From positions 1 to 64,000 of the forward strand of contig NZ_JACJOX010000008.1 of the NCBI RefSeq assembly GCF_014695775.1: a stretch of DNA of 64,000 nucleotides, in the 5' to 3' direction. The DNA is from Leptolyngbya sp. FACHB-60. GTDB lineage: Bacteria > Cyanobacteriota > Cyanobacteriia > Phormidesmidales > Phormidesmidaceae. The notes beneath the pieces were generated by a model. The model saw only the letters and a list, made by a program, of their open reading frames with translations. It searched no databases and was not told the DNA's origin. The translations under genes were made by a program, and so were the position numbers. This document shows, piece after piece, positions 1 through 64,000 of this stretch. Position 1 is the first letter of the stretch. The number at the start of each line of letters is the position of its first letter.

Positions 1-334
1 GCGGCGCAAACGCTATCATCATCGCCATGAATTCCATCGCAGCAAGCTCCTCAGCCCCTCATCTGAATTCTGCTTGCTGCTTTCCTTTTTGGATCAAATG
101 GATAAAGTCGAGCTCAGGCCTTGATACAAAGCAAATATCAAACTAAAGCCTGCATGCCCCACATCATGGAATTGGATGGGACTCTTGTGGGTACTGGTCT
201 GCTAATAGAGGATAGATGCTCGAAAGCCTTTCGCTGGAATGAGTTGGTTTCAGCCAACTAGCGACTAAACAGAGCAGGGGAGTAAATCCGCAGTGTCTAA
301 CAATCTGTTTAGAGCACAGTGAGTAGGTCGAAGC
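1..334. other. Gene-free stretch at window start
   Basis: I see no convincing gene here. The one structure is a 9-bp inverted repeat, GCAGCAAGC at 39-47 with GCTTGCTGC at 72-80, followed by a T-rich run, which could be a weak terminator for something left of the window. This stretch is probably transposon cargo, since neither transposon end is seen between here and 5462. Confidence 0.4.
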
Positions 335-799
335 TCACTCACTGCCGCCGCCCTTATACGACTTCCCACAGTAGGGACAAAACCGGAACTTGAGAGAGGC
401 GATAGGTTCCCGGCAGCCTGAACAGCGGTCTTGCAGCTTGCTCCCACAGGCGAAGCAGTGCTTTGAGCGTGGAGTCGTCCACATCGGATCGGGTGATGTG
501 CCGGGCACCCAACACTGGGGGCAAAACTTGAGGGCTGCGATTTCCTCCACAGTCCTGCCCTGACAGACCGCATCCAGATAATCCACTGAAATACCCAGAG
601 CATGGGCCAAACCGCTTTTAGGCTTCTGCTTTAGCCGTGTGGTTTGACCACGCTCAATCTTGCCTACACTTTGAGGATGGATCCCGGCCTTCTCCGCCAA
701 CTCTTTTTGGCTCAGGCCCAGGCTCATCCGCCCCCGCTGCACATAGGCTGCGAGGGTTTCTCCAGGGGTTGGAGCCAGGTTTTGAGATAAAAGGTGCAT
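335..799 (-). CDS. XRE-family regulator with C-terminal double zinc ribbon
   Basis: A 154-residue protein. Residues about 15-75 form a Cro/C1-type helix-turn-helix (LGLSQKELAEKAGIHPQSVG is the core). The C-terminal half carries four Cys-x-x-Cys knuckles at about 93/96, 115/118, 126/129 and 141/144, spaced like two zinc ribbons. It should be a DNA-binding transcriptional regulator whose zinc module may bind nucleic acid or a partner; that last point is inference. It is transcribed away from the tyrosine recombinase at 866 across a 66-bp gap, so it may control that gene and itself. It lies on the cargo side of the Tn7-like operon. The exact family is not recognised. Confidence 0.75.
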   Translation of the reverse strand: MHLLSQNLAPTPGETLAAYVQRGRMSLGLSQKELAEKAGIHPQSVGKIERGQTTRLKQKPKSGLAHALGISVDYLDAVCQGRTVEEIAALKFCPQCWVPGTSPDPMWTTPRSKHCFACGSKLQDRCSGCREPIASLKFRFCPYCGKSYKGGGSE

Positions 800-865
800 T
801 AAAGTATAGACAAAAGAGTTTGTATAAACGCTATCTTAACCTCAAAATAAAGGTGACTAATTGAA
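800..865. promoter_or_regulatory. Divergent promoter region with candidate operator
   Basis: This 66-bp gap separates the divergent XRE regulator and recombinase genes, so both promoters must lie in or near it. It is AT-rich and holds a short interrupted palindrome, ACAAA at 810-814 and TTTGT at 819-823, flanked by TATA on both sides. That is a plausible operator for the XRE protein. AGGTG at 851-855 could serve as the recombinase ribosome-binding site. Confidence 0.35.
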
Positions 866-1762
866 ATGAAAACGGTCATTACCTTAGCTGGTGTTTCGGT
901 AGAATTCTTACAACGTCCAGGACTAGAAAAGAGTACCCGGCGCTCCTACGAATCCGCATTGCTGCCCCTCTTACAGGAGTATGGGCAGATGCCGATTGAA
1001 ATCATCACCCGGCAAACGTTGCAGGACTATCTCAGCGAGTTGCCTAACCTGGCTTACACCACCCACCAACGACACCAAGCCACTATCCAGGCGTTGTTTA
1101 ACTTCGCGGTCGAGCAAGGCTATCTCAAAGCCAATCCAATCGCTCGATTGAAGCGGCGGAAGCCTGACCGGGATAAAGGTGAGCATGGTACGGATGACGT
1201 GATCCGCTACCTGACACCAGAGCAGCTTAAGGTCTTGTATCAGGTGGTAGTGCCAAATTTGCGGATGAATGCGCTGGTACATCTGCTACATCGAACAGGG
1301 GCAAGGATCGCTGAGGTGCTGGCCCTTGATCTAGAAATCATGAACCTCGACCAGCGAAAGTTTCAGGTGGTCGGCAAAGGCAACAAACGGCGGTGGTGCT
1401 TCTATAGCGAAGATGCGGCTCGGGTTCTGGAGCGCTATCTAAAATACGAGCGACACTCGGGTTGTTCAGCCCTGTTTACGGCCCAGCAGCCCTTCACACT
1501 AGAAGTAAGCCGGATGAGCTATCGCACGGCTTACCAGGATTGGACGGATTTAATCGCTCAAAGTCCAGAGCTAGAGGGCATTCGGATGCATGACCTGCGC
1601 CATACCTTTGCCACTGAGAGAGTAGGCCTGATGGGGATCGAGGAATTAAGAGCGTTAATGGGGCACCAGAACATTCAGACAACCTTGCGCTATCAAAAGG
1701 TAACATCGCAGCGGGCAGAAACAGTCGCTCAAGCGGCGCTTGCTGCGTTAACTCAAAGCTAA
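866..1762 (+). CDS. Tyrosine recombinase (XerC/XerD-like integrase)
   Basis: A 298-residue site-specific recombinase. An N-terminal SAM-like core-binding domain (about 10-95) precedes the catalytic domain (about 110-290). The whole catalytic set is visible: Arg147 (HRTGARIAEV), Lys171 (GKGNKRR), His242-x-x-Arg245 (HDLRHTF), His267 (LMGHQNIQTT) and the nucleophile Tyr276 (TTLRYQKV). The length is the usual one for Xer-type enzymes. It sits beside a divergent XRE regulator and near the tniQ end of the Tn7-like operon, so it is more likely mobile-element cargo than the housekeeping chromosome-dimer resolvase. Whether it acts as integrase, resolvase or invertase cannot be told from sequence. Confidence 0.88.
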   Translation: MKTVITLAGVSVEFLQRPGLEKSTRRSYESALLPLLQEYGQMPIEIITRQTLQDYLSELPNLAYTTHQRHQATIQALFNFAVEQGYLKANPIARLKRRKPDRDKGEHGTDDVIRYLTPEQLKVLYQVVVPNLRMNALVHLLHRTGARIAEVLALDLEIMNLDQRKFQVVGKGNKRRWCFYSEDAARVLERYLKYERHSGCSALFTAQQPFTLEVSRMSYRTAYQDWTDLIAQSPELEGIRMHDLRHTFATERVGLMGIEELRALMGHQNIQTTLRYQKVTSQRAETVAQAALAALTQS

Positions 1763-2139
1763 TTATTGATCTGCTAAAAACGTTAGCAAATATGTGTGGT
1801 TACATAGCGTTTAGTTCTATAGGGTTTTGCTGATGCAGAGTATAGACAGCACTCTGCATCAGTAAAGTGAGGCAAAATAAGGATCGCCACCCAATAACGT
1901 GGCGAATGGATCCAAATTGAGCCAAAAATAATCATGCACTCGAAATTCAATGCACGTTACTAGAGAATACGAATATAGGGATCGGTGTCCGCAGTCCTTA
2001 CTGATGCGGATTAGCCATTGAAGGCAATCCATTGGCAGACAGCATTGCAGCTTGAAATGCACTGCTAAAGCCTGGTTAACGAGATACTTATGATCAAAGA
2101 GAAAGCCACTTGATGCTTATCTCGGCATTCCTGAGTTGT
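1763..2139. other. Intergenic stretch with a perfect 12-bp hairpin
   Basis: No gene recognised. It holds a perfect inverted repeat, CTGATGCAGAGT at 1830-1841 and ACTCTGCATCAG at 1851-1862, with a 9-nt loop and no T-run. It lies between the recombinase stop and the tniQ stop, so it could be a shared terminator of the two converging transcripts or a recombination site for the integrase. I looked for CRISPR repeats and for copies of the TnsB-site motif and found none. Confidence 0.45.
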
Positions 2140-2676
2140 CTAACCTAGCCTTTTGACATGCCTCTGCTTCTTACCCATAGACCTAAAGGGCATTCCACAG
2201 TGATGACATTCACCTTTCTCCCAAAGGGATGGGATTTGAAAGGGTTTCTTGCAGCAAGGACACCTGTTCAAAAGCTGTAGATGGTGGTGATTGCAGATAG
2301 GCATCTCAGCTTTGTACTGCCACTCCGTGCGGTGGCAAGGAACCTCAGAATAGCAAGCTCCGCAGAGCATAATAGGCCTGGGCTGCATAGATCTATCCCT
2401 TGAAGGCAGCATTGCTTCCAGTAGGCTAAAATCCATTCTGCACAAAGCCGCCAGCATCTCCAGCGATTCATTTTCAGGAAAAGGATTAAAGTAAAGCTGC
2501 TCCCAACGGGTAACAGCCGCACCTACACCGATCAGTTGTCCGAGAGCATATCCTGATGGCAGACTATTAGCTTTAAGATGACGAAGACGTCCAAGAAAAT
2601 GACTTATGCTTTCATTCTCGTAGGGCTGTACAGCAACTAGCCTTGGTAAAGAACCAAAATCTCTGCATCTCGTCAA
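2140..2676 (-). CDS. tniQ: TniQ family transposition protein, short type V-K CAST-like form
   Basis: A 178-residue protein, the size of the short TniQ of type V-K CRISPR-associated transposons (about 170) and far shorter than TniQ of Tn5053 or TnsD of Tn7. It has the hallmark N-terminal block (PYENESISHFLGRLR) and zinc-binding pairs at C105/C108, C114/H115, C139/C142 and C157/C160 (LCGACY, PCH, CPCC, CHHC). In V-K systems TniQ joins TnsC at the RNA-guided target complex. Its start overlaps the tnsC stop by 4 bp, so it is the last gene of a tnsB-tnsC-tniQ operon. The family call is firm; coupling to Cas12k is inference because no cas gene lies in the window. Confidence 0.9.
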   Translation of the reverse strand: MTRCRDFGSLPRLVAVQPYENESISHFLGRLRHLKANSLPSGYALGQLIGVGAAVTRWEQLYFNPFPENESLEMLAALCRMDFSLLEAMLPSRDRSMQPRPIMLCGACYSEVPCHRTEWQYKAEMPICNHHHLQLLNRCPCCKKPFQIPSLWEKGECHHCGMPFRSMGKKQRHVKRLG

Positions 2677-3521
2677 CTTACCACCTTCTCTTGTCGGGGC
2701 AAATGCTTTTTCCCGTATCTCTCAGCTATGTTCAGAAAAATTCCTGGATCAACTTTTCCATGCCCATTTTTTAGAGAGTGGAGAACAGCTTTAGTTAAAA
2801 TTTTAATAAGAGAGCCCATTCTAGCTCCGGTGTTAGAAGCCAGAATCTCAAATAAGTCACCTTCCAGATTAGATTCTTTAGGTAACGCGAGAATCTCAAA
2901 TTCTATTGTGCGCAATGTCTTCTTAAAGTCATCTTCTTCAAGACGATCAAACTCAAAGAGAGATGGAAAAGTAGATAGGAGATCATACAAATTTAGAATA
3001 GAGTCAAGTTCACAACCACCTACTAAAGCAACAGGGACACCTGACTCTTCATGAAGTTGCTTCAAATCTAAAAAAGCTTCTTTTTGCAAATTATCTGCAT
3101 TATCAATAATAATTAATTCAATCCCGAAAGGTTCAATGCAGCCTGCCAAACGAGGTCGCAAATCTTGTTGCTTACCTTCAGGAGCTGCATGATTGATATC
3201 TTTCAATATCTGGGAAAATAGTCTCTTGGAGCTTGAGTTTGACCATGCTTTAACGCAAGAGACTCGCTTGTAATCTTCCTCTCGGTAATACAGCGATGAT
3301 CGGCTTTTCCCTGTGTCCCGAGGGCCGATTACCCGCCCACACTGCTTGACCAAGCGAAGTTCATCGAGCCATTTGAAATATTGAGATGCTCGATCTGTGG
3401 GAATAAATGCTGTCCTGAATAGCTCTTCAATCTCCGCAGTCTTAGCAGTAAAATCGGTTCTATTGAGGGCTGGATGTAGCACCTCTACTGGAGCATGTGT
3501 TGCGAGTTGCACACTTGTCAT
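2673..3521 (-). CDS. tnsC: TnsC-like AAA+ transposition regulator with altered Walker B
   Basis: A 282-residue AAA+ protein, matching the short TnsC of type V-K CAST (about 276) rather than the long TnsC of Tn7. TnsC forms filaments on target DNA and recruits TnsB. Walker A is intact (GPRDTGKS, 66-73). Walker B reads IIIDNAD at 137-143, so the catalytic glutamate after the aspartate is replaced by Asn141. The segment holding the conserved arginines in relatives reads TFPSLFEF here. ATP binding looks possible, while hydrolysis looks impaired; that is inference. The gene starts 1 bp past the tnsB stop and overlaps tniQ, showing translational coupling. Confidence 0.87.
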   Translation of the reverse strand: MTSVQLATHAPVEVLHPALNRTDFTAKTAEIEELFRTAFIPTDRASQYFKWLDELRLVKQCGRVIGPRDTGKSRSSLYYREEDYKRVSCVKAWSNSSSKRLFSQILKDINHAAPEGKQQDLRPRLAGCIEPFGIELIIIDNADNLQKEAFLDLKQLHEESGVPVALVGGCELDSILNLYDLLSTFPSLFEFDRLEEDDFKKTLRTIEFEILALPKESNLEGDLFEILASNTGARMGSLIKILTKAVLHSLKNGHGKVDPGIFLNIAERYGKKHLPRQEKVVS

Positions 3522-3522
3522 A

Positions 3523-5505
3523 TCACCAAATCCTCTTCAGCTGTTTGTTTCTGGAAACGATGAGGCGATGGCGCTCACTCTCGCCTGTATTCTTTTCGTT
3601 ATCATGTTCAGAGCTAATCGGCTTTGGTTCTGTTTGGTCAGGTATAGTAGACTCAACAGGCTTAAGTCGAGAATGGTCAATACGCTCAGGCAGTAATTCT
3701 ATCAAATCAGATGCTTTTGAAGACTGAATTTTTCGTGCTTCCCTGCTCTCGACCACATTTGACTTGCCCTTGTCTTTTGACCGAAGTTTTTTTTGCTCGG
3801 CTTGTTGGTGCTGTTTTTTATCAAGCTTGCGCTCTTCAACGACATTCTTGCGATTGTCTAAAGCTAATAGAGCATGATAATTTGAATGGCTCCTACTCTT
3901 TGCATTCGACTCTTTATTAAGTTGCTCTAGCTCGTATAAAGTAAGCTCTTGCATATCCATATTGATGGCATGAGCAAAGCCGATAAATTCTTCACCTTGA
4001 CTATATGCAAGCATAGTTAGTACATGATCAGGATCATATCTGAGATTAACATACTCCCCTTTTTTCAACTTCAGCTCATCACAACGATAGTTTATGTTTT
4101 TAAAAACTACAGTTCCATGAGCCTGGACAGTTGCCTGTTTCCGTATCATTAGTAAAAGGTCAAGTTCCCGCTCATCTAAAGGCTCTGGAAGCTTTTTCCC
4201 CATACCTTGAAACCAAATCTCGTAGCGAGTATAGCGTTTATCGTACGGATAATCTTGATGGTTATAATCATCGCAAAAATAACCGGCCAAAAACATATCC
4301 AAGTGATCTATAGTCAAACAGGCTTCCTTTTCTGCTTTCTTTATCTGTTCTTTATTTGATCTATTAGGCTGATATCCTGGCAATGGTTCTAAAACCTGGG
4401 TATTAATTGTTTTAAAGAGTCTTTCAATTACTCCTCCTTGATTGGGGCGGGCTCGTAATTTACATTGAAAATTCAGTTTTTTACCAATGGCCTTGATATG
4501 CTTTGATGCACTTAAGTCTTTACCTCCATCTGTAAAGAAATACTGCAAAGGAGGGCCGTAAACATTCCAATCCTTATTTAGCTTGTATTCTGCAGGATAA
4601 TTTTTAGGCAAAATAGCATGCCTAAGGGCAAGTCCGACTTCATAAGCCCCTGGTTGTTTGTGCCAAAGACGGTAACCAATCAGACATCCGGAAAAAGTAT
4701 CTACAACCGTTGTTAGCCATGGCCTCCATTGGAGAACTTTGCCATCAGCCCCAACGATCCGAATATCTAGTTTGGTATGATCACATTGGATAATTTGGTT
4801 GCTGAAACTAGCCTTGAAAGATTCACCATCTCGCGTTTCTACTACACGCCAAGAGCCAGAACCAGGATTTCGAATTTTTTTCTTCTTCTTATAGTCCTCT
4901 ATATGAGGTTTTAAGACGCGGTAAATAGTTGCTGGATGCGGGTGGTCGCCTTCTTCACGTCCCAAATCAACTACGGCATGCCGTTGAACCTCACGCACAA
5001 CTTCAGCAGGTTTGAGAGGATGCTTATCTTTTAAGCTTTTCTTGTAGACTTCTGGAATGTAATCTCGCCAGTATTCATCAATTCGGTGAGTTCCTTTATC
5101 TGAACGCACAACTCCAGCATCTTCTTGCAGTTCATTGTTAAAGTACTGCTTCAGCAACCGCTCTACTTGGCGGCTCGATAGATTAAGAGTCTCTTCAACC
5201 TTGGTTTTCCTTTGAGACTTTACTTTACTATTAGGCGACGCCGCTAACCATTCAGTTAGTCGATAGCGCAGTTTGACCGGATCTGAAGACTCTATTACGA
5301 TCTGGAATGGATCTGCATCAAAGTCAGTTTCGTCAAGGAAAATTTTGTCAGGGTCTTGATACGTTGACGAATCTTCAGCTTGTCTCTCGCTCATGGGAGG
5401 AAGCAGCCTTTTTTGTCTATGAGGCGAATGTACCACTCCTCTCTTCAAATATCTAGCATTTGCGACACCTAATTTGCGAATGACTGGGGCAGGTATTCGC
5501 GACAT
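3523..5505 (-). CDS. tnsB: TnsB-like DDE transposase (type V-K CAST lineage)
   Basis: A 660-residue Mu/Tn7-type transposase performing strand transfer at the transposon ends. The rve core shows D242 (IIQCDHT), D326 (FFTDGGKD) and E361 (GGVIERLFKT), giving D-84-D-35-E spacing. Blocks such as RPWLTTVVDTFSGC and ALRHAILPKNY closely match TnsB of the Scytonema CAST. HTH domains precede the core; a Mu C-terminal beta-barrel and a charged Lys/Gln/Glu-rich tail follow. Relatives are about 580-640 residues, so Met38 (position 5394) is an alternative start; codons 1-15 overlap two putative TnsB sites. First gene of the operon, reading inward from the transposon end. Confidence 0.93.
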   Translation of the reverse strand: MSRIPAPVIRKLGVANARYLKRGVVHSPHRQKRLLPPMSERQAEDSSTYQDPDKIFLDETDFDADPFQIVIESSDPVKLRYRLTEWLAASPNSKVKSQRKTKVEETLNLSSRQVERLLKQYFNNELQEDAGVVRSDKGTHRIDEYWRDYIPEVYKKSLKDKHPLKPAEVVREVQRHAVVDLGREEGDHPHPATIYRVLKPHIEDYKKKKKIRNPGSGSWRVVETRDGESFKASFSNQIIQCDHTKLDIRIVGADGKVLQWRPWLTTVVDTFSGCLIGYRLWHKQPGAYEVGLALRHAILPKNYPAEYKLNKDWNVYGPPLQYFFTDGGKDLSASKHIKAIGKKLNFQCKLRARPNQGGVIERLFKTINTQVLEPLPGYQPNRSNKEQIKKAEKEACLTIDHLDMFLAGYFCDDYNHQDYPYDKRYTRYEIWFQGMGKKLPEPLDERELDLLLMIRKQATVQAHGTVVFKNINYRCDELKLKKGEYVNLRYDPDHVLTMLAYSQGEEFIGFAHAINMDMQELTLYELEQLNKESNAKSRSHSNYHALLALDNRKNVVEERKLDKKQHQQAEQKKLRSKDKGKSNVVESREARKIQSSKASDLIELLPERIDHSRLKPVESTIPDQTEPKPISSEHDNEKNTGESERHRLIVSRNKQLKRIW

Positions 5506-5708
5506 CTATTGTGCGAAAACCAATTTTGCGACACTTATTTTGCGAAGCTTCGAAATGCCTATATTGCAGGTTGAATTTGCTAGAGTGCCCTTAACGAAAG
5601 GGGTTGGAGGTAGTCACAACCTGCGACACCAATCTGCGAATCGCGACATTTAGCGTGCGGACGTACATTAAATGTCGCGCTTCGCAGATTGATGTCGTTT
5701 TTCGCACA
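5462..5708 (-). repeat. Transposon left end with array of putative TnsB-binding sites
   Basis: Seven copies of a roughly 19-bp motif with consensus GCGACAYYTANTNTGCGAA. Five read on the plus strand: 5462-5480, 5499-5517, 5528-5546, 5623-5640 and 5643-5661. Two read on the minus strand: 5660-5678 (partial) and 5681-5698. The plus and minus copies at 5624-5652 and 5669-5697 form 29-bp inverted arms matching at 27 positions. The outermost sequence on the minus strand is TGTGCGAA from 5708, giving a TGT...ACA end as in Tn7-like elements. The first sites overlap the tnsB start, suggesting autoregulation. The mirror-image end was not found in 1-2139. The exact boundary at 5708 is inferred. Confidence 0.7.
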
Positions 5709-6009
5709 CTCATATCGCCAGGAGCGGTTATGCCACTTTTAGCCATTTTGGTTAGAATTTGGACCGAATTTCTGTTTATCGGCCTCCCTGACACCATCAC
5801 GAACCGGAGAGTGGCCAAGGCCAAAGCAAAGCATCTCAACAGGAACATCCAGTACTTTCATGGCGTGGTCACGCCCGTCATCGTCTGCCCGGGGCAGACT
5901 GAGGTAATTCCGTTAGTCTCTGAATTTGTCTAACCGCAAGATGGGTACGACAAACAAGACGGTGAGAATGCCTCCGCCAAAATGAGAACTGCTGGTTTTC
6001 GCCGGGCCT
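5709..6009 (+). pseudogene. Remnant of a DDE transposase
   Basis: Plus-strand reading from about 5845 gives YFHGVVTPVIVCPGQTEVIP, a conserved C-terminal-core block of a cyanobacterial IS transposase family (ISNCY/IS4-like, family not certain). An in-frame stop at 5931-5933 interrupts it, and the same frame continues with PQDGYDKQDGENASAK before another stop near 6007. The 5-prime part is missing and ends at the Tn7-like transposon end at 5708. It is therefore a dead fragment into which, or beside which, the larger element may have inserted. No function is expected. Confidence 0.6.
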
Positions 6010-6073
6010 AAAGTCCGTTAAGATACGCCCCTAGGGCGCGATTGTCACCCCGATTTGCCCTAAGGAAGCCCCC

Positions 6074-6439
6074 ATGATCATTCAAGAATTTGCTCTGCTG
6101 TTGGTGGCGGTACTGGCCAGTGCCCTAGGGCAGCTGTTTCTTAAGGTTGGAGCATTGCAACTGGGCGAGGTCACGGGTGCCAACGCCTTCAACCACATTT
6201 TGAGCATTGCCACCACCCCAGCGCTGATGGCCGGGCTGATGGCCTACGGTGTGGGAGCTGTTCTCTATATTTTGGTTCTCACCCGAGTCAGTCTCAGCGT
6301 GGCCGCCCCAGCTTCGTCGATGATTTATTTAGCCTCGGTGCTGATTGGGGTAGTGGTGTTTAAAGAAGATCTCTCCCTGGGTCGGCTGGTGGGGCTAGGG
6401 TTGATTATGGGTGGTGTGGTTCTAGTTGTCTCCCCATAG
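6074..6439 (+). CDS. Small multidrug-resistance/DMT-like membrane protein
   Basis: A 121-residue integral membrane protein with four predicted transmembrane helices at about 5-25, 48-70, 75-97 and 100-119. Its layout matches EamA-type half-transporters such as ArnE or EmrE relatives. Small proteins of this kind usually work as dimers exporting or flipping small amphipathic substrates across the inner membrane; the substrate here is unknown. It is the first intact chromosomal gene after the mobile-element junction. An AAGGAAG ribosome-binding site lies just upstream (around 6062). Confidence 0.65.
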   Translation: MIIQEFALLLVAVLASALGQLFLKVGALQLGEVTGANAFNHILSIATTPALMAGLMAYGVGAVLYILVLTRVSLSVAAPASSMIYLASVLIGVVVFKEDLSLGRLVGLGLIMGGVVLVVSP

Positions 6440-6595
6440 CTGGGCTGGGTTAAGAAAGAGCCATCAGCATAGGCTCAGGGTGGGAATTCAGCCCCCCGGC
6501 GGCGACCTTTGATGGCGGACAGGCTAGCACCGACAATACGATCAACCCTGGCCTTAGCCGCTAGGTTCGACTCCTGCAATGCCTGCATCCCTGCC

Positions 6596-7210
6596 ATGAT
6601 TGTGACTGTCGCCAGTTTTAAAGGAGGCGTGGGCAAAACTACCACTGCCATTCATCTGGCTGCCTTTTTGCAGGGCTATGCCGAAACCCTGCTGATCGAC
6701 GCCGACCCCAACCAGTCGGCTTTAGCCTGGGCCAGCCGAGGTGAGCTGCCCTTTTTAGTGGTTGATCAGTGGCAGGCGAGAGAACTTCCCGCTCCCCACG
6801 GCCACGTGGTGATCGATACTCAGGCCCGCCCCATTGCTGCCGACCTGGCCCTGCTGGCGGCCTCTTGCGACCTGCTGGTGCTGCCCAGCACCCCCGATAT
6901 TTTGGCCCTCGATGCCCTGGCCATAATGGTGGAACATCTGGTAAAGCTACCCGTGGCCCCCTACCGCATTTTGCTGACTATGATTCCCCCTTACCCAAGC
7001 CGGGCCGGAGCCGAGGTACGGACCATGCTAATGACCACCGGCCTACCGCTGTTTGTGGGGGGCATTCGTCGCTATAGCGCCTTCCAAAAAGCTGCCCTGG
7101 CCGGTACGGCGGTCTACGACGTCAAAGACCCCAAGGCCGAGGTGGGTTGGCAGGACTATATGGCCGTTGGTAAGGAAATCTTGACCTACGCGCTGGAGAT
7201 GGAACGTTGA
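6596..7210 (+). CDS. ParA/MinD-family P-loop ATPase
   Basis: About 204 residues from the ATG at 6596, which starts directly with the fold (MIVTVASFKGGVGKTTTAIH). The upstream extension to 6509 is rejected because it adds unrelated sequence. The deviant Walker A motif KGGVGKTT and the second-strand motif DADPNQSA are those of ParA partition and orphan ParA proteins. It is monocistronic with no parB beside it. Orphan ParAs position proteins, carboxysomes or DNA in the cell; which cargo this one serves is not visible. Confidence 0.8.
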   Translation: MIVTVASFKGGVGKTTTAIHLAAFLQGYAETLLIDADPNQSALAWASRGELPFLVVDQWQARELPAPHGHVVIDTQARPIAADLALLAASCDLLVLPSTPDILALDALAIMVEHLVKLPVAPYRILLTMIPPYPSRAGAEVRTMLMTTGLPLFVGGIRRYSAFQKAALAGTAVYDVKDPKAEVGWQDYMAVGKEILTYALEMER

Positions 7211-7352
7211 GGAGATGGGGGCGGGAAGTGGGGACGAGGGAGATGGGGAAGATAGGTGAGGTGAGGGAGATGGGGAAGTTCTTAGATTCTTGCCTTTTGT
7301 CTTAGCCTGCTCCCTCACCCTCCTCATCTCCCTCATCTTCTCCCACTTTCCT
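7211..7352. repeat. Imperfect G-rich/C-rich inverted repeat
   Basis: G-rich arm at about 7221-7270 (repeats of gggagatgggg) and a C-rich arm at about 7310-7352 (ctcatctccctcatcttct) are imperfect reverse complements that could fold into a long hairpin. A similar G-rich/C-rich pair lies at 42835-43020 between tldE and tldD. This looks like a dispersed intergenic palindrome rather than a gene, and could also end transcription of the ParA-like gene. Confidence 0.5.
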
Positions 7353-7498
7353 GCACTAACCCGCCCCAATCCCTTCGGTTGTCACCACCTTTGACGGATT
7401 AGAGACTCTTTAACAGTTCGTTACAATAAGCCTATTGGATAGGAAATGCGTCTCAAGATTCACTTCTCTATCCTCGAGCTTTAACTAAGAGGTGCCCT

Positions 7499-8617
7499 AT
7501 GAACGGCAACTTACGGGTGGGGAATCTGTTTGGTATTCCCTTTTATGTGAATGTGTCTTGGTTTTTGGTGCTGGCCCTGGTGACCTGGCAGTACGGCAGT
7601 GGTTTGGCGGCGGCGTTTCCGACCCTGGGTGGGTCGTTGCCGTGGGTGCTGGGTCTGGGGGCAGCGCTAACGCTGTTTGCCTCGGTGCTGGCCCATGAGT
7701 TGGGGCACAGCTTTGCGGCGCTGCGTCAGGGCATTGGGGTTAACTCGATTACGCTATTTTTGTTTGGCGGTTTGGCGACTTTAGAGAAAGAGTCTGAGAC
7801 ACCAGAGGGAGCGTTTCAGGTGGCGATCGCAGGCCCGCTTGTCAGCTTTGCCCTATTTGGTCTGTTCTCTGTAGCTGGGCTAGTCTTTCCTCTCTCTGGT
7901 CCGGTCGCAGGCATTGTGTCGCTGTTGGCTTACATTAACCTGGCCTTGGGTGCCTTTAACCTCATCCCCGGCCTGCCGTTGGATGGCGGTAACGTGCTGA
8001 AGTCGATTGTGTGGAAGATTACGGGTCAGCCCCACAAGGGTCTGGTGTTTGCTAGCCGCGCAGGTCAGGTGCTGGGCTGGACTGCGATCGCCCTGGGTAT
8101 TGGCTCTGTTCTAGGCATCAGCCCGGTGGGCAGCGTTTGGACGCTATTGATTGGCCTATTTCTGCTGCAAAATGCCAACCGCACCGCGCAGTTTGGTACG
8201 GTGCAAGGCCGCCTCGCTGGCCTGACGGCTAAAGATGCCCTGGCGCAAGATAGCCCGGTTGTAGAGGCCACTATGTCTCTGCGTGAGTTTGCCGACGATG
8301 CTCTGCTGGCTGCCCCTTCGGCCTGGCGCAAGTTTTTGGTGGCCGACGAAACAGGTTTGCTGGTAGGTACGGTGCTGGTCGATGCCCTGAAGCAGGTGCC
8401 CCGCGAGCAGTGGGCCGAGACTACCGTCGCCGCCATTATGGAATCGGCTGGTGACATTGTGACGGTGGGTGCCGAGCAGCCGCTGATGGAGGTCATCAAG
8501 ACCCTGGAAACCCGGAAGATTCAGGCGCTAGCGGTGATTGGTAATGATGGCTCTCTGGCGGGTCTGCTAGAGAAGACCTCAATTCAGAATTTGCTGCAAT
8601 CACCCCAGGCGGCCTAA
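7499..8617 (+). CDS. Site-2 protease family membrane metalloprotease with CBS domains
   Basis: A 372-residue M50 intramembrane protease. The zinc ligands sit in HELGH at 66-70 and in NLIPGLPLDGG near 154-164 (Asp162 completes the site). About six transmembrane segments span the first 230 residues, and two CBS-like regions follow from about 245 to the end, as in Rip3-type proteases of actinobacteria and cyanobacteria. Such enzymes cut membrane-anchored anti-sigma factors or regulators; CBS pairs usually sense adenine nucleotides. The substrate is unknown. A strong terminator follows at 8657-8692. Confidence 0.88.
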   Translation: MNGNLRVGNLFGIPFYVNVSWFLVLALVTWQYGSGLAAAFPTLGGSLPWVLGLGAALTLFASVLAHELGHSFAALRQGIGVNSITLFLFGGLATLEKESETPEGAFQVAIAGPLVSFALFGLFSVAGLVFPLSGPVAGIVSLLAYINLALGAFNLIPGLPLDGGNVLKSIVWKITGQPHKGLVFASRAGQVLGWTAIALGIGSVLGISPVGSVWTLLIGLFLLQNANRTAQFGTVQGRLAGLTAKDALAQDSPVVEATMSLREFADDALLAAPSAWRKFLVADETGLLVGTVLVDALKQVPREQWAETTVAAIMESAGDIVTVGAEQPLMEVIKTLETRKIQALAVIGNDGSLAGLLEKTSIQNLLQSPQAA

Positions 8618-8620
8618 TCG

Positions 8621-8692
8621 CTGCTTAGAGCACGGTAGGTAGCGCCTCAGCTCAAACGCAGACCAGACAAATCTGGTCTGCGTTTTGTTTTT
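8621..8692 (+). terminator. Rho-independent terminator inside a dispersed repeat
   Basis: Perfect 11-bp stem, CGCAGACCAGA at 8657-8667 with TCTGGTCTGCG at 8672-8682, CAAA loop, then TTTTGTTTTT. The preceding bases from 8621 (ctgcttagagcac...) are shared with a second copy at 29933-30013, so the terminator is part of a repeated unit. It should end the site-2 protease transcript. Confidence 0.85.
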
Positions 8693-8819
8693 GCGATCGG
8701 GTATTTCGGAAAATGGCTTATGGACCACCGAGATTTAAGTGGCTTGCAGAAAACCTTGGAGAATGGCGAAGAAACCTGGTTTCTAGTCTCTAACTGGCTG
8801 CTAGAAAGTAGACAAAACT

Positions 8820-9185
8820 CTAGCTATAGCGGTTTAGGAGATCCCCGAGCAAGTCTTCGAAGCGGCCAAAGCGGCCAAATTCCATTTCGTCAAAGTCATC
8901 ATTGGGCCTGCTGCTGGGGTGGCTGGTGGACGCATACCCTTTCTCGGCTTTTTTCCAGTGGGCACCATAGCGATCGTACTGGCGGCGTTTTGCCGAATCT
9001 GAGAGCACTTCGTAGGCTTCATTTAGAGCTTTAAATTGCTCTGTCGCTGCCACATCGTTGGGGTTAAGGTCGGGGTGAAGCTGGCGGGCTAGTTTTCGAT
9101 AAGACTGTTTGATGGTTAGCAAGCTCGCCTGTCGATCTACCTTTAAAACTGCGTAGTAATCTGTCGATTCTTGGGGGGTTGGCAT
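8820..9185 (-). CDS. J-domain (DnaJ-like) protein
   Basis: About 121 residues from the ATG at 9185 ([18 protein letters not shown]), preferred over 9248 because J proteins usually start a few residues before DYYxxL. The N-terminal 70 residues are a J domain with the HPD signature ([10 protein letters not shown]) and the helix IV motif [15 protein letters not shown]. It stimulates an Hsp70 ATPase. There is no zinc-finger or C-terminal substrate domain; the tail is short, acidic and Phe/Arg-rich. This is a class III J protein that probably targets DnaK to one specific job. Confidence 0.85.
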
Positions 9186-9512
9186 CGTTTTGCTGTCTAA
9201 TTGCCCGCTGGCGAAAACCAGCTTCTTTTTCACTATACTGAACGGCACGATTGATGCAGGCCGGAAAGCGCCATAACTAGAAAGCCATAGTGGCCCATTT
9301 TCCTGCTTGCGATCGCTCGGAAGCTTCTTCAGCCGATCAAAACCTGTTCTCCGCTAACCCAAAAGGTTTTTCCAACTACCTAAACCTTTCATTCGGTGCT
9401 GCGAAAGCTCTTCCACCGCCGCAGATCATTCTTCCAAACCCGCAGATGCTTCCTCCATCAATGCGAATCTTTGTTTCCATAGGGCAGAATCTCTATTCAG
9501 CAAGAGCTGGAC
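9186..9512. other. Intergenic stretch without a recognised gene
   Basis: This 327-bp interval separates two minus-strand genes, dnaJ-like and cimA. It contains a HIP1 site and pyrimidine-rich sequence. I see no conserved ORF, terminator-grade hairpin or RNA motif in it. It presumably carries the promoter of the J-protein gene. Confidence 0.4.
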
Positions 9513-11237
9513 TTACTCAAAGCCCAGCTCTTGCTTGAGCTTAGCCAAAGCCGTTTCACGGGTCTTTTGCAGGGCCGCATCGGCGTCAAACCGATCGATT
9601 TCGCCGCCGATCGCACAGTGGGGACGCGCAGTTTCCATCATCAGGCCATACTCCAGTCCTTCGGTGACGGCCTGATAGGAGGCTTCGATAATGTTGGTCG
9701 AAACCCCCAGGGTTGTCCAGCGCTGGGCACCGTTGCCCGACTCCACCAGCACCCGCGTTTTGGCCGCTGTGCCCGCACCGCTGTCGATGATGCGCACTTT
9801 GTAGTCAGAAAGGTGAAAGTTCGCGATCGCCGGATAAAACGTCAGCAGTGCCTTACGCAGGGCTGTATCCAGTGCCGCCACTGGCCCGTTGCCCTCAGCC
9901 GCCGCAAGAATTTCTTCCTCGCCCACCATGACTTTGATCGTGGCCAGCGATTGGCTGCTGTGGTCGTCGCCACTGCCCTGGTGCTGACAGTTAATGTAGA
10001 AGCCTTTGAGGTCGAAAAAACGGGGGCGATCGCCCAGGGCTTCGCGCATTAACAACTCAAAGCTGGCCTCGGCAGCCTCAAACTGGTAGCCTTCGTGCTC
10101 TAGGGCTTTGAGCCGGTTGAGCAGCTGGCGAGAGGCCGGGTTGTGGCGATCGAGTTCTAGGCCAAAGCTGCGGGCCTTGACCAGCACATTGCTCAGCCCC
10201 GCCTGATCTGACACCACAATGCGGCGGCTGTTGCCCACGGTGGCCGGGTTGATGTGCTCGTAGGTTTTGGGCTCGCGCTCGACGGCGCTGACGTGAATGC
10301 CGCCCTTGTGGGCGAAGGCCGATCGCCCCACATAGGGCGCGTGGTCGTCGGGAGCCAGGTTCACCACCTCGCTGATAAAGCGGCTGGTCTCGGCCAGGGT
10401 TTCGAGTCGGGCTGGGGCAATGCAGGGGTAGCCCAGCTTGATTTGCAGGTTGGGAATCAAGGTGCAGAGGTTGGCGTTGCCGCAGCGCTCGCCGTAGCCA
10501 TTGATAGTGCCCTGCACCATAGTGGCCCCCGCCTCTACTGCTGCCATGGCGTTGGCCACTGCCGTGCCGCTGTCGTTATGAGTGTGAATGCCTAGCTGGG
10601 GCCGGGGTTCTGAAAACTGCTGGAGCCAGGTGTTCACGGCAGTCACAATCGCGCCGACTTCGTGGGGCAGGGTGCCGCCGTTGGTGTCGCACAGCGCTAG
10701 CCATTCAGCCCCAGCTTTTACCGCCGCTGCGAGGGTTTCTAGGGCGTAGTCGGGGTTAGCCTTATAGCCGTCAAACCAGTGCTCGGCGTCGTAGATGATC
10801 CGGCGACCCTGGGTGCGAAAGTAGCGAATGGTGTCGTCGATCATGGCTAGATTTTCGGCCAGGGTGGTTTGCAGGCCGGTGGTGACATGTAAATCCCAGG
10901 ATTTGCCAAACAGCGTAATCCACTCGGTGCCGGCGGCCAGCACCGGCTGTAGCATGGGCTCCTCGGCGGCGACTTTGCCGGGGCGGCGGGTCGAGCAAAA
11001 GGCGGTGATGCTGGCCTGGGTGAGAGGTGTCTCTTTGAGTTGCCAGAAGAACTGCACATCTTTGGGGTTGGCCCCCGGCCAGCCGCCCTCGATAAAGGGC
11101 ACACCCAGGGCATCGAGCCGTCGCGCAATCCGCAGCTTGTCTTCAATCGACAGGGCTAGCCCCTCCCGCTGCGCCCCATCGCGCAGGGTGGTGTCGTAGA
11201 TGTGAAGGGGGGTGCAATCGCGCTCAGCCATAGCCAC
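9513..11237 (-). CDS. cimA: (R)-citramalate synthase
   Basis: A 574-residue enzyme joining pyruvate and acetyl-CoA to (R)-citramalate, which opens the threonine-independent route to isoleucine. The N-terminal HMGL-like TIM barrel begins HIYDTTLRDGAQREGLALS; the DTTLRDG metal-binding motif and later GIHTHNDSGTAVAN (HTHND) are intact. A LeuA-type allosteric domain fills about 410-550. The segment EGGWPGANPKD and the length fit CimA better than isopropylmalate synthase, which is typically shorter in this clade. It is monocistronic, with a ferredoxin gene divergent upstream. Confidence 0.92.
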   Translation of the reverse strand: MAMAERDCTPLHIYDTTLRDGAQREGLALSIEDKLRIARRLDALGVPFIEGGWPGANPKDVQFFWQLKETPLTQASITAFCSTRRPGKVAAEEPMLQPVLAAGTEWITLFGKSWDLHVTTGLQTTLAENLAMIDDTIRYFRTQGRRIIYDAEHWFDGYKANPDYALETLAAAVKAGAEWLALCDTNGGTLPHEVGAIVTAVNTWLQQFSEPRPQLGIHTHNDSGTAVANAMAAVEAGATMVQGTINGYGERCGNANLCTLIPNLQIKLGYPCIAPARLETLAETSRFISEVVNLAPDDHAPYVGRSAFAHKGGIHVSAVEREPKTYEHINPATVGNSRRIVVSDQAGLSNVLVKARSFGLELDRHNPASRQLLNRLKALEHEGYQFEAAEASFELLMREALGDRPRFFDLKGFYINCQHQGSGDDHSSQSLATIKVMVGEEEILAAAEGNGPVAALDTALRKALLTFYPAIANFHLSDYKVRIIDSGAGTAAKTRVLVESGNGAQRWTTLGVSTNIIEASYQAVTEGLEYGLMMETARPHCAIGGEIDRFDADAALQKTRETALAKLKQELGFE

Positions 11238-11350
11238 TGGTGACCTAAACTATTCAGTTCTCTAGAGTAAGCCCTGGCCCGGGGATGCTTGAGGGCAGCA
11301 GGGCGATCGCGTTATAAAACGTAGATATTCTTCGTCCGCCAGGAAATGCT

Positions 11351-11677
11351 ATGCCCACCGTCACCGCCCAGGGAAAGACCATGCAGTGCAAGGCTGGGGC
11401 CAACCTGCGTCAGGTTTTGCTGGCCAACGGTGTGGACTTGTACAACAGTCAGGCAAAGGTGATCAACTGCCGCAGTCTTGGCACCTGTGGCACTTGTGCG
11501 GTGGCGATCGAGGGTGAGGTGTCAGCGACCAACTGGAAAGACAAGGCCCGCCGGTCACTCCCTCCCCACGACCCCGCGCGCGACCTGCGCCTCGCCTGCC
11601 AAACCCGAGTGCTCGGCGATATCGCCGTCACCAAATACGACGGTTTCTGGGGCCAGGGCCAAACCCCAGTTTGGTAA
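11351..11677 (+). CDS. [2Fe-2S] ferredoxin
   Basis: A 108-residue plant-type ferredoxin-like electron carrier. Cys40, Cys46, Cys49 and Cys83 (NCRSLGTCGTC ... LACQT) give a C-x5-C-x2-C...C pattern that would hold a 2Fe-2S cluster; the first spacing is one residue wider than the usual C-x4-C of photosynthetic ferredoxin. The sequence outside the cluster loop is distinct from PetF, so a specialised rather than main photosynthetic role is likely. Cytosolic, with no signal peptide. Its promoter must lie in the 113-bp gap shared with cimA. Confidence 0.82.
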   Translation: MPTVTAQGKTMQCKAGANLRQVLLANGVDLYNSQAKVINCRSLGTCGTCAVAIEGEVSATNWKDKARRSLPPHDPARDLRLACQTRVLGDIAVTKYDGFWGQGQTPVW

Positions 11678-11778
11678 ATTTTACTCCCCAATCCCCTATT
11701 GAGGCATCCTACTCGTATCTAACGCTATGGTTTTTTGCCGAGGTTTTTTGCCTAGATCTTGCTCAGCAACCTGATTAC

Positions 11779-13407
11779 TTAGGCTTCCCTAGCCAGCACC
11801 GGAGCCGATTGCAGGAGGGTTTGGGTGTAGGGATGCTGGGGCGATTCGAACAGCGTTTTAGTGGGGGCAATTTCTACGATTTTGCCCTGCTGCATGACGG
11901 CGATGCGATCGCACATAAACCGCGCTACCCACAGGTCGTGGGTGATAAACAGGTAGGTGAGATCAAACTCGTGCTTGAGGGCAATCATCAGATCGAGCAC
12001 CTGGGTTTGCACCGTGGCGTCGAGCATGCTCACCGGCTCATCGCAGATTACCAGCTTGGGATGGGTGATTAGAGCGCGGGCGATCGCCACCCGCTGCTGC
12101 TGGCCCCCCGACAGATCGCCGGGAAAGCGTTGAAAGTAGTCGGCGGTGGGGTTGAGGCTGACGCGGGCGAGCATGTCGTGGGCCTGCTTTTCGGCCTCAA
12201 TCACCGTGGCGAGCCCGTGGATTAGCAGCGGGTCGGCGATGCTTTTGCCCACGGTCATCATCGGGTTGAGGCAGGCGTGGGGGTCTTGAAACACCATTTG
12301 CAGCTGTCGCCGCTGCTGCCGCATGGCCTCGCGGGAGAGGGTGGTGAGGTCGGTGCCGCAAAACACCACCTGCCCAGCGGTGGGCTTCGCCAGTTGCAGA
12401 ATGGTGCGCGACAGGGTGCTCTTGCCGCAGCCCGACTCGCCCACCAGCCCCACCACCTCGCCGGGGTAAATCTCTAGCGTTACCCCGTCCACAGCTTTGA
12501 TCACCTTAGACTCCTGACCGCCCAACAGCCGGGCGATCGGGTTGGCCTCTAGGGTGTAGTGCTGTTTTACATCCGTCAGCCGCAAAATAGGTTCTACAGC
12601 GGCGGCGGTGTAGAACAGCCCCTCGGCCTGCTGCATCTGCAGGGCCGACTCCACCAGCGATCGCGTGTAGTTATGCTTAGGACTTTGCAGCACCGTGGCA
12701 GCGCTGCCCTCCTCTACCACCCGGCCTTCGTACATGACGGCGACGCGATCGCAGTATTCTGCCACCAGCGACAGGTCGTGGGAGATCAGCACCAGGGCCG
12801 TGCCCAGTTCATCGCACAGCCGCGTCAGCTCGTCGAGAATTTGGGCCGACACCGTCACATCTAGGCTGGTGGTGGGCTCGTCGGCGATGATTAGCTTGGG
12901 CTCTAGAATCATTGCCAGGGCGATCGCCACCCGCTGGCGCATGCCACCGCTAAACTCGTGGGGGTACTGGCCAAAGCGGCTGGGGAGAATGTTGACTTTT
13001 TCTAGCACTGCGATCGCCCGCGCCTTGGCCTCGCTGTGGGATACACCAGGGCGATGGGCTTGCAGGGTTTCTATGCAGTGGTCGCCAATGGTCATCAGCG
13101 GGTTGAGCCGCGTCATCGGGTCTTGAAAGACTAAGGCAACTGCCTCACCCCGAAACTGCCGCAGCCGCTGAGGGCTAAAGTCGAGCACCGACTCCCCGTT
13201 AAACCACACCCGCCCCCGCAGCTCCGTGGCCTTGGGCAACAGCCGCAGCGCCGCCCGCCCCAGGGTGCTCTTGCCGCAACCCGACTCACCTACGAGGCCC
13301 AGCTTTTCCCCCGGCGACAGGCATAAAGACACCCGATCCACCGCGCGCTCCTCCTGGGCTGGGTAGGTGACCGAGAAGCTTTCGAGGGCAAGGAGGGAAT
13401 CTGGCAT
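11779..13407 (-). CDS. Fused dipeptide/oligopeptide ABC transporter ATPase (DppD-DppF type)
   Basis: A protein of about 542 residues from Met at 13407 (MPDSLLALESFSVTY) with two complete ABC ATPase halves. Each half has GESGCGKST (Walker A), a signature (FSGGMRQRV; LSGGQQQRV) and Walker B plus H-loop (IADEPTTSLD...ISHDL; ICDEPVSMLD...ITHDLW). Each ends in an oligopeptide-transporter C-terminal extension. It energises import of peptides or nickel-like solutes by permeases that are not encoded nearby. The alternative start at 13437 adds a low-complexity leader that runs into a repeat, so it is rejected. Confidence 0.9.
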   Translation of the reverse strand: MPDSLLALESFSVTYPAQEERAVDRVSLCLSPGEKLGLVGESGCGKSTLGRAALRLLPKATELRGRVWFNGESVLDFSPQRLRQFRGEAVALVFQDPMTRLNPLMTIGDHCIETLQAHRPGVSHSEAKARAIAVLEKVNILPSRFGQYPHEFSGGMRQRVAIALAMILEPKLIIADEPTTSLDVTVSAQILDELTRLCDELGTALVLISHDLSLVAEYCDRVAVMYEGRVVEEGSAATVLQSPKHNYTRSLVESALQMQQAEGLFYTAAAVEPILRLTDVKQHYTLEANPIARLLGGQESKVIKAVDGVTLEIYPGEVVGLVGESGCGKSTLSRTILQLAKPTAGQVVFCGTDLTTLSREAMRQQRRQLQMVFQDPHACLNPMMTVGKSIADPLLIHGLATVIEAEKQAHDMLARVSLNPTADYFQRFPGDLSGGQQQRVAIARALITHPKLVICDEPVSMLDATVQTQVLDLMIALKHEFDLTYLFITHDLWVARFMCDRIAVMQQGKIVEIAPTKTLFESPQHPYTQTLLQSAPVLAREA

Positions 13408-13436
13408 GGAAAGAATGGGTGGTGGGTTAGGGTACA

Positions 13437-13516
13437 AGTTTTGAATTTTGAATTTTGAGTTTTAAGTTCATGTCTCGAATTCAGAACTCAAAACTAAGCA
13501 CTCAAAACTCAAAACT
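13437..13516. repeat. AT-rich intergenic palindromic repeat (copy 1)
   Basis: Repeats of ttgaatttt/gagtttt at about 13437-13468 face their reverse complement (actcaaaact units) at about 13484-13516, giving a 35-40-bp imperfect hairpin. A related copy lies at 23710-23774. It fills the gap between the ABC ATPase and the zinc-ribbon gene. Confidence 0.6.
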
Positions 13517-13519
13517 TCC

Positions 13520-14107
13520 TTACTGATCCACCCGCCGCATCAAATACGCTACCCCAAAATCCCCGTTGGGGTGCTGCTCTAGCAGATCGGCTAGCTCAAA
13601 CACGCGCTGGGCAATGTCTGCGCCCAGCTTGTCAACGGTGGCCTGGCGTTCGCGTTCTGTGTGCTCTAGCTCGCGCACTTGGGCCTGCCAGTCAGCGGAA
13701 AAAATGTAGTTAATGTGACTCTGCAACTGGAGCTGGTGCAGCATCTCCCACTCGCCCGTGTCGCACCAGATACCGTTGCAGTTGGGGCAGCGCTCCACAT
13801 AAAACGACCCCTGTTGGAGGGTAATGCGCCCCCGCACCAGGTAGCTGCGGCAGTCGGGGCACAGGGCAGCCCGGTTATCAAGCGCGGCGGGCTGAAACGA
13901 GGTGCTCAGCGACAGGGGCAACACCGCCACTTGAACCGGCTCATCGGGGTCATTTTGTTGCCGTTGCCAGTCTGCGTAGTTCTCCGGTGGAATCCACGCG
14001 CCGCCACAGCTAGGGCAAGCCTTGACCGCTAGCTCCGGCGCTAGCTGACTGTCTTGCAGTTCGATTTCTCCTTCCTTTGGGCACTGATACAAAGCACCTA
14101 CTCCCAA
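13520..14107 (-). CDS. Zinc-ribbon protein of the zf-TFIIB type
   Basis: A 195-residue soluble protein with two TFIIB-like zinc ribbons. The first is CPKEGE...CPSCGGAWIP near residues 9-40. The second is CPDCRSYLVRG...CPNCNGIWCDTGEWE near 83-122, an almost exact family signature (CPxC...CxxCxGxWxDxGE). The C-terminal third is helical and highly charged. The family is widespread but its biochemical role is unsettled; it is usually treated as a nucleic-acid- or protein-binding zinc module. It sits 46 bp downstream of the PatD-like gene on the same strand, so the two may be co-transcribed. Confidence 0.75.
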   Translation of the reverse strand: MGVGALYQCPKEGEIELQDSQLAPELAVKACPSCGGAWIPPENYADWQRQQNDPDEPVQVAVLPLSLSTSFQPAALDNRAALCPDCRSYLVRGRITLQQGSFYVERCPNCNGIWCDTGEWEMLHQLQLQSHINYIFSADWQAQVRELEHTERERQATVDKLGADIAQRVFELADLLEQHPNGDFGVAYLMRRVDQ

Positions 14108-14153
14108 CCATCAACCCAACGAACCCCTAATATTAAACCACTTGGGACGGGCA

Positions 14154-14495
14154 TTAGGTCGGGTTGGCGATCGCCTGCTCTAAAGCCTGGCAGAAGGTCA
14201 GCAATTGACCCAGTTTTTCGAGCATCTGCTGTTGCCGCTGCTGGGCCGTGGTGGACTGACGAGCCGTTTGCAAAAACGCCACATCCATCGCCAGCAGCCG
14301 CAGGGTGCGGTTAATTTCGGTCAGCACGGGCTGGGCGCTGGGCAGCTCTTCTCCTTGGGGCAGCATCTGGTGCTGAAACTGTTGCTGAGCCAGCAAAAAC
14401 TGCGCCTGTAGCGCGTGCCCATCAGGGTTGGCAGACTGCACTAGGCTAACCAGGGTTTGGAGGTGCGATCGCAGGGTTTCTAGGGCATTCTTCAT
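14154..14495 (-). CDS. PatD-like protein (heterocyst frequency control family)
   Basis: A 113-residue all-helical soluble protein. The stretch TLRLLAMDVAFLQTARQSTT followed by QQRQQQM and LLTFCQAL matches, from memory, the conserved C-terminal signature of cyanobacterial PatD. In Anabaena PatD affects heterocyst frequency through FtsZ, but the family also occurs in strains without heterocysts, so a cell-division role is the safer inference. It lies upstream of the zinc-ribbon gene in the same direction. There are no membrane segments. The alternative is an unnamed coiled-coil protein. Confidence 0.6.
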   Translation of the reverse strand: MKNALETLRSHLQTLVSLVQSANPDGHALQAQFLLAQQQFQHQMLPQGEELPSAQPVLTEINRTLRLLAMDVAFLQTARQSTTAQQRQQQMLEKLGQLLTFCQALEQAIANPT

Positions 14496-14956
14496 GGATA
14501 GATCACCCCTTTAGGGCCGTAGCGGTGGCGGCTTGACAATAGTTTTACGATAGCTAGAGATAAATTGCTGATTCCCCTTATCGGGGACAAATGTTAAGGT
14601 TAATACATAACTATCCATCAACCCCCAGTCAGCCTTAAGTATTTATTGCGGCCTGGGCTGTCGATGCGATTTTCCTCAAAGTTATGGTGTAGGTTATCTC
14701 TATCTCGGCGAGCTACTTTGTTGTAGCCCCTTACCTGGGAATGTTGACAGAACGTTTGTACGATTTCTGTTTGGGTTTTTTACTCCAAACTTAAATAGAT
14801 CGGTAGACGTTCCTATCTTTCCTCAGGCGATTTTATTTTATTAATAACTCCACTCTTTGAGTCTTGCCCAGACTTAAATACAGTGTTCAAATACAAATTT
14901 CTGTTTTTGGCACGTTTCTAGTCCATCCGCAATCCCTGAAGGTCACTGGCACCCTT
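14496..14956. promoter_or_regulatory. Long leader region between patD-like and rel
   Basis: This 461-bp gap holds the divergent promoters of the PatD-like gene and rel. Two TTGACA hexamers are present on the plus strand (14533-14538 and 14744-14749), but neither has a convincing -10 element at the right spacing. The rel start is taken at 14957, so the translated sequence from 14864 is probably untranslated leader. I see no known riboswitch. Confidence 0.35.
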
Positions 14957-17242
14957 ATGACTGCAACAGTTCATCCTCCCCTACCCGATGACTGCACCCT
15001 GCCCGGTTGGCTCGAAACCTGCGTGCTAACCCACCACGATGACAGTCAAGATGACCCAGTTCGAGACCCAGAAGATAAGTCTAATAACCTGCTGGTCTGC
15101 CAGGCCTTTGAGTTTGCCTACACCCTACACAAAGGCCAGTATCGCGCCTCGGGCGAGCCCTACATTTGTCACCCCATTGCCGTAGCCGGACTGCTGCGCG
15201 ACCTGGGCGGTGACAGCGCCATGATTGCCTCAGGATTTCTCCACGATATTGTCGAAGACACCGACATTACCCCCGAGGAACTGGAGGGCCACTTCGGCGA
15301 TGAGGTACGACAGCTGGTAGAAGGGGTAACCAAGCTGTCGAAGTTCAATTTCGAAAGCAAAACCGAGCGCCAGGCCGAAAATTTTCGCCGCATGTTCTTG
15401 GCCATGGCCCAAGACATTCGGGTGATTGTGGTGAAGCTGGCCGATCGCCTCCACAACATGCGCACCTTAGAGCACCTTAGCGACGAAAAACGCCGCCGCA
15501 TTGCTCGCGAAACCATGGAGATCTTTGCACCTCTGGCCAACCGCCTGGGGATCGGCCGCTTCAAGTGGGAACTGGAAGATCTCTCGTTTAAATATTTAGA
15601 GCCTGACGCCTACCGTCAAATGCAGCGCCACGTCACCGAAAAGCGGGCCGATCGCGAGGCGCGGCTGGTGCAAGTGGCCGAAACCCTGCGGCAGCGCATG
15701 CACCAGGCCGAGATTCAGGTGGTTGATGTCAACAGTCGCCCCAAGCATCTCTACAGCATCTACCGCAAAATGGAGCGGCAGCAAAAAGACTTCAGCGAAA
15801 TCTACGACATTGCCGCCATTCGCCTGATTGTTGGCAGCAACGAAGACTGCTACCGCGCCCTGGCCATTGTCCACGACGCCTTTCGCCCCATTCCCGGCCG
15901 GTTTAAAGACTATATTGGTCTGCCCAAGCCCAACCGCTACCAGTCGCTACACACGGTGGTAATTGGCCCCAAGGGTAAGCCGATTGAGGTGCAGATTCGC
16001 ACCCTTGAGATGCACCACATTGCCGAGTACGGCATCGCCGCCCACTGGAAGTACAAAGAAACCGGCGCATCGACCAACACCCGGATCAACGCCGACGACG
16101 AGAAGTTCACCTGGCTGCGGCAGCTGCTGGAGTGGCAAAACGACCTCAAGGACGCCAAAGAATTTCTCGAAAACGTCAAGGGCAACCTGTTTGACGAAGA
16201 TGTCTATGTCTTCACCCCCGATGGTGATGTGGTGCCGTTGAGCCGGGGGGCAACTTCCGTAGACTTTGCGTACCGCATTCACACCGAAGTGGGCAACCAC
16301 TGCACTGGAGCCAGGGTAAATGGCCGCATCGTCACCCTCGGCACACGGCTAGAGAATGGCGATATCATCGAAATTCTCACCCACAAGAACGGCCATCCCA
16401 GCCTCGACTGGCTCAATTTTGTCGTTACTCCTAGCGCCCGCAACCGCATTCGCCAGTGGTATAAGCGATCGCACCGTGACGAAAACATTGCTCGCGGCCG
16501 CGACATGCTCGAAAAAGAGCTGGGCCGCAGCGGCTTTGACGCCCTGCTCAAGTCTGAACCCGCTCAGCTGGCCGCCGAGCGCTGCAACTACCAAAGCGTC
16601 GATGACTTTCTGGCCGGGCTGGGCTACGGTGAGGTGACGCTCAACTCGTTTGTCAATCGCCTGCGGGAGGCCATCAAGGCCAAGCAGCCCCTAGAGACAC
16701 TGTCGCCCGAGTCGTCGCTGCAAGATTCTGATCGGTTTCTGGCGGGGGCTGTCGCCAACCCCCACCGCCCCCGCCCCGCCCCCTCTAAAGATCCGATTTT
16801 AGGCATTGAGGGGCTGGTGCACCACATTGCGGGCTGCTGTAACCCGCTGCCCGGAGAGCCGATTATGGGCAGCGTATCGTTGGGCAGCCGGGGCATTGCC
16901 ATCCACCGCCAGGGCTGTCCGAATTTGGCGGAGATACCGGGCGATCGCATCATCCCCGTCAGCTGGAACCCGGTTGACCACAGCGGCTCTCGCCACACCT
17001 ACCCGGTGGAGGTGCGCATTGAGGTGATCGACCGCGTGGGCGTGCTCAAAGACATTCTCTCCCACCTGTCAGATCTGCAAATCAACGTCCACAAAGCCCA
17101 GGTCAAAACCTTTCCTGGCCAAACCGCCGAGATTGATTTGGGGCTTGATGTTAAAGATCACGCCCACCTCGAACAAACCTTTGGGCAAATTCGCAAAATG
17201 ACCGACGTGCTCAAAATTCGCCGAATGAGTCAGGTCGCTTAG
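14957..17242 (+). CDS. rel: Bifunctional (p)ppGpp synthetase/hydrolase
   Basis: About 761 residues from the ATG at 14957 (MTATVHPPLPDD); the 31-residue longer form is less likely because family members are about 740-760. Order of domains: HD hydrolase (HPIAVAGLLRDLGG...GFLHDIVEDT), RelA synthetase (IYDIAAIRLIV...YIGLPKPNRYQSLHTVV), TGS (VYVFTPDGDVVPLSRGATSV) and a C-terminal ACT domain. The HD motif is intact, so both synthesis and breakdown of the stringent alarmone are expected. Cyanobacteria usually have one such enzyme. A dispersed palindromic repeat begins at its stop codon. Confidence 0.93.
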   Translation: MTATVHPPLPDDCTLPGWLETCVLTHHDDSQDDPVRDPEDKSNNLLVCQAFEFAYTLHKGQYRASGEPYICHPIAVAGLLRDLGGDSAMIASGFLHDIVEDTDITPEELEGHFGDEVRQLVEGVTKLSKFNFESKTERQAENFRRMFLAMAQDIRVIVVKLADRLHNMRTLEHLSDEKRRRIARETMEIFAPLANRLGIGRFKWELEDLSFKYLEPDAYRQMQRHVTEKRADREARLVQVAETLRQRMHQAEIQVVDVNSRPKHLYSIYRKMERQQKDFSEIYDIAAIRLIVGSNEDCYRALAIVHDAFRPIPGRFKDYIGLPKPNRYQSLHTVVIGPKGKPIEVQIRTLEMHHIAEYGIAAHWKYKETGASTNTRINADDEKFTWLRQLLEWQNDLKDAKEFLENVKGNLFDEDVYVFTPDGDVVPLSRGATSVDFAYRIHTEVGNHCTGARVNGRIVTLGTRLENGDIIEILTHKNGHPSLDWLNFVVTPSARNRIRQWYKRSHRDENIARGRDMLEKELGRSGFDALLKSEPAQLAAERCNYQSVDDFLAGLGYGEVTLNSFVNRLREAIKAKQPLETLSPESSLQDSDRFLAGAVANPHRPRPAPSKDPILGIEGLVHHIAGCCNPLPGEPIMGSVSLGSRGIAIHRQGCPNLAEIPGDRIIPVSWNPVDHSGSRHTYPVEVRIEVIDRVGVLKDILSHLSDLQINVHKAQVKTFPGQTAEIDLGLDVKDHAHLEQTFGQIRKMTDVLKIRRMSQVA

Positions 17243-17346
17243 TACTTGACCAAGCTGATTGTGACAGGCTCTAACTGCCTAGGGTTTGGGGTGTAGGGTT
17301 TAGGGTTTAGGCCGGCCTTAAACCCTACACTTGGACCTTAAACCTC
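17240..17346. repeat. Dispersed palindromic repeat, family A copy 1
   Basis: Starts at the rel stop codon. Its first 40 bases (tagtacttgac...ggctctaac) recur at 48981 after the histidine kinase gene with few changes, and are followed in both copies by a telomere-like tagggttt-rich palindrome. Here the arms are gtgtagggtttagggttta near 17291 and its complement ttaaaccctacac at 17318-17330. It could end transcription of rel. Confidence 0.65.
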
Positions 17347-17442
17347 CACCGCTGCCCTGACAGACTACGAGATTATTGACCAACAAAATACTCTGTTGAA
17401 GTGCCGTAGGATAATGTGGGTTTGCACGACGGTAGGCGCACC

Positions 17443-18603
17443 ATGGAGCAGGCAACCCCCAACCTCATTCAGCGAGTCGGTGTCATTGGCGGCGGACAGC
17501 TCGCCTGGATGATGGGGCCAGCGGCGCAGAAGCTGGGTCTAGAGCTGGTGGTACAAACTCCCCAGAGCACTGACCCGGCAGTGGCGATCGCCCACTCTAC
17601 CATTTTGGCGCCTGTCGCCGATGCCACCGCCACCGCATCCCTCGCTGCCCAGTGCGACGTGATTACCTTTGAGAACGAGTTTATCGACTGCGAGGGGCTT
17701 CAGGTTCTGGCTCAGCAGGGCATAGTCTTTCGCCCTGGCCTAGACGTGTTGGCGCTGGTGCTCGACAAGCGCTACCAGCGCGAGTTTTTTGCCCGTATCG
17801 GCCTACCCAATCCCCGCTACGACTTTTTAGAGGGCGGCGAAAGTGACGCCGAACTCACCGCCAAGGCCGAGGCCATCGGTTTTCCGCTAGTGATGAAAAC
17901 TCGCCGCCTGGGCTACGACGGCTACGGCACCTCAGTAGTCAAAGACGCGGCTCAGCTCAGCGCCATCTGGGACAAGTTTAACCGCGCCCCAGTGCTGCTA
18001 GAGGAGTTTGTGTCCTTCAAACAGGAGCTGGCGGTTATGGTCGCCCGCTCGACCTCTGGGGAGATCGCCGTTTACCCCACCGTAGAAACTCAGCAGGTCG
18101 AGCAAATCTGTCGCCGCGTCTTTGCCCCTGCCCAGATCAACCCTGAGGTCGCAGCAAGAATGACCACCATTGCCCGCACGCTGGTGGAGCAGCTTCAGCT
18201 GGTGGGCATCGTCGGCATTGAGTGCTTTCTTACCCCAGACGACCGGGTGCTAATCAATGAAATTGCCCCCCGTACCCACAACTCGGGCCACTACAGTCTC
18301 GATGCCTGCGAGACCTCCCAGTTTGAGCAGCAGCTGCGGGCCGTGGGCGATCGCCCCCTCGGCCCTACCGCGCTCAACTGCCCCCAGGCCGTCATGGTCA
18401 ATCTGCTGGGGCTAGACGAACCCGAAGCCAGCCACCACAGCAAACTTGAGACTTTAAAACAATGGCCTGAAGCTACCCTCTACTGGTACAACAAAGCCAT
18501 TCGTCCCGGACGCAAGCTGGGGCATATAACGTTGTCGCTGGCTACTGGTGTAAACCCCAAAGACGCTGCCGCTGCGATCGAGGCTGTTTGGTACGGGGCG
18601 TAG
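17443..18603 (+). CDS. purK: 5-(carboxyamino)imidazole ribonucleotide synthase
   Basis: About 386 residues from ATG 17443 (MEQATPNLIQRVGVIGGGQL), the usual N-terminus; the upstream in-frame start adds nine unrelated residues. It performs ATP- and bicarbonate-dependent carboxylation of AIR in purine synthesis. The GGGQLAWM dinucleotide-like loop, the ATP-grasp core (FPLVMKTRRLGYDGYGT, VLLEEFVSFKQELAVMVAR) and the metal site INEIAPRTHNSGHYSLDAC are present. Its 3-prime end is followed 53 bp later by uraD, giving a small purine-metabolism pair. Confidence 0.93.
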   Translation: MEQATPNLIQRVGVIGGGQLAWMMGPAAQKLGLELVVQTPQSTDPAVAIAHSTILAPVADATATASLAAQCDVITFENEFIDCEGLQVLAQQGIVFRPGLDVLALVLDKRYQREFFARIGLPNPRYDFLEGGESDAELTAKAEAIGFPLVMKTRRLGYDGYGTSVVKDAAQLSAIWDKFNRAPVLLEEFVSFKQELAVMVARSTSGEIAVYPTVETQQVEQICRRVFAPAQINPEVAARMTTIARTLVEQLQLVGIVGIECFLTPDDRVLINEIAPRTHNSGHYSLDACETSQFEQQLRAVGDRPLGPTALNCPQAVMVNLLGLDEPEASHHSKLETLKQWPEATLYWYNKAIRPGRKLGHITLSLATGVNPKDAAAAIEAVWYGA

Positions 18604-18656
18604 CCCACCAGCCCACTGACCTATCTGACGAACCTAAGACAGCGCCCCATCTACCC

Positions 18657-19178
18657 ATGCCCTACACCCTAGACCAGCTCAATGCCATGGCCGAGGTCGA
18701 CTTTGTAACCGCCGTTGGCCCCGCCTTTGAAGAAACCCCTGCGATTGCCGCTCAGGTCTGGGCTCAGCGCCCCTTCACCTCTGTAGCAGACTTACACCAG
18801 CGCATGGTCGCGATCGCCCAAGCTCTATCGGCGGAAGACAAATTAGCCTTGATTAAGGCTCACCCTGACTTGGGCACACGGGTGGCTATGGCTGAGGCCT
18901 CTGTGGTAGAACAAAGCCAAGCCGGTCTCAATACTCTTAACGCCGAGGAGTACGAACTTTTTCAGCGCCTCAACCTAGACTATAAAAATAAGTTTGGTTT
19001 CCCGTTTATCCTTGCGGTAACAGGCCACACAAAAGTGTCTATCTTAGAAAATTTTGACCAGCGATTACGCAATTCTACGGATGAGGAAATTTTGACAGCT
19101 TTGTTAGAAATCGAAACAATTGCGCGATCGCGTCTAGAAGCCTGGATTCAAGGCACTTCCAGCCCTAGCCTTCCTTAA
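18657..19178 (+). CDS. uraD: 2-oxo-4-hydroxy-4-carboxy-5-ureidoimidazoline decarboxylase
   Basis: About 173 residues from ATG 18657 (MPYTLDQLNAMAEVDF). OHCU decarboxylase converts the unstable urate-oxidation product to S-allantoin. Family motifs are visible: LNAMAEVDFVTAVGPAFEET, the catalytic-His segment IKAHPDLGTR, and FGFPFILAVTGH. It directly follows purK, linking purine synthesis and urate breakdown in one transcript, but uricase and transthyretin-like hydrolase genes are not in the window. The upstream in-frame start within purK is rejected because the added residues lack family similarity. Confidence 0.88.
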   Translation: MPYTLDQLNAMAEVDFVTAVGPAFEETPAIAAQVWAQRPFTSVADLHQRMVAIAQALSAEDKLALIKAHPDLGTRVAMAEASVVEQSQAGLNTLNAEEYELFQRLNLDYKNKFGFPFILAVTGHTKVSILENFDQRLRNSTDEEILTALLEIETIARSRLEAWIQGTSSPSLP

Positions 19179-19331
19179 ATCTCAGTTGGAAGTTTACCAA
19201 ACCCTTAAGATTAAACCTAGTTAAATGAAAAATACACTAGGTATCATCGCTAATAAGCTTGAATTGTAGACTTGATGTATATATGTTGTACATAGTTAAA
19301 CTACCTACTGCCAGCTAGTGGAATTGTATTT

Positions 19332-20396
19332 ATGAAATGGGCCATCGCTGCACCTTTTTTCGACCTTGAGAATATAAAAACGGCTAGTTGGCTAGAGCCT
19401 TTTGTGCCAGGCAACAACCATGAGTTTCAGCTCATTCCACGGCAGAAGCCACTACCAAAGTGGCACGACCGCAAATCTAAATTTACTCCTGTAGACGACT
19501 GGTTTGTCTATATGAAGCAGGCATCTGACGCTCTCAGCTCGGATGCCGAAGGCGTTATTACCGTGTTTCCTCAGGTGGCATCGGCAGTTGGTCTCCAGCA
19601 GATGTTTAGGTTCTCCAAGAAGCCGGTCGTAGCCTGGTTGTTTAACGTTGGCACCTGCAGCACTGGCCTACGACGCAAGCTGGCCCGGCTGAGTCTTAGT
19701 CATATTGACTATTTTGTGGTGCACACCCGCCGCGAAATCGAAATTTATAGCGAATGGCTGGGACTGCCCGCCGACCGATTTGAGTTTCTGCCCTATCAGG
19801 TGCCAGACATTCCCATCGAGTACGAAGAAGATCAGCAAACGCCTTTTATCACGTCCCTCGGGTCTGCCCACCGCGACTTTCCAACCCTGTTTGAAGCGGT
19901 TAAAAAGCTCAATATTAAAACCGTGGTCGCAACGGGCAAGGGTGCTGTTGAGGGCATGACCATCCCTGAGCAGGTCGAATTGCCCTTTGGCATTAGCAAG
20001 GCCGAATGTTTGCGACTGGCCCAGCAGGCCCGACTAAATATTGTGCCGCTACAGCCTAAAGAGAGTATTACAGCGGCCGGGCAGGTGACCATTGTAGAAG
20101 CCATGATTATGGGTCGTCCGCTAATTGTGACTAACTTCTACGGTGCCGAAGACTACATCATTCACGGCGAAACCGGATGGCTAGTTGAACCCAACTCTTT
20201 AGAGAGCATGACAAAAGCCATCGATCTCCTTTGGAACGATGATGCCCTGCGCCAGAAACTAGGTGAGAATGCTCGTGCCTATGCTCTAGAGTACTTTTCT
20301 GACCCCTGTGCAGGGCGACATTTAGAGCGCATTCTCAATCAGGTTGCTGGAGCTAGAAAGGCTCCCAGCAACCCAAAACTCCAGTGGGCTAAGTAA
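19332..20396 (+). CDS. Glycosyltransferase, GT-B fold (family 4-like)
   Basis: A 354-residue cytosolic glycosyltransferase. The N-terminal half is divergent, while the C-terminal nucleotide-sugar domain shows the usual features: FPTLFEAVKKLNIKTVVATG, the E-x7-E-like region QVTIVEAMIMGRPLIVTNFY and HGETGWLVEPNSLE. Donor and acceptor are unknown; polysaccharide or glycolipid synthesis is likely. It is one of two GT-B genes in tandem, separated by a MITE-like repeat, and not in an evident exopolysaccharide operon. Confidence 0.8.
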   Translation: MKWAIAAPFFDLENIKTASWLEPFVPGNNHEFQLIPRQKPLPKWHDRKSKFTPVDDWFVYMKQASDALSSDAEGVITVFPQVASAVGLQQMFRFSKKPVVAWLFNVGTCSTGLRRKLARLSLSHIDYFVVHTRREIEIYSEWLGLPADRFEFLPYQVPDIPIEYEEDQQTPFITSLGSAHRDFPTLFEAVKKLNIKTVVATGKGAVEGMTIPEQVELPFGISKAECLRLAQQARLNIVPLQPKESITAAGQVTIVEAMIMGRPLIVTNFYGAEDYIIHGETGWLVEPNSLESMTKAIDLLWNDDALRQKLGENARAYALEYFSDPCAGRHLERILNQVAGARKAPSNPKLQWAK

Positions 20397-20514
20397 ACCT
20401 GATTAGGTCTATAGAGCTGAAATTTCTAATCTAAAATTGGCCTCGACATGAAGCCAACCATCGAAAACCAGAGTGGCTAGTCGCTATTTTCTGGCTTTTG
20501 CACAAGCGTGTTTG

Positions 20515-20668
20515 AGAGGGTGTTTGAAAGGGGAGCCGTGGTGATTTTTAGTTGCCTGCTGAGCCCCCCTGCTTCCTTCAAAGAGGGAGTAACCAAATTC
20601 AAAGATCCCCTTGGGTAAAGGGATCTCAACCTTTTACTAAACAAGGCAAGACTTTTCAAACGCCCTCT
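20515..20668. mobile_element. MITE-like element with 16-bp inverted ends
   Basis: A 154-bp segment bounded by AGAGGGTGTTTGAAAG (20515-20530) and TTTTCAAACGCCCTCT (20653-20668), whose reverse complement matches the left end at 14 of 16 bases. The interior has no credible gene. The ends look like those of small IS elements, so this is probably a non-autonomous derivative or IS remnant. No clear target duplication is seen. It occupies the gap (20397-20728) between two glycosyltransferase genes. Confidence 0.6.
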
Positions 20669-20728
20669 AAGTTCCTGAAAGCATTTGAGCCAGATTGTTT
20701 GCAATAGTACCTTAATTAACTGGATGTT

Positions 20729-21901
20729 ATGGCTTACCCAGTAGCAGATTCTTCAGCCACATTCCATATTGTAACCAGTACCAAGTTTGATTTTGATCAG
20801 TTTATTCAACGGGCGGCTCAAGGCAAAGGGCCACGACATTCTGTTCTGCAACTCAAAGATGCTTTGGATGCCAGGATTCATCAACCTGACTTTGATGAAC
20901 TTGGCATAGTTAAATCTATCCAAGCAAAGATTCCTAAAAAACTATATTCAGAACAGCTGCTTCGCAGAATAAGTCGTAAGCTGCCGTCTTTGTTTTTAGC
21001 CAAAGAAATTTTGGATCATGTTAAACCTCAAGACACAATCTACTGCTGTGGTGAGGATATGGCGATGCCGCTCGCTGTCCTCTTACTATTTAGGGCAAAC
21101 CGACCTCGTCTAGTCACCAACGTTATGTTTCCGGAGCGACGCTCGTTGAAGCTAGTTTTTCATACTCTTAAGCTGTACCGCATGATTCACACCTTCACGG
21201 TCAACACCGGATTGAAGGCGCGAACCTTAAAGAAGATGTTCAATCTGGCCAATGACCAGGTTGTCGTTTTGCAAGAGCAGACTGATAAACAATTTTTCTT
21301 TCCTGAAGACGGCACAATGGCCAAGCCGCGCCCATTGATTGGTAGTGCTGGCCTAGAGCATCGAGACTACATTACTTTAGCGGCGGCGACCCAAGACCTT
21401 AATCTTGATGTCAAAGTTTGTGCTGTCTCGCCAAACGCCTCGCCTAAACAGCAGCGCCGCATTCCAAAACCTGTGCCACAAAACATGGAAATGCGGCACT
21501 TTGACTGGGTCGAACTGCGCGATTTGTATCGCAGTGCCGATATTACAGTTGTTTGCTTGGTTGAAAACGTGTTTGCGGCAGGGCTAACCGTGCTGATGGA
21601 GGCGATGGCCTGTTGCCGACCCGTTATTATTACTAAAACTGTCGGTCTAGCCACGGAACTGGCGGAAATGGATCTTGTCTGGGGTGTTCAACCGGGCGAT
21701 GTGCAGGGTTTGCGAACTTGTATTGAGTATGTGTTGGCCCATCCTGAAGAGGCAGAGGCCAAAGCCAAACGGGCGTACCAATATTTTTTAGCTAACCATA
21801 CTAGCGAAGGGCACGTAGATCAGTTGACTCAGCTGCTACGCCGGGTTGCGGCTGGGGTGCCTGTCGATAACCCTGAACCTGCCAATCCTAAGCTGGCTTA
21901 G
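20729..21901 (+). CDS. Glycosyltransferase, GT-B fold
   Basis: A 390-residue protein. The C-terminal donor domain carries WVELRDLYRSADITVVCLVE and NVFAAGLTVLMEAMACCRPV followed by IITKTVG, typical of GT1/GT4 enzymes; the N-terminal domain is not close to named families. Cytosolic, with no signal peptide. It parallels the gene at 19332 in size and direction, so the two may act on one glycan. Its last codons form half of a perfect palindrome shared with the converging gene, and both proteins end in near-identical ANPKLA/ANPKPA tails. Confidence 0.75.
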   Translation: MAYPVADSSATFHIVTSTKFDFDQFIQRAAQGKGPRHSVLQLKDALDARIHQPDFDELGIVKSIQAKIPKKLYSEQLLRRISRKLPSLFLAKEILDHVKPQDTIYCCGEDMAMPLAVLLLFRANRPRLVTNVMFPERRSLKLVFHTLKLYRMIHTFTVNTGLKARTLKKMFNLANDQVVVLQEQTDKQFFFPEDGTMAKPRPLIGSAGLEHRDYITLAAATQDLNLDVKVCAVSPNASPKQQRRIPKPVPQNMEMRHFDWVELRDLYRSADITVVCLVENVFAAGLTVLMEAMACCRPVIITKTVGLATELAEMDLVWGVQPGDVQGLRTCIEYVLAHPEEAEAKAKRAYQYFLANHTSEGHVDQLTQLLRRVAAGVPVDNPEPANPKLA

Positions 21902-21913
21902 GATTGGCAGGTT
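21876..21913. terminator. Perfect bidirectional terminator palindrome spanning both stop codons
   Basis: AACCTGCCAATCCTAAGC (21876-21893) and its exact reverse complement (21896-21913) are separated by only TG: an 18-bp perfect stem. Both converging genes terminate inside it (TAG at 21899-21901 on plus; TAG at 21890-21888 on minus). No T-runs follow, so it may act as a symmetric hairpin barrier or 3-prime stabiliser. Confidence 0.8.
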
Positions 21914-23642
21914 GTGGCGCTGCCGTCTGACTGGTTAATGTAGTGGTTTTGAGGGTGCGTAGCCGGTTGATGGTTGCAGCTAACTCTAGACTGCGAAAGC
22001 AAGCCAGATCGCCCATGGGCCCTTCGGACAGACAGTCTAGCCCGTACTGATCGATGTCGGCGATAACGGCGGCGATCGCCTCAGCTAGAGGACTCTTGGT
22101 CGTCATGTGGTAGCGCTGGGCGTAGACGATCGCGGCCGCGATCGCCCGAACCTGCCCTGACTCTACCAGCTGATCTACCGCCGATAGGTCGATGGCCTCA
22201 GCCCCAATCTGGAGCTGGTCAACATCCCTTGCCCTGAGTTTGACGCTACGGTTGCCTTGGCTGGGATCAATGCTGTCGGGCTGAATGATGCGAGGCGTGA
22301 GGCTGCCGAAAGCCTGACCACCTTCGCGATCGCGCTCTGTCTTAAACTCCGCCGCAATGGCTTTAGCTCGCTCGGTCACATCCTGGGGGCAAAACTCATC
22401 CATGGCGATTACGGTGTCGGCCACATCAAAGTAGTCACCGCTGCCCCCCATCACCAGCACCGTGGAAATGCCGTAGTCGGTGAAGAGCTGCCGCACCTTA
22501 TCGATGAAAGGAGTAATGGGCTCGCGATCTTTGGCGATTAGCGCCTGCATTCTGCGATCGCGAATCATGAAGTTCGTCGCCGAGGTGTCTTCATCCACCA
22601 GCAGCGCCGTCGCCCCCGCCTCGATCGCCTCAATGATGTTAGCCGCCTGGGAAGTGCTGCCGCTGGCATTGGGCGTTGAGAAATTCTGCGTCGATTTGCC
22701 CTGGGGCAAACTGCCAATAAATGGCGAAATATCGACCCCCGCAATGCTGCGACCATCTTCCGCCCGCACCTTCACCGCTGCCGACACTGTCACCACCTGC
22801 TGTCGTCCATCGCCCGGCACATGGTTGTATACGCCCATCTCGATCGCCCGCAGCAAGGTCGATTTGCCGTGGTAGCCGCCCCCCACAATCAAGGTGATAC
22901 CCTGGGGAATGCCCATGCCAATAATCTCTCCCCCATGGGGACAGCGCAGCGTCACCCGCAGCGACTTCGGGGATTCAAAGGGAATTGCCTGATCCGCCAG
23001 CGGGCGATCATCCACGCCGCTGCGCCGGGGGAGGATGGCACCATCGGCGACGAAGGCGACGAGGTTGTGGGCAGGGAGCTGCGATCGCAGCGCCTCCGCA
23101 TCCTCCGCCGTATCGGCATGGTGTTGAATCTTCCCTCCATCTAGCGACCCATAGATCAGAGTATGCTTCACCAGCTCTGGCACTGATCGGCACAATAGCT
23201 CCGCCGCCTGCCGCCCCGCAATCCGCCGCCCAAAGGCAGGTAAACCCACAGTAAACCGCAGCTCCACGACCTCCCCGGTCACCCTAGCCGCACTGCGATT
23301 GAGCATGGTCTGACTCGGGTGCACAATGCCAATTAGTCCGCTTTTGCCTGAGCCCGATGTACGCTGCACTGACTGAGTAGCCTGATCAAACTCGCGGGTT
23401 AGGTAATCGGCTAGGGCGATCGCCCGACAGGGCAATTCCCATAAGCTCTTGGGGAACCCCGCCACCACCTGCGGCACAACTACTCGTACCCGACTCGGAG
23501 CCGCGAAAGGATCCCCCTGCACATGGTCAATGTGCAAAGCAAAATTCCCAAAGTCGTACTCCCCTCTAAGCGCCTTATATGCCCCGTAGCTCTGGCCATC
23601 AAGGCGATGGAGTTGGTTGTGGAGGTCGTTGGAAGTTGTCAT
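21888..23642 (-). CDS. ABC-class P-loop ATPase, COG3044 type
   Basis: A 584-residue soluble protein of the conserved 'predicted ATPase of the ABC class' family. Visible features: LIVGGGYHGKSTLLRAIEMG (Walker A variant GGGYHGKST), FSTPNASGSTSQAANIIEAI (signature-like region) and ALLVDEDTSATNFMIRDRRM (Walker B with DE), then TVLVMGGSGDYFDVADTVI. There are no membrane segments, so it is not a transporter. Structural relatives from trypanosomes bind RNA, but the bacterial role is unknown. It converges on the glycosyltransferase with a 14-bp overlap of coding ends. Confidence 0.8.
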   Translation of the reverse strand: MTTSNDLHNQLHRLDGQSYGAYKALRGEYDFGNFALHIDHVQGDPFAAPSRVRVVVPQVVAGFPKSLWELPCRAIALADYLTREFDQATQSVQRTSGSGKSGLIGIVHPSQTMLNRSAARVTGEVVELRFTVGLPAFGRRIAGRQAAELLCRSVPELVKHTLIYGSLDGGKIQHHADTAEDAEALRSQLPAHNLVAFVADGAILPRRSGVDDRPLADQAIPFESPKSLRVTLRCPHGGEIIGMGIPQGITLIVGGGYHGKSTLLRAIEMGVYNHVPGDGRQQVVTVSAAVKVRAEDGRSIAGVDISPFIGSLPQGKSTQNFSTPNASGSTSQAANIIEAIEAGATALLVDEDTSATNFMIRDRRMQALIAKDREPITPFIDKVRQLFTDYGISTVLVMGGSGDYFDVADTVIAMDEFCPQDVTERAKAIAAEFKTERDREGGQAFGSLTPRIIQPDSIDPSQGNRSVKLRARDVDQLQIGAEAIDLSAVDQLVESGQVRAIAAAIVYAQRYHMTTKSPLAEAIAAVIADIDQYGLDCLSEGPMGDLACFRSLELAATINRLRTLKTTTLTSQTAAPQPANPKPA

Positions 23643-23709
23643 AACCCACCGCAGATGCCATCCCCCAGTACATTACCGCACGCCCCATAGAAGATAGGCT
23701 AGACAACCC

Positions 23710-23774
23710 AGTTTTGAATTCTGAGTTCCTACCTCATTCAAAAACTCAACATTCAAAATTAGTCACTCAAAACT
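23710..23774. repeat. AT-rich intergenic palindromic repeat (copy 2)
   Basis: Arms built from agttttgaattctgagttc (from 23710) and its imperfect complement (cattcaaaatt, actcaaaact to 23774), the same family as 13437-13516. The end overlaps the pdxA stop codon by eight bases, so it may have replaced or formed part of the gene terminus and could act as its terminator. Confidence 0.55.
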
Positions 23775-24849
23775 CTCCCCGTCTCCGCCCCACCATTGCC
23801 ACCGCCACCGCCATCGCCGCTACCATGCTGCTGGCATCAGCGATCCCCTGGCCAGCGATATCGAACGCCGTGCCGTGGTCTGGAGAGGTGCGCAAAAAGG
23901 GTAGCCCCACAGTCGTATTCACCGCTCGATCAAAGGCCATCAGCTTCACCGGAATTAGCCCTTGATCGTGATAGAGAGCCAGATAGGCGTCGTGGGCTGT
24001 TTCTAGCGCCCTGTTCTCGGTGCCAAACCAGGCCTGTCCAGGGCGCACCCACAGGGTATCGGGGGGAATCGGGCCATCGAGCTGCACCTGGGGATAGCGC
24101 TGGCGCTGAGCCTCTAGCCAGGAAATCAGCCAGTCTACTTCTTCGCGCCCCAGTTGCCCGCCTTCGCCGCTGTGGGGGTTGAGGCCCGCCACGGCAATGC
24201 GGGGCTGCGTTAGGCCAAAGTCTTGCTTCAGGCTGTGAATCAGCAGATCAAGCTTTTGGGTGAGTAGCTCTGGCGTCAGCACCTCAGGCACCTGGCCCAG
24301 GGGAATGTGGGTGGTAGCCAAGAGGGCGCGCAGCCACCAGCCCGTGTGGGGAGACTGGGCTACAAACGCCATGCCAAACCGCTCTACCTTGGCCCCCTCG
24401 GCCAACAGTTCCGTCTGACCGGGGTAGTGGTGCCCGGCAGCTTTCCAAGCTGATTTAGCGATCGGCCCGGTGACGATCGCATCGTACTGCCCCGCCACAG
24501 CACCCTCAATGGCGGTTTGCAGGTAGGCAAAACTGGCGGCCCCGGTCGCGGCACCGGATTGGCCAAAGGTCACCGTTTCTAAAGGCAGCGGCGGCGAAAT
24601 ATCCACTAATTCTAAGGAGTTCAAAGTTGGCAGCGGCCCGACATAGGGAGATTGTTGAAGAGCTACCAGAGTTTGGTGCAGGAGCGATCGCGTGCCCAGG
24701 AGGGTGATGTCTGCGATCGCAGCCCAATCCCTCGCCCCCAGCGCCTTGAGAATCACTTCAGGCCCAATGCCCGCCGGGTCGCCCAGGGGAATTGCCAACC
24801 GAGGGCGCGGCAAAGACAGACTAGAAACCGAAGGCGCAGGGGTGGTCAT
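23767..24849 (-). CDS. pdxA: 4-hydroxythreonine-4-phosphate dehydrogenase
   Basis: About 360 residues from Met at 24849 ([10 protein letters not shown]). It oxidises 4-phosphohydroxy-L-threonine in the DXP-independent-kinase branch of pyridoxal phosphate synthesis. Family marks are [17 protein letters not shown] at the N-terminus, the metal-binding histidine regions ([36 protein letters not shown]) and [16 protein letters not shown]. The alternative start at 24870 adds seven residues. It is divergent from petM, sharing a 109-bp promoter gap. Confidence 0.93.
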
Positions 24850-24958
24850 AGGCGCAGGGGGTGATACCAAACTGGTCTAAAATGAGGGCGGCCAGGGGAT
24901 AAGCCCCGGCGGGCTGGGCAACTGGCTCAATTACTATAGTGCTGTGGAAGGAGAGCGT

Positions 24959-25063
24959 ATGGGCGGCGAAATTTTTAATACGGCGATCATTATCTTTACC
25001 CTGACCCTATTGGGTCTAGGGATTGGGTTTTTGCTGCTGCGGGTGCAGGGCGGCGAAGAGTAG
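24959..25063 (+). CDS. petM: Cytochrome b6f complex subunit PetM
   Basis: A 34-residue single-span membrane protein beginning MGGEIFNTAIIIFTL and ending with RVQGGEE; the short N-terminus, one hydrophobic helix and the LL-x-VQG-x-E ending are the PetM pattern. PetM is a small peripheral helix of the cytochrome b6f complex in the thylakoid membrane. A GGAGAG ribosome-binding site lies 7-12 bases upstream. It is followed 76 bp later by ycf39, another photosynthesis gene. The call rests on remembered family sequences and context. Confidence 0.8.
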   Translation: MGGEIFNTAIIIFTLTLLGLGIGFLLLRVQGGEE

Positions 25064-25139
25064 ATTTGGCTTCAGGGGTGTAACCAGTGGAGCCATCTGA
25101 TATTCTTAGAGGAAGTTAAACTTTTGTATCAATTCCCTC

Positions 25140-26096
25140 ATGAAAGTATTGGTCGTTGGCGCTACTGGCACCCTTGGCAGGCAAATCGCCCGCCGTGCCC
25201 TAGATGAGGGGCACGAAGTTCGTTGCCTGGTGAGGAGCGCCCAGCGAGCCGCCTTTTTGCGAGAGTGGGGGGTAGAGCTGGTGCGGGGTAACCTCTCCAA
25301 ACCTGAGACCTTGCCCCCCGCCCTTGAGGGTGTTGATGCAGTCATCGATGCCTCTACGGCCCGGCCCTCCGAGTCGGTCATGCAGGTTGACTGGCAGGGC
25401 AAAGTCAATTTGATTAAAGCCAGCAGCAACGCGGGCATCAAGCGATTTATCTTTCTCTCAATTCTTAACTCCGAAAAATTTCCCCACGTGCCGCTGATGA
25501 ACGTCAAGCGCTGCACCGAAAAATTTTTGGCCGAGTCAGGGCTCAGCTACACCATTTTGCAGCCCTGCGGCTTTCTCCAGGGGCTAATTGGTCAGTACGC
25601 CATTCCCGTTCTCGAAAAGCAGCCGATCTGGGTCATGGGCGAAGCCGCTCCTATCGCCTACATGGATACCCAAGACATCGCCCGGTTTGCGGTGAAAGCC
25701 CTGTCGGTGCCCGAAACGGAGAACCGCAGCTTTCCCTTAGCGGGCACCCGCGCCTGGGGAGCCTACGAAATCATGCGTCTCTGCGAGCGCAAGTGTGGTC
25801 AAGAGGCCAGAGTCTCGCGCATTTCCCTTGAGCTGCTGCGGGCGATTCGTAAGGTGGCGCAGTTCTTTCAGTGGGGCTGGAACTTTGCCGATCGCCTCGC
25901 CTTTGTAGAGGTCGTTGCGGGCAGTCAGCCCCTCGATGCCCCTATGGATGAGGTTTACCAAGCGTTTGGCATTCCCAAGGAAGAAATCACTACCCTCGAA
26001 GACTACATGCAAGAGTACTTCAGCCGCATCATGAAAAAGCTGAAGGAACTCGATTACGACAGCGAAAAAGCCAGCAAGAAAAAGCTGCCCTTTTAA
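25140..26096 (+). CDS. ycf39: Ycf39-type NAD(P)-binding photosystem II assembly factor
   Basis: A 318-residue atypical short-chain dehydrogenase/NmrA-like protein. The Rossmann motif GATGTLGRQIARRAL is at residues 8-22, and FIFLSILNSEKFPHVPLMNVK plus SGLSYTILQPCGFLQGLIGQ are family hallmarks of Ycf39/HCF244. In cyanobacteria Ycf39 works with Hlip proteins to deliver chlorophyll to newly made D1. The length and Lys-rich C-terminal tail are typical. It follows petM on the same strand. Confidence 0.9.
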   Translation: MKVLVVGATGTLGRQIARRALDEGHEVRCLVRSAQRAAFLREWGVELVRGNLSKPETLPPALEGVDAVIDASTARPSESVMQVDWQGKVNLIKASSNAGIKRFIFLSILNSEKFPHVPLMNVKRCTEKFLAESGLSYTILQPCGFLQGLIGQYAIPVLEKQPIWVMGEAAPIAYMDTQDIARFAVKALSVPETENRSFPLAGTRAWGAYEIMRLCERKCGQEARVSRISLELLRAIRKVAQFFQWGWNFADRLAFVEVVAGSQPLDAPMDEVYQAFGIPKEEITTLEDYMQEYFSRIMKKLKELDYDSEKASKKKLPF

Positions 26097-26184
26097 GCCC
26101 TTCTTTTGTGCGTGGCGGTTAGAGCGGCTGCATCGGCAGCAGCGACATCAGGTGCCTGCCGATCGGGAGAATCTGTTAGAAAGA

Positions 26185-26445
26185 TTAGTGGGGTTGCTGG
26201 TCAACCGGCGCAGTGTCTAGCAGCCCAGCTTCTCGCATGAGGCGCGGCCAGAGTACCAAGAAAAAGCCCATCCACACACCGATGGGAGCCGCAACCAGGG
26301 CTGTTAGCCAGAGACGGTGGAGCAGCAGCCAGCTGCCGCCCACGATCGCAACCCCCGTTAGCATAATTGACCAAGGCTGACACCACCAGGGTTTCAACTG
26401 CCAGGGGCTGGTGACGGGCGTGGGTTCAGCCACCGGATCAGTCAT
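26185..26445 (-). CDS. DUF6737-type small membrane protein
   Basis: About 86 residues from Met at 26445 (MTDPVAEPTPVTSPWQLKPW), a start that overlaps the end of the Fur-family gene by 8 bp and implies coupling. Two hydrophobic helices (about 28-46 and 51-68) follow a Pro-rich soluble leader, and the middle reads WWCQPWSIMLTGVAIVGGSW. The arrangement resembles the cyanobacterial DUF6737 family, whose function is unknown. It is probably co-transcribed with the regulator upstream. Confidence 0.6.
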   Translation of the reverse strand: MTDPVAEPTPVTSPWQLKPWWCQPWSIMLTGVAIVGGSWLLLHRLWLTALVAAPIGVWMGFFLVLWPRLMREAGLLDTAPVDQQPH

Positions 26446-26872
26446 GAGAGGGTGCGGGTTGGCAGCGATCGCACACACCCCGCACCGTCACCTCATAGCC
26501 CTCGACTTGCCAGCGGGGGCTGAGGGTTTGCAGGTTGACGCTAGCTAGGGTTTCCCAAGGAATGTCGGCGATCGCCCCACAGCTCTGACAGCGAAAGTGG
26601 TGGTGAGGCCCAATGTTGGCGTCGTAGCGGCACACACCCTCTTCAAGCAGCACTTCGCGGACAAGGTTGGCACCGCGCAGCGCTTGCAGCGAACTGTAGA
26701 CCGTCGCCTGAGACGACGTTGGGGCATCTTGGTTGAGGTCGTGAAGAATATCGTCGGCGGTGGGGTGGTCACAGCGGCCCAGCAGGTTGGCATACACAGC
26801 AAAGCGCTGAGGGGTGACGCGCAGCCCCCGAGACTTCAGCATAGTGACGATTTGATCAGCTTGGGACAACAT
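26438..26872 (-). CDS. Fur-family regulator, PerR-like
   Basis: A 144-residue ferric-uptake-type repressor. The N-terminal winged helix includes GLRVTPQRFAVYANL and SQATVYSSLQAL; the metal site HHHFRCQSCG and a second CxxC (GVCDRCQPAP) form the structural zinc site. It is divergent from a peroxiredoxin gene 245 bp away, the layout of PerR regulons in cyanobacteria, so peroxide sensing is the likely job; Fur or Zur cannot be excluded by sequence alone. The downstream DUF6737 gene overlaps it. Confidence 0.82.
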   Translation of the reverse strand: MLSQADQIVTMLKSRGLRVTPQRFAVYANLLGRCDHPTADDILHDLNQDAPTSSQATVYSSLQALRGANLVREVLLEEGVCRYDANIGPHHHFRCQSCGAIADIPWETLASVNLQTLSPRWQVEGYEVTVRGVCDRCQPAPSHD

Positions 26873-27117
26873 TTTCCCTGGCTCCGGAACTTCAGCGCTA
26901 CGACAGCACCGCCCAACACAGACGGAGGTTGAGCATACTACGATAACCTACCCTTAACAGATTAGCATTCTCATCTAAGAATAAGTCTAACTTTACAAAA
27001 GATCTGTTTTTTGAGCTAATATGCTTATCAAAGGTTTCTTAACTTGGAATTATTCTGAGTTAAGCAGCGAAGGCTGGAAACGCAGTTGACTGTTGTAGAA
27101 CTACGAAAGAGGTAATT
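26873..27117. promoter_or_regulatory. Divergent control region of the PerR-like gene and peroxiredoxin
   Basis: An AT-rich 245-bp gap. It contains ATTCTCATCTAAGAAT near 26970-26985, an interrupted palindrome with 5-bp arms, within a run rich in TTAG/CTAA. This is a candidate PerR/Fur operator but matches no textbook box closely. A GAGG ribosome-binding site precedes the ATG at 27118. Confidence 0.35.
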
Positions 27118-27699
27118 ATGGTTGCTATGCTTGCTACTGGACGCGTACCTGACGTCGTCTTTAAGACCCGCGTGCGCGATGAGTCTGTGGGCGGGCCTAA
27201 CCCCTACCGCTGGCAAGACACGACTACCAGCGATCTGTTTGCTGGCAAGAAAGTAGTGGTGTTCTCCCTGCCTGGGGCTTTCACCCCCACCTGCTCCTCC
27301 AACCACCTGCCCCGTTACGAAGAGCTGTACGAAGAGTTTAAGGCCCACGGCGTTGACAGCATCATCTGTGTTTCGGTAAACGACGCTTTTGTGATGTTCC
27401 AGTGGGGCCAAAAGGTTGGCGCTAAAAACGTCTTCCTGCTGCCCGACGGCAACGGTGAGTTCACTCGCAAGATGGGCATGCTAGTTGACAAGTCTAACCT
27501 GGGCTTTGGCATGCGCTCTTGGCGCTACTCCATGCTCGTCAACGACGGCAACATTGAAAAGATCTTCGTTGAGTCTGACTTTGGCGACAACTGCCCCATT
27601 GACCCCTTTGAAGTGTCTGATGCTGACACCATGATGGCCTACATCAAAGGCACCGAGTCGAGTGGGGTCTCTGAGCCTCGTTTAGCCTTCGTCGGCTAA
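27118..27699 (+). CDS. Peroxiredoxin, type II/Prx5-like
   Basis: A 193-residue thioredoxin-fold peroxidase reducing hydrogen peroxide and organic peroxides. The active-site motif PxxxTxxC is exact: P52-G-A-F-T56-P-T-C59 ([17 protein letters not shown]). Another Cys in SIICVSVND could serve as resolving or partner residue. Cyanobacterial PrxII enzymes use glutathione/glutaredoxin or thioredoxin as reductant. It lies between a PerR-like gene and a thioredoxin-reductase-like flavoprotein, forming a peroxide-defence neighbourhood. A clear terminator follows at 27731. A variant paralog lies at 55723-56283. Confidence 0.92.
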
Positions 27700-27730
27700 T
27701 TGCCCTCTAGCTCACTCTGGGTGAGTATTT

Positions 27731-27767
27731 AGGCAAAGGGGGTTGATTCAATCCCCTTTGCCTTTTT
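27731..27767 (+). terminator. Rho-independent terminator after peroxiredoxin
   Basis: An 11-bp stem AGGCAAAGGGG (27731-27741) with CCCCTTTGCCT (27753-27763), an 11-nt loop and a TTTTT tail completing at about 27767. It separates the peroxiredoxin transcript from the flavoprotein gene. Confidence 0.9.
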
Positions 27768-27931
27768 AGATCGGGGGCTAAGCGGGCACGAGCTACGAGC
27801 TGTGTCCGAGTCACCTGTGTAGGTCTTCAACAATTCTCATTTCGATTTTTTCAAATCTTTTAGCCTAGAAACATGGCCTGATCTGTTCTTACAGCTTAGG
27901 CCGAGCGCAGTCCTCTCCATCAGTCACCGCT

Positions 27932-28936
27932 ATGAAACTCTCCCGTCAAAATCTCCATGAACGGATAGACCAGGTTTATGATGCCATCGTGGTTGGCGGT
28001 GGTATGGGAGGGTTGTCGGCAGCTATTTATCTGGCCCGCTACGGTCTCAAGTGCCTGGTGATCGAAAAGGGTAAAGGGCGATCGCTGTGGATGCAGGAAG
28101 TTCGCAACGTTGTCGGCGTAAACCCCGATACTCCTGGTCGCGACATGCTCGTCCACGGGGCCAAGCAGGCGGTAGAGTGGGGGGCCGACTACCTGCGTGG
28201 CTACGTCGAAGATGTAGTCGATGAGGGCGATCATCTGGCGGTGCAGGTCAAAGTGGGCAAAACTGACAGCATTTACCCCGTGTTTCGCGCCAAATATTTA
28301 ATTGCGGCCTCCGGCGTGATGGACGTGCTGCCCCAGCTTGACGACATGCAGAATGTCTACGACTACGCGGGCTACACCCTGCACGTCTGCATGATCTGCG
28401 ACGGTTTCGACATGTGGGATCAAAAAGCGGTGCTGATTGCTGGCAAAGAGTCGCAGATCAACGCGGCCTTTGTGCTGGACTGGTTTACCCCCTACATCTC
28501 GGTGCTCACCCACGGTCTTTGCACCGTCGGCGATGAAATGCGGGCTAAGCTAGCCGACTACGGCTACCCCCTCTACGAAGCGCCGATCGCTAAGTTTCTC
28601 GGTGAGCATCACAAGATGAGCGGCGTAGAGCTGACCGACGGCACCGTGGTCGAAGCTACCACCGGCCTGATCAACATGGGCTCGATTTACCACAACCAAT
28701 ACCTCAAGGGCATTCCAAACCTAGAGTGGGATGGGGAAAACCTGGTGACCAACACCATGTGTCAAACGACCCACGATCGCATCTTTGCCATCGGTGACCT
28801 GAAGCAGGGCATCAACCAAGTGACGGTGGCCGTGGCTGACGGCACCCTGGCCGCCACCCAGATCTGGCGCACCATTCGCCGCGCCAGCCCCCCGCGTAAG
28901 TGGGAAGCGAATCTGGCCAAAGAACTGGTGTCTTAG
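27932..28936 (+). CDS. Thioredoxin-reductase-like flavoprotein lacking the NADPH motif
   Basis: A 334-residue FAD protein. The FAD-binding VVGGGMGGLSAA is at 20-31 and the C-terminal FAD motif is IFAIGDLKQGINQVTVAVADG. The redox site is C153-M-I-C156 (HVCMICDG), equivalent to CATCDG in NADPH thioredoxin reductase. The second dinucleotide site reads VLIAGKESQINAAFVLDW instead of GGGNSA, and no HRR motif follows, so NADPH binding looks lost. That resembles the ferredoxin-/flavin-linked disulfide oxidoreductases of cyanobacteria. Electron donor and target are unknown; the peroxiredoxin next door is an obvious candidate partner. Confidence 0.82.
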   Translation: MKLSRQNLHERIDQVYDAIVVGGGMGGLSAAIYLARYGLKCLVIEKGKGRSLWMQEVRNVVGVNPDTPGRDMLVHGAKQAVEWGADYLRGYVEDVVDEGDHLAVQVKVGKTDSIYPVFRAKYLIAASGVMDVLPQLDDMQNVYDYAGYTLHVCMICDGFDMWDQKAVLIAGKESQINAAFVLDWFTPYISVLTHGLCTVGDEMRAKLADYGYPLYEAPIAKFLGEHHKMSGVELTDGTVVEATTGLINMGSIYHNQYLKGIPNLEWDGENLVTNTMCQTTHDRIFAIGDLKQGINQVTVAVADGTLAATQIWRTIRRASPPRKWEANLAKELVS

Positions 28937-28962
28937 CTCGCTGGTCTTGACCTTCACTTCAG

Positions 28963-28990
28963 CCCCTCTCCCACCAGGAGAGGGGTTTTT
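28963..28990 (+). terminator. Rho-independent terminator after the flavoprotein
   Basis: A perfect 9-bp stem CCCCTCTCC (28963-28971) with GGAGAGGGG (28977-28985), loop CACCA, and TTTTT to 28990. It lies 26 bp beyond the stop codon. Confidence 0.92.
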
Positions 28991-29101
28991 GATGTAGCTC
29001 CCAAAACCTATTTAGTCAGCATATTGGGTGCCATGTTACAGAAGCTTGACGAGCCGGTGCTATAGATTCCTTTACTACAGACAAGGTTTGGGAACGTGGG
29101 T

Positions 29102-29344
29102 ATGGAAGCAGTAAACGGCTACTTAAGAGCACTGGTAACGCCATATCTGGCCAGTCGGGCTGTACGAGTGGCCTTTGTCATTGGCACATTACTTTTTGCT
29201 ATTAACCATGGTGCGGCGGTGCGATCGCGCACCATGACCCAGGCGCGATGGATCTCGGCTGGGCTAACTTATCTAGTGCCCTACGCGGTCAGCATTCATG
29301 GGCAGTTTATGGGTCGAGGAGGAGGTCTGGGCACAGGAAAGTAG
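29102..29344 (+). CDS. nrtS: NrtS-type nitrate/nitrite transporter subunit
   Basis: About 80 residues from ATG 29102. Two transmembrane helices are seen at about 18-36 and 48-66. The conserved features LLFAINHGAA and ISAGLTYLVPYAVSIHGQ match the NrtS family, small proteins shown to support nitrate and nitrite uptake in marine cyanobacteria. A GTG two codons upstream is possible. No nitrate-assimilation gene is nearby. It is followed after 25 bp by an acetyltransferase gene and may share its transcript. Confidence 0.8.
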   Translation: MEAVNGYLRALVTPYLASRAVRVAFVIGTLLFAINHGAAVRSRTMTQARWISAGLTYLVPYAVSIHGQFMGRGGGLGTGK

Positions 29345-29369
29345 ATTAAAAATCTTCTAACCCCTCAAT

Positions 29370-29906
29370 ATGGAAATACGATTTTTCAACGCTCAGGATG
29401 TGGTTGCCTACCGCGATCTGCGTCTCTACGCCTTGAAGGAAGCGCCAACAGCCTTTGCGTCTAGCTATGAGCAGGAAGCGCAGCTCTCGCTAGCCGATTT
29501 TGCCGATCGCCTGCGCCCCAGTCACGATGCTGCTGGTGGCGTTTTTGGTGCTTTTAGCGATCGCAACCAGCTCATAGGGATGCTCGGGTTTTCGCGCGAA
29601 CACCGGCCGAAGCGATCGCACGTTGGGTCTCTCTGGAGCATGTATGTTTTGCCTGAGTTTCGCGGGCAAAAGGTGGGCTCAAGCCTGCTCGATTGCGCCA
29701 TTGCCTATGCCCGAGAGCTTGAGGGCCTGCGGCAAATTGTTCTCAGCACTACGGCGAGCAATGTGGCGGCGCGTTCCCTCTACATCTCACGAGGGTTTGA
29801 GTCGTTTGGTGTAGAGCGGGATGCTTTGTGCGTTGAGGGCAACTATTTTGATGAGGAGCATCTTGTATTGCGCTTGACCCCAAATGTGGAGACAGTATCT
29901 TTGTGA
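29370..29906 (+). CDS. GNAT-family N-acetyltransferase
   Basis: A 178-residue acyl-CoA-dependent acetyltransferase. The acetyl-CoA-binding motif A is seen as MYVLPEFRGQKVGSSLLDCA (V-x-x-x-x-R-G-x-x-x-G), and motif B as LRQIVLSTTASNVAARSLYISRGF. The N-terminus (EIRFFNAQDVVAYRDLRLYALKEAPTAFASS split over two strands) is typical of small-molecule or protein N-terminal acetylases. The substrate is unknown. It is 25 bp downstream of nrtS and followed by a dispersed repeat that may end the transcript. Confidence 0.85.
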   Translation: MEIRFFNAQDVVAYRDLRLYALKEAPTAFASSYEQEAQLSLADFADRLRPSHDAAGGVFGAFSDRNQLIGMLGFSREHRPKRSHVGSLWSMYVLPEFRGQKVGSSLLDCAIAYARELEGLRQIVLSTTASNVAARSLYISRGFESFGVERDALCVEGNYFDEEHLVLRLTPNVETVSL

Positions 29907-29932
29907 CGGTGGGTGCCTCAGGCGGACAATCA

Positions 29933-30013
29933 CTGCTTAAAGCACAATAGAAAGCGCCTCAGCTTAAACGCAGTTTATATTTGCCTGACCTGTGTTGTGT
30001 TTTGCGCGATCGG
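29933..30013. repeat. Dispersed repeat, second copy of the 8621 unit
   Basis: The segment from ctgcttaaagcac through agcgcctcagcttaaacgcag and the terminal gcgatcggg match the unit at 8621-8702. The terminator stem has decayed here (cgcag...ctgtgttg), so this copy is probably an older or degenerate one. Both copies lie just after the stop codon of a plus-strand gene. Confidence 0.65.
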
Positions 30014-30084
30014 GCTGCTGATGTAAAGCCTCTCTCAATTCCCTACTATTGTTCTATGACCGCTCAGCTCTGGGAGTCTTCTCT

Positions 30085-30693
30085 ATGACTCAGACCTCAT
30101 CGTCGCTGATACTTGGCGTTGACGAATTTCTCACCCGCTATAGCAATAACCCCCGCTATGAACTGGCAGATGGAGAACTGATTGACATGGAACCTACCGG
30201 CTTCCACGAAACTACTGCCGGAAAAGTTGCCAGCCAGCTCAGCATTGAAATTGATCGCCAGGGTCATCAGTGGGTGATTCCTCGTACTTGTTTGCTGCGT
30301 CCTTTTGCCGATATTGCTACGGCTCGCCGCCCGGATGTTGTGGTGCTCGATGAACCAGCCCTGGTACATGAGCCTCTGTGGGAACGAGAGCCTGTGATTA
30401 CCCTGGGCACTTCGGTAAAGCTGGTTGTGGAGGTGGTGAGCACGAATTGGGAAACAGACTATGCTCGCAAGGTAGAAGAGTATGCCCTGTTTGGCATTCC
30501 AGAATATTGGATTGTGGACTATCGGGGTTTGGGAGGGCGGGTGTTTATTGGCAGCCCTAAGCAGCCGACGTTTACGGTGTGTCGGTTGGTTGGCGAAGAC
30601 TATCAACAACAGCAGTATCGACTGGGTGAAACGATTGATTCGCCATTGTTGCCTCAGCTAACGCTACGGCTGGATAATGTTATGCCACGGTAG
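30085..30693 (+). CDS. Uma2 family (DUF820) restriction-endonuclease-fold protein
   Basis: About 202 residues from ATG 30085 (MTQTSSSLILGVDEFLTRYS). The PD-(D/E)XK-like core shows RRPDVVVLDEPALV (catalytic D) and VKLVVEVVSTNWETDYARK (E-V-x-S), then EEYALFGIPEYWIVDYR. Uma2 genes are extremely abundant in cyanobacteria and are thought to be nucleases of mobile or defensive origin; a function is not established. The neighbouring DUF433 remnant and the AT-rich genes beyond mark the start of an accessory segment. Confidence 0.85.
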   Translation: MTQTSSSLILGVDEFLTRYSNNPRYELADGELIDMEPTGFHETTAGKVASQLSIEIDRQGHQWVIPRTCLLRPFADIATARRPDVVVLDEPALVHEPLWEREPVITLGTSVKLVVEVVSTNWETDYARKVEEYALFGIPEYWIVDYRGLGGRVFIGSPKQPTFTVCRLVGEDYQQQQYRLGETIDSPLLPQLTLRLDNVMPR

Positions 30694-30735
30694 GCTGGAC
30701 AGTAATTGTGGGGTGAGCGGTGTTAGGCGATCGCT

Positions 30736-30934
30736 CTAGCCCACTGCTAGCCACGCGGCATACTGTAGCGATTGTTGAATATCTTCAAGTTTTAGGTAAG
30801 GATAATCTTCAATAAAGGCTTCTGGCATTGGCCACTAGGTTCAAAACTAATAAGACAGGAACCCGCATGCCGCGAATGCAGGCTTGCCCTGCCATGATTT
30901 TGGGGTCGAAGGTAATGCGATCGAAGCCTAGCAT
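30736..30934 (-). pseudogene. Frameshifted DUF433 antitoxin-like gene
   Basis: From the minus-strand ATG at 30934 the frame reads MLGFDRITFDPKIMAGQACI then RGMRVPVLLVLNLVAN, the start of a DUF433 protein. A short deletion just after shifts the frame, which then resumes as MPEAFIEDYPYLKLEDIQQS and LQYAAWLAVG before a stop at 30736. DUF433 proteins are usually antitoxins paired with a PIN-like DUF5615 toxin; no toxin gene is seen next to it. The rest of the gap up to 31110 is AT-rich without a recognised feature. Confidence 0.75.
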
Positions 30935-31110
30935 GGCTTTACTCCTGTCCGTTATTCAGGCCTGGAATAGAGCGACTCATTAATCAACTCTTAATTGTTT
31001 GAGACTGCCATAATAATATCTACATTCAACTGACTAATTGGTGAGGCTTACGCTGTTCACATACAAAGCGATCACTTTAACAGGTGATATTCACCATGCT
31101 CATCATGAGT

Positions 31111-31548
31111 TCATGACAGGCCAGTAGAGCCAAATCCTCCCTCATTTCTTAATGTTTGGGCTAACTCATCCACCTCCTCAACATCAACGAAAATCACTGG
31201 TTTGATTACCATTTGAGCAATTCTCATACCTTTCCTAATATGAAAGCTTGTTTTACCATGGTTTATTAGAATGACGCCAATTTCACCTCGATAGCCCTCA
31301 TCTATAGTGCCCGGGGTGTTTAGGATAGTAATTGAGTGCTTTAATGCTAAGCCACTTCGAGGTCGGATTTGAGCTTCTGTTGCTGATGGCAGTTCTATCG
31401 AAATGCCAGTATGAATGAGCTGAGTTTCACCAGGTGCGATTTCAACCTCGTCAATCGAACATAAATCCATCCCCGCGTCATTTTTATGGGCGTAAGAAGG
31501 AATAATAGCGTCTTCGGAAAGCTTTTTGATCTTGATTTTCATAGTCAA
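31111..31548 (-). CDS. dut: dUTP diphosphatase
   Basis: A 145-residue trimeric-type dUTPase hydrolysing dUTP to dUMP. All five motifs are present: DAGMDLCS (1), [13 protein letters not shown] (2), [17 protein letters not shown] (3), GMRIAQMVI (4) and the flexible-tail GGFGSTG (5). The gene is AT-rich compared with its surroundings and lies 38 bp downstream of a dCTP-deaminase-like membrane protein on the same strand, so the two form an apparent operon of related folds. It could be a housekeeping enzyme or part of a nucleotide-based accessory system. Confidence 0.92.
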
Positions 31549-31586
31549 ACTTCAACTTCAAATATTTCTATCAGGATGGAGAATTC

Positions 31587-32396
31587 TTAGCTTTTTCGTC
31601 TGATATCAGCTACTACAATAGCGAATAGAGCTCCTAGAAGAGCCGGAACAGCTTTATCGGTGAAGAATGTAAAACGTTGGCTCAAAGAAGAAGTACTCAG
31701 ATAACTTCCAACACCTATTAGAAAAATAATGATTAAATATGGCAAAAGTAAGCGTAGATTTTGCGACCATCTCGAATAGGAGCTTCTTAGTTTTATATAG
31801 GTTTCACTTTCTTTTAATTTTCTCTCCAAAGGTTCTTTTTCTTTTCTAAAGTCTTCTCGAAGCCATTCAAGATCTCCTTCATCATTCCGAGCCATGTTCT
31901 CAAACATTCCACGACGCGCTGGAGTATTGTCATGAACTTCTTGATACCTGCTGGTCGCTTTCGATCTTAAATAGTAGAAGGTAACCGAAACGAAAGTATG
32001 TGCTCGCTTTAGCTTTATCGGTTGACTAGAAAGATTGTGCAATGCAATGAAAGATGTACCTAAAAATGTGGGATCAAGTGTAGTTCCAATATGTCCTAGG
32101 CCTTTAGATACTAAGCTAACCTTAGAGTGATAAGTTCCAGCTATTTGAGGCGAAACCCATATAGACTCATCTGTTGCAACAATAACAGTTGATTTTGAAG
32201 GAATAGTAATTTCTTTTGCTATAGAATCATAACATTTCTCGTGCTCCCCTCCTGGAGTGTCGGGTATTTTGTATGCAAACTGGCCAACAGTAAAGTTATA
32301 GCTCGCACCTTTTATGTTTTCTCTATTAAAAGGGTATATCAATATATTTCCCTTAATTAGTTCTCTTTCAATATCAGTATTACTCAAAGCAGACAT
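31587..32396 (-). CDS. Membrane-anchored dCTP-deaminase-like protein, active site degenerate
   Basis: A 269-residue protein. Residues 1-145 follow the Dcd/dUTPase fold: NIKGASYNFTVGQ matches the 'GAS-x-D' strand, and SKVSLVSKGLGHIGTTLDPT then FLGTSFIALHN parallels 'GRSSLARLGL...DPG...VLEF'. The residues needed for deamination are replaced: the catalytic Glu position is Ala118, and the Arg-Ser loop is altered. A charged coiled-coil stretch (about 170-205) leads to two hydrophobic segments (about 213-232 and 249-264), an unusual membrane anchor for this family. It is AT-rich and precedes dut. Nucleotide sensing at the membrane is my inference; no function is known. Confidence 0.6.
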   Translation of the reverse strand: MSALSNTDIERELIKGNILIYPFNRENIKGASYNFTVGQFAYKIPDTPGGEHEKCYDSIAKEITIPSKSTVIVATDESIWVSPQIAGTYHSKVSLVSKGLGHIGTTLDPTFLGTSFIALHNLSSQPIKLKRAHTFVSVTFYYLRSKATSRYQEVHDNTPARRGMFENMARNDEGDLEWLREDFRKEKEPLERKLKESETYIKLRSSYSRWSQNLRLLLPYLIIIFLIGVGSYLSTSSLSQRFTFFTDKAVPALLGALFAIVVADIRRKS

Positions 32397-32828
32397 AACA
32401 TTTCGCAGGTTGCATTATTCGAAGCACATAATATCATTACACAAAATATGAGGAATGTAGGTAGGCAGTGCTGATCATTTATCCTCCAAGCTCTGAAAAT
32501 ATTCTCAAGTTAATACACGCTCATAACTAGAAATACAAGACTGGCTTTGTCCTGTTTTACCAATACTTTTTTATCGCTGTCCGCCCGATCGCAAAATTTC
32601 CGCACAGCAATCTCGCAATCGGGAAACGCCAGGGGTGCGATCGACTCTGCCTCATAGAGCTTTTGCTCCACACCAATCCCCTACTCCACCGAGGCACTAA
32701 CAGAGATTGAAGCCGAAGTCCCTGCGGTAGAGTGAGGAACGGTCATGGGAATGATCGGTTTCTCCAATCAAGCAGTGGTAAGTCAGGCTTCTAGATTCTC
32801 TGAGAGAGCCCAGAAGCCTGGTTTAGCG
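32397..32828. other. Intergenic stretch with an inverted repeat
   Basis: No gene recognised in this 432-bp interval. CAGGCTTCT at 32784-32792 and AGAAGCCTG at 32812-32820 form a perfect 9-bp inverted repeat just past the stop codon of the small minus-strand gene at 32829 and could terminate it. The AT-rich left part presumably holds the promoter of the dcd-like/dut operon. Confidence 0.45.
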
Positions 32829-33092
32829 CTAACTCAACTGTCGATGCCGCAGCAGGTAACTAAACACTTCCCCCTGCTCTGGCGTAATCAAAATCCCCGA
32901 GTCGGGAATGGTAAACAGGCGGCTCCACTCTAGGCGCTCGGCGTAGTTCAGCAGATGCAGGTGATTAATCGCCCCTTGCACCCCCTCGGGTGAGCCAATT
33001 ACCAGATGGCGCAATCGCTCGCGCCCTGGCTGGGCATCCGGATTTGCCAGCAGCAGCGGATTGGTCGCCTCCCGGTTCTGGGCAGACGACAC
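32829..33092 (-). CDS. Small conserved cyanobacterial protein without a clear native start
   Basis: About 87 residues if begun at GTG 33092. The conserved part starts near NPDAQPGRERLRHLVIGSPE and continues NHLHLLNYAERLEWSRLF then TPEQGEVFSYLLRHR. Short proteins with the PGRxRLRHLxIGSPE signature are common single genes in cyanobacteria; I know no function. No ATG lies close to the conserved start. The open frame runs on upstream to 33665, but that part reads through a structured-RNA-like element and is not protein-like, so the 5-prime end may have been displaced by insertion. Confidence 0.55.
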   Translation of the reverse strand: MSSAQNREATNPLLLANPDAQPGRERLRHLVIGSPEGVQGAINHLHLLNYAERLEWSRLFTIPDSGILITPEQGEVFSYLLRHRQLS

Positions 33093-33600
33093 CAAATATG
33101 GCAAACACAACATAATCGGGTTCCTTCCGAATGTAACAACGGGTAAGAAACCCAAAAACTTGGCCGCCCCAGACATGTGCAGTTCAGGACGGCCAGGTAA
33201 AATCACCTTAGCCTCCGAGACAGCGACTCCTGTCGACGAGGTTAGCCGCTGGTTGGTGTTGGTAGCACCTTCCAGTGGCGTTAGACCAAATTTTTGGGAA
33301 GCGCAGACTGCACGCACACAGCCATAGCTCAGTAAAATACCCCATTGGAACCCCCAAATCAAGTCAAAATCGCTACCTCCTGAGAAACCGGGTGTAATGT
33401 TGCGACTGCACAGCATTGTCCGCGCGTGACCGTCGCCCTTGGCGCTTCTGCGCCCTGGACTAGATGACGCTGGAGCGTCGGCGATACGTCTCGACGCTAT
33501 AGCATCGAGACGATGAAAACATTCACGGGCAGGACATGGGGCGAGCGGATTAGCTCCAGAGTCCATACAATTCATGCCCAAACCTTTCCCTATTCCGAGG
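33093..33600 (-). ncRNA. Structured RNA-like element, possibly a solo HEARO/omega RNA
   Basis: Read on the minus strand, this segment has several clean helices in a row: GGTG/CACC near 33265; CCTC..GACAG/CTGTC..GAGG at about 33205-33245; TGGCCGTCC pairing with GGGGCGGCCA near 33160-33205; and GGGTTTC/GGAACCC near 33115-33155. It ends just before an ATG at about 33111. The arrangement and some conserved strings recall HEARO RNAs, the guide RNAs of IscB/IsrB transposon nucleases, which also occur without the protein. No IscB gene is present. Identification is from memory and needs a covariance search. Confidence 0.4.
33425..33512. repeat. Cluster of three short hairpins
   Basis: Three adjacent palindromes: GGCGC-TTCT-GCGCC at about 33440-33453, GACGCT-GG-AGCGTC at about 33467-33480, and CGTCTCGA (33487-33494) with TCGAGACG (33505-33512). 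Such tandem 'GACGCTGGAGCGTC' hairpins are frequent intergenic repeats in filamentous cyanobacteria. Here they lie within the 5-prime part of the RNA-like element. Confidence 0.6.
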
Positions 33601-33663
33601 GATGCAGCTTCAAATGAGCCATGAGACGCTAAGGGCGTTGCAGTGTGGTTGTGATTGAAAGTC

Positions 33664-35652
33664 ATGGAACGTCTATTTAAGCCTGAAATATCGAATGAGT
33701 TCTCCCCAAACTCTCAGGCAAAAAGCAGAAGCTATGAAGATATTTTAATTGCTGGGCAGCCACTGCAAGTTTCCCTGACCACGTTGGCCCCTTCAGAGTG
33801 TTCCGTTGTCAGCCTCAGACCCCAGGGAGAAATCAAAGTTTATTCTGCGGCAAATCAGCAGATTGATGTATCAACATCGGTTTTGCTTGAGCAAGTTCCA
33901 ACCCTTTCCTTGCTAGCCAAAACCTTTAGCGATCGCCTTAACGATCGTTCCTTAGAAATCACGTTTCTAGACGATACAGGTAGTCAGCTGAGCCAAATTC
34001 AGCTTCAGCTAACCTGTCTTCGGGTCTGTTTAGATGTAGATGCAAATCGAGATGGAATTATTGACGACAATAACCCTCACAAGGGAACTTGGCAGTGGGG
34101 GCGTAATGGTAATGGGGCAATCTTAATAGTCAACACCGATCGCGACCATATTCATTCTGATAGTCAGCATAATGGCGAGATCAAAAGACTACTGAATTTG
34201 AAAGATACCAGCTTTATGGTTATTCGCAGGGCTGGCTTAAGTGATCTACCCCCTGGATGCGAGCTTTACCTGTCCGTCAGCCAAGATACGGCCCAACGAA
34301 TTTGCATTTATGGCGAGCTGGATAAAATGGGCTATGAGCTGATTGGGCCAGAGAAACCAGCGGCAAAAATCAGAAATACCGATCGGGATATTCTGCTGGC
34401 CATAAAAGGGCTCAGTTATCCAGATGTTGATTTTGATGGGTTGATTGAGATTACGTTAAGCCTGGCAAAAGATGGAGAAAATCTTTACAGCGATCGCGTC
34501 ATGTTCCGAGTCGCTCCCTGGATGATAACTCCAAACACGTTATCTCCACTGATGGTCTTTGTGTCTCGCCTATCGGAGGGGGAGAACGAAGATTTTATTG
34601 AGGATCTGAGGAAAGTTGTGGCTAAAGCCGAGGCACAGCTCGATCCAGTTCCCTATGAGTATCACAAAGACGATCCCTGGATGAGAGATGAAATTGAAAT
34701 CGGGTATACTCAAGCACCTGGGAAATTCATCCATGTTGTGCTAGATTCACCTCGCGATGGCGGACTTGATCACCTCACTAACCGTCAGATTATAGGCAGT
34801 GACTTTGGCTATATAGTTCGCAAAAGTCGCCATTCAGCCACTAAACTAGACTCTTTTGGAAATTTAGAGGTTTCTCCGCCCGTTACGGCAAGAGGAGTAA
34901 CTTACCCGTTTGGACGTTTGATATTTGGAGGAACGCGTCCAGAGATCATTCCGGAGCCGCGTCGAAAGTTAAAAGTTTTGCGAGACTTTTTCTTTGCTCA
35001 GAAAATTCAGGCCCCCTTCGAGATCTTTTCAGATTGGCTGAGCGTCGGGCATGTTGACGAATTCATGAATTTTGTTCCTGCTCCTAATCCGAAAGGTTTT
35101 AAGCTGGTTCTTGCCAGCCCTGAGAAGTGTTATGACCTGCTTAAAGGGTTGCGCCAAAAAGGCCACGGGCAGGCCCTACTGCGACAGGGCAAGCAAATTG
35201 ACGACAAGCCTGCCGATACCAGCGTGGCAGATGTGCTTGATGATCCAGATCTGGCCCGTCAAAACCAGCGCTTTCAGGAGCACATTACCTGGAACCGAGA
35301 GGTTTTGAAGCAGGAATTAGGTTTGGGTGAAGACGATATTGTTGATTTGCCTGCCTTGTTTGAAGAGGAGGACGATGGCCGAGCAATATCTTTTTTCCCA
35401 AACATGGTCAACATGCTGGTACTCCAGCAGCAGCTGGCGATTCCTAAACCCTTTGGCCCCCAGGTCGAGGTCCAATGCCAGTTTGAAAAGCATGTTATGG
35501 GGTTGTTAGAACCGTTGGGTTTAGTCTGTCACTTTATCGATGATTGGGATACGTATTTTCGCGATGGTGGAGAAATTCACTGCGGCACTAACACCAGCCG
35601 ACAACCCTACAGTCAAAAATGGTGGGAGATCGAACCTACATTCTTTAACTAA
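33664..35652 (+). CDS. Peptidylarginine deiminase, vertebrate PAD-type
   Basis: About 662 residues from ATG 33664, almost the same length as human PAD4. PADs convert protein arginine to citrulline using calcium. Numbering from the TTG at 33655, the PAD-middle calcium-binding region reads LDVDANRDGIIDDNNPHKG (126-144) and GAILIVNTDRD. The catalytic domain has DPWMRDEIEIGY (Asp345), SDWLSVGHVDEF (His466, Asp468) and GEIHCGTNTSRQP (Cys643), matching Asp350, His471, Asp473 and Cys645 of PAD4. No signal peptide is seen. Cyanobacterial PADs are known and have been proposed as the source of animal PADs. Targets here are unknown. Confidence 0.95.
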   Translation: MERLFKPEISNEFSPNSQAKSRSYEDILIAGQPLQVSLTTLAPSECSVVSLRPQGEIKVYSAANQQIDVSTSVLLEQVPTLSLLAKTFSDRLNDRSLEITFLDDTGSQLSQIQLQLTCLRVCLDVDANRDGIIDDNNPHKGTWQWGRNGNGAILIVNTDRDHIHSDSQHNGEIKRLLNLKDTSFMVIRRAGLSDLPPGCELYLSVSQDTAQRICIYGELDKMGYELIGPEKPAAKIRNTDRDILLAIKGLSYPDVDFDGLIEITLSLAKDGENLYSDRVMFRVAPWMITPNTLSPLMVFVSRLSEGENEDFIEDLRKVVAKAEAQLDPVPYEYHKDDPWMRDEIEIGYTQAPGKFIHVVLDSPRDGGLDHLTNRQIIGSDFGYIVRKSRHSATKLDSFGNLEVSPPVTARGVTYPFGRLIFGGTRPEIIPEPRRKLKVLRDFFFAQKIQAPFEIFSDWLSVGHVDEFMNFVPAPNPKGFKLVLASPEKCYDLLKGLRQKGHGQALLRQGKQIDDKPADTSVADVLDDPDLARQNQRFQEHITWNREVLKQELGLGEDDIVDLPALFEEEDDGRAISFFPNMVNMLVLQQQLAIPKPFGPQVEVQCQFEKHVMGLLEPLGLVCHFIDDWDTYFRDGGEIHCGTNTSRQPYSQKWWEIEPTFFN

Positions 35653-35993
35653 TGTTACAACATGCTTTAGATCACACTTTGCGATCGCGAATCCTGATGA
35701 ACGCTTGCGAAAATGGGCGAGAAAAAGTGGAGAAATTAGAAAAAAGGAGATTTAACAACTTTAGAAACTAAGCGGGCAGTTCAAATCGATCAATCTTTAT
35801 CTCTGTCAGATCAGAAGGAAGGAAGGACGGCTGATTTAACGTCTAGTGAAACTAGCCTACTCTAGAATTCCAGTGTAAATTTAAGCAGCCTTTGACAGGC
35901 TATATTCAATGAGGCAACCCATAATATAGAGTCGGTGGTCGCCCCCAAGGCTGACCACTTCTACCACCAGCAACTGTTTAGAGGGGCGAGGTG
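35653..35993. other. Intergenic stretch after the deiminase gene
   Basis: No gene recognised in 341 bp. It contains a HIP1-like site, a purine-rich run (35700-35755) and an inverted repeat GTGGTC (35935-35940) with GACCAC (35953-35958), which may be a weak terminator for the UPF0175 gene at its right. Confidence 0.4.
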
Positions 35994-36242
35994 TTACTGA
36001 CGACGGGCATAGTCCAGATTTTCTTCAAGTTCAGATTCTGAATAATGTCGGACGATATGGCGATCGCTTAGAAGCTGACTGAATTGGCGATGGTCAAGGC
36101 TGGCAAGTTCACGGGCCTTGCCAAAGGACAGCAGCTCTTGGGCATAAAGGGCCAGGGCAAGTTCTTTCAAAAGCTCTTCCTCGATGCGGCTCTCGAGCAA
36201 ACGAATGAATTGAATAATGGATTCGGGAATGGACAACTGCAT
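35994..36242 (-). CDS. UPF0175-type small protein, antitoxin-like
   Basis: About 82 residues from Met at 36242 (MQLSIPESIIQFIRLLESRI), the usual UPF0175 start; an ATG at 36257 would add five residues. The middle reads ELLKELALALYAQELLSFGK followed by ARELASLDHRQFSQLLSDR, the helix-turn-helix-like family core. UPF0175 proteins are often antitoxins, but no toxin gene is evident beside it. Its start codon overlaps that of the divergent kinase-like gene within the four bases CATG at 36240-36243. Confidence 0.75.
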   Translation of the reverse strand: MQLSIPESIIQFIRLLESRIEEELLKELALALYAQELLSFGKARELASLDHRQFSQLLSDRHIVRHYSESELEENLDYARRQ

Positions 36243-36777
36243 GGCACGAATCTCCATCGTTGGCCCAACGGGATCAGGTAAAACAACTCTAGCGCGACAG
36301 GTTGCTCAGCGCTGCCTGCTCTCCCACGTTGAGCTAGATGCCTTGCAGTGGGAGCCAAATTGGACCCCTGCGGAGCCTCAAGTCTTTCGCGATCGGGTAA
36401 CGGCGGCGTTGAGCGGCGATCGCTGGGTTGTAGACGGCAACTACAGCGCCGTGCGCGACATTGTTTGGGGCAGAGACGACACGGTCGTATTTCTGGATTA
36501 CCCGTTTGGGCTGGTGATGGGGCGGCTTTTGCGGCGCACCTGGCGACGATCGCTCCACCGAGAAGAGCTTTGGAACGGCAATCGAGAGACGTTTCGCCAA
36601 TCGTTTTTCAGCCGCGACTCAATTCTGGTCTGGCTGTTGCGCACCTACTGGAAAAAGCGTAAGCAGTATCCGGCCCTGTTTCGGCAGTCAGAGTACGCTC
36701 ACTTATCTCCTGTGCATCTGCGATCGCCCAAAGCAGCCGAGAAATGGCTGCTCTCCTATAAGCAACATTTGCTGTGA
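36241..36777 (+). CDS. P-loop kinase of the adenylate-kinase/FlaR-like type
   Basis: About 178 residues from ATG 36241 (MARISIVGPTGSGKTTLARQ). Walker A GPTGSGKTT is at 8-16; ELDALQWEPNW and DRWVVDGNYSAVRDIVWGRD are the substrate-binding/LID-like blocks of the 'topology modulation' small-kinase family; then VVFLDYPFG is Walker B-like. Basic C-terminal half. Family members are poorly characterised nucleotide or small-molecule kinases. It is head-to-head with the UPF0175 gene with no intergenic DNA, so each promoter must lie inside the other gene. A strong terminator lies at its stop codon. Confidence 0.78.
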   Translation: MARISIVGPTGSGKTTLARQVAQRCLLSHVELDALQWEPNWTPAEPQVFRDRVTAALSGDRWVVDGNYSAVRDIVWGRDDTVVFLDYPFGLVMGRLLRRTWRRSLHREELWNGNRETFRQSFFSRDSILVWLLRTYWKKRKQYPALFRQSEYAHLSPVHLRSPKAAEKWLLSYKQHLL

Positions 36778-36811
36778 GCCGAGTCAATGGATTGCTCGAC
36801 TCACAGCAAAT
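36767..36811. terminator. Bidirectional terminator between kinase-like gene and guaA
   Basis: ATTTGCTGTGAG (36767-36778) and CTCACAGCAAAT (36800-36811) form a perfect 12-bp inverted repeat that covers the kinase-gene stop codon and ends 8 bp before the guaA stop. AT-rich outer bases give short T-runs in both directions, fitting convergent termination. Confidence 0.82.
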
Positions 36812-36818
36812 TTAGAGC

Positions 36819-38432
36819 CTACTCCCACTCGATGGTGCCAGGCGGCTTCGAGGTGATGTCGTAGACGACTCGGTTGACCCCTTCCACCTCGTTGACAATG
36901 CGGTTTGAGATCGTCTCTAGCAAATCGTAGGGCACCCGCGACCAGTCGGCGGTCATGCCATCTTCACTGCTGACCAGGCGCAGCACAATTGGGTAGGCGT
37001 AGGTGCGCTGGTCACCCATCACCCCCACGCTGCGCACCGGCAGCAGCACCGCAAAAGCCTGCCAAAAGTCGTGGTACATGCCTTGCTTGGCAATCTCATC
37101 GCGCACCACAAAGTCGGCGTTGCGGAGAATTTTTAGCCGCTCTTTAGTGATTTCGCCGATGATGCGAATGGCCAAGCCCGGCCCAGGGAAGGGCTGCCGC
37201 CGCACGATCTCCTCGGGCAGGCCGATGGAGCGACCCACCTTGCGCACTTCGTCTTTAAACAGCTTGCGCAGCGGTTCTATTAGTTTGAATTGCAGATCTT
37301 TAGGCAGACCGCCGACGTTGTGGTGGCTCTTGATTTTCACCGCCACTCGCTCGCCAGTTTTGGGGTCTACGTTGGTATCGGCAGACTCAATCACGTCCGG
37401 ATACAGTGTGCCCTGGGCCAGATAGTCGAAGGGGCCGAGGCGTCTCGACTCTTCTTCAAATACGCGGATGAACTCGTGGCCGATGCGCTTGCGTTTGACT
37501 TCAGGGTCGGTGACGCCCTCGACTTGGGCCAGGAAGCGATCGCGCGCTTTAACGTGAATCACCGGAATGTGGAACTGCTCGGCAAACAGCTTCACCAGTC
37601 GCTCGGGCTCATCTTTGCGCATAAAGCCCTGGTCGATGAACATGCAGGTGAGCTGGTCGCCGATCGCCTGGTGCAGCAAAAAGGCCAGGGTGGACGAGTC
37701 TACCCCGCCCGAGAGAGCCAGCAGCACCCGCTTGTCGCCCACCCGCGCTCGCACCTCGCGAATGGCGTCTTCCACAAAGGCTTCAGTGGTCCAGGTGGGC
37801 TGACACTCGCAAATGTGGTACACAAAGTTGCGAATCAGGGCGATCCCCCCTTTCGAGTGCACTACCTCGGGGTGAAACTGCACCCCATAGAGCTTGCGGG
37901 TGTGGTCGGCAACGGCGGCACAGGGGGTGTTGTGGGTGTGAGCCAGCACCTCAAAACCATCGGGGAGGCGGGTCACCGAGTCGCCATGGCTCATCCACAT
38001 GGTGGTGGCGTCTTCGACGTTAGTCAGCAGGTCGGTGGGGTCGTCGATAAAGAGATCAGCCTTGCCGTATTCGCCCCGGTCAGCGCGCTCGACCTGGCCG
38101 CCGAGCTGCTGCACCATCAGCTGCATGCCGTAGCACACGCCCAGCACCGGAATGCCCAGGTCCCAAATGGCGGGGTCGCAGTGGGGTGCGCCGTTGTCGT
38201 ATACCGAGTTAGGCCCGCCGGAAAAGATAATGCCCTTGGGGTTAAGCTGTTTAAGCTGCTCGGCAGTTGTGCGGTAGGAAAGCACCTCCGAGTACACCTC
38301 AGTTTCGCGAATGCGGCGAGCGATTAACTCAGAGTATTGGGAGCCAAAGTCTAGAATCACCAGCATTTGGCGGTTGAGGTCTGGGAGCGAGGCTTCCCCA
38401 AGGTTGGCAGTGGGTTCGGTTTGAAGGGTCAC
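36819..38432 (-). CDS. guaA: GMP synthase (glutamine-hydrolysing)
   Basis: A 537-residue enzyme aminating XMP to GMP. The class I amidotransferase domain (about 25-220) carries the nucleophile in [18 protein letters not shown] and the His/Glu pair in [11 protein letters not shown]. The ATP pyrophosphatase P-loop is [17 protein letters not shown], and the C-terminal dimerisation domain ends in [13 protein letters not shown], the universal GuaA terminus. Complete and of normal length. It lies upstream of nothing on its own strand for 42 bp and converges on the kinase-like gene. Confidence 0.97.
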
Positions 38433-38734
38433 GATGGCTTAATCCTGCGGATAATAGTGAATTCGAGTGCGGTGCGATCAGGGTGTAGGTGTTTACTGGC
38501 CTAAAAAGTTGAGGGTACCTAAGGATGCCATAGGATACGCATTCTACAAATGCTGCGGGGTGAGTCAGCTTACTAAGCCAAGGCTGGCTTGGCTCTTAAA
38601 CAACTAAAGCGAACAACTCTGAATGCTTTTTGGGTAAGAAACGGTTAGGAATGGCAGCCGCGCCTTGCCCTAGCACGGCAGGAGGAATCAATAAATAAAA
38701 GACTGCTATGGGTTTTTGTAAAAAAATAGTCCTT
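38433..38734. other. Intergenic stretch between cbiD and guaA
   Basis: This 302-bp gap lies between two minus-strand genes. It holds the probable guaA promoter and, next to the cbiD stop, a T-rich run (minus strand around 38722-38735) that may help end cbiD transcription. I see no gene and no purine riboswitch. Confidence 0.4.
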
Positions 38735-39859
38735 CTAGTCTATCAAAACTTGATTGATCAGAGTCTGGCCGCGATCGCTCCTGGCCACGATCTGTCGCTG
38801 GCGATCAAACACCATCGACCCCACTGTTAGAGCACGGCCCGTGTGAGCATGAACGTAGGCGGCGGCCCGCTCGTCAATGCGTTCAACGATGTGCTGGTAC
38901 ACCCGTCGCATCATCGCTCCATCAAACTCCCGCAAAATCCCTAGTCCGGCCTCTACAGTTTCGGCCTGAAGTACCCGTTGAATGATCGACAGCGGCACGT
39001 CTTGCCCAACGCAGCAGGCAGCGAGAATTTCCTGGCGACCGTCGGCGACGTGGTGGTGAGTGTGAAAGATGCCCCCGGCCAGCTTGATCAGCTTGCCGTG
39101 GTACCCCAGCAGCAGCACGCCGGCCACCCCCAGATGGCCCGCTTCCACCAGCATGGGCCCCAGCCAGTTGGCGGTTTTAACCCGGCAGTCGGGGTTGATG
39201 CCCAGTTTCAGGGCAAGATCCAGCCCGTTTTCGCCTAGGCAAAAGACCAGGTGAGCATGGTGGGCAGCTTTGTCCCGCAAGATTTCTCGCGACTGATCGA
39301 GTTGCCCCGGTGCGCTGAGAGGTTCAGAAATACCGGCGGTGCCCAGCAGCGACAGTCCTTCGACTACACCAAAGGCAGCGTTGGAGGTGCGCTCTGCCAG
39401 GGCGCGGCCTTCGGGCAAAATAATGGTGACGCGGAGGGTCTTTCCTGAAGGAATCAGTGGCGTCAGGTTGTGGGTGATCAATGCTTTGGCGTAGCGATAG
39501 ATGGCTGGTGCTCCATCCTGCTCAAGCTGCTTGCCAATGCCCTCACCCCCCTCCAGCTGGATTAGATCAGTCTGATCGTCATCCCCCCAGGCCACCACTG
39601 ACCAGAGCGGGGTATAGCGGGTAAGATCTAAATTGTCGCCGGGATCGCTGTGAGTGATGGCCAGCACCGAGCCATTGGGCAGGGGGGCCAGCTGTGCAAT
39701 GGGGATGTCGGCGGGCTGAGGCGGATTGAGCAGATCGAGGGTGATGATCTGGGGGCGATCGCTCGCATTGAGCAAATACTTTAGGGCCGCGATCGCCCCG
39801 GCACAGGCAAACACTGGCAGCGTATGGCCAGAGCGGGGGGAGGACGTAGCAGAACTCAT
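38735..39859 (-). CDS. cbiD: Cobalt-precorrin-5B (C1)-methyltransferase
   Basis: A 374-residue enzyme of the anaerobic cobalamin (pseudocobalamin in cyanobacteria) pathway, methylating C1 of the corrin ring. Family blocks are VLAITHSDPGDNLDLTRY, LRVTIILPEGRALAERTSNA, FGVVEGLSLLGTAGISEPLS and LLLGYHGKLIKLAGGIFHTH. The N-terminal RSGHTLPVFACAGAIAALKY replaces the usual 'RxGxTTGxCAxAA', a mild variant. Its start overlaps the stop of the upstream hydrolase-like gene by 4 bp, indicating a two-gene operon. Confidence 0.92.
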   Translation of the reverse strand: MSSATSSPRSGHTLPVFACAGAIAALKYLLNASDRPQIITLDLLNPPQPADIPIAQLAPLPNGSVLAITHSDPGDNLDLTRYTPLWSVVAWGDDDQTDLIQLEGGEGIGKQLEQDGAPAIYRYAKALITHNLTPLIPSGKTLRVTIILPEGRALAERTSNAAFGVVEGLSLLGTAGISEPLSAPGQLDQSREILRDKAAHHAHLVFCLGENGLDLALKLGINPDCRVKTANWLGPMLVEAGHLGVAGVLLLGYHGKLIKLAGGIFHTHHHVADGRQEILAACCVGQDVPLSIIQRVLQAETVEAGLGILREFDGAMMRRVYQHIVERIDERAAAYVHAHTGRALTVGSMVFDRQRQIVARSDRGQTLINQVLID

Positions 39860-40863
39860 GGAGCACCGTCGGTCGTCGAGTTGGGCCAGAGGGGTAAAGC
39901 CTGAACCTGCTCTAAGGTGAGATCGAGGTAAGTAGTGCCTTGGGTGGGGCTCCCCGCCACGGGATCTTGGCCGAAATAGCCGCGATCGCCGTCGTGGTCG
40001 TGAGGGCCGCTGGCGATCGCCTCATACTTACCGGCCCGCAACGCCTGGTTGTAGGGCGACCCCACGGTCCAGCCCCAGCGCGAGGGAAACAGAATTAGCC
40101 CTAGATTATCAATCCAGTCGTTGTCGCCGTGGAAATGGTAGACCTGCTCCACCGCCTCAAACCCTTCCTGACCGTCGAATACGCCCCCAAACGATAGCAC
40201 CGTGATCTCCACCGGCAGCCACTCGCGCAGGTAGGTGGCAGCTCCCAACGCCACCTGGGTACCGCCGCTGGTGCCCGCTAGCACTAGTTGAACTGGCGAT
40301 TCGTCGGTAGCAATGGGTTCAGTCGCGGCCATGCGCTCTAGAATAGTGGCCGCCGCCCCTCGGTTGTAGGCCTGACCATAGCGATCGTCGGCGGAAAGCG
40401 CTAGCCGCCACAGGTTGCGAATTTTGAGCATCAGGCGGGCCAGGTTGTCTTCCTGGCCGGGGCGATCGCTGAGCTGCCACAGCCAGCGAAAGAGGGGCTG
40501 ACTGCCGACATTGTCGCTCACTGCCGAGTAGGGAAACACACCCCGCACCACAGCGCAGTTGGGCACCGCGGCCGCCATCTGGTTCAAAAAGGCTTCTTCT
40601 CCTGGGTCGAGGTCAACGTCGGAGACATTGCCCACTCCGGCCAAAAATACTAAATAGCACCGTGCTCCCCCCTCGGTCGTCGTGGCCCCGTCAGGCAGGT
40701 TTGGGCGCTGCTCAGTCAGGCCGTTGCCATCCCGCAGCCACCACGACAGGGTGCTAATTGGAGAGACCGTACCCCAGGCCAAAAAGAAGATTCCTAGGGC
40801 GGTCAACAGCTTGCTGGTGTCACCCAGCGATCGCGCGATTAGATTTTGCAGCAGAGATTTCAT
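39856..40863 (-). CDS. Alpha/beta-hydrolase-like protein with N-terminal membrane anchor
   Basis: About 335 residues from Met at 40863 (MKSLLQNLIARSLGDTSKLL); an ATG 15 codons earlier is possible. One hydrophobic helix near 20-37 looks like a membrane anchor or uncleaved signal. The soluble part contains CYLVFLAGVGNVSDVDLDPG and a nucleophile-elbow-like LVLAGTSGGTQVALG (G-x-S-x-G), then VYHFHGDNDWIDNLGL with a candidate acid and DHDGDRGYFG with a histidine. The lipase/esterase-like activity is inferred; no named family is recognised beyond conserved cyanobacterial. It is translationally coupled to cbiD. Confidence 0.65.
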   Translation of the reverse strand: MKSLLQNLIARSLGDTSKLLTALGIFFLAWGTVSPISTLSWWLRDGNGLTEQRPNLPDGATTTEGGARCYLVFLAGVGNVSDVDLDPGEEAFLNQMAAAVPNCAVVRGVFPYSAVSDNVGSQPLFRWLWQLSDRPGQEDNLARLMLKIRNLWRLALSADDRYGQAYNRGAAATILERMAATEPIATDESPVQLVLAGTSGGTQVALGAATYLREWLPVEITVLSFGGVFDGQEGFEAVEQVYHFHGDNDWIDNLGLILFPSRWGWTVGSPYNQALRAGKYEAIASGPHDHDGDRGYFGQDPVAGSPTQGTTYLDLTLEQVQALPLWPNSTTDGAP

Positions 40864-40913
40864 TGGCAGCAGCCCCAGGGGTAGACTGGGCCAAGCGATA
40901 ACGGACACATTCT

Positions 40914-41477
40914 ATGGGTCAGCGGTATTCGAGCAGGGGCTTAAGGCAGGTGCTAGCCGATGCCCTAACGCTAAACCAAGATTTTTATGAGCACAGCCAC
41001 CGCTACCCCAAAGTGGCCCGGTTTGCCCGAGGCATTGTGGGGCTCGCCGCCTTCTCCCACGGGCTGGGCAGCGGCCTCATTTTACTGCTTTACCGGCCTT
41101 CTTTGCCGCAGCTGCTGGCTGGGGTGCTGGTCAACAGCTTGGCTGTGCTAGCTGGGTACTACCTTTGGACCTACGCCCTCTGGAAGCTCAACACCTTGAT
41201 GGCGACGTCTACGCCCCCCTACCGAGAATTGTTGATCCCGGTAGGGTTTGCCTACACTCCCCAGTTGCTCAACCTGCTGACGGTGATTCCACTGCTGGGG
41301 CGACCGATTACCCTGGCCCTAGCGGGGTGGACGCTACTGGGGGCGATCGCAGCCGTCCGCGCCGGGCTCAACATCGGCCTGATCAAAGCAGCCTTGCTAG
41401 CAGGCACGGGTTTTACCCTGGTGCAGGTGGGCATTGGCCTGGTGCAGGCGGGCGTACAGAACTGGGTGGCCTCCTAG
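40914..41477 (+). CDS. YIP1-family-like integral membrane protein
   Basis: A 187-residue protein with about five transmembrane helices from residue 42 to 183, preceded by a charged soluble N-terminus (LRQVLADALTLNQDFYEHSH). LLIPVGFAYTPQLLNLLTVI and the repeating helical hairpins are the pattern of bacterial YIP1-like domains. Function unknown; the family is linked to membrane trafficking only in eukaryotes. It is divergent from the hydrolase-like gene and its stop codon overlaps the tldE stop (CTAG at 41474-41477). Confidence 0.62.
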   Translation: MGQRYSSRGLRQVLADALTLNQDFYEHSHRYPKVARFARGIVGLAAFSHGLGSGLILLLYRPSLPQLLAGVLVNSLAVLAGYYLWTYALWKLNTLMATSTPPYRELLIPVGFAYTPQLLNLLTVIPLLGRPITLALAGWTLLGAIAAVRAGLNIGLIKAALLAGTGFTLVQVGIGLVQAGVQNWVAS

Positions 41478-42817
41478 CCTTCCCCAGTGATCGATAGAGC
41501 ATCGACCCAGATGCGCGGGCACAGACCGCCAGGGGTGATTTCTGCCTCAGGCTCAATGTGGACAATCGCCTTGAGCAGCTCGCGGAAGTCTCCCGCGACG
41601 GTGGCCGACTCAATGCTGGTGCGATCGCCGCCATTCACCAACCACCCATCAAAGGGCAGCGAGAATGATCCCTGAAGTGCATTCACCCCGGCATGGAGCG
41701 CCTGCAAGTCATCAATAAAAATCACGTTCTCAGCATTCTCTAGGCTGAACTCAGTCGAGGCCTCAGCCCCCGGCAGCACCTGGTAATAGCTGGGGCCGAC
41801 AGAAACCTTCGCGCCAATACTAGCGTGGCCCGTGGGGCTGGCCCCCATGCGCTTTGCCGTGCCCGCGCTGTGCAGAAACTGGGTCAGCACGCCCTGCTCA
41901 ATAATCGGTACCCGCCGGGTGGGGGTGCCCTCGCCGTCAAAGGTTTCAGCGCTGACATTCTCGGGGTGCAGAGCGTCGTCATACACCGACAGCAGTGGCG
42001 AGGCCACCACCGTCCCCAACGAATCCGCCGTAGATAGGCTGCGGTTATCCAGCACGCTCTGGGCGTTGTACATGTTTGAGAACGCCCCCAGCAGGCTCAA
42101 AAATGCCTCCCCAGAAAACACCACCCGGTACTTGCCCGAGGCCACTTTGTCGTAGTCGAGGTGGCTGATGGTTTTTTCCGTAGCTTCCTTCAGGCAGCCT
42201 TCAATATCTAGCAGAGGCAGGCCCCGGTTGACCCGCATGGCCCCAGCTGAGCGAGGTTTGCGTCCCTCCTGCTCGGTTTTGCTGTAGAGATACAGCGAGG
42301 TGTAGGAGCGAGCCTCCTGGCGCAGTGCCCCAGCGCTGTTGAGGTAGAAGCGATCGATCGCCCGCTGGGCCAAGCCGTTGTAGGGCACACTGGCGATCGC
42401 CGGGTGAGCCGCCAACAGCTGCTTCTCGGCATCTACCAGAGTCGAAATTAAGTCTCCCACAGGGGCAGGCGGCATCGTTTCCACCTGCACATCGGCAGTG
42501 GGGACCACAGCTTCAGGGCTAAAGTCGGGAATGTGGTCATCGACCCCAAAAGCGCTCGCCTCCTGGGCCGTTTGCAGCGCCAAATCCATCCCCAGCGGGT
42601 CAACGTCGCTAGTGGAGGTCACCCCTACCTTGCCGTCCGGGTTCCACACCCGCACAATCACGCTGGAGCGATTTGAGGCTTTGACCTGCTTAGGGTCGCC
42701 CTTGTCGACCTGTACGCTGGTCTCGTCTACAGAAGACCCATACACGTCATATTTAACAATGCCGAGCTTCTTCGCGCTCGACTCGGCGTAGGCGGCGATG
42801 TCTTGGATGGTGGGCAT
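41474..42817 (-). CDS. tldE: TldE/PmbA subunit of the TldD-TldE metalloprotease
   Basis: A 447-residue protein of the modulator-of-gyrase family. Visible blocks are YGSSVDETSVQVDKGDPKQV, GALRQEARSYTSLYLYSKTE and GTPTRRVPIIEQGVLTQFLH. It lacks the HExxxH zinc motif, as expected of the non-catalytic partner. With TldD it forms a heterodimeric protease that trims peptides such as modified ribosomal peptides and microcin B17. It lies downstream of tldD on the same strand, separated by a 204-bp repeat-containing gap, so co-expression is likely. Confidence 0.92.
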   Translation of the reverse strand: MPTIQDIAAYAESSAKKLGIVKYDVYGSSVDETSVQVDKGDPKQVKASNRSSVIVRVWNPDGKVGVTSTSDVDPLGMDLALQTAQEASAFGVDDHIPDFSPEAVVPTADVQVETMPPAPVGDLISTLVDAEKQLLAAHPAIASVPYNGLAQRAIDRFYLNSAGALRQEARSYTSLYLYSKTEQEGRKPRSAGAMRVNRGLPLLDIEGCLKEATEKTISHLDYDKVASGKYRVVFSGEAFLSLLGAFSNMYNAQSVLDNRSLSTADSLGTVVASPLLSVYDDALHPENVSAETFDGEGTPTRRVPIIEQGVLTQFLHSAGTAKRMGASPTGHASIGAKVSVGPSYYQVLPGAEASTEFSLENAENVIFIDDLQALHAGVNALQGSFSLPFDGWLVNGGDRTSIESATVAGDFRELLKAIVHIEPEAEITPGGLCPRIWVDALSITGEG

Positions 42818-43021
42818 AGGGAATGGGGGTGTAATGGGGTGGGGGGTGATGGGGTGGGGGAGGTAGGGAGGATGAGGGCGGTGGGGAGGATGGGGGAGAT
42901 AGCTGCGATCGCCGCAGGTTTCCTAGCCGGGACAGTCTTTCTCAAAAGGCCAGGGGGTCAGTTCACCAGCGGAATGCCAACTTCCCCACCTTCCTCATCC
43001 CCTCACCATCCTCATCATCTT
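42818..43021. repeat. G-rich/C-rich inverted repeat between tldD and tldE
   Basis: The left arm (about 42825-42900) is made of ggggtgatggggtggg-type repeats and the right arm (about 42980-43020) of the complementary ccccaccttcctcatcccct type. It is the same kind of imperfect palindrome as at 7211-7352. A HIP1 site lies in the loop. It could form a hairpin in the tldDE transcript. Confidence 0.5.
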
Positions 43022-44506
43022 CTACCGTCCGCCGACGGTAATCGAGTCAACCTTGAGGTGCGGCTGTCCCACGGTGACGTAGATGCTGCCGCTGATGGAG
43101 CCGCAGAAGCCCGCCGCCAGGTCCAAATCATTGGAGCACATGGAGATCTTGTCCATGATTTCGGTGGCTTCGCCGATCAAGGTCGCGCCCTTGAGGGGTT
43201 TGGTGACTTTGCCGTTTTCGATCAGGTAGGCTTCCGACACTGCAAAGTTAAACTGGCCGGTGGGGCCAACGCTGCCACCGCCCATCTGCTTGCAGTAGAT
43301 GCCCTTTTCGACTGAGGCAAACAGCTCCTCTACCGAATAGTCGCCGGGGGCGATGTAGGTGTTGCGCATGCGGCTGGCGGCGGCGTAGGTAAAGCCTTGA
43401 CGACGACCACTGCCGGTGCGGGGGTGGCCGGTGCGCATGGAGCCAGCGCGATCGCTCAAAAAGTTCTTAAGAACGCCGTTTTCGATCAGCAGGGTGCGCT
43501 GGGCGGGCATACCCTCGTCATCCATATCAATGGTGCCAAAGGCATCGGGAGAAATTCCCTCATCCCAGGCGGTGAGGTTTTCGTGGGCAATCTTCTGGCC
43601 CTTTTTATCGATAAAGGGAGTGGTGCCCCGCTCGATCTGGGTGGTCTCCAGCAGGTGTCCACAAGCTTCGTGGAAAATCACGCCGCCAAACTTGTTAGCC
43701 ATAATCACTGGGTAGCTGCCCGACTCGACGTAGTCGGCATAGAGCATCTTGCCTGCCGACTCAGCCACGTCGGCGGCGGCGGTGGCATAATCCCACTGGC
43801 GTAAAAAGGCGGGGTCGCTGGTGTCGCCCGCCCGCTGGCCAATGGAGGAGCGGTGCTCGCCGTCAGCACACAGCAGGTTGTAGCCCACTGACTGGGTGAG
43901 GCGAATGTCGCGGGCAAAGGTGCCATCGCTGGCGGCCACCAGCACCTCTTGCCAGTCGCGGAAATAGATGGCGCGGCGCGACTGCACGTGGCTGGCCTTT
44001 TGGCCCAGGGCACCGTTGGCGGCCAGCAGCACGTCGCCCATTTCCTGCATCGAGCTGCACTGGCTCAGCCAGCTGTCTTTGCCTTTGGCGGTGGCGTAGT
44101 CGCGCAGCAGCTCTAGGTTGATTTCGGCCAGGTTGGTGTGGGGGCCGGGCAGGGTGAGCCCCATAATGGCGAGGGCTTTGTCGAGGGCAGCCTTGAGGCC
44201 ATTAAAGGTGAGGTCGTTGGTGCTGACGTAGCAGTCGGCCTTGTCTCGAAATACGCGGACTCCGGCCCCAGTCACCAAACGGGGCGACAGGCTGGTGATC
44301 GCGTCGTCTTCGGCCTGGCAGCTAATGTAGTTGTTGCGCTCTAGAAAAAATTCAACAAAGTCGGCCCCGGCGGCGCGGCCTAGACCCAGCAGGGTCGATA
44401 GGGTGGCCTCCCAGGCGCTGTCGAAGCGATCGCGAGGGGCAGCATAGTCCCGCTGGAGCAGGTCGTTGGTCTTAAGCAGCGGGGTTGGGAAGGGTGCAAC
44501 CGTCAT
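43022..44506 (-). CDS. tldD: TldD catalytic subunit of the TldD-TldE metalloprotease
   Basis: About 494 residues from Met at 44506 ([20 protein letters not shown]); the longer form from 44566 adds a non-conserved leader. The zinc site is the HExxxH variant [14 protein letters not shown]. Further family blocks are [20 protein letters not shown] and [20 protein letters not shown]. Usual length. Acts in the cytosol with TldE on short or unfolded peptides. Both subunits are commonly found together in cyanobacteria; no ribosomal-peptide gene cluster is evident in this window. Confidence 0.93.
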
Positions 44507-44926
44507 GCCAGTAGAATCCTTGGTGGGGTGAGGGATCGTCCCGTTGGAACTTCCACAGTCTAACAAACCTGCTGCATTGGAGCCGGGTAGAACCCGCCCA
44601 CAGACAGGCCGGGCAAGGGCAGGTCGGCCAGCACCAGGTTAGCCAACTGCTAACCTCTATTTGCTAAGGGATTAATTATTGTCGAAAGCTGCATCCATAA
44701 AATGGCTGTGCTAAGATAGCTCAAAGATTAAGAAAAACAAAAGCTTTTTTGTTCTTCGCAGCTCTGCTATGCTTTAGCTTTGCTCGGCTAAAGGTTTGAG
44801 CAGACCTCCAAATCTTTACTAAGCCAATCCCTCTACGTGCTCTTTTGACCACGGGTGGACTGCCTCTCTAGCAGCTTCTAGTGCCGACTAGTCTGCCCCC
44901 CTAGGCCCCAACAAGGAGATAGTCCT
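44507..44926. promoter_or_regulatory. Divergent upstream region of tldD and a response regulator
   Basis: A 420-bp gap containing an AT-rich centre. Around 44733-44757 an A-tract/T-tract palindrome (acaaaagcttttttgt) occurs, and AAGGAG at 44912-44917 is a good ribosome-binding site for the GTG at 44927. Promoters for both genes should be here; no further elements are assigned. Confidence 0.4.
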
Positions 44927-45355
44927 GTGGTTGCGCAAACAACAGCTCCCGTGTCGAACTCTGTGCCGTCTCAAGTACCACTGGTGCTAGTTGTCGACGA
45001 TGACGACGATAGCCTCACGCTGATGGCCTACATTCTAGAGCAGCTGTCTTGCCAAGCCTGTTTTGTTGCTGATGGTTTCGCCGCTCTGGTGGCCGCTCAG
45101 CAGCAGCAGCCAACCTTGATTTTGTCTGACATTCATCTGCCTGAGGTAGATGGCTACAGCTTGTTAAAGCAGCTGCGGGCCGACGGCAACACCCAAAACA
45201 TTCCGGTGGTGGCTGTGACTGCCCTAGCGGGTAGCGACAACCGACACAAGATTTTAGCGGCTGGGTTCGATGACTACATCAGCAAACCCTTTTTGGTGCA
45301 GTCGGTCGAACAGCTGATCGGTCGTTTTATCGGCCTGGGGCAGACAGTCGGCTAA
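44927..45355 (+). CDS. Single-domain response regulator (CheY-like)
   Basis: A 142-residue receiver starting with GTG at 44927 behind AAGGAG. The acidic pocket is VLVVDDDDDS, the phospho-acceptor Asp lies in LILSDIHLPEVDGY, the Thr position in VVAVTALAG and the Lys in DYISKPFLV. There is no output domain, so it passes phosphate to partners or binds them directly, like CheY or PatA-type receivers. It stands alone, without a kinase in its operon; the histidine kinase at 46797 is the nearest. Confidence 0.9.
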   Translation: MVAQTTAPVSNSVPSQVPLVLVVDDDDDSLTLMAYILEQLSCQACFVADGFAALVAAQQQQPTLILSDIHLPEVDGYSLLKQLRADGNTQNIPVVAVTALAGSDNRHKILAAGFDDYISKPFLVQSVEQLIGRFIGLGQTVG

Positions 45356-45356
45356 G

Positions 45357-45752
45357 CTAGGAAGCCTTGGCAGCAGGTCTCAAATCAGGCGGCTCAGACA
45401 GAATAATGACCATGCCGGTGCGGCCTGTCTCTAGGGTTACATCGGCTAGGATATCGACCACTTCGCGGTCGAGGGCCTCCTCAGCAATTTGAATAATTTG
45501 GGGACGCAGGACAGTTGCTAGATCAGCCCGCACCTGTTCGGCAAGGGCGGTGTCTCCGATTTCAACAAGTAGCTGTTCAGGCTTAGTGACCGAATCTTCG
45601 ATCACCAGCAGCAGCTTTTCATCGATAAGTTGGCAGGTGATTTTGCCGGTAGCGTGGTTGAGCTGTTCGCGATATAACCGCTGAAACTGCTGAGTTAAGT
45701 GCCGCTGAATCTGACCGGCCGTTGGCAGCAAAGTAGAGGGGGTAGTGTCCAT
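45357..45752 (-). CDS. DUF2294 domain protein
   Basis: A 131-residue soluble protein. LTQQFQRLYREQLNHATGKI followed by CQLIDEKLLLVIEDSVTKPE is the DUF2294 signature; cyanobacterial members are common and uncharacterised. The stop codon is 1 bp from that of the converging response regulator, so the two transcripts overlap at their ends. No motif points to catalysis. Confidence 0.78.
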   Translation of the reverse strand: MDTTPSTLLPTAGQIQRHLTQQFQRLYREQLNHATGKITCQLIDEKLLLVIEDSVTKPEQLLVEIGDTALAEQVRADLATVLRPQIIQIAEEALDREVVDILADVTLETGRTGMVIILSEPPDLRPAAKAS

Positions 45753-45863
45753 CGGGTGCTGTAATTGACAGCCGACTATAGGCCTTGCTTCAAGGGTATA
45801 GCCAGCTGTGAAACGATTAATTAGGTGTCACATTGCCAAGGGCACGCCCGTGCCCTTGGGCAC

Positions 45864-46580
45864 CTAGGTCACTAGCCCCGATCGCAGGGCGCGGACGGCA
45901 GCCTTGGTGCGATCGTCTACCCCTAACTTATTGAGAATGCTGCGCACGTGGGTCTTAACCGTGCCAACCGTGATGTAGGAGCGCTCAGCAATCTCAGCAT
46001 TGCTGCACCCACCCACAATCAGTTCTAGAATCTCTAGTTCACGCTCGGTCAGCGGATAAGTTTCTAAGATTTGCTCAAACTCAGGCTCGATCGCCTCAAT
46101 GGAGACCGTGCGATTGCCAATGGCCATCGCCCCTGCGGGGGTCTTGCGCACCTGGCGCAGCACCACGCTCGCCACAGCCGGGTCAATCCAGGAGTTGCCT
46201 TCGTTGGTCTCTCGCACCGCCACAATGAGATCGTCTAGCTCAGTCTGCTTCATGCAGTAGGAGTCAGCACCAGCGGCGAAAGCGGCCATAACGGCGGCTT
46301 CGCTGTCGTGCATAGTCAGCATTAGCACACGGGTAGGGTCGCCCTCGAGCCCGCTCTGGCTCTGACGCAGGCGCTCAACTAGCTCAATGCCATCAATGTC
46401 GGGCAGGCCAATATCAACGATGGCGATGTCAGGTCGCTCGCTTTCAAGCAGACTCAGTCCTCGAGCACCGTTAGCGGCTTCGCCCACAACCGTCATGCCG
46501 GGTACTCGCTGCAGGGCTGCCTTGAGGCCTAGTCGAGTCAGGTCGTGGTCTTCAATGAGTACAATGCGAATGTCTGTCAT
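45864..46580 (-). CDS. NarL/LuxR-family response regulator
   Basis: A 238-residue two-domain regulator. The receiver (1-125) shows VLIEDHDLTR, the phospho-Asp in IAIVDIGLPDIDG and the Lys in SYCMKQTELDDL. The C-terminal LuxR helix-turn-helix (about 170-235) reads YPLTERELEILELIVGGCSN then AEIAERSYITVGTVKTHVRS. It should bind DNA when phosphorylated. It is divergent from the ethylene-receptor-like histidine kinase across 216 bp, a plausible but unproven kinase/regulator pair. Confidence 0.92.
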   Translation of the reverse strand: MTDIRIVLIEDHDLTRLGLKAALQRVPGMTVVGEAANGARGLSLLESERPDIAIVDIGLPDIDGIELVERLRQSQSGLEGDPTRVLMLTMHDSEAAVMAAFAAGADSYCMKQTELDDLIVAVRETNEGNSWIDPAVASVVLRQVRKTPAGAMAIGNRTVSIEAIEPEFEQILETYPLTERELEILELIVGGCSNAEIAERSYITVGTVKTHVRSILNKLGVDDRTKAAVRALRSGLVT

Positions 46581-46796
46581 TAGATGGCCTCCTAACGAGG
46601 CATTAAAAAGGTTGTAGGCGGCTCGTCATCGCCCAGAGTGACCTGATTATGAACTAACTATAGAACATCAGCACGTACCGCTAGGCAGACCTAGGCCAGA
46701 CAGGGTCTATATCCCTCGATAGACTTTGCTCTACCAAATGGTTATGGCGTCAAAACTGTCTGCGAAATTAATACCTCTCACGATAGGGATAGGGCC

Positions 46797-48968
46797 ATGG
46801 TTGAATACTGGCAGTCTTTGCGATTAGGGCCATATATTCCCCACGGACACTGCTATTTGTGGCAGCCTGGCCTGGTGTGGCTGCACCTGCTATCCGACAC
46901 GCTGATTGCGCTGTCGTACTGGATGATTGCTGGGGCCTTAATTTACTTTGTGCAAAAGCGGCCCGACGTGCCCTTTAGGCCTTTGTTTTGGCTGTTTGCG
47001 GCCTTTATTGCGGCCTGCGGTGCTACCCATTTGCTCTCGGTGTGGACGCTGTGGTTTCCCACCTATTGGGTGTCGGGGGCGATGAAAGCGCTGACGGCGT
47101 TGGTGTCGCTAGCCACGGCGCTGGAGCTGGTGCCTCGGCTGCCGCTGGCGCTGGCCATGCCCAACGCCACCCAGCTGATGGATATGAATCAGGCACTACA
47201 GGATGAGATTGGCGATCGCAAGCAGGCCGAAGCCAGCCTGCGCACCGCCGAACAGGAGGTGCGCCAGCTCAACCAAACCCTAGAAGAGCGGGTGCAGCGT
47301 CGCACCGCCCAGCTCGAAGAGGCAAAGCAGCAGATCGAAACGCTGCTGGAGCAAGAGCGCCAGGCCCGCCTCACGCTGCAAGTCACCACTACCGACCTGG
47401 AAGAGACGGCGGAGCGCCTCAATCTAGCCCTGAGCGCCGCTCAGATGGGCTCCTGGGACTGGCAGCTCGACACCAACACTCAGGTTTGGTCGCCGCAGAC
47501 TGAGCGAATTATGGGCTTTGAGCCCGGCACAGTTTCCCACACCGCTGAGGTTTGGGCTGAGCGGGTACACCCGCAGGATTTGCCGGGAATTCAGGCGTTG
47601 GTAAATGATGCGATCGCCAATCAAACCGAGTTTGTTGGGCAGTACCGCATGCAGTGGCCCGACGACACCTGGCACTGGATCAGTGTCTATGGTCGCGTGG
47701 TAGCGGTTAAAGATGGTCGCGCCCAATGCCTGGTAGGCATAGTGCAAGATATCACTGTCGCCAAGCAAGCCGAGCTAGATTTGCAGGCCAGTGAACGGCG
47801 GTTTCGAGCCGTTTTTGAGCAGGCGGCAGTGGGCATGGCCCGCCTCGACTGGCAAGGGCACTGGATTCAGGTGAACCAAAAGTTCTGCGATATTTTGGGC
47901 TATCGGCCCGAGGAGTTAATTAGTCGCTCTTTTCAATCGGTTACCTACGAGGGCGATCGCCTGCAAGATGAGTATTACTACCACCAGCTGCTCACCGAGC
48001 AAACTCCCTGCCAGTTTGAGAAACGCTACCTCCGCAAGGACGGTACCCCCGTCTGGACGCTGGTTACCGCATCAGTCGAAAGCGACGAGGCCGACTGCCC
48101 CTCGGCGTTCATCGCCATTATCGAAGATATCGAAGATCGCAAAGCATCCCAAGAAGAGCTGCTGCGCCGGGCTGACGAGATGGCCAACACTAACCTGATG
48201 CTGGCCCACACCACCGCCATGCTAGAACAGCGCAACGCTGAGCTGGATCAGTTTGCCTACGTGGCTTCCCACGATCTGAAGGCACCACTGCGGGCAATTT
48301 CTAACCTAGCCGACTGGATTGGCGAAGATTTGGAGGGGCAAATCCCGGCCGAAAACCGCCGTCAGCTCGACCTATTGCGCAGTCGCGTCCAGCGGATGGA
48401 GGCCCTGATCAACGGCCTACTGGAATATTCGCGGGTGGGCCGTCGCCAGCGCAGCATAGTGGCCGTAGACCTCAACCTGCTGCTAGACAACGTAATCGAT
48501 TCCCTCGACCCGCCGGAGCAGTTTCGGGTGGAGGTGCCGAACGATCTGCCCACCCTCTACAGCCACAAAACAGCTCTGGGGCAGGTGTTTGCCAACTTGA
48601 TCAACAATGCCATCAAGCACCACCATTGCGCTGACGGAGCCTGCCCAGAGGGCAATCGTGGCACCGTGCGCATCACTTGGCAAGACAATGGCCAATGGCT
48701 CGAATTTGCCGTTGCTGACGACGGTCCCGGCATTGCCCCCCAGTATCACGACAAAATTTTTACCATCTTTCAAACCCTCAAGGCCCGCGACGACTTTGAA
48801 AGCACCGGCGTTGGCCTAGCGGTGGTCAAAAAAATTGTCGAAGCCGAAAACGGCCGCGTGTGGCTGACCTCTGCCGTAGGTGAAGGCACAACATTCTATT
48901 TCACCTGGCCCTTCATCAAAACTCCGCCCGTCCAGGCGAATGAAGACCTCATCGGCTCTAACTCGTAG
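46797..48968 (+). CDS. Ethylene-receptor-like sensor histidine kinase with PAS domains
   Basis: A 723-residue membrane kinase. The N-terminal three-helix domain (about 24-120) has Asp34, Tyr41, Cys74 and His78 (AACGATHLLSVW), with the same spacing as Asp25, Tyr32, Cys65 and His69 that hold copper and ethylene in plant ETR1. A coiled coil (130-205), two PAS/PAC domains (about 207-325 and 330-447), a HisKA domain with His492 (FAYVASHDLKAPLRAISN) and a HATPase domain (ending with GVGLAVVKKIVE) follow. The phytochrome-like GAF of SynEtr1 is absent. Ligand binding is inferred. The divergent NarL-type regulator may be its partner. Confidence 0.9.
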   Translation: MVEYWQSLRLGPYIPHGHCYLWQPGLVWLHLLSDTLIALSYWMIAGALIYFVQKRPDVPFRPLFWLFAAFIAACGATHLLSVWTLWFPTYWVSGAMKALTALVSLATALELVPRLPLALAMPNATQLMDMNQALQDEIGDRKQAEASLRTAEQEVRQLNQTLEERVQRRTAQLEEAKQQIETLLEQERQARLTLQVTTTDLEETAERLNLALSAAQMGSWDWQLDTNTQVWSPQTERIMGFEPGTVSHTAEVWAERVHPQDLPGIQALVNDAIANQTEFVGQYRMQWPDDTWHWISVYGRVVAVKDGRAQCLVGIVQDITVAKQAELDLQASERRFRAVFEQAAVGMARLDWQGHWIQVNQKFCDILGYRPEELISRSFQSVTYEGDRLQDEYYYHQLLTEQTPCQFEKRYLRKDGTPVWTLVTASVESDEADCPSAFIAIIEDIEDRKASQEELLRRADEMANTNLMLAHTTAMLEQRNAELDQFAYVASHDLKAPLRAISNLADWIGEDLEGQIPAENRRQLDLLRSRVQRMEALINGLLEYSRVGRRQRSIVAVDLNLLLDNVIDSLDPPEQFRVEVPNDLPTLYSHKTALGQVFANLINNAIKHHHCADGACPEGNRGTVRITWQDNGQWLEFAVADDGPGIAPQYHDKIFTIFQTLKARDDFESTGVGLAVVKKIVEAENGRVWLTSAVGEGTTFYFTWPFIKTPPVQANEDLIGSNS

Positions 48969-48980
48969 TTGTGGAGCGTC

Positions 48981-49092
48981 TAGTGCTTGACTAGGTTGAT
49001 TGTGACAGGCTCTAACCGTATAGGGTTCAAAGTTTGAGGTGTCAGGTTCAAGGTAGGCCATAAACCCGAGACCTGGAACCTTGACCCTCACT
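48981..49092. repeat. Dispersed palindromic repeat, family A copy 2
   Basis: Begins 13 bp after the histidine-kinase stop. The first 40 bases (tagtgcttgactagg...ggctctaac) match the copy at 17240 after rel with only a few differences. Then come arms containing ggttcaaggt (about 49045) and its complement accttgaccct (about 49079-49089). Probable 3-prime hairpin of the kinase transcript. Confidence 0.65.
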
Positions 49093-49201
49093 AACCTGTT
49101 ACTTTTAGCTGGATGAGCTGCCTGTCTCGCTGCTGACGAATTAAAACGGATTTCGCCGATCGCTTCGTTAAGATAACAATGCCCTCAGCCTTGAGTTATC
49201 T

Positions 49202-49810
49202 GTGACCCAGCCGCCCCCCAGACCAGACCCGCAGCTCGATCCCCAGCTTGAACCCCTGACCCGAGTGCAGGTGCTGGTGGCCATGGGCGTCACAGCGGTG
49301 GTGCTGCTGCTGCTTTCTAAAGCCTGGCTGTACTTTGACTCGGTGGAACTGCTGCCGGTGCGGCTGTCTTGGATTGATGGTCTGCTGGGAGTAGGATTGG
49401 GATTGGCGATCACCCTGGCCAGCGGCGTGGTCTATCGACTGTGGCCCGCTTACCGCCAAAGTGCAGACACCTATCTGACCCTGGTGCTTCAGCCTTTGCA
49501 GTGGCCTGACTTAATCTGGCTGGGGCTACTGCCGGGGCTGAGCGAAGAACTGCTGTTTCGCGGCGTCATGCTGCCCGCCATCGGCATGAACACCCTGGGC
49601 ATTGTCGTGTCGGCGGCCAGCTTTGGGGTGCTGCACCTGAGCAGTTTGCAGCAGTGGACCTACGTGGCATGGGCCACGGCGATTGGCCTGGTGCTGGCGA
49701 TCGGGGCGGTGCTGACCGGCAACCTGCTGGTGCCGATCGTGGCCCATACGGTGACAAATTTGGTCTCTAGCGTCATGTGGAAACTGCGTCAGCAGAGCAC
49801 GACGGCATGA
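49202..49810 (+). CDS. CPBP-family intramembrane glutamic protease
   Basis: A 202-residue membrane protein with about six helices, starting at GTG 49202. The Abi/CAAX-protease motifs are present: LLPGLSEELLFRGVMLP (EE-x3-R), FGVLHLSSLQQW (His) and LVPIVAHTVTNLVSSV (HxxxN). Bacterial relatives process peptides or prenylated-protein analogues and some protect against self-made bacteriocins. Typical cyanobacterial single gene. Alternative starts are not better supported. Confidence 0.88.
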   Translation: MTQPPPRPDPQLDPQLEPLTRVQVLVAMGVTAVVLLLLSKAWLYFDSVELLPVRLSWIDGLLGVGLGLAITLASGVVYRLWPAYRQSADTYLTLVLQPLQWPDLIWLGLLPGLSEELLFRGVMLPAIGMNTLGIVVSAASFGVLHLSSLQQWTYVAWATAIGLVLAIGAVLTGNLLVPIVAHTVTNLVSSVMWKLRQQSTTA

Positions 49811-50180
49811 TTTGGGGTTTAGGGTCTCGGGTATAGGGTTTAAGGAGCACCCCTAGACCTTTAACCTTATACCCTAAACCCTGCACCCTATTCCCCTTCT
49901 GCATACAGTTGTCAGAGCTTCCTGGCAATGTCAACAGAATTCGAGTTTTGGTATACCGTTATCCAAAAATTCTGTTTATTCTGTCTGAAGAGCATAGCGC
50001 TGGGTGCACCCTCGACTTTGCTGCCGCAAATATGTAAGTCGGTAGATCTTGATTCTGCTGTGAATTGTCTACCCTGACGGAGTGGTTCTTCGCTAGCTAA
50101 GCGACAGAACTAACGTAATTTTTGCGATTAAGCTAACCCCACTGAACCTTAGCCCTAATTGGGATGTGAGCAGGTTGTTG
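49811..50180. repeat. Gene-free stretch with family A-like palindrome
   Basis: From 49813 to about 49896 the sequence ggggtttagggtctcggg...ggtttaagg faces taaccttataccctaaaccc, a telomere-like imperfect hairpin related to the palindromic half of the repeats at 17240 and 48981 but lacking their 40-bp head. It may terminate the CPBP gene. The rest, up to the acetyltransferase start, shows no recognised feature. Confidence 0.55.
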
Positions 50181-50666
50181 ATGGATTGCAGCGCTATTCA
50201 GTTTAAGTACGCTGAGCAGTTTTCTACCGCTGATTTAGACCAGCTGGTGAGGCTGTTTCAGACGGCGGCGTTTTGGGCTAAAGATCGCACGCGGGAGGAT
50301 ATGGAAACGGCGATCGCCCACAGCTACCCCGTTGTCACCGCATGGGATGGCGCTACGCTGATTGGCTTTGCCCGTGCCACTTCCGACGGCGTATTTCGCG
50401 CCACCATTTGGGATGTGGTGATTTCGCCCGACTACCAGGGCGGCGGGCTAGGCCGCAGGCTGGTTGAAACCCTGGTGGCCCACCCCCACATGAGCCGAGT
50501 GGAGCGGGTGTATTTGATGACCACTCACCAGCAGGGGTTCTACAAGCGCATTGGTTTTGAAGAAAACGCTTCCACCACGATGGTGCTCCATAACAGTGCC
50601 GAAATTGAGATGCTGCCTCCTCTTGGCTCTCCCACAGAAGCGCCTGCCGAAATCACGGTTGGTTAA
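50181..50666 (+). CDS. GNAT-family N-acetyltransferase, plastid Ycf52-like
   Basis: About 161 residues from ATG 50181 (MDCSAIQFKYAEQFS); a GTG five codons upstream is possible. The acetyl-CoA motif is VVISPDYQGGGLGRRLVETL, with RVYLMTTHQQGFYKRIGFEE as motif B. The segment LVRLFQTAAFWAKDRTREDM is conserved in a cyanobacterial and algal-plastid acetyltransferase family (Ycf52/Nsi-like). A role in lysine or N-terminal acetylation of photosynthetic proteins is inferred from plant relatives. Confidence 0.8.
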   Translation: MDCSAIQFKYAEQFSTADLDQLVRLFQTAAFWAKDRTREDMETAIAHSYPVVTAWDGATLIGFARATSDGVFRATIWDVVISPDYQGGGLGRRLVETLVAHPHMSRVERVYLMTTHQQGFYKRIGFEENASTTMVLHNSAEIEMLPPLGSPTEAPAEITVG

Positions 50667-50765
50667 GAACTCATCTCCGGGCCATAACTCCTCCGGGAGG
50701 TAAGGTAAGCTACCATTTTATTGGCGGCTCCGGGGTGGAGCCGATATCTATTAGGCCAAAATTCA

Positions 50766-51836
50766 ATGCACCAAACCCAGGATCTTCACGTTGTTGAGAC
50801 TCGCCCTCTAGTCAGCCCAGCGCTGCTGCACCACGAGTTTCCGATGTCGGCAGAGGCGGCAACGCTAGTGGCTGAGGCGCGCGATCGCATTCGCCACATT
50901 CTCTACAACGAAGACCGCCGTCTGCTCGTCATCGTCGGCCCTTGCTCGGTGCACGACATCGACGCCGCCTATGAGTATGGCCAAAAGCTGGTCAACCTAC
51001 GCCATGAGCTGTCGGGTCAGCTCGAAATCATCATGCGGGTCTACTTTGAGAAACCGCGCACCAACGTCGGTTGGAAAGGTCTGATCAACGATCCCCACCT
51101 CGACGGCAGCTACGACATCAACACTGGCCTGCGTCTAGCCCGCAAGCTGCTACTCGACCTAGCCCACATGGGGCTGCCCGCCGCCACCGAGCTGCTCGAC
51201 CCGGTGACACCACAGTACATTGCTGACCTGATTGCTTGGACTGCGATCGGCGCTCGCACTACGGAAAGCCAGACCCACCGCGAAATGGCTTCGGGCCTTT
51301 CAATGCCCATTGGCTTCAAGAACAGCACCGACGGCAGCCTGCAAGCCGCAATGAATGCTATGGTTGCCGCCAGCCGCCCCCACCACTTTTTGGGCATTAA
51401 CCAGAGCGGTTTGGCCAGCATTGTCACCACGACCGGCAACCCCGACGGGCATTTGGTGCTGCGGGGCGGCAAAGATGGCCCCAACTTTAGCGCCGACCAC
51501 GTGGTCAAAGCCGCCGAAGAAATGGCCAAGCTCAAGCTCAACCACCGCATGATGGTCGATTGCAGCCACGCCAATGCCAACAAAGACCACAATCGCCAAA
51601 CCAACGTGCTGGATGACATCGCTGTCCAGGTGCGTGGTGGCTCGCGCCACATTCTCGGAGTGATGATTGAGAGCCACATCAAGGCGGGCAATCAGTCAAT
51701 TCCCGACAACCTGCGGGATCTGACCTATGGTCAGAGCATTACCGATGCTTGTGTGGATTTTGACACCACGGCCGCTATGCTGCGCCAGTTGGCCAGCGCG
51801 GTAGAGCCATCGCTGCAAGCGGCACCTTTGGGCTAG
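50766..51836 (+). CDS. 3-deoxy-7-phosphoheptulonate synthase (class I, AroG-type)
   Basis: About 356 residues from ATG 50766 (MHQTQDLHVVETRPLVSPAL). It condenses phosphoenolpyruvate and erythrose 4-phosphate, the first step of the shikimate pathway. The class I-alpha features are IVGPCSVHDIDAAYEYGQKL, VYFEKPRTNVGWKGLINDP, TELLDPVTPQYIADLIAWTA and MVDCSHANANKDH, with metal ligands Cys, His, Glu and Asp in place. The N-terminal extension suggests feedback control by an aromatic amino acid; which one is not visible. Confidence 0.94.
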   Translation: MHQTQDLHVVETRPLVSPALLHHEFPMSAEAATLVAEARDRIRHILYNEDRRLLVIVGPCSVHDIDAAYEYGQKLVNLRHELSGQLEIIMRVYFEKPRTNVGWKGLINDPHLDGSYDINTGLRLARKLLLDLAHMGLPAATELLDPVTPQYIADLIAWTAIGARTTESQTHREMASGLSMPIGFKNSTDGSLQAAMNAMVAASRPHHFLGINQSGLASIVTTTGNPDGHLVLRGGKDGPNFSADHVVKAAEEMAKLKLNHRMMVDCSHANANKDHNRQTNVLDDIAVQVRGGSRHILGVMIESHIKAGNQSIPDNLRDLTYGQSITDACVDFDTTAAMLRQLASAVEPSLQAAPLG

Positions 51837-51847
51837 CTCCATTACCT

Positions 51848-51881
51848 GTAGGGTGGGTCATCGCCACCCTACCCAGTTTTG
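51848..51881 (+). terminator. Terminator after DAHP synthase gene
   Basis: GTAGGGTGG (51848-51856) and CCACCCTAC (51864-51872) form a perfect 9-bp stem with a 7-nt loop, followed by CCAGTTTT. It is 12 bp past the stop codon. Confidence 0.8.
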
Positions 51882-52038
51882 TACCGTACAAATTACCCAG
51901 ACCCATCGTCTACGACAATGAGATAGTTCGTTGATCTAAGTTGGCTAAGCTGCGATCGCACCCTACACCTGCCTTAGCTTCTTGGCGGGAATCGCTCATT
52001 CGATTCCGCGTCAACGCACAGATAAGTAGCCGATAAAA

Positions 52039-52070
52039 GGTCTTATCCGGCAACTATGCCGGATAAGACC
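52039..52070. repeat. Perfect 13-bp palindrome
   Basis: GGTCTTATCCGGC (52039-52051) and GCCGGATAAGACC (52058-52070) with a 6-nt loop. No T-run follows, so it is more like a REP-type or protein-binding palindrome than a terminator. Two partial echoes (gataag near 52021 and ggttatccg near 52083) flank it. It lies 86 bp before the left edge of the attC-type cassette. The surrounding gap 51882-52155 has no recognised gene. Confidence 0.6.
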
Positions 52071-52156
52071 CCTCGCCCCAGGGGTTATCCGTCAAGATTA
52101 ATGAATAACACCCCAAAACAGGCGCTTATCTAGCAGTTCTGATACTTAATACATAG

Positions 52157-53065
52157 TTAGACGGCATTTTAGAGACGAGATTTTTACAAATTACCTGGGA
52201 TGGATATCGAAGATTTTGAGTCAGAACAACATAGATTTGCTTGGCTAGTGCAGCACATTACAGAAATTAGTTCTAGCTTGAAGGGTTCTCAAAAGTCCGT
52301 TGATGAACTGGAATCTTTTGTAGTTGTGACTTCTTTCATTAGGCTTGGACTATCTTATGCGAAGGCTATAGTTACGTTACTTCAGGAGGAACAAGCCGAG
52401 GCAACTCCACCGCTACATCGCTCCCTTTATGAACTCTGGGTAGAGTTAAGCTTTCTATTGCGTTCTGGCAACCCTGAACAAAATGCAGCAAGGTTTTCCA
52501 TCAATACAATTTTGGAGTTGGAGGACTTTATTGAACAGCGAAAATCTGATTTTAGTAATGACGCTATTGCTGGAATTCAAAAAACTATTTCATCTTATGA
52601 AGCTAGTCATCCAGAAATCATGGACGCTATTCGAGAACAGCGAAGACGAAGACGTTTCCACTGGTCAGGTATGAGCCGCTCTCATATGGAAAGAGAGGTG
52701 GCAGGAAATGACACATCCCTCTATAAAGTCATGTCTTGGGAAGCTCACGTCGTCTTATCGCCTATGCGTGATCTTAAAATAGTTATGGAGGAGGGAAACT
52801 CAACAACTTTGAAATTTGAGCCGTGCAATACTCCGATGGTTGATGCTGAATTCGTAGCCTACTCAGCAGGGGGAATCTTATTTTTTATGTGGAATGAATA
52901 TGCAAAACATTTTGAGCTGCCTCAAATACAACTCAGAAATAACTAGCCACTATCATTTTGATTGATTGAGCAATGCGCCATGTTGTCTAACAATTTGGCT
53001 GGAGCGGACTAATGAGCGTTCTTAGTAGAGACACAAAGGTTCTCTATCGCCGCTCAGCCGCACCA
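52157..53065 (+). mobile_element. Solitary integron-type gene cassette
   Basis: A 909-bp AT-rich unit. Its left edge is G-TTAGAC (GTTAGAC at 52156-52162, a perfect GTTRRRY core site), a single gene follows on the plus strand, and an attC-like site closes it at 52985-53071. The left-edge TTAGAC is complementary to GTCTAA of the attC R-double-prime box, as expected when a circular cassette is cut between G and TT. Removing the unit would restore CATAG/TTAGGC, a plausible target. No integrase or attI is in the window, so insertion at a secondary site is inferred. Confidence 0.6.
52200..52946 (+). CDS. DUF5677-type protein, cassette-borne
   Basis: A 248-residue soluble helical protein. FVVVTSFIRLGLSYAKAIVT followed by PPLHRSLYELWVELSFLLRS resembles DUF5677, a family frequent in integron cassettes and genomic islands with no established biochemical role. 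A basic patch QRRRRRFHWSG lies near 146-157, and the C-terminus is weakly hydrophobic. The gene is AT-rich compared with neighbouring aroG-type and katG, and is followed after 38 bp by the attC-like site. Start at 52200 lies 43 bp inside the cassette edge, typical spacing. Confidence 0.7.
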   Translation: MDIEDFESEQHRFAWLVQHITEISSSLKGSQKSVDELESFVVVTSFIRLGLSYAKAIVTLLQEEQAEATPPLHRSLYELWVELSFLLRSGNPEQNAARFSINTILELEDFIEQRKSDFSNDAIAGIQKTISSYEASHPEIMDAIREQRRRRRFHWSGMSRSHMEREVAGNDTSLYKVMSWEAHVVLSPMRDLKIVMEEGNSTTLKFEPCNTPMVDAEFVAYSAGGILFFMWNEYAKHFELPQIQLRNN

Positions 53066-53071
53066 TTAGGC
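52985..53071 (+). repeat. attC-like recombination site
   Basis: Architecture from left to right: R'' GTCTAAC (52985-52991), spacer AATTT, L'' GGCTGGAGCGG (52997-53007), a terminal region with a hairpin TAGAGA/TCTCTA, L' CCGCTCAGCC (53050-53059), spacer GCACC, R' ATTAGGC (53065-53071). L'' and L' pair fully except for one extra G, matching the extrahelical base that sets attC polarity. The R' box departs from GTTRRRY at its first base. Total 87 nt, within the usual size range. Confidence 0.62.
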
Positions 53072-53213
53072 TTTAAGGCAAGCACTAATATTCATCAAGA
53101 TGCCAGATCTACTTTGAATGCAGCTCAACTTGTTGGAGGTTGATAGTCTCGTAAATTCTTTCGGACATTGGTTAGGCCTCTAAGCAGCTTTGGTGTCAAG
53201 ACTTAAAGCAGAG

Positions 53214-53245
53214 AGCGGCGTTTCAAGGTAAGTTAAAACGCCGCT
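53214..53245. terminator. Hairpin after katG
   Basis: AGCGGCGTTT (53214-53223) and AAACGCCGCT (53236-53245) form a perfect 10-bp stem about 45 bp beyond the katG stop on the minus strand. The T-rich flank is better on the plus strand, so it may stop transcripts from either side. Confidence 0.6.
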
Positions 53246-53290
53246 TTCATTTGTGCCTTTAGTCTCTAAATAGCATAGTTGAAGCTACGC

Positions 53291-55684
<2,394 letters not shown>

Positions 55685-55722
55685 TTAGGTGAGTTTTTTC
55701 TTCTCTGCGTGACTGTTTTTCC

Positions 55723-56283
55723 TTAAGCGGAAAGCATCGTTCGCCACATCTGCATCAGCACAGCCGTCTGCTCTGGCTGCCTAGCTTTTGGATTGATGTA
55801 GTTCAACATAGTGGCGGCATTAGAAACAACGGGCATCGCCTCAAAACCGTCTGGTTCTACAAACATTTTTTCAATCACTCCGTCTTTTACCAGCATGGAA
55901 TAGCGCCAAGAGCGGTATCCCATCCCTTTGGTAGAAAGGTTGACTAGCATCCCCATCTGGCAGGTAAACTCACCCGTCACATCGGGGATAAAGCGCACCT
56001 GGTCGGCTCCTTCTGCTTGGGCCCAAGCCGCCAGAGAGAACGGATCATTCACCGAAATACAAAAAATGTCATCGACTCCGTTGGTTCGAAATACCTTGGC
56101 ATATTCGTTGTAAGCCAACAGTTGAATAGGAGAGTGCGGACAGGTAAACGCTCCTGGCACAGCGAATGCCACCACGGTTTTGTGATCAAACAGATCCGCT
56201 GTTGAAAGCTCGTACCCACCCACCTCCGCAAACATCCGAAAGTTGACTTGAGGAACATGCTGGCCCTCATAGTTGAAAAACAT
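55723..56283 (-). CDS. Peroxiredoxin-like protein with displaced active-site cysteine
   Basis: A 186-residue type II peroxiredoxin homologue, similar along its length to the protein at 27118 (shared [28 protein letters not shown]). The active-site motif PxxxTxxC is altered: P43-G-A-F-T47-C48-P-H50-S, with His at the peroxidatic position and Cys moved two residues earlier. It may still be a peroxidase using Cys48, or have another redox or chaperone role. Another Cys is in DIFCISVND. First gene of a two-gene unit with katG, so peroxide-linked function is likely. Confidence 0.85.
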   Translation of the reverse strand: MFFNYEGQHVPQVNFRMFAEVGGYELSTADLFDHKTVVAFAVPGAFTCPHSPIQLLAYNEYAKVFRTNGVDDIFCISVNDPFSLAAWAQAEGADQVRFIPDVTGEFTCQMGMLVNLSTKGMGYRSWRYSMLVKDGVIEKMFVEPDGFEAMPVVSNAATMLNYINPKARQPEQTAVLMQMWRTMLSA

Positions 56284-56718
56284 GTGCCCAGCTCCTTACT
56301 CGCATTCAATATCAGTTAGGCCCTTCTTAACTAAGAGATTGATGAGTAGAGTGACTGACTCGTTAGCCACAAACTTACGCACAGCATTGGCAAAAACGGT
56401 CAAATTTATCGAGTTGGCTCAGCATGGCTGGAGTTTTACTGAGTGCTAATCGGGTTCACAAACTCAAGCGAGTATTAAGTCATACTCACTACGAGTTTGC
56501 ATACTGCAAGCTTAATTAACCACCCTGCTCTTGTGCTCCAAAACTAAAAGTGTTTTGCAACACGTAATATCTCTACAAAATGAAATCTATCTATGGCTAG
56601 GTGCAGATTTATATTTTTATTTAGATTTAGCAATGCCCAAGCTTGCGCCACCTATAGCCGAACCTGCCAAACAGCCGATAAGCTAGAGGATGCAATCGAT
56701 ACGCCCCTTTGGTCTGCT
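56284..56718. promoter_or_regulatory. Divergent promoter region of the peroxiredoxin-katG unit and FAD oxidoreductase
   Basis: A 435-bp AT-rich gap between divergent genes. The open frame that continues upstream from the oxidoreductase to 56593 is rejected as coding because a signal peptide begins at 56719. Short direct TAATTAAC and ACTCACTACGAG-like motifs near 56480-56520 are unassigned. I find no convincing PerR/Fur palindrome by eye. Confidence 0.35.
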
Positions 56719-58818
56719 ATGAAACGCTTTTTTCGCGCCCTCACCGCTCCCCTCTTAGCTTCCACTCTGGTCGCCGGTTCCATACCTCTCCCCATTGGCA
56801 ACGCCCAGGCCCAAGAGTCGGTGTCGCCCCGCGTCGCCCAGCTACCCCAGACCCCAGATCAGGTTGTCGAGTGCGAGCTGCTGATTGTGGGCGGCGGTCT
56901 AGCCGGTACCGCAACCGCTTACGAAAGCTTGATGATGGGCCACACGGTCTGCATGACCGAGCTGACCGACTGGGTAGGGGGCCAGATCTCATCCCAAGGC
57001 ACCACGGCGCTGGATGAGTCGCGGGAGCAGCGGCGGCAGCTGTTTTATTCACGGGGGTACAAGGAGTTGCGCGATCGCGTCGAGCGCAAATACGGCAAGC
57101 TTAACCCCGGCGGTTGCTGGGTGAGCGCCTCCTGCTTTTTGCCCGCCGATGCCAACGCCATCTTGATGGAGATGCTGGCCGAAGCGGAGCGCGAGGGCGG
57201 CGGCGAACTCAAGTGGTTTCCCAATACGGTAGTCAAAGACCTGAGCCTAAACGCAGATGGTAGCCAGATTGACGAGGTAGTTGCGATTCGCCACAGCCCC
57301 GCACCGGGCACAGCACCCCTCAACAGCGACTTTCTCTCCGAGATTATCGAAGACGCCTATACCTACGATGACTCGGCCCGCCTGTCGAAGGAGATTATTC
57401 AGTTTGTGCCCGCAGGCATCGAGCTAGAGCGGGTGGGAAATGCACCCGATAGCAAGGTGGACTGGTTTGTGGTTGAGGCTACCGAGACCGGCGAGCTAAT
57501 TGCCCTGGCCAATGTGCCCTACGAGCTGGGGTTAGACCCAAGGTCGCCGCTCAACCCTTCGTCGCCCGTGCAAGAGCGCGACCCCTACTGCACCCAGGGT
57601 TTCACCTACACCTTTGCCATGGAGCGAACCGCCGAGCCGCAAACCTATGATGTGCCTGACTTCTACGCTACCTACGAGCCCTACTATAGCTGGGAAAAAG
57701 AGCGCGACTCACTGAAAAATGCCCAAGACCACTTCGATTTTGTCTTTACCTACCGCCGTCTGTGGAATGCCTCGCCCCAGGCTGAGGGCAACATTGCGGG
57801 CGTGTCTCGCCCTAGCGTTGGCGACATCTCGATGCAGAACTGGACCTGGGGCAACGACTACCGCCCCGGCACCGAGATGGATAACCTGATTTTGACCGAA
57901 GAGCAGCTGGCGGCCAGCGGTCAGCTAGAGCCAGGCGGCTGGCTGGGCGGCCTGCGCGCCGACACCCTGCGCAAGGGCGAAGAGAATGCGATCGGCTTTT
58001 TCTACTGGCTGACCACCGGCACCACCGACTCGCAAATCGACGACTCTTGGAAAGAGCCTGAGCCCTATAACGTCTATTTGCAGGGGCTAGATTCGCCGAT
58101 GAATACGGCCCACGGCCTGTCAAAGTATCCCTACATTCGCGAGGCACGGCGGATTATTGGTCGGCCCTCCTATGGCTACGAAAATGGGTTCATGATCAGC
58201 GAAATCGACTTTTCGTGGAACGATTTCACCTCGGAGTACTACCAGCAAAACCTGGATGAGGAAACCTACACTTCGCTGCGGCGCTACCTGGCGGGGCTAG
58301 ACACGGTTAGCACCTTTGACCCCGATGCCGACCCCAACCAGTTCCCGATTCGAACGCGATCGCGCCTCTACCCCGACACCGTGGGTATTGCCCAGTATGC
58401 GATCGACTTTCACCCCTGCATGCGCGACTACCCGGCGGAGGCCCCCGGCAATATCGAGCGCCCCGGCGTGCGCCAGGCCCATGGCCAGGCCTACCCCGCT
58501 CAAATTCCGCTACGGGCGATGATTCCCCAGCGGGTCGACAACATGCTGGTGGCCAGCAAGAGCATTGCCGCCAGCACCATCGCTGCCGCCGCCTATCGGG
58601 TGCATTCCTTTGAATGGTCAGTGGGGGCCGCCGCCGCCCACACCATCGACTTCTCGCTGCGCAACGGGGTGCTGCCCTACGAGCTAGTGGACGACCTGCC
58701 CAGCCAAGAGCCGCTGCTTGACCAGCTGCGTACCGAGCTAGACGCCAGCGGCAACCCAACGAAGTTCCCCAACACCTCAATCTTCAACGAAGACTGGGGC
58801 AACTGGCGGCCTTGGTAG
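56719..58818 (+). CDS. Exported FAD-dependent oxidoreductase
   Basis: About 699 residues from ATG 56719. The N-terminus MKRFFRALTAPLLASTLVAG then SIPLPIGNAQAQE is a classic Sec signal peptide with an AQA-Q cleavage site, so it acts in the periplasm or thylakoid lumen. The FAD-binding motif follows at once: ELLIVGGGLAGTATAYESLM, and GGQISSQGTTALDE is typical of the FAD_oxidored family. The C-terminal half has NMLVASKSIAASTIAAAAYR, the family's last FAD contact. Substrate unknown. A strong terminator follows. Confidence 0.86.
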   Translation: MKRFFRALTAPLLASTLVAGSIPLPIGNAQAQESVSPRVAQLPQTPDQVVECELLIVGGGLAGTATAYESLMMGHTVCMTELTDWVGGQISSQGTTALDESREQRRQLFYSRGYKELRDRVERKYGKLNPGGCWVSASCFLPADANAILMEMLAEAEREGGGELKWFPNTVVKDLSLNADGSQIDEVVAIRHSPAPGTAPLNSDFLSEIIEDAYTYDDSARLSKEIIQFVPAGIELERVGNAPDSKVDWFVVEATETGELIALANVPYELGLDPRSPLNPSSPVQERDPYCTQGFTYTFAMERTAEPQTYDVPDFYATYEPYYSWEKERDSLKNAQDHFDFVFTYRRLWNASPQAEGNIAGVSRPSVGDISMQNWTWGNDYRPGTEMDNLILTEEQLAASGQLEPGGWLGGLRADTLRKGEENAIGFFYWLTTGTTDSQIDDSWKEPEPYNVYLQGLDSPMNTAHGLSKYPYIREARRIIGRPSYGYENGFMISEIDFSWNDFTSEYYQQNLDEETYTSLRRYLAGLDTVSTFDPDADPNQFPIRTRSRLYPDTVGIAQYAIDFHPCMRDYPAEAPGNIERPGVRQAHGQAYPAQIPLRAMIPQRVDNMLVASKSIAASTIAAAAYRVHSFEWSVGAAAAHTIDFSLRNGVLPYELVDDLPSQEPLLDQLRTELDASGNPTKFPNTSIFNEDWGNWRPW

Positions 58819-58846
58819 ATTGATGCTGTTTTAGCTTAAATGCAAC

Positions 58847-58885
58847 CACAAAAGAGTGCATGGCCTGGCTACGCACTCTTTTGTG
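58847..58885 (+). terminator. Terminator after FAD oxidoreductase
   Basis: CACAAAAGAGTGC (58847-58859) and GCACTCTTTTGTG (58873-58885) form a perfect 13-bp stem with a 13-nt loop. The A-rich left and T-rich right sides of the stem supply the U-tract, so it may work in both directions. Confidence 0.85.
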
Positions 58886-59003
58886 TCAGCTGGCGGCAAC
58901 CCGCCTGAGAACAATCGTGAACACCGATCCTGCTGGACGGGCCACTCTCCCTACAATGCAACCATACGAAGATTTTATGGAGTAGTTCGAGAGAGCGAAG
59001 CCT

Positions 59004-61619
59004 ATGCAACCCACCCAAAGCCAATTTACTGAAAAAGCCTGGGATGCCATTGTGCGATCGCAGGATATTGCCAAGCAGTCCCAGCAGCAGCAGATCGAGA
59101 GTGACCACCTGATGCTGGCGCTGCTTGATCAAGACGGTCTAGCCAGCAGCATTTTTGCCAAGCTGGGAGTGAACGGACAGGTGCTGCGCGATCGCACTGA
59201 AGCCTTTATCAACGGCCAGCCCAAGGTTTCGGGCACTGGCTCGTCGGTATACCTGGGCAAATCGCTCGATGCCCTGCTTGACCGGGCCGACAGGTACAAA
59301 AAAGACTACGGTGACGAATATATTTCTATCGAGCACCTAATTTTGGCTTACCCTGGCGACATCCGCTTTGGTAAAGCACTGTTTCAAGATTTAGGCTTGA
59401 GCGAAGCCAAGCTCAAGCAGGTCATTCAAGATATTCGAGGCACCCAAAAAGTGACCGACCAAAACCCCGAAGGCAAGTATCAATCCCTCGAAAAATATGG
59501 GCGCGACCTCACCGATGCCGCCCGTCGAGGCAAGCTCGACCCCGTAATTGGCCGCGACGATGAGATTCGCCGCACCATCCAGATTCTCTCTCGCCGCACC
59601 AAAAATAACCCGGTGCTGATCGGTGAGCCGGGGGTGGGTAAAACTGCGATCGCCGAAGGTCTAGCCCAGCGCATCGTCAGCGGCGACGTGCCCCAATCCC
59701 TTAAAGATCGCCAGCTGATCGCCCTCGATATGGGCGCGTTAATTGCCGGGGCCAAGTATCGCGGCGAGTTTGAAGAGCGCCTCAAAGCCGTGCTCAAAGA
59801 AGTCACCGATTCCGAAGGGCAGATCGTTCTCTTTATCGACGAAATTCACACCGTAGTGGGGGCCGGGGCCACCCAGGGGGCCATGGACGCGGGCAACCTG
59901 CTAAAGCCCATGCTGGCTCGGGGTGAGTTGCGCTGCATCGGCGCAACGACGCTGGATGAGTACCGCAAATACATCGAAAAAGACGCCGCCCTAGAACGCC
60001 GCTTTCAGCAGGTGTACGTTGACCAGCCTACGGTAGAAGATACTATCTCAATTTTGCGCGGCCTTAAAGAACGCTACGAGCTGCACCACGGGGTAACTAT
60101 TTCTGACAATGCGTTAGTAGCTGCTGCAACACTTTCAACGCGGTATATCAGCGATCGCTTCCTGCCTGACAAGGCGATTGATCTGATGGATGAAGCTGCC
60201 GCCAAACTCAAGATGGAGATTACCTCAAAGCCCGAGGAACTGGATGAACTCGATCGCAAAATTCTTCAGCTTGAAATGGAACGGCTGTCGCTGAGGAAAG
60301 AAATTGATCCAGCCTCTCTGGAGCGCTTAGAGCGCATTGAGAAAGAACTGGCCGACCTTAAAGAACAGCAGAGCGCCCTAAATGCTCAATGGCAGTCTGA
60401 GAAAGATGTAATTGACCACATTCAGGCTATTAAGGAAAGCATTGACCAGGTAAATATTGAGATGCAACAGGCAGAGCGTGAGTATGATCTCGAACGCCTC
60501 GCTAAGTTACAGAACGGTAAGCTCATGGAGCTTCATCGTGAGCTGGAAGGAGCTGACACCAAACTCAAAGACACCCAGACCACAGGCAAAACTCTGCTGC
60601 GCGAAGAGGTAACTGAAGCAGACATTGCCGAAATCATCTCCAAGTGGACGGGCATTCCGGTCAGCAAGCTAGTGCAGTCGGAGATGCAGAAGCTCTTGCT
60701 GCTCGAAGACGAACTGCACCAGCGGGTGATCGGTCAGGAGGAAGCAGTGACGGCGGTGGCCGATGCGATTCAGCGATCGCGGGCTGGCCTCGCCGACCCC
60801 AACCGACCGATCGCCAGCTTCATCTTCCTTGGCCCCACTGGCGTGGGCAAAACTGAGCTAGCTAAAGCCCTAGCGGCCTATCTGTTTGACACCGAAGAGG
60901 CCCTGGTGCGCATCGACATGTCGGAATACATGGAGAAGCACGCCGTCTCGCGCCTGATCGGTGCACCTCCGGGCTACGTCGGTTATGACGAAGGCGGTCA
61001 GCTCACTGAGGCCATTCGCCGCCGCCCCTTCGCGGTGATTCTGTTTGACGAGATTGAAAAGGCCCACCCCGACGTGTTTAACGTCATGCTGCAAATTCTT
61101 GACGACGGCCGTGTCACCGATGCCCAAGGCCGCACGGTGGATTTCAAAAACTCCATCATCATCATGACCAGCAACATCGGCTCCCAATTCATTCTCGACG
61201 TGGCCGGCGACGACGCCCAGTACGACGAAATGAAGTCGCGGGTGATGGATGCCCTGCGGGGTAACTTCCGGCCCGAGTTTCTCAACCGGGTGGATGAAAT
61301 GATCATCTTCCACGGGTTGCTCAAGTCGCAGCTGCGGGAAATTGTCAAACTGCAAGTTGCCCGGCTCGAAGACCGGCTCGAAGACCGCAAGATGGCAGTC
61401 AAACTTAGCGAATCAGCCCTCGACTTTTTGGCTGAAGTTGGCTACGACCCCGTCTATGGGGCGCGTCCGCTGAAGCGGGCCATCCAGCGCGAGCTGGAAA
61501 CTCAAATCGCCAAGTCAATTCTGCGCGGCGAGTTTGGTGAAGGCGACACCATTCATGTGGATGTCGAAAATGAGCGGCTTGCCTTTAGACGACTTAACGC
61601 CGACCTGCTAAAGGTTTAA
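59004..61619 (+). CDS. clpB: Chaperone ClpB (Hsp100 disaggregase)
   Basis: An 871-residue AAA+ disaggregase. Order: Clp N-domain (1-145), AAA1 with [16 protein letters not shown], a coiled-coil middle domain (about 405-530; [20 protein letters not shown]), AAA2 with [17 protein letters not shown], and a ClpB C-terminal domain. There is no IGF/IGL ClpP-binding loop apparent, so it rescues aggregated protein with DnaK/DnaJ rather than feeding a protease. Normal length. Cyanobacteria often have two ClpBs; which paralog this is cannot be told by eye. Monocistronic with its own terminator. Confidence 0.96.
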
Positions 61620-61628
61620 CTGCCTGAC

Positions 61629-61662
61629 GCATAGGGAAAGCGGCCCTTCCCTTTCCCTATGC
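61629..61662 (+). terminator. Terminator after clpB
   Basis: GCATAGGGAAAG (61629-61640) and CTTTCCCTATGC (61651-61662) form a perfect 12-bp stem with a 10-nt loop, beginning 9 bp after the clpB stop codon. There is no long T-run. Confidence 0.85.
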
Positions 61663-61974
61663 TGTAAATCTTTGAAACAAGCCGCAGCGTTTTGAAGGGC
61701 TACGGTTGCGCGGTTTCATCTAGTTTTGGCAGTATAGCTGCATGGGCATTTTCACCGACAGCGCTAGTATAGAGGCTCAGATATTCTTCAGTAGGTTCCC
61801 GGAATCTATTTGGGCACACTGTTGCTATAGCAGTATGCCATTCAGTGCAGCTATCATCCGTCACACCTAATTTCGATTTGTGATTTCGGCAGCGAGTGAC
61901 CAAACAGGAGCATCTTATGCAAACCAGAGTTTTCTGGCATTGCGCCGATTCATTCAATGCAAGTGGGGTTCCCT
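61663..61974. promoter_or_regulatory. Upstream region of comFB-like gene
   Basis: A 312-bp gap with no convincing gene; a minus-strand open frame at 61700-61957 has no protein-like features. It should contain the promoter of the ComFB-like gene. No known RNA motif recognised. Confidence 0.35.
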
Positions 61975-62619
61975 ATGAAAATTGATCACGACGCTCCAAG
62001 ACATGCCTACGTGAATGTAATGGAACTGCTCGTTTCTGAAGAGGTAGAAAAGCAGGTCAAAACCATGCAACCTCGCATGCTGAAGTATCTTAAGCGGGTA
62101 GAAGTTGAGACCTACGCCCTCAACCGCCTGCCGTCGCTCTACGCTTCTAGCGAGAAGGGTCGGCAGCTTCAGTATGAAAAAGCCAAGCGAGAACTCCATA
62201 ACCAAATTAAAAGCGCGGTTCGCCAGGCCTTTGCCGCTGTGCAGGTCGACCCAATTCGGGCGTCTGAGCCGCTGCGCAACGAGCAAGACGACGCGGCCAG
62301 CATTGCCCTCACTACCCTACGAGATCTGCTTAAGCAGCCTGACCTCAATTGGGACGGAGTAATCAATCGCCTGCGATCCATGCTTGGCCGTCGTGGCGAT
62401 CAACCGCCTACGGCCGCCCCGGCTCAAGAGCCTTCGCACCGCACCCGCTACCGCAACGATGCCCCTGAGGCAACCGCCCCCGGCACTGATCCTGACCACG
62501 GTCACCACTGGCGACCCGGCACCTATGGCTCTGAGGTTTCGTGGAAGAAAACCCACAATTCTGGCTCAGCCCCGTCAGGCTCTAATTTCGACTGGCATGA
62601 CAATCGCTACTCTAAATAG
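61975..62619 (+). CDS. ComFB-family protein (late competence; c-di-AMP receptor family)
   Basis: About 214 residues from ATG 61975 (MKIDHDAPRHAYVNVMELLV), preferred over 61957. Residues 10-110 form the ComFB domain: NVMELLVSEEVEKQVKTMQP, VETYALNRLPSLYASSEKGR and QIKSAVRQAFAAVQVDPIRA. In cyanobacteria ComFB proteins bind c-di-AMP and are needed for natural competence and type IV pilus function. The C-terminal 90 residues are Pro/His/Asp-rich and probably disordered, an extension beyond the basic domain. It stands alone. Confidence 0.85.
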   Translation: MKIDHDAPRHAYVNVMELLVSEEVEKQVKTMQPRMLKYLKRVEVETYALNRLPSLYASSEKGRQLQYEKAKRELHNQIKSAVRQAFAAVQVDPIRASEPLRNEQDDAASIALTTLRDLLKQPDLNWDGVINRLRSMLGRRGDQPPTAAPAQEPSHRTRYRNDAPEATAPGTDPDHGHHWRPGTYGSEVSWKKTHNSGSAPSGSNFDWHDNRYSK

Positions 62620-62760
62620 AGAGACTTAGAACAGGCGATCGCAGCTTAGACGTTCAAGATGATTTCTGGGTCAGAACCTACCCTCTGAATAGGGGGAGTT
62701 CTTTCCTAGAAGTTTCTTCATCTCATACCCCAACGCAGAGCTTTTTGCGATGCTACGCAT

Positions 62761-63996
62761 CTACATAAAGCCTGCCTGAGCCAGCATTAGAGGTGAGATG
62801 CCCAAAGCACTGACTCCTTTGCGCAGACCGGCAGCGGTAGCAGGGTCGGTGACCTCGTAAAGGGCGATCGATCGCTTAAAGGACTGCAACGCCTCGGGCA
62901 GTTGCCCTAGCTTGAACAGAGCTACCCCCAGATTTTGATGCGCCTCGGCATAGCTGGGGTTGAGGGCGATTGCCTGGCGGTAGGCGGCGATCGCCTCATC
63001 CAAATACCCTCTAGCGCGGTGGGCGGTGCCCAAGTTGTAGTGGGCGATCGCCAGATTTGGGTCAACCTCAATCGCCTGCTGAAACAATTCAATGGCCCCT
63101 TCCAGATCACCTTGGGCTTTTTTTAGGCTGCCGTAGTTAATCCACGCGCCCAGCTTGAGCATAGGGGGCACAGCTTCGGCTAGGGCAGCTTCGTAGTCGC
63201 TAGCGGCCTGGGTCGGTCGGTCGGCCTGGGCCAGGCCGCGGTGGTAGTGCAGCTCGTAGCGGGTCAGCTCATCTAAGGTGCCGGCTTGGGCCAGGGCGCG
63301 ATCGAGCAGTGGTAGGGCCATCTCAGCCTGGTCAGACTCGACGTAAAGGGCCGCCAGTTTATTCAGTAGATAGCCGTCGTTAGGATGCTCTGCCAGGTAG
63401 CCTTCCATCGCTGTGCGGGCGCGATCGAACTTACCCCGCTGCACAACGACAGCCGGGTCATAGCCGGTGTGGTGCAGCGCCACCTCACCCAGGGTAACCA
63501 CCTGCCAACGGGCATCCTGCGCTTGCAGCGCCGCCACGCTGTCATCTACGGTTTCGTGGTAGGGGCGGTTAAAGGTGATCTCGGGCAAGCGGCGAAAGCA
63601 GCGGGTGATCAGGGTGTAGGGAGCCTGGGGAGCACCCAGCTCTAGGCGCAGCAGGTTCACGGCCAGCACGTCTTCGGCGGCAATATCCCCCAAGGGTTGT
63701 CCCTGGTCGAGTTGTTTCAGCACTTGGGCAGTTTCGCTCAGCAGCACCTCGTCGGCGTCGAGCACCAGCACCCAGTCTCCTGTGGCGTGGCGCAGTGATT
63801 CATTGCGGGCGGCAGCGAAATCGTTTCCCCAGTCAAAGCTGTGGACTTTGGCTCCGTGAGATTGAGCGATCGCCACAGTGTCATCCACCGACCCCGTATC
63901 GACAACCACAATTTCGCCCACCACTCCCTGCACAGACTCAAGCGTGCGGGCCAGGGTAGTGGCCTCGTCCTTCACAATCATGCAGAGGCTAATCAT
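62761..63996 (-). CDS. Family 2 glycosyltransferase with TPR repeats
   Basis: A 411-residue protein whose start lies 4 bp from the window edge. The N-terminal GT-A domain begins MISLCMIVKDEATTLARTLE and has IVVVDTGSVDDTVAIA and the metal-binding D-x-D in WVLVLDADEVLL. From about residue 205 to 385 there are tetratricopeptide units such as AIAHYNLGTAHRARGYLDEA and AEAHQNLGVALFKLGQLPEA. GT2-TPR fusions are typical of cyanobacteria and are thought to glycosylate cell-surface or protein targets. The start matches family members, so it is probably complete. Confidence 0.88.
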   Translation of the reverse strand: MISLCMIVKDEATTLARTLESVQGVVGEIVVVDTGSVDDTVAIAQSHGAKVHSFDWGNDFAAARNESLRHATGDWVLVLDADEVLLSETAQVLKQLDQGQPLGDIAAEDVLAVNLLRLELGAPQAPYTLITRCFRRLPEITFNRPYHETVDDSVAALQAQDARWQVVTLGEVALHHTGYDPAVVVQRGKFDRARTAMEGYLAEHPNDGYLLNKLAALYVESDQAEMALPLLDRALAQAGTLDELTRYELHYHRGLAQADRPTQAASDYEAALAEAVPPMLKLGAWINYGSLKKAQGDLEGAIELFQQAIEVDPNLAIAHYNLGTAHRARGYLDEAIAAYRQAIALNPSYAEAHQNLGVALFKLGQLPEALQSFKRSIALYEVTDPATAAGLRKGVSALGISPLMLAQAGFM

Positions 63997-64000
63997 CAGC

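Follow-up and report, generated by a model that had tools for sequence, protein, structure and literature searches.

The peptidylarginine deiminase (PAD) of Leptolyngbya sp. FACHB-60 is probably a cytosolic and catalytically intact three-domain enzyme that was acquired horizontally and still uses calcium, with a remodelled calcium gate and a lowered calcium need. The gene lies at 33664..35652 on the forward strand of the window, the 64,000-nucleotide stretch of contig NZ_JACJOX010000008.1 that was analysed. It runs from the ATG at 33664 to the stop codon at 35652 and encodes a three-domain PADI of 662 aa, which is a new member of the published three-domain cyanobacterial PAD group. The PAD enzyme family and its cyanobacteria-animal link are already known (PMC8826395), and the cyanobacterial connection of animal PADs that had been raised in a preliminary description of the window is supported. 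New, as far as checked, are an R-type clade with a replaced Ca1 ligand, the occurrence of this clade in a Leptolyngbya-type genus, and the strong indications that the gene moved between cyanobacterial orders.

The window encodes a full-length three-domain PAD

The window PAD matched the Pfam families PF03068 (E 8.9e-150) and PF08527 (E 8.3e-42) far over the cut-off, with PAD_M at residues 120-268 and PAD_C at residues 274-655. In a sequence search against solved structures, the first match was human PAD2 (531 bits, residues 27-659), followed by PAD1, PAD3, PAD4 and PAD6. Identity to human PAD2 and PAD4 was ~41-43% over the whole length. AlphaFold2 gave a poor model from 17 close sequences (pLDDT 57) and a good one from 56 sequences (pLDDT 87.7, pTM 0.84). 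When the good model was compared to the PDB using Foldseek, the best matches were PAD4 and PAD2 over the full length, at TM 0.80-0.87 (about 0.85). The Pfam, PAD2 and fold matches all bear out the initial identification of a full-length vertebrate-type PAD.

The N-terminal Ig-like domain, at about residues 20-119, gave no Pfam match to PAD_N; in the relative G428 the match was weak (PF08526, E 0.008). This agrees with the degenerate PAD_N reported for cyanobacterial PADIs (PMC8826395). Residues 20-119 form a confident beta domain in the AlphaFold2 model, and together with the full-length alignment to PAD2 and PAD4 this domain accounts for the PAD_N of a three-domain PADI (clade Ai, Cummings 2021). 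In the phylogeny, which had been proposed as a check, the window PAD grouped with the three-domain PADs of cyanobacteria and the two-domain PADs fell outside this group, with support of 100/100.

The catalytic residues are intact and the gene is under purifying selection

Alignment gave D342, H463, D465 and C640 as the catalytic set of the window PAD. On the forward strand, the codons of Arg341 and catalytic Asp342 are at 34684..34689, those of His463 and Asp465 with Val464 between them at 35050..35058, and that of the nucleophile Cys640 at 35581..35583. The same residues had been listed as Asp345, His466, Asp468 and Cys643. All are present as described, the numbers being shifted by three because they were counted from a TTG at 33655, three codons 5' of the ATG. 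The four residues are invariant in 42/42 three-domain cyanobacterial rows of the alignment.

Comparison of the window PAD to its nearest relative, from G484 (79% identical), gave a dN of 0.12 and a dS of 0.80 (dN/dS ~0.15), with differences at codon positions 1, 2 and 3 of 15, 9 and 34%. Since third-position changes dominate and dN is far below dS, the open reading frame is not a chance one, and this indicates that the gene is intact and under purifying selection. That the acquired gene is decaying or without function, or encodes a PADI6-like pseudoenzyme, is highly unlikely. This would be in keeping with the patchy distribution of these genes, with the relative in G005 that is broken by several stops and with the erosion of calcium sites, but not with an open frame, a complete catalytic set, the low dN/dS and a confident full-length fold.

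The calcium sites are partly conserved

The calcium ligands of PAD4 are Q349, E353 and E411 for Ca1; E351, D369 and N373 for Ca2; N153, D155, D157, D165, D176 and D179 for Ca3; D155, D157, D179 and D388 for Ca4; and D168 and E252 for Ca5 (PMC5445078, PMC3559651). At Ca1 the window PAD retains E345, F398, L401 and E402, and the side-chain ligand (PAD2 Q350, PAD4 Q349) aligned with Arg341. All Ca2 positions are retained, with an aspartate at the position of PAD4 N373 as in PAD2, and the Ca4 calcium switch D389 is retained as D380. At Ca3 one aspartate is certainly gone (PAD2 D177 to N178), the acidic loop around PAD2 166-171 being too variable for secure alignment. The Ca5 ligand E253 of PAD2 is K248. 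The Ca6-like loop, D124-V-D126-A-N128-R-D130 (34033..34053, forward strand), has Asn128 at the position of PAD2 D125 and carries E131D. The active-site gate R347 of PAD2 is Pro338. The preliminary description had stated that the calcium-site segments are present. This is only partly right: it holds for the Ca1 acids, Ca2 and D380, but several individual ligands are replaced (PAD2 Q350R, E253K, D177N and D125N). Full conservation of calcium site 1 is a stated property of PADIs, though not one that defines the clade, and the window PAD departs from it by Q350 to R341. Because both the tree and the architecture place the protein in clade Ai, this departure is a variant inside that clade.

An R-type clade carries arginine at the Ca1 ligand

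Q350R was present in 23 of the 42 three-domain rows (two of the 23 are the same protein). All of these rows fall into one clade with support of 100/99, corresponding to one change on the tree. Glutamine was found at this position in the other 19 three-domain rows (Q-type), in PAD2 and in 19/19 two-domain cyanobacterial PADs examined. The only columns nearly fixed for different residues in R-type and Q-type PADs are 350, 642 and 652 (PAD2 numbers); column 350 adjoins the catalytic D351, and 642 and 652 are five residues either side of C647. E253 is changed to K, R or Q in 13/23 rows, D177 is changed in 10/23 and N154 in 6/23, in the R clade only; E253, D177, D180 and N154 are invariant across the 19 Q-type rows. 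The gate arginine is also lost outside the R clade: seven Q-type PADs combine P347 with Q350. G143, which we take to be the genome of the assayed Cyanothece 8801 strain, is among the Q-type rows. The D389 switch is Arg, Gln or Ser in the three-domain PADs L058, L059, L060 and L061 of genus-mates and L035 of G008; in the four genus-mates it is R or Q. No assay of any R-type PAD was found in the literature.

One explanation of these data is that the window PAD is an ordinary calcium-dependent three-domain enzyme like the assayed cyanoPADI, with a neutral Arg341 and with Ca1 held by E345, E402 and main-chain groups. The conserved acidic Ca1 ligands, Ca2 ligands and D380 are consistent with this, as is the full calcium dependence of the tested cyanobacterial relative (PMC8826395). 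However, a Ca1 ligand that is strict in animal, Q-type and two-domain PADs was replaced once and the replacement kept in 23/23 rows, and two linked changes around Cys640 are seen in the R-type rows. We regard an ordinary enzyme as possible but somewhat doubtful.

The PAD gene was acquired horizontally, probably from another cyanobacterial order

Three-domain PADs are sparse, occurring in 8/386 genomes across the phylum, one of them as a broken gene. They were found in 5 of the 28 genomes searched in the Leptolyngbya-type genus and in one sister genus, and in 26 of the 218 genomes in the family of G340. The three-domain PAD of G005 (C5:4655-6565, L040) has several stops and broken frames, which represents gene loss in progress. 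In the literature, three-domain PADIs were assigned to SPM and NX, the cyanobacteria that diverged later (PMC8826395).

GuaA of the window genome is 99% identical to that of G430 and 98% to that of G417, both of which are without a PAD, and 95-97% identical to those of four PAD-bearing genus-mates. Relative to the same mates, PmbA is 92-94%, CbiD 76-81% and PAD only 70-72% identical. A species tree of the three proteins grouped the window genome with G417 and G430 (100/99), followed by G428, G407, G413 and G429; this tree is trusted inside the genus only, and the CbiD proteins of G008 and the Calothrix genomes have diverged strongly and may represent another version of the protein. In the PAD tree, the four mates united and the window copy fell outside (100/100). 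An AU test rejected a grouping of the window copy with those of G428 and G407 (p 1.9e-82). In a wider PAD tree, the window copy grouped with that of G484, a member of another order, and with the mates. GC3 was 46% for the window PAD compared to 75% for guaA, and 53 to 70% for the PADs of the mates.

The PAD gene is in an accessory segment (30106..35976) that is absent from the nearest relative, G430, and has a GC content of ~46% compared to 54% for the window. The segment contains most of a Uma2 gene, dut, the dcd-like gene, a repeat copy and PAD. G430 is collinear with the window at 26.0-30.1 kb and at 36.0-48.4 kb, and neither PAD nor dut nor dcd separates these two parts in G430. G484, which has the closest PAD, has in common with the window only the PAD gene and 64 bp upstream. 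Since the identities, the tree conflict with the AU test, and the GC3 and synteny data agree, there is strong evidence that the window PAD is a single-gene horizontal acquisition from another cyanobacterial order. The initial placement of PAD in an accessory region is supported.

That the gene was inherited vertically in the genus and evolved fast in the window copy is very improbable. In a 26-row tree the window copy was sister to the PADs of the genus-mates (88/86), as it would be had the gene simply followed the genus, and that interpretation was abandoned in view of the species tree and the AU test. It conflicts with a PAD that is more divergent from the mates than GuaA, PmbA and CbiD are, with nearest relatives that have no PAD, with the rejected species-tree placement, with the closer copy in another order (79%) and with the GC3 of 46 versus 75. 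Transfer between cyanobacterial orders contradicts the literature, in which the PADI phylogeny of cyanobacteria was stated to mirror that of the species. It bears in this way on the published account of the origin of animal citrullination, in which the cyanobacterial gene tree was taken to follow the species tree and the three-domain form was assigned to the SPM and NX clades.

A DUF3368 gene and a glycogen phosphorylase gene are located beside the UPF0175 gene in G430, G417 and G428, and the window has neither of them here. A 50-bp stretch made up of the end of PAD and the next 36 bp matched the region upstream of glgP in G417 (84%). This is suggestive only: PAD may once have been just upstream of glgP, with glgP and the DUF3368 gene lost later here, or G417 may have lost PAD.

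The neighbouring genes do not form a module with PAD

The dUTPase (31111..31548) and the DCD-like protein (31587..32396), both on the reverse strand, are not linked to PAD elsewhere. The UPF0175 antitoxin-like gene (35994..36257, reverse strand; region 35977-36257) lacks the PIN-like DUF3368 partner gene that is next to it in G417, G430 and G428. Across 19 PAD loci no neighbour families were found in common, genus-mates excepted. No three-domain PAD was found in phage, plasmid or IMG/VR viral contigs, and PADLOC gave no match for PAD, dUTPase or DCD. PAD has neither a known or candidate defence match nor a conserved defence neighbourhood. The mobile or defence context that had been suggested from the dUTPase/Dcd-like pair and UPF0175 is not supported, because no neighbours are shared and no phage, plasmid or viral copy exists among those searched. 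The location of PAD in an accessory segment beside these genes would fit a defence or mobile module of PAD with dUTPase, DCD-like protein and UPF0175, but the three accompany PAD in no other genome and UPF0175 is ancestral backbone. Together with the negative PADLOC and contig searches, this makes such a module hardly credible. The transfer unit looks like a single gene.

The Uma2-family protein encoded at 30049-30693 of the window matched the PADLOC candidate PDC-S03 (E 1.9e-81), and its start falls at the left border of the segment that G430 lacks. An RNA-like element had also been described in this region; no Rfam match was found for it. It is likely the 0.5-kb repeat at 32827-33376, which is present in at least four copies in the genome (76-84% identical) and also in G417 (90%), and which has no Rfam or Pfam match.

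Other cyanobacterial PADs

Several unusual PADs were observed in other genomes. G399, of the same family as the window genome, encodes a 1116-aa protein (L062:7827-11174, reverse strand) in which PAD_M and PAD are fused to a ubiquitin-specific protease (PF00443, E 1e-25). It keeps the USP Cys box GLANLGNTCYLNS as well as the PAD motifs QDWMEIGF, GHVDE and HCATN; one would not expect a cyanobacterium to have a fusion of citrullinase and deubiquitinase. The two-domain PADs L017, L020, L022, L025, L026, L170, L172 and L174, mostly of family f11, have lost catalytic residues, with Cys changed to Ser or Asp and often His to Gln/Asn or Asp to Glu/Gly. These frames are open over 740-900 aa and have hydrophobic, signal-peptide-like N-termini, so that their sequences mark them as likely exported PAD pseudoenzymes. 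PADs of 944 aa with intact catalytic motifs, distinct from both common types, are encoded in two genomes of the family, G404 (L063:6802-9633, forward strand) and G399 (L064:7928-10759, forward strand).

Proposed mechanism and role

The arginine R347 covers the active site when this is empty, and Q350 is its partner and a Ca1 ligand; upon Ca2 binding, R347 swings outward, W348 moves inward and Q350 rotates to bind Ca1 (PMC11402830). Q349 of PAD4 is likewise a Ca1 ligand (PMC5445078), and alanine substitutions at the Ca1 and Ca2 sites leave PAD4 almost inactive (PMC3559651, PMC5445078). Because the window PAD carries Pro and Arg at positions 347 and 350, the R347/Q350 latch cannot work in the same way. 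We propose that the window PAD would convert peptidyl-arginine to citrulline through Cys640, His463, Asp342 and Asp465, and that it would still use calcium, given that it retains the Ca1 acids E345/E402, the Ca2 ligands and the switch residue D380. The calcium gate appears to be remodelled by the changes of R347 to Pro338 and Q350 to Arg341. Part of what Ca1 does is probably done by the guanidinium group of Arg341 instead. With its charge partly replacing Ca1, the enzyme would be active at lower calcium than animal PADs. The change in calcium requirement is a prediction. P. gingivalis PPAD is calcium-independent and has W127-T-R-D130 at the homologous catalytic Asp (PMC4487231), as read from the mutagenesis primers in that paper; the window PAD has W-M-R-D where PPAD has W-T-R-D.

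Q350R may instead weaken the enzyme, since Ca1-site alanine mutants of PAD4 lose activity, and Ca1 may still bind, since the acidic ligands E345 and E402 are invariant. It is conceivable, if not what we would expect, that the R branch swapped calcium for arginine, in which case Arg341 would replace both the Ca1 ligand and the R347/Q350 gate and citrullination would occur at resting calcium.

A strongly hydrophobic N-terminus is absent from three-domain PADs and present in most cyanobacterial two-domain PADs. The lack of a signal-peptide-like N-terminus suggests that the substrates are most likely cytosolic. For the window PAD, which we favour as a calcium-using enzyme with a remodelled gate, we infer activity, a lowered calcium requirement and cytosolic substrates. 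PAD functions in bacteria have been described as completely unknown (PMC9174705), and the earlier remark that the physiological targets in bacteria are unknown is still in line with that description. The role that we favour, at low confidence, would be broad deimination of cytosolic proteins upon calcium entry in stressed or damaged cells. That the substrate is cyanophycin, the arginine-aspartate storage polymer, rather than proteins is quite unlikely: its synthetase is encoded by 6/6 three-domain PAD carriers of the order, but this co-occurrence is uninformative because 52/65 genomes of the order have a synthetase over the cut-off, and the fold is of the protein endo-deiminase type.

These findings bear on how PADs, which need very high calcium in vitro, get switched on in cells. 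The natural series of Q-type, R-type and R-type with D389R offers a direct route to which ions are needed and to an arginine replacing Ca1, and R-type PADs could yield a low-calcium citrullinating tool enzyme.

Comparison with known systems

The window PAD resembles P. gingivalis PPAD in W-x-R-D at the first catalytic Asp and in deiminase chemistry. In contrast, PPAD belongs to a different family (PF04371 group), is secreted and has neither PAD_N nor PAD_M, whereas the window PAD matches PF03068 and PF08527 only and no PF04371 gene was found in the genome of the strain. The W-x-R-D likeness is not membership. Two-domain bacterial and fungal PADs have the PAD_C core and catalytic motif in common with the window PAD, but are 24-29% identical, are without PAD_N, have different Ca2/Ca4 motifs and, in most cyanobacterial cases, have hydrophobic, signal-peptide-like N-termini.

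Human PADI6 also shows natural loss of calcium ligands. Unlike the window PAD, which keeps these residues, PADI6 has lost the catalytic Cys as well as the Ca1 acids and shows no activity in vitro (PMC11402830). Animal PAD1-4, of which human PAD2 and PAD4 were compared, are similar in whole-length sequence (41-43%), fold, catalytic D/H/D/C, and acidic Ca1 and Ca2 ligands; the window PAD differs from them in lacking Ca1 Q350 and gate R347 and in its weakened Ca3, Ca5 and Ca6 ligand sets.

The three-domain cyanoPADI of Cyanothece sp. 8801 is a proven calcium-dependent citrullinating enzyme (Cummings et al. 2021, PMC8826395). The window PAD has the same three-domain architecture, catalytic residues, D389 switch, Ca2 site and cyanobacterial type of host. 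It differs in sequence (~53% identical to the G143 protein), carries Q350 to R, R347 to P and the Ca5 change E253 to K, and is found in a Leptolyngbya-type host that acquired it horizontally within the cyanobacteria.
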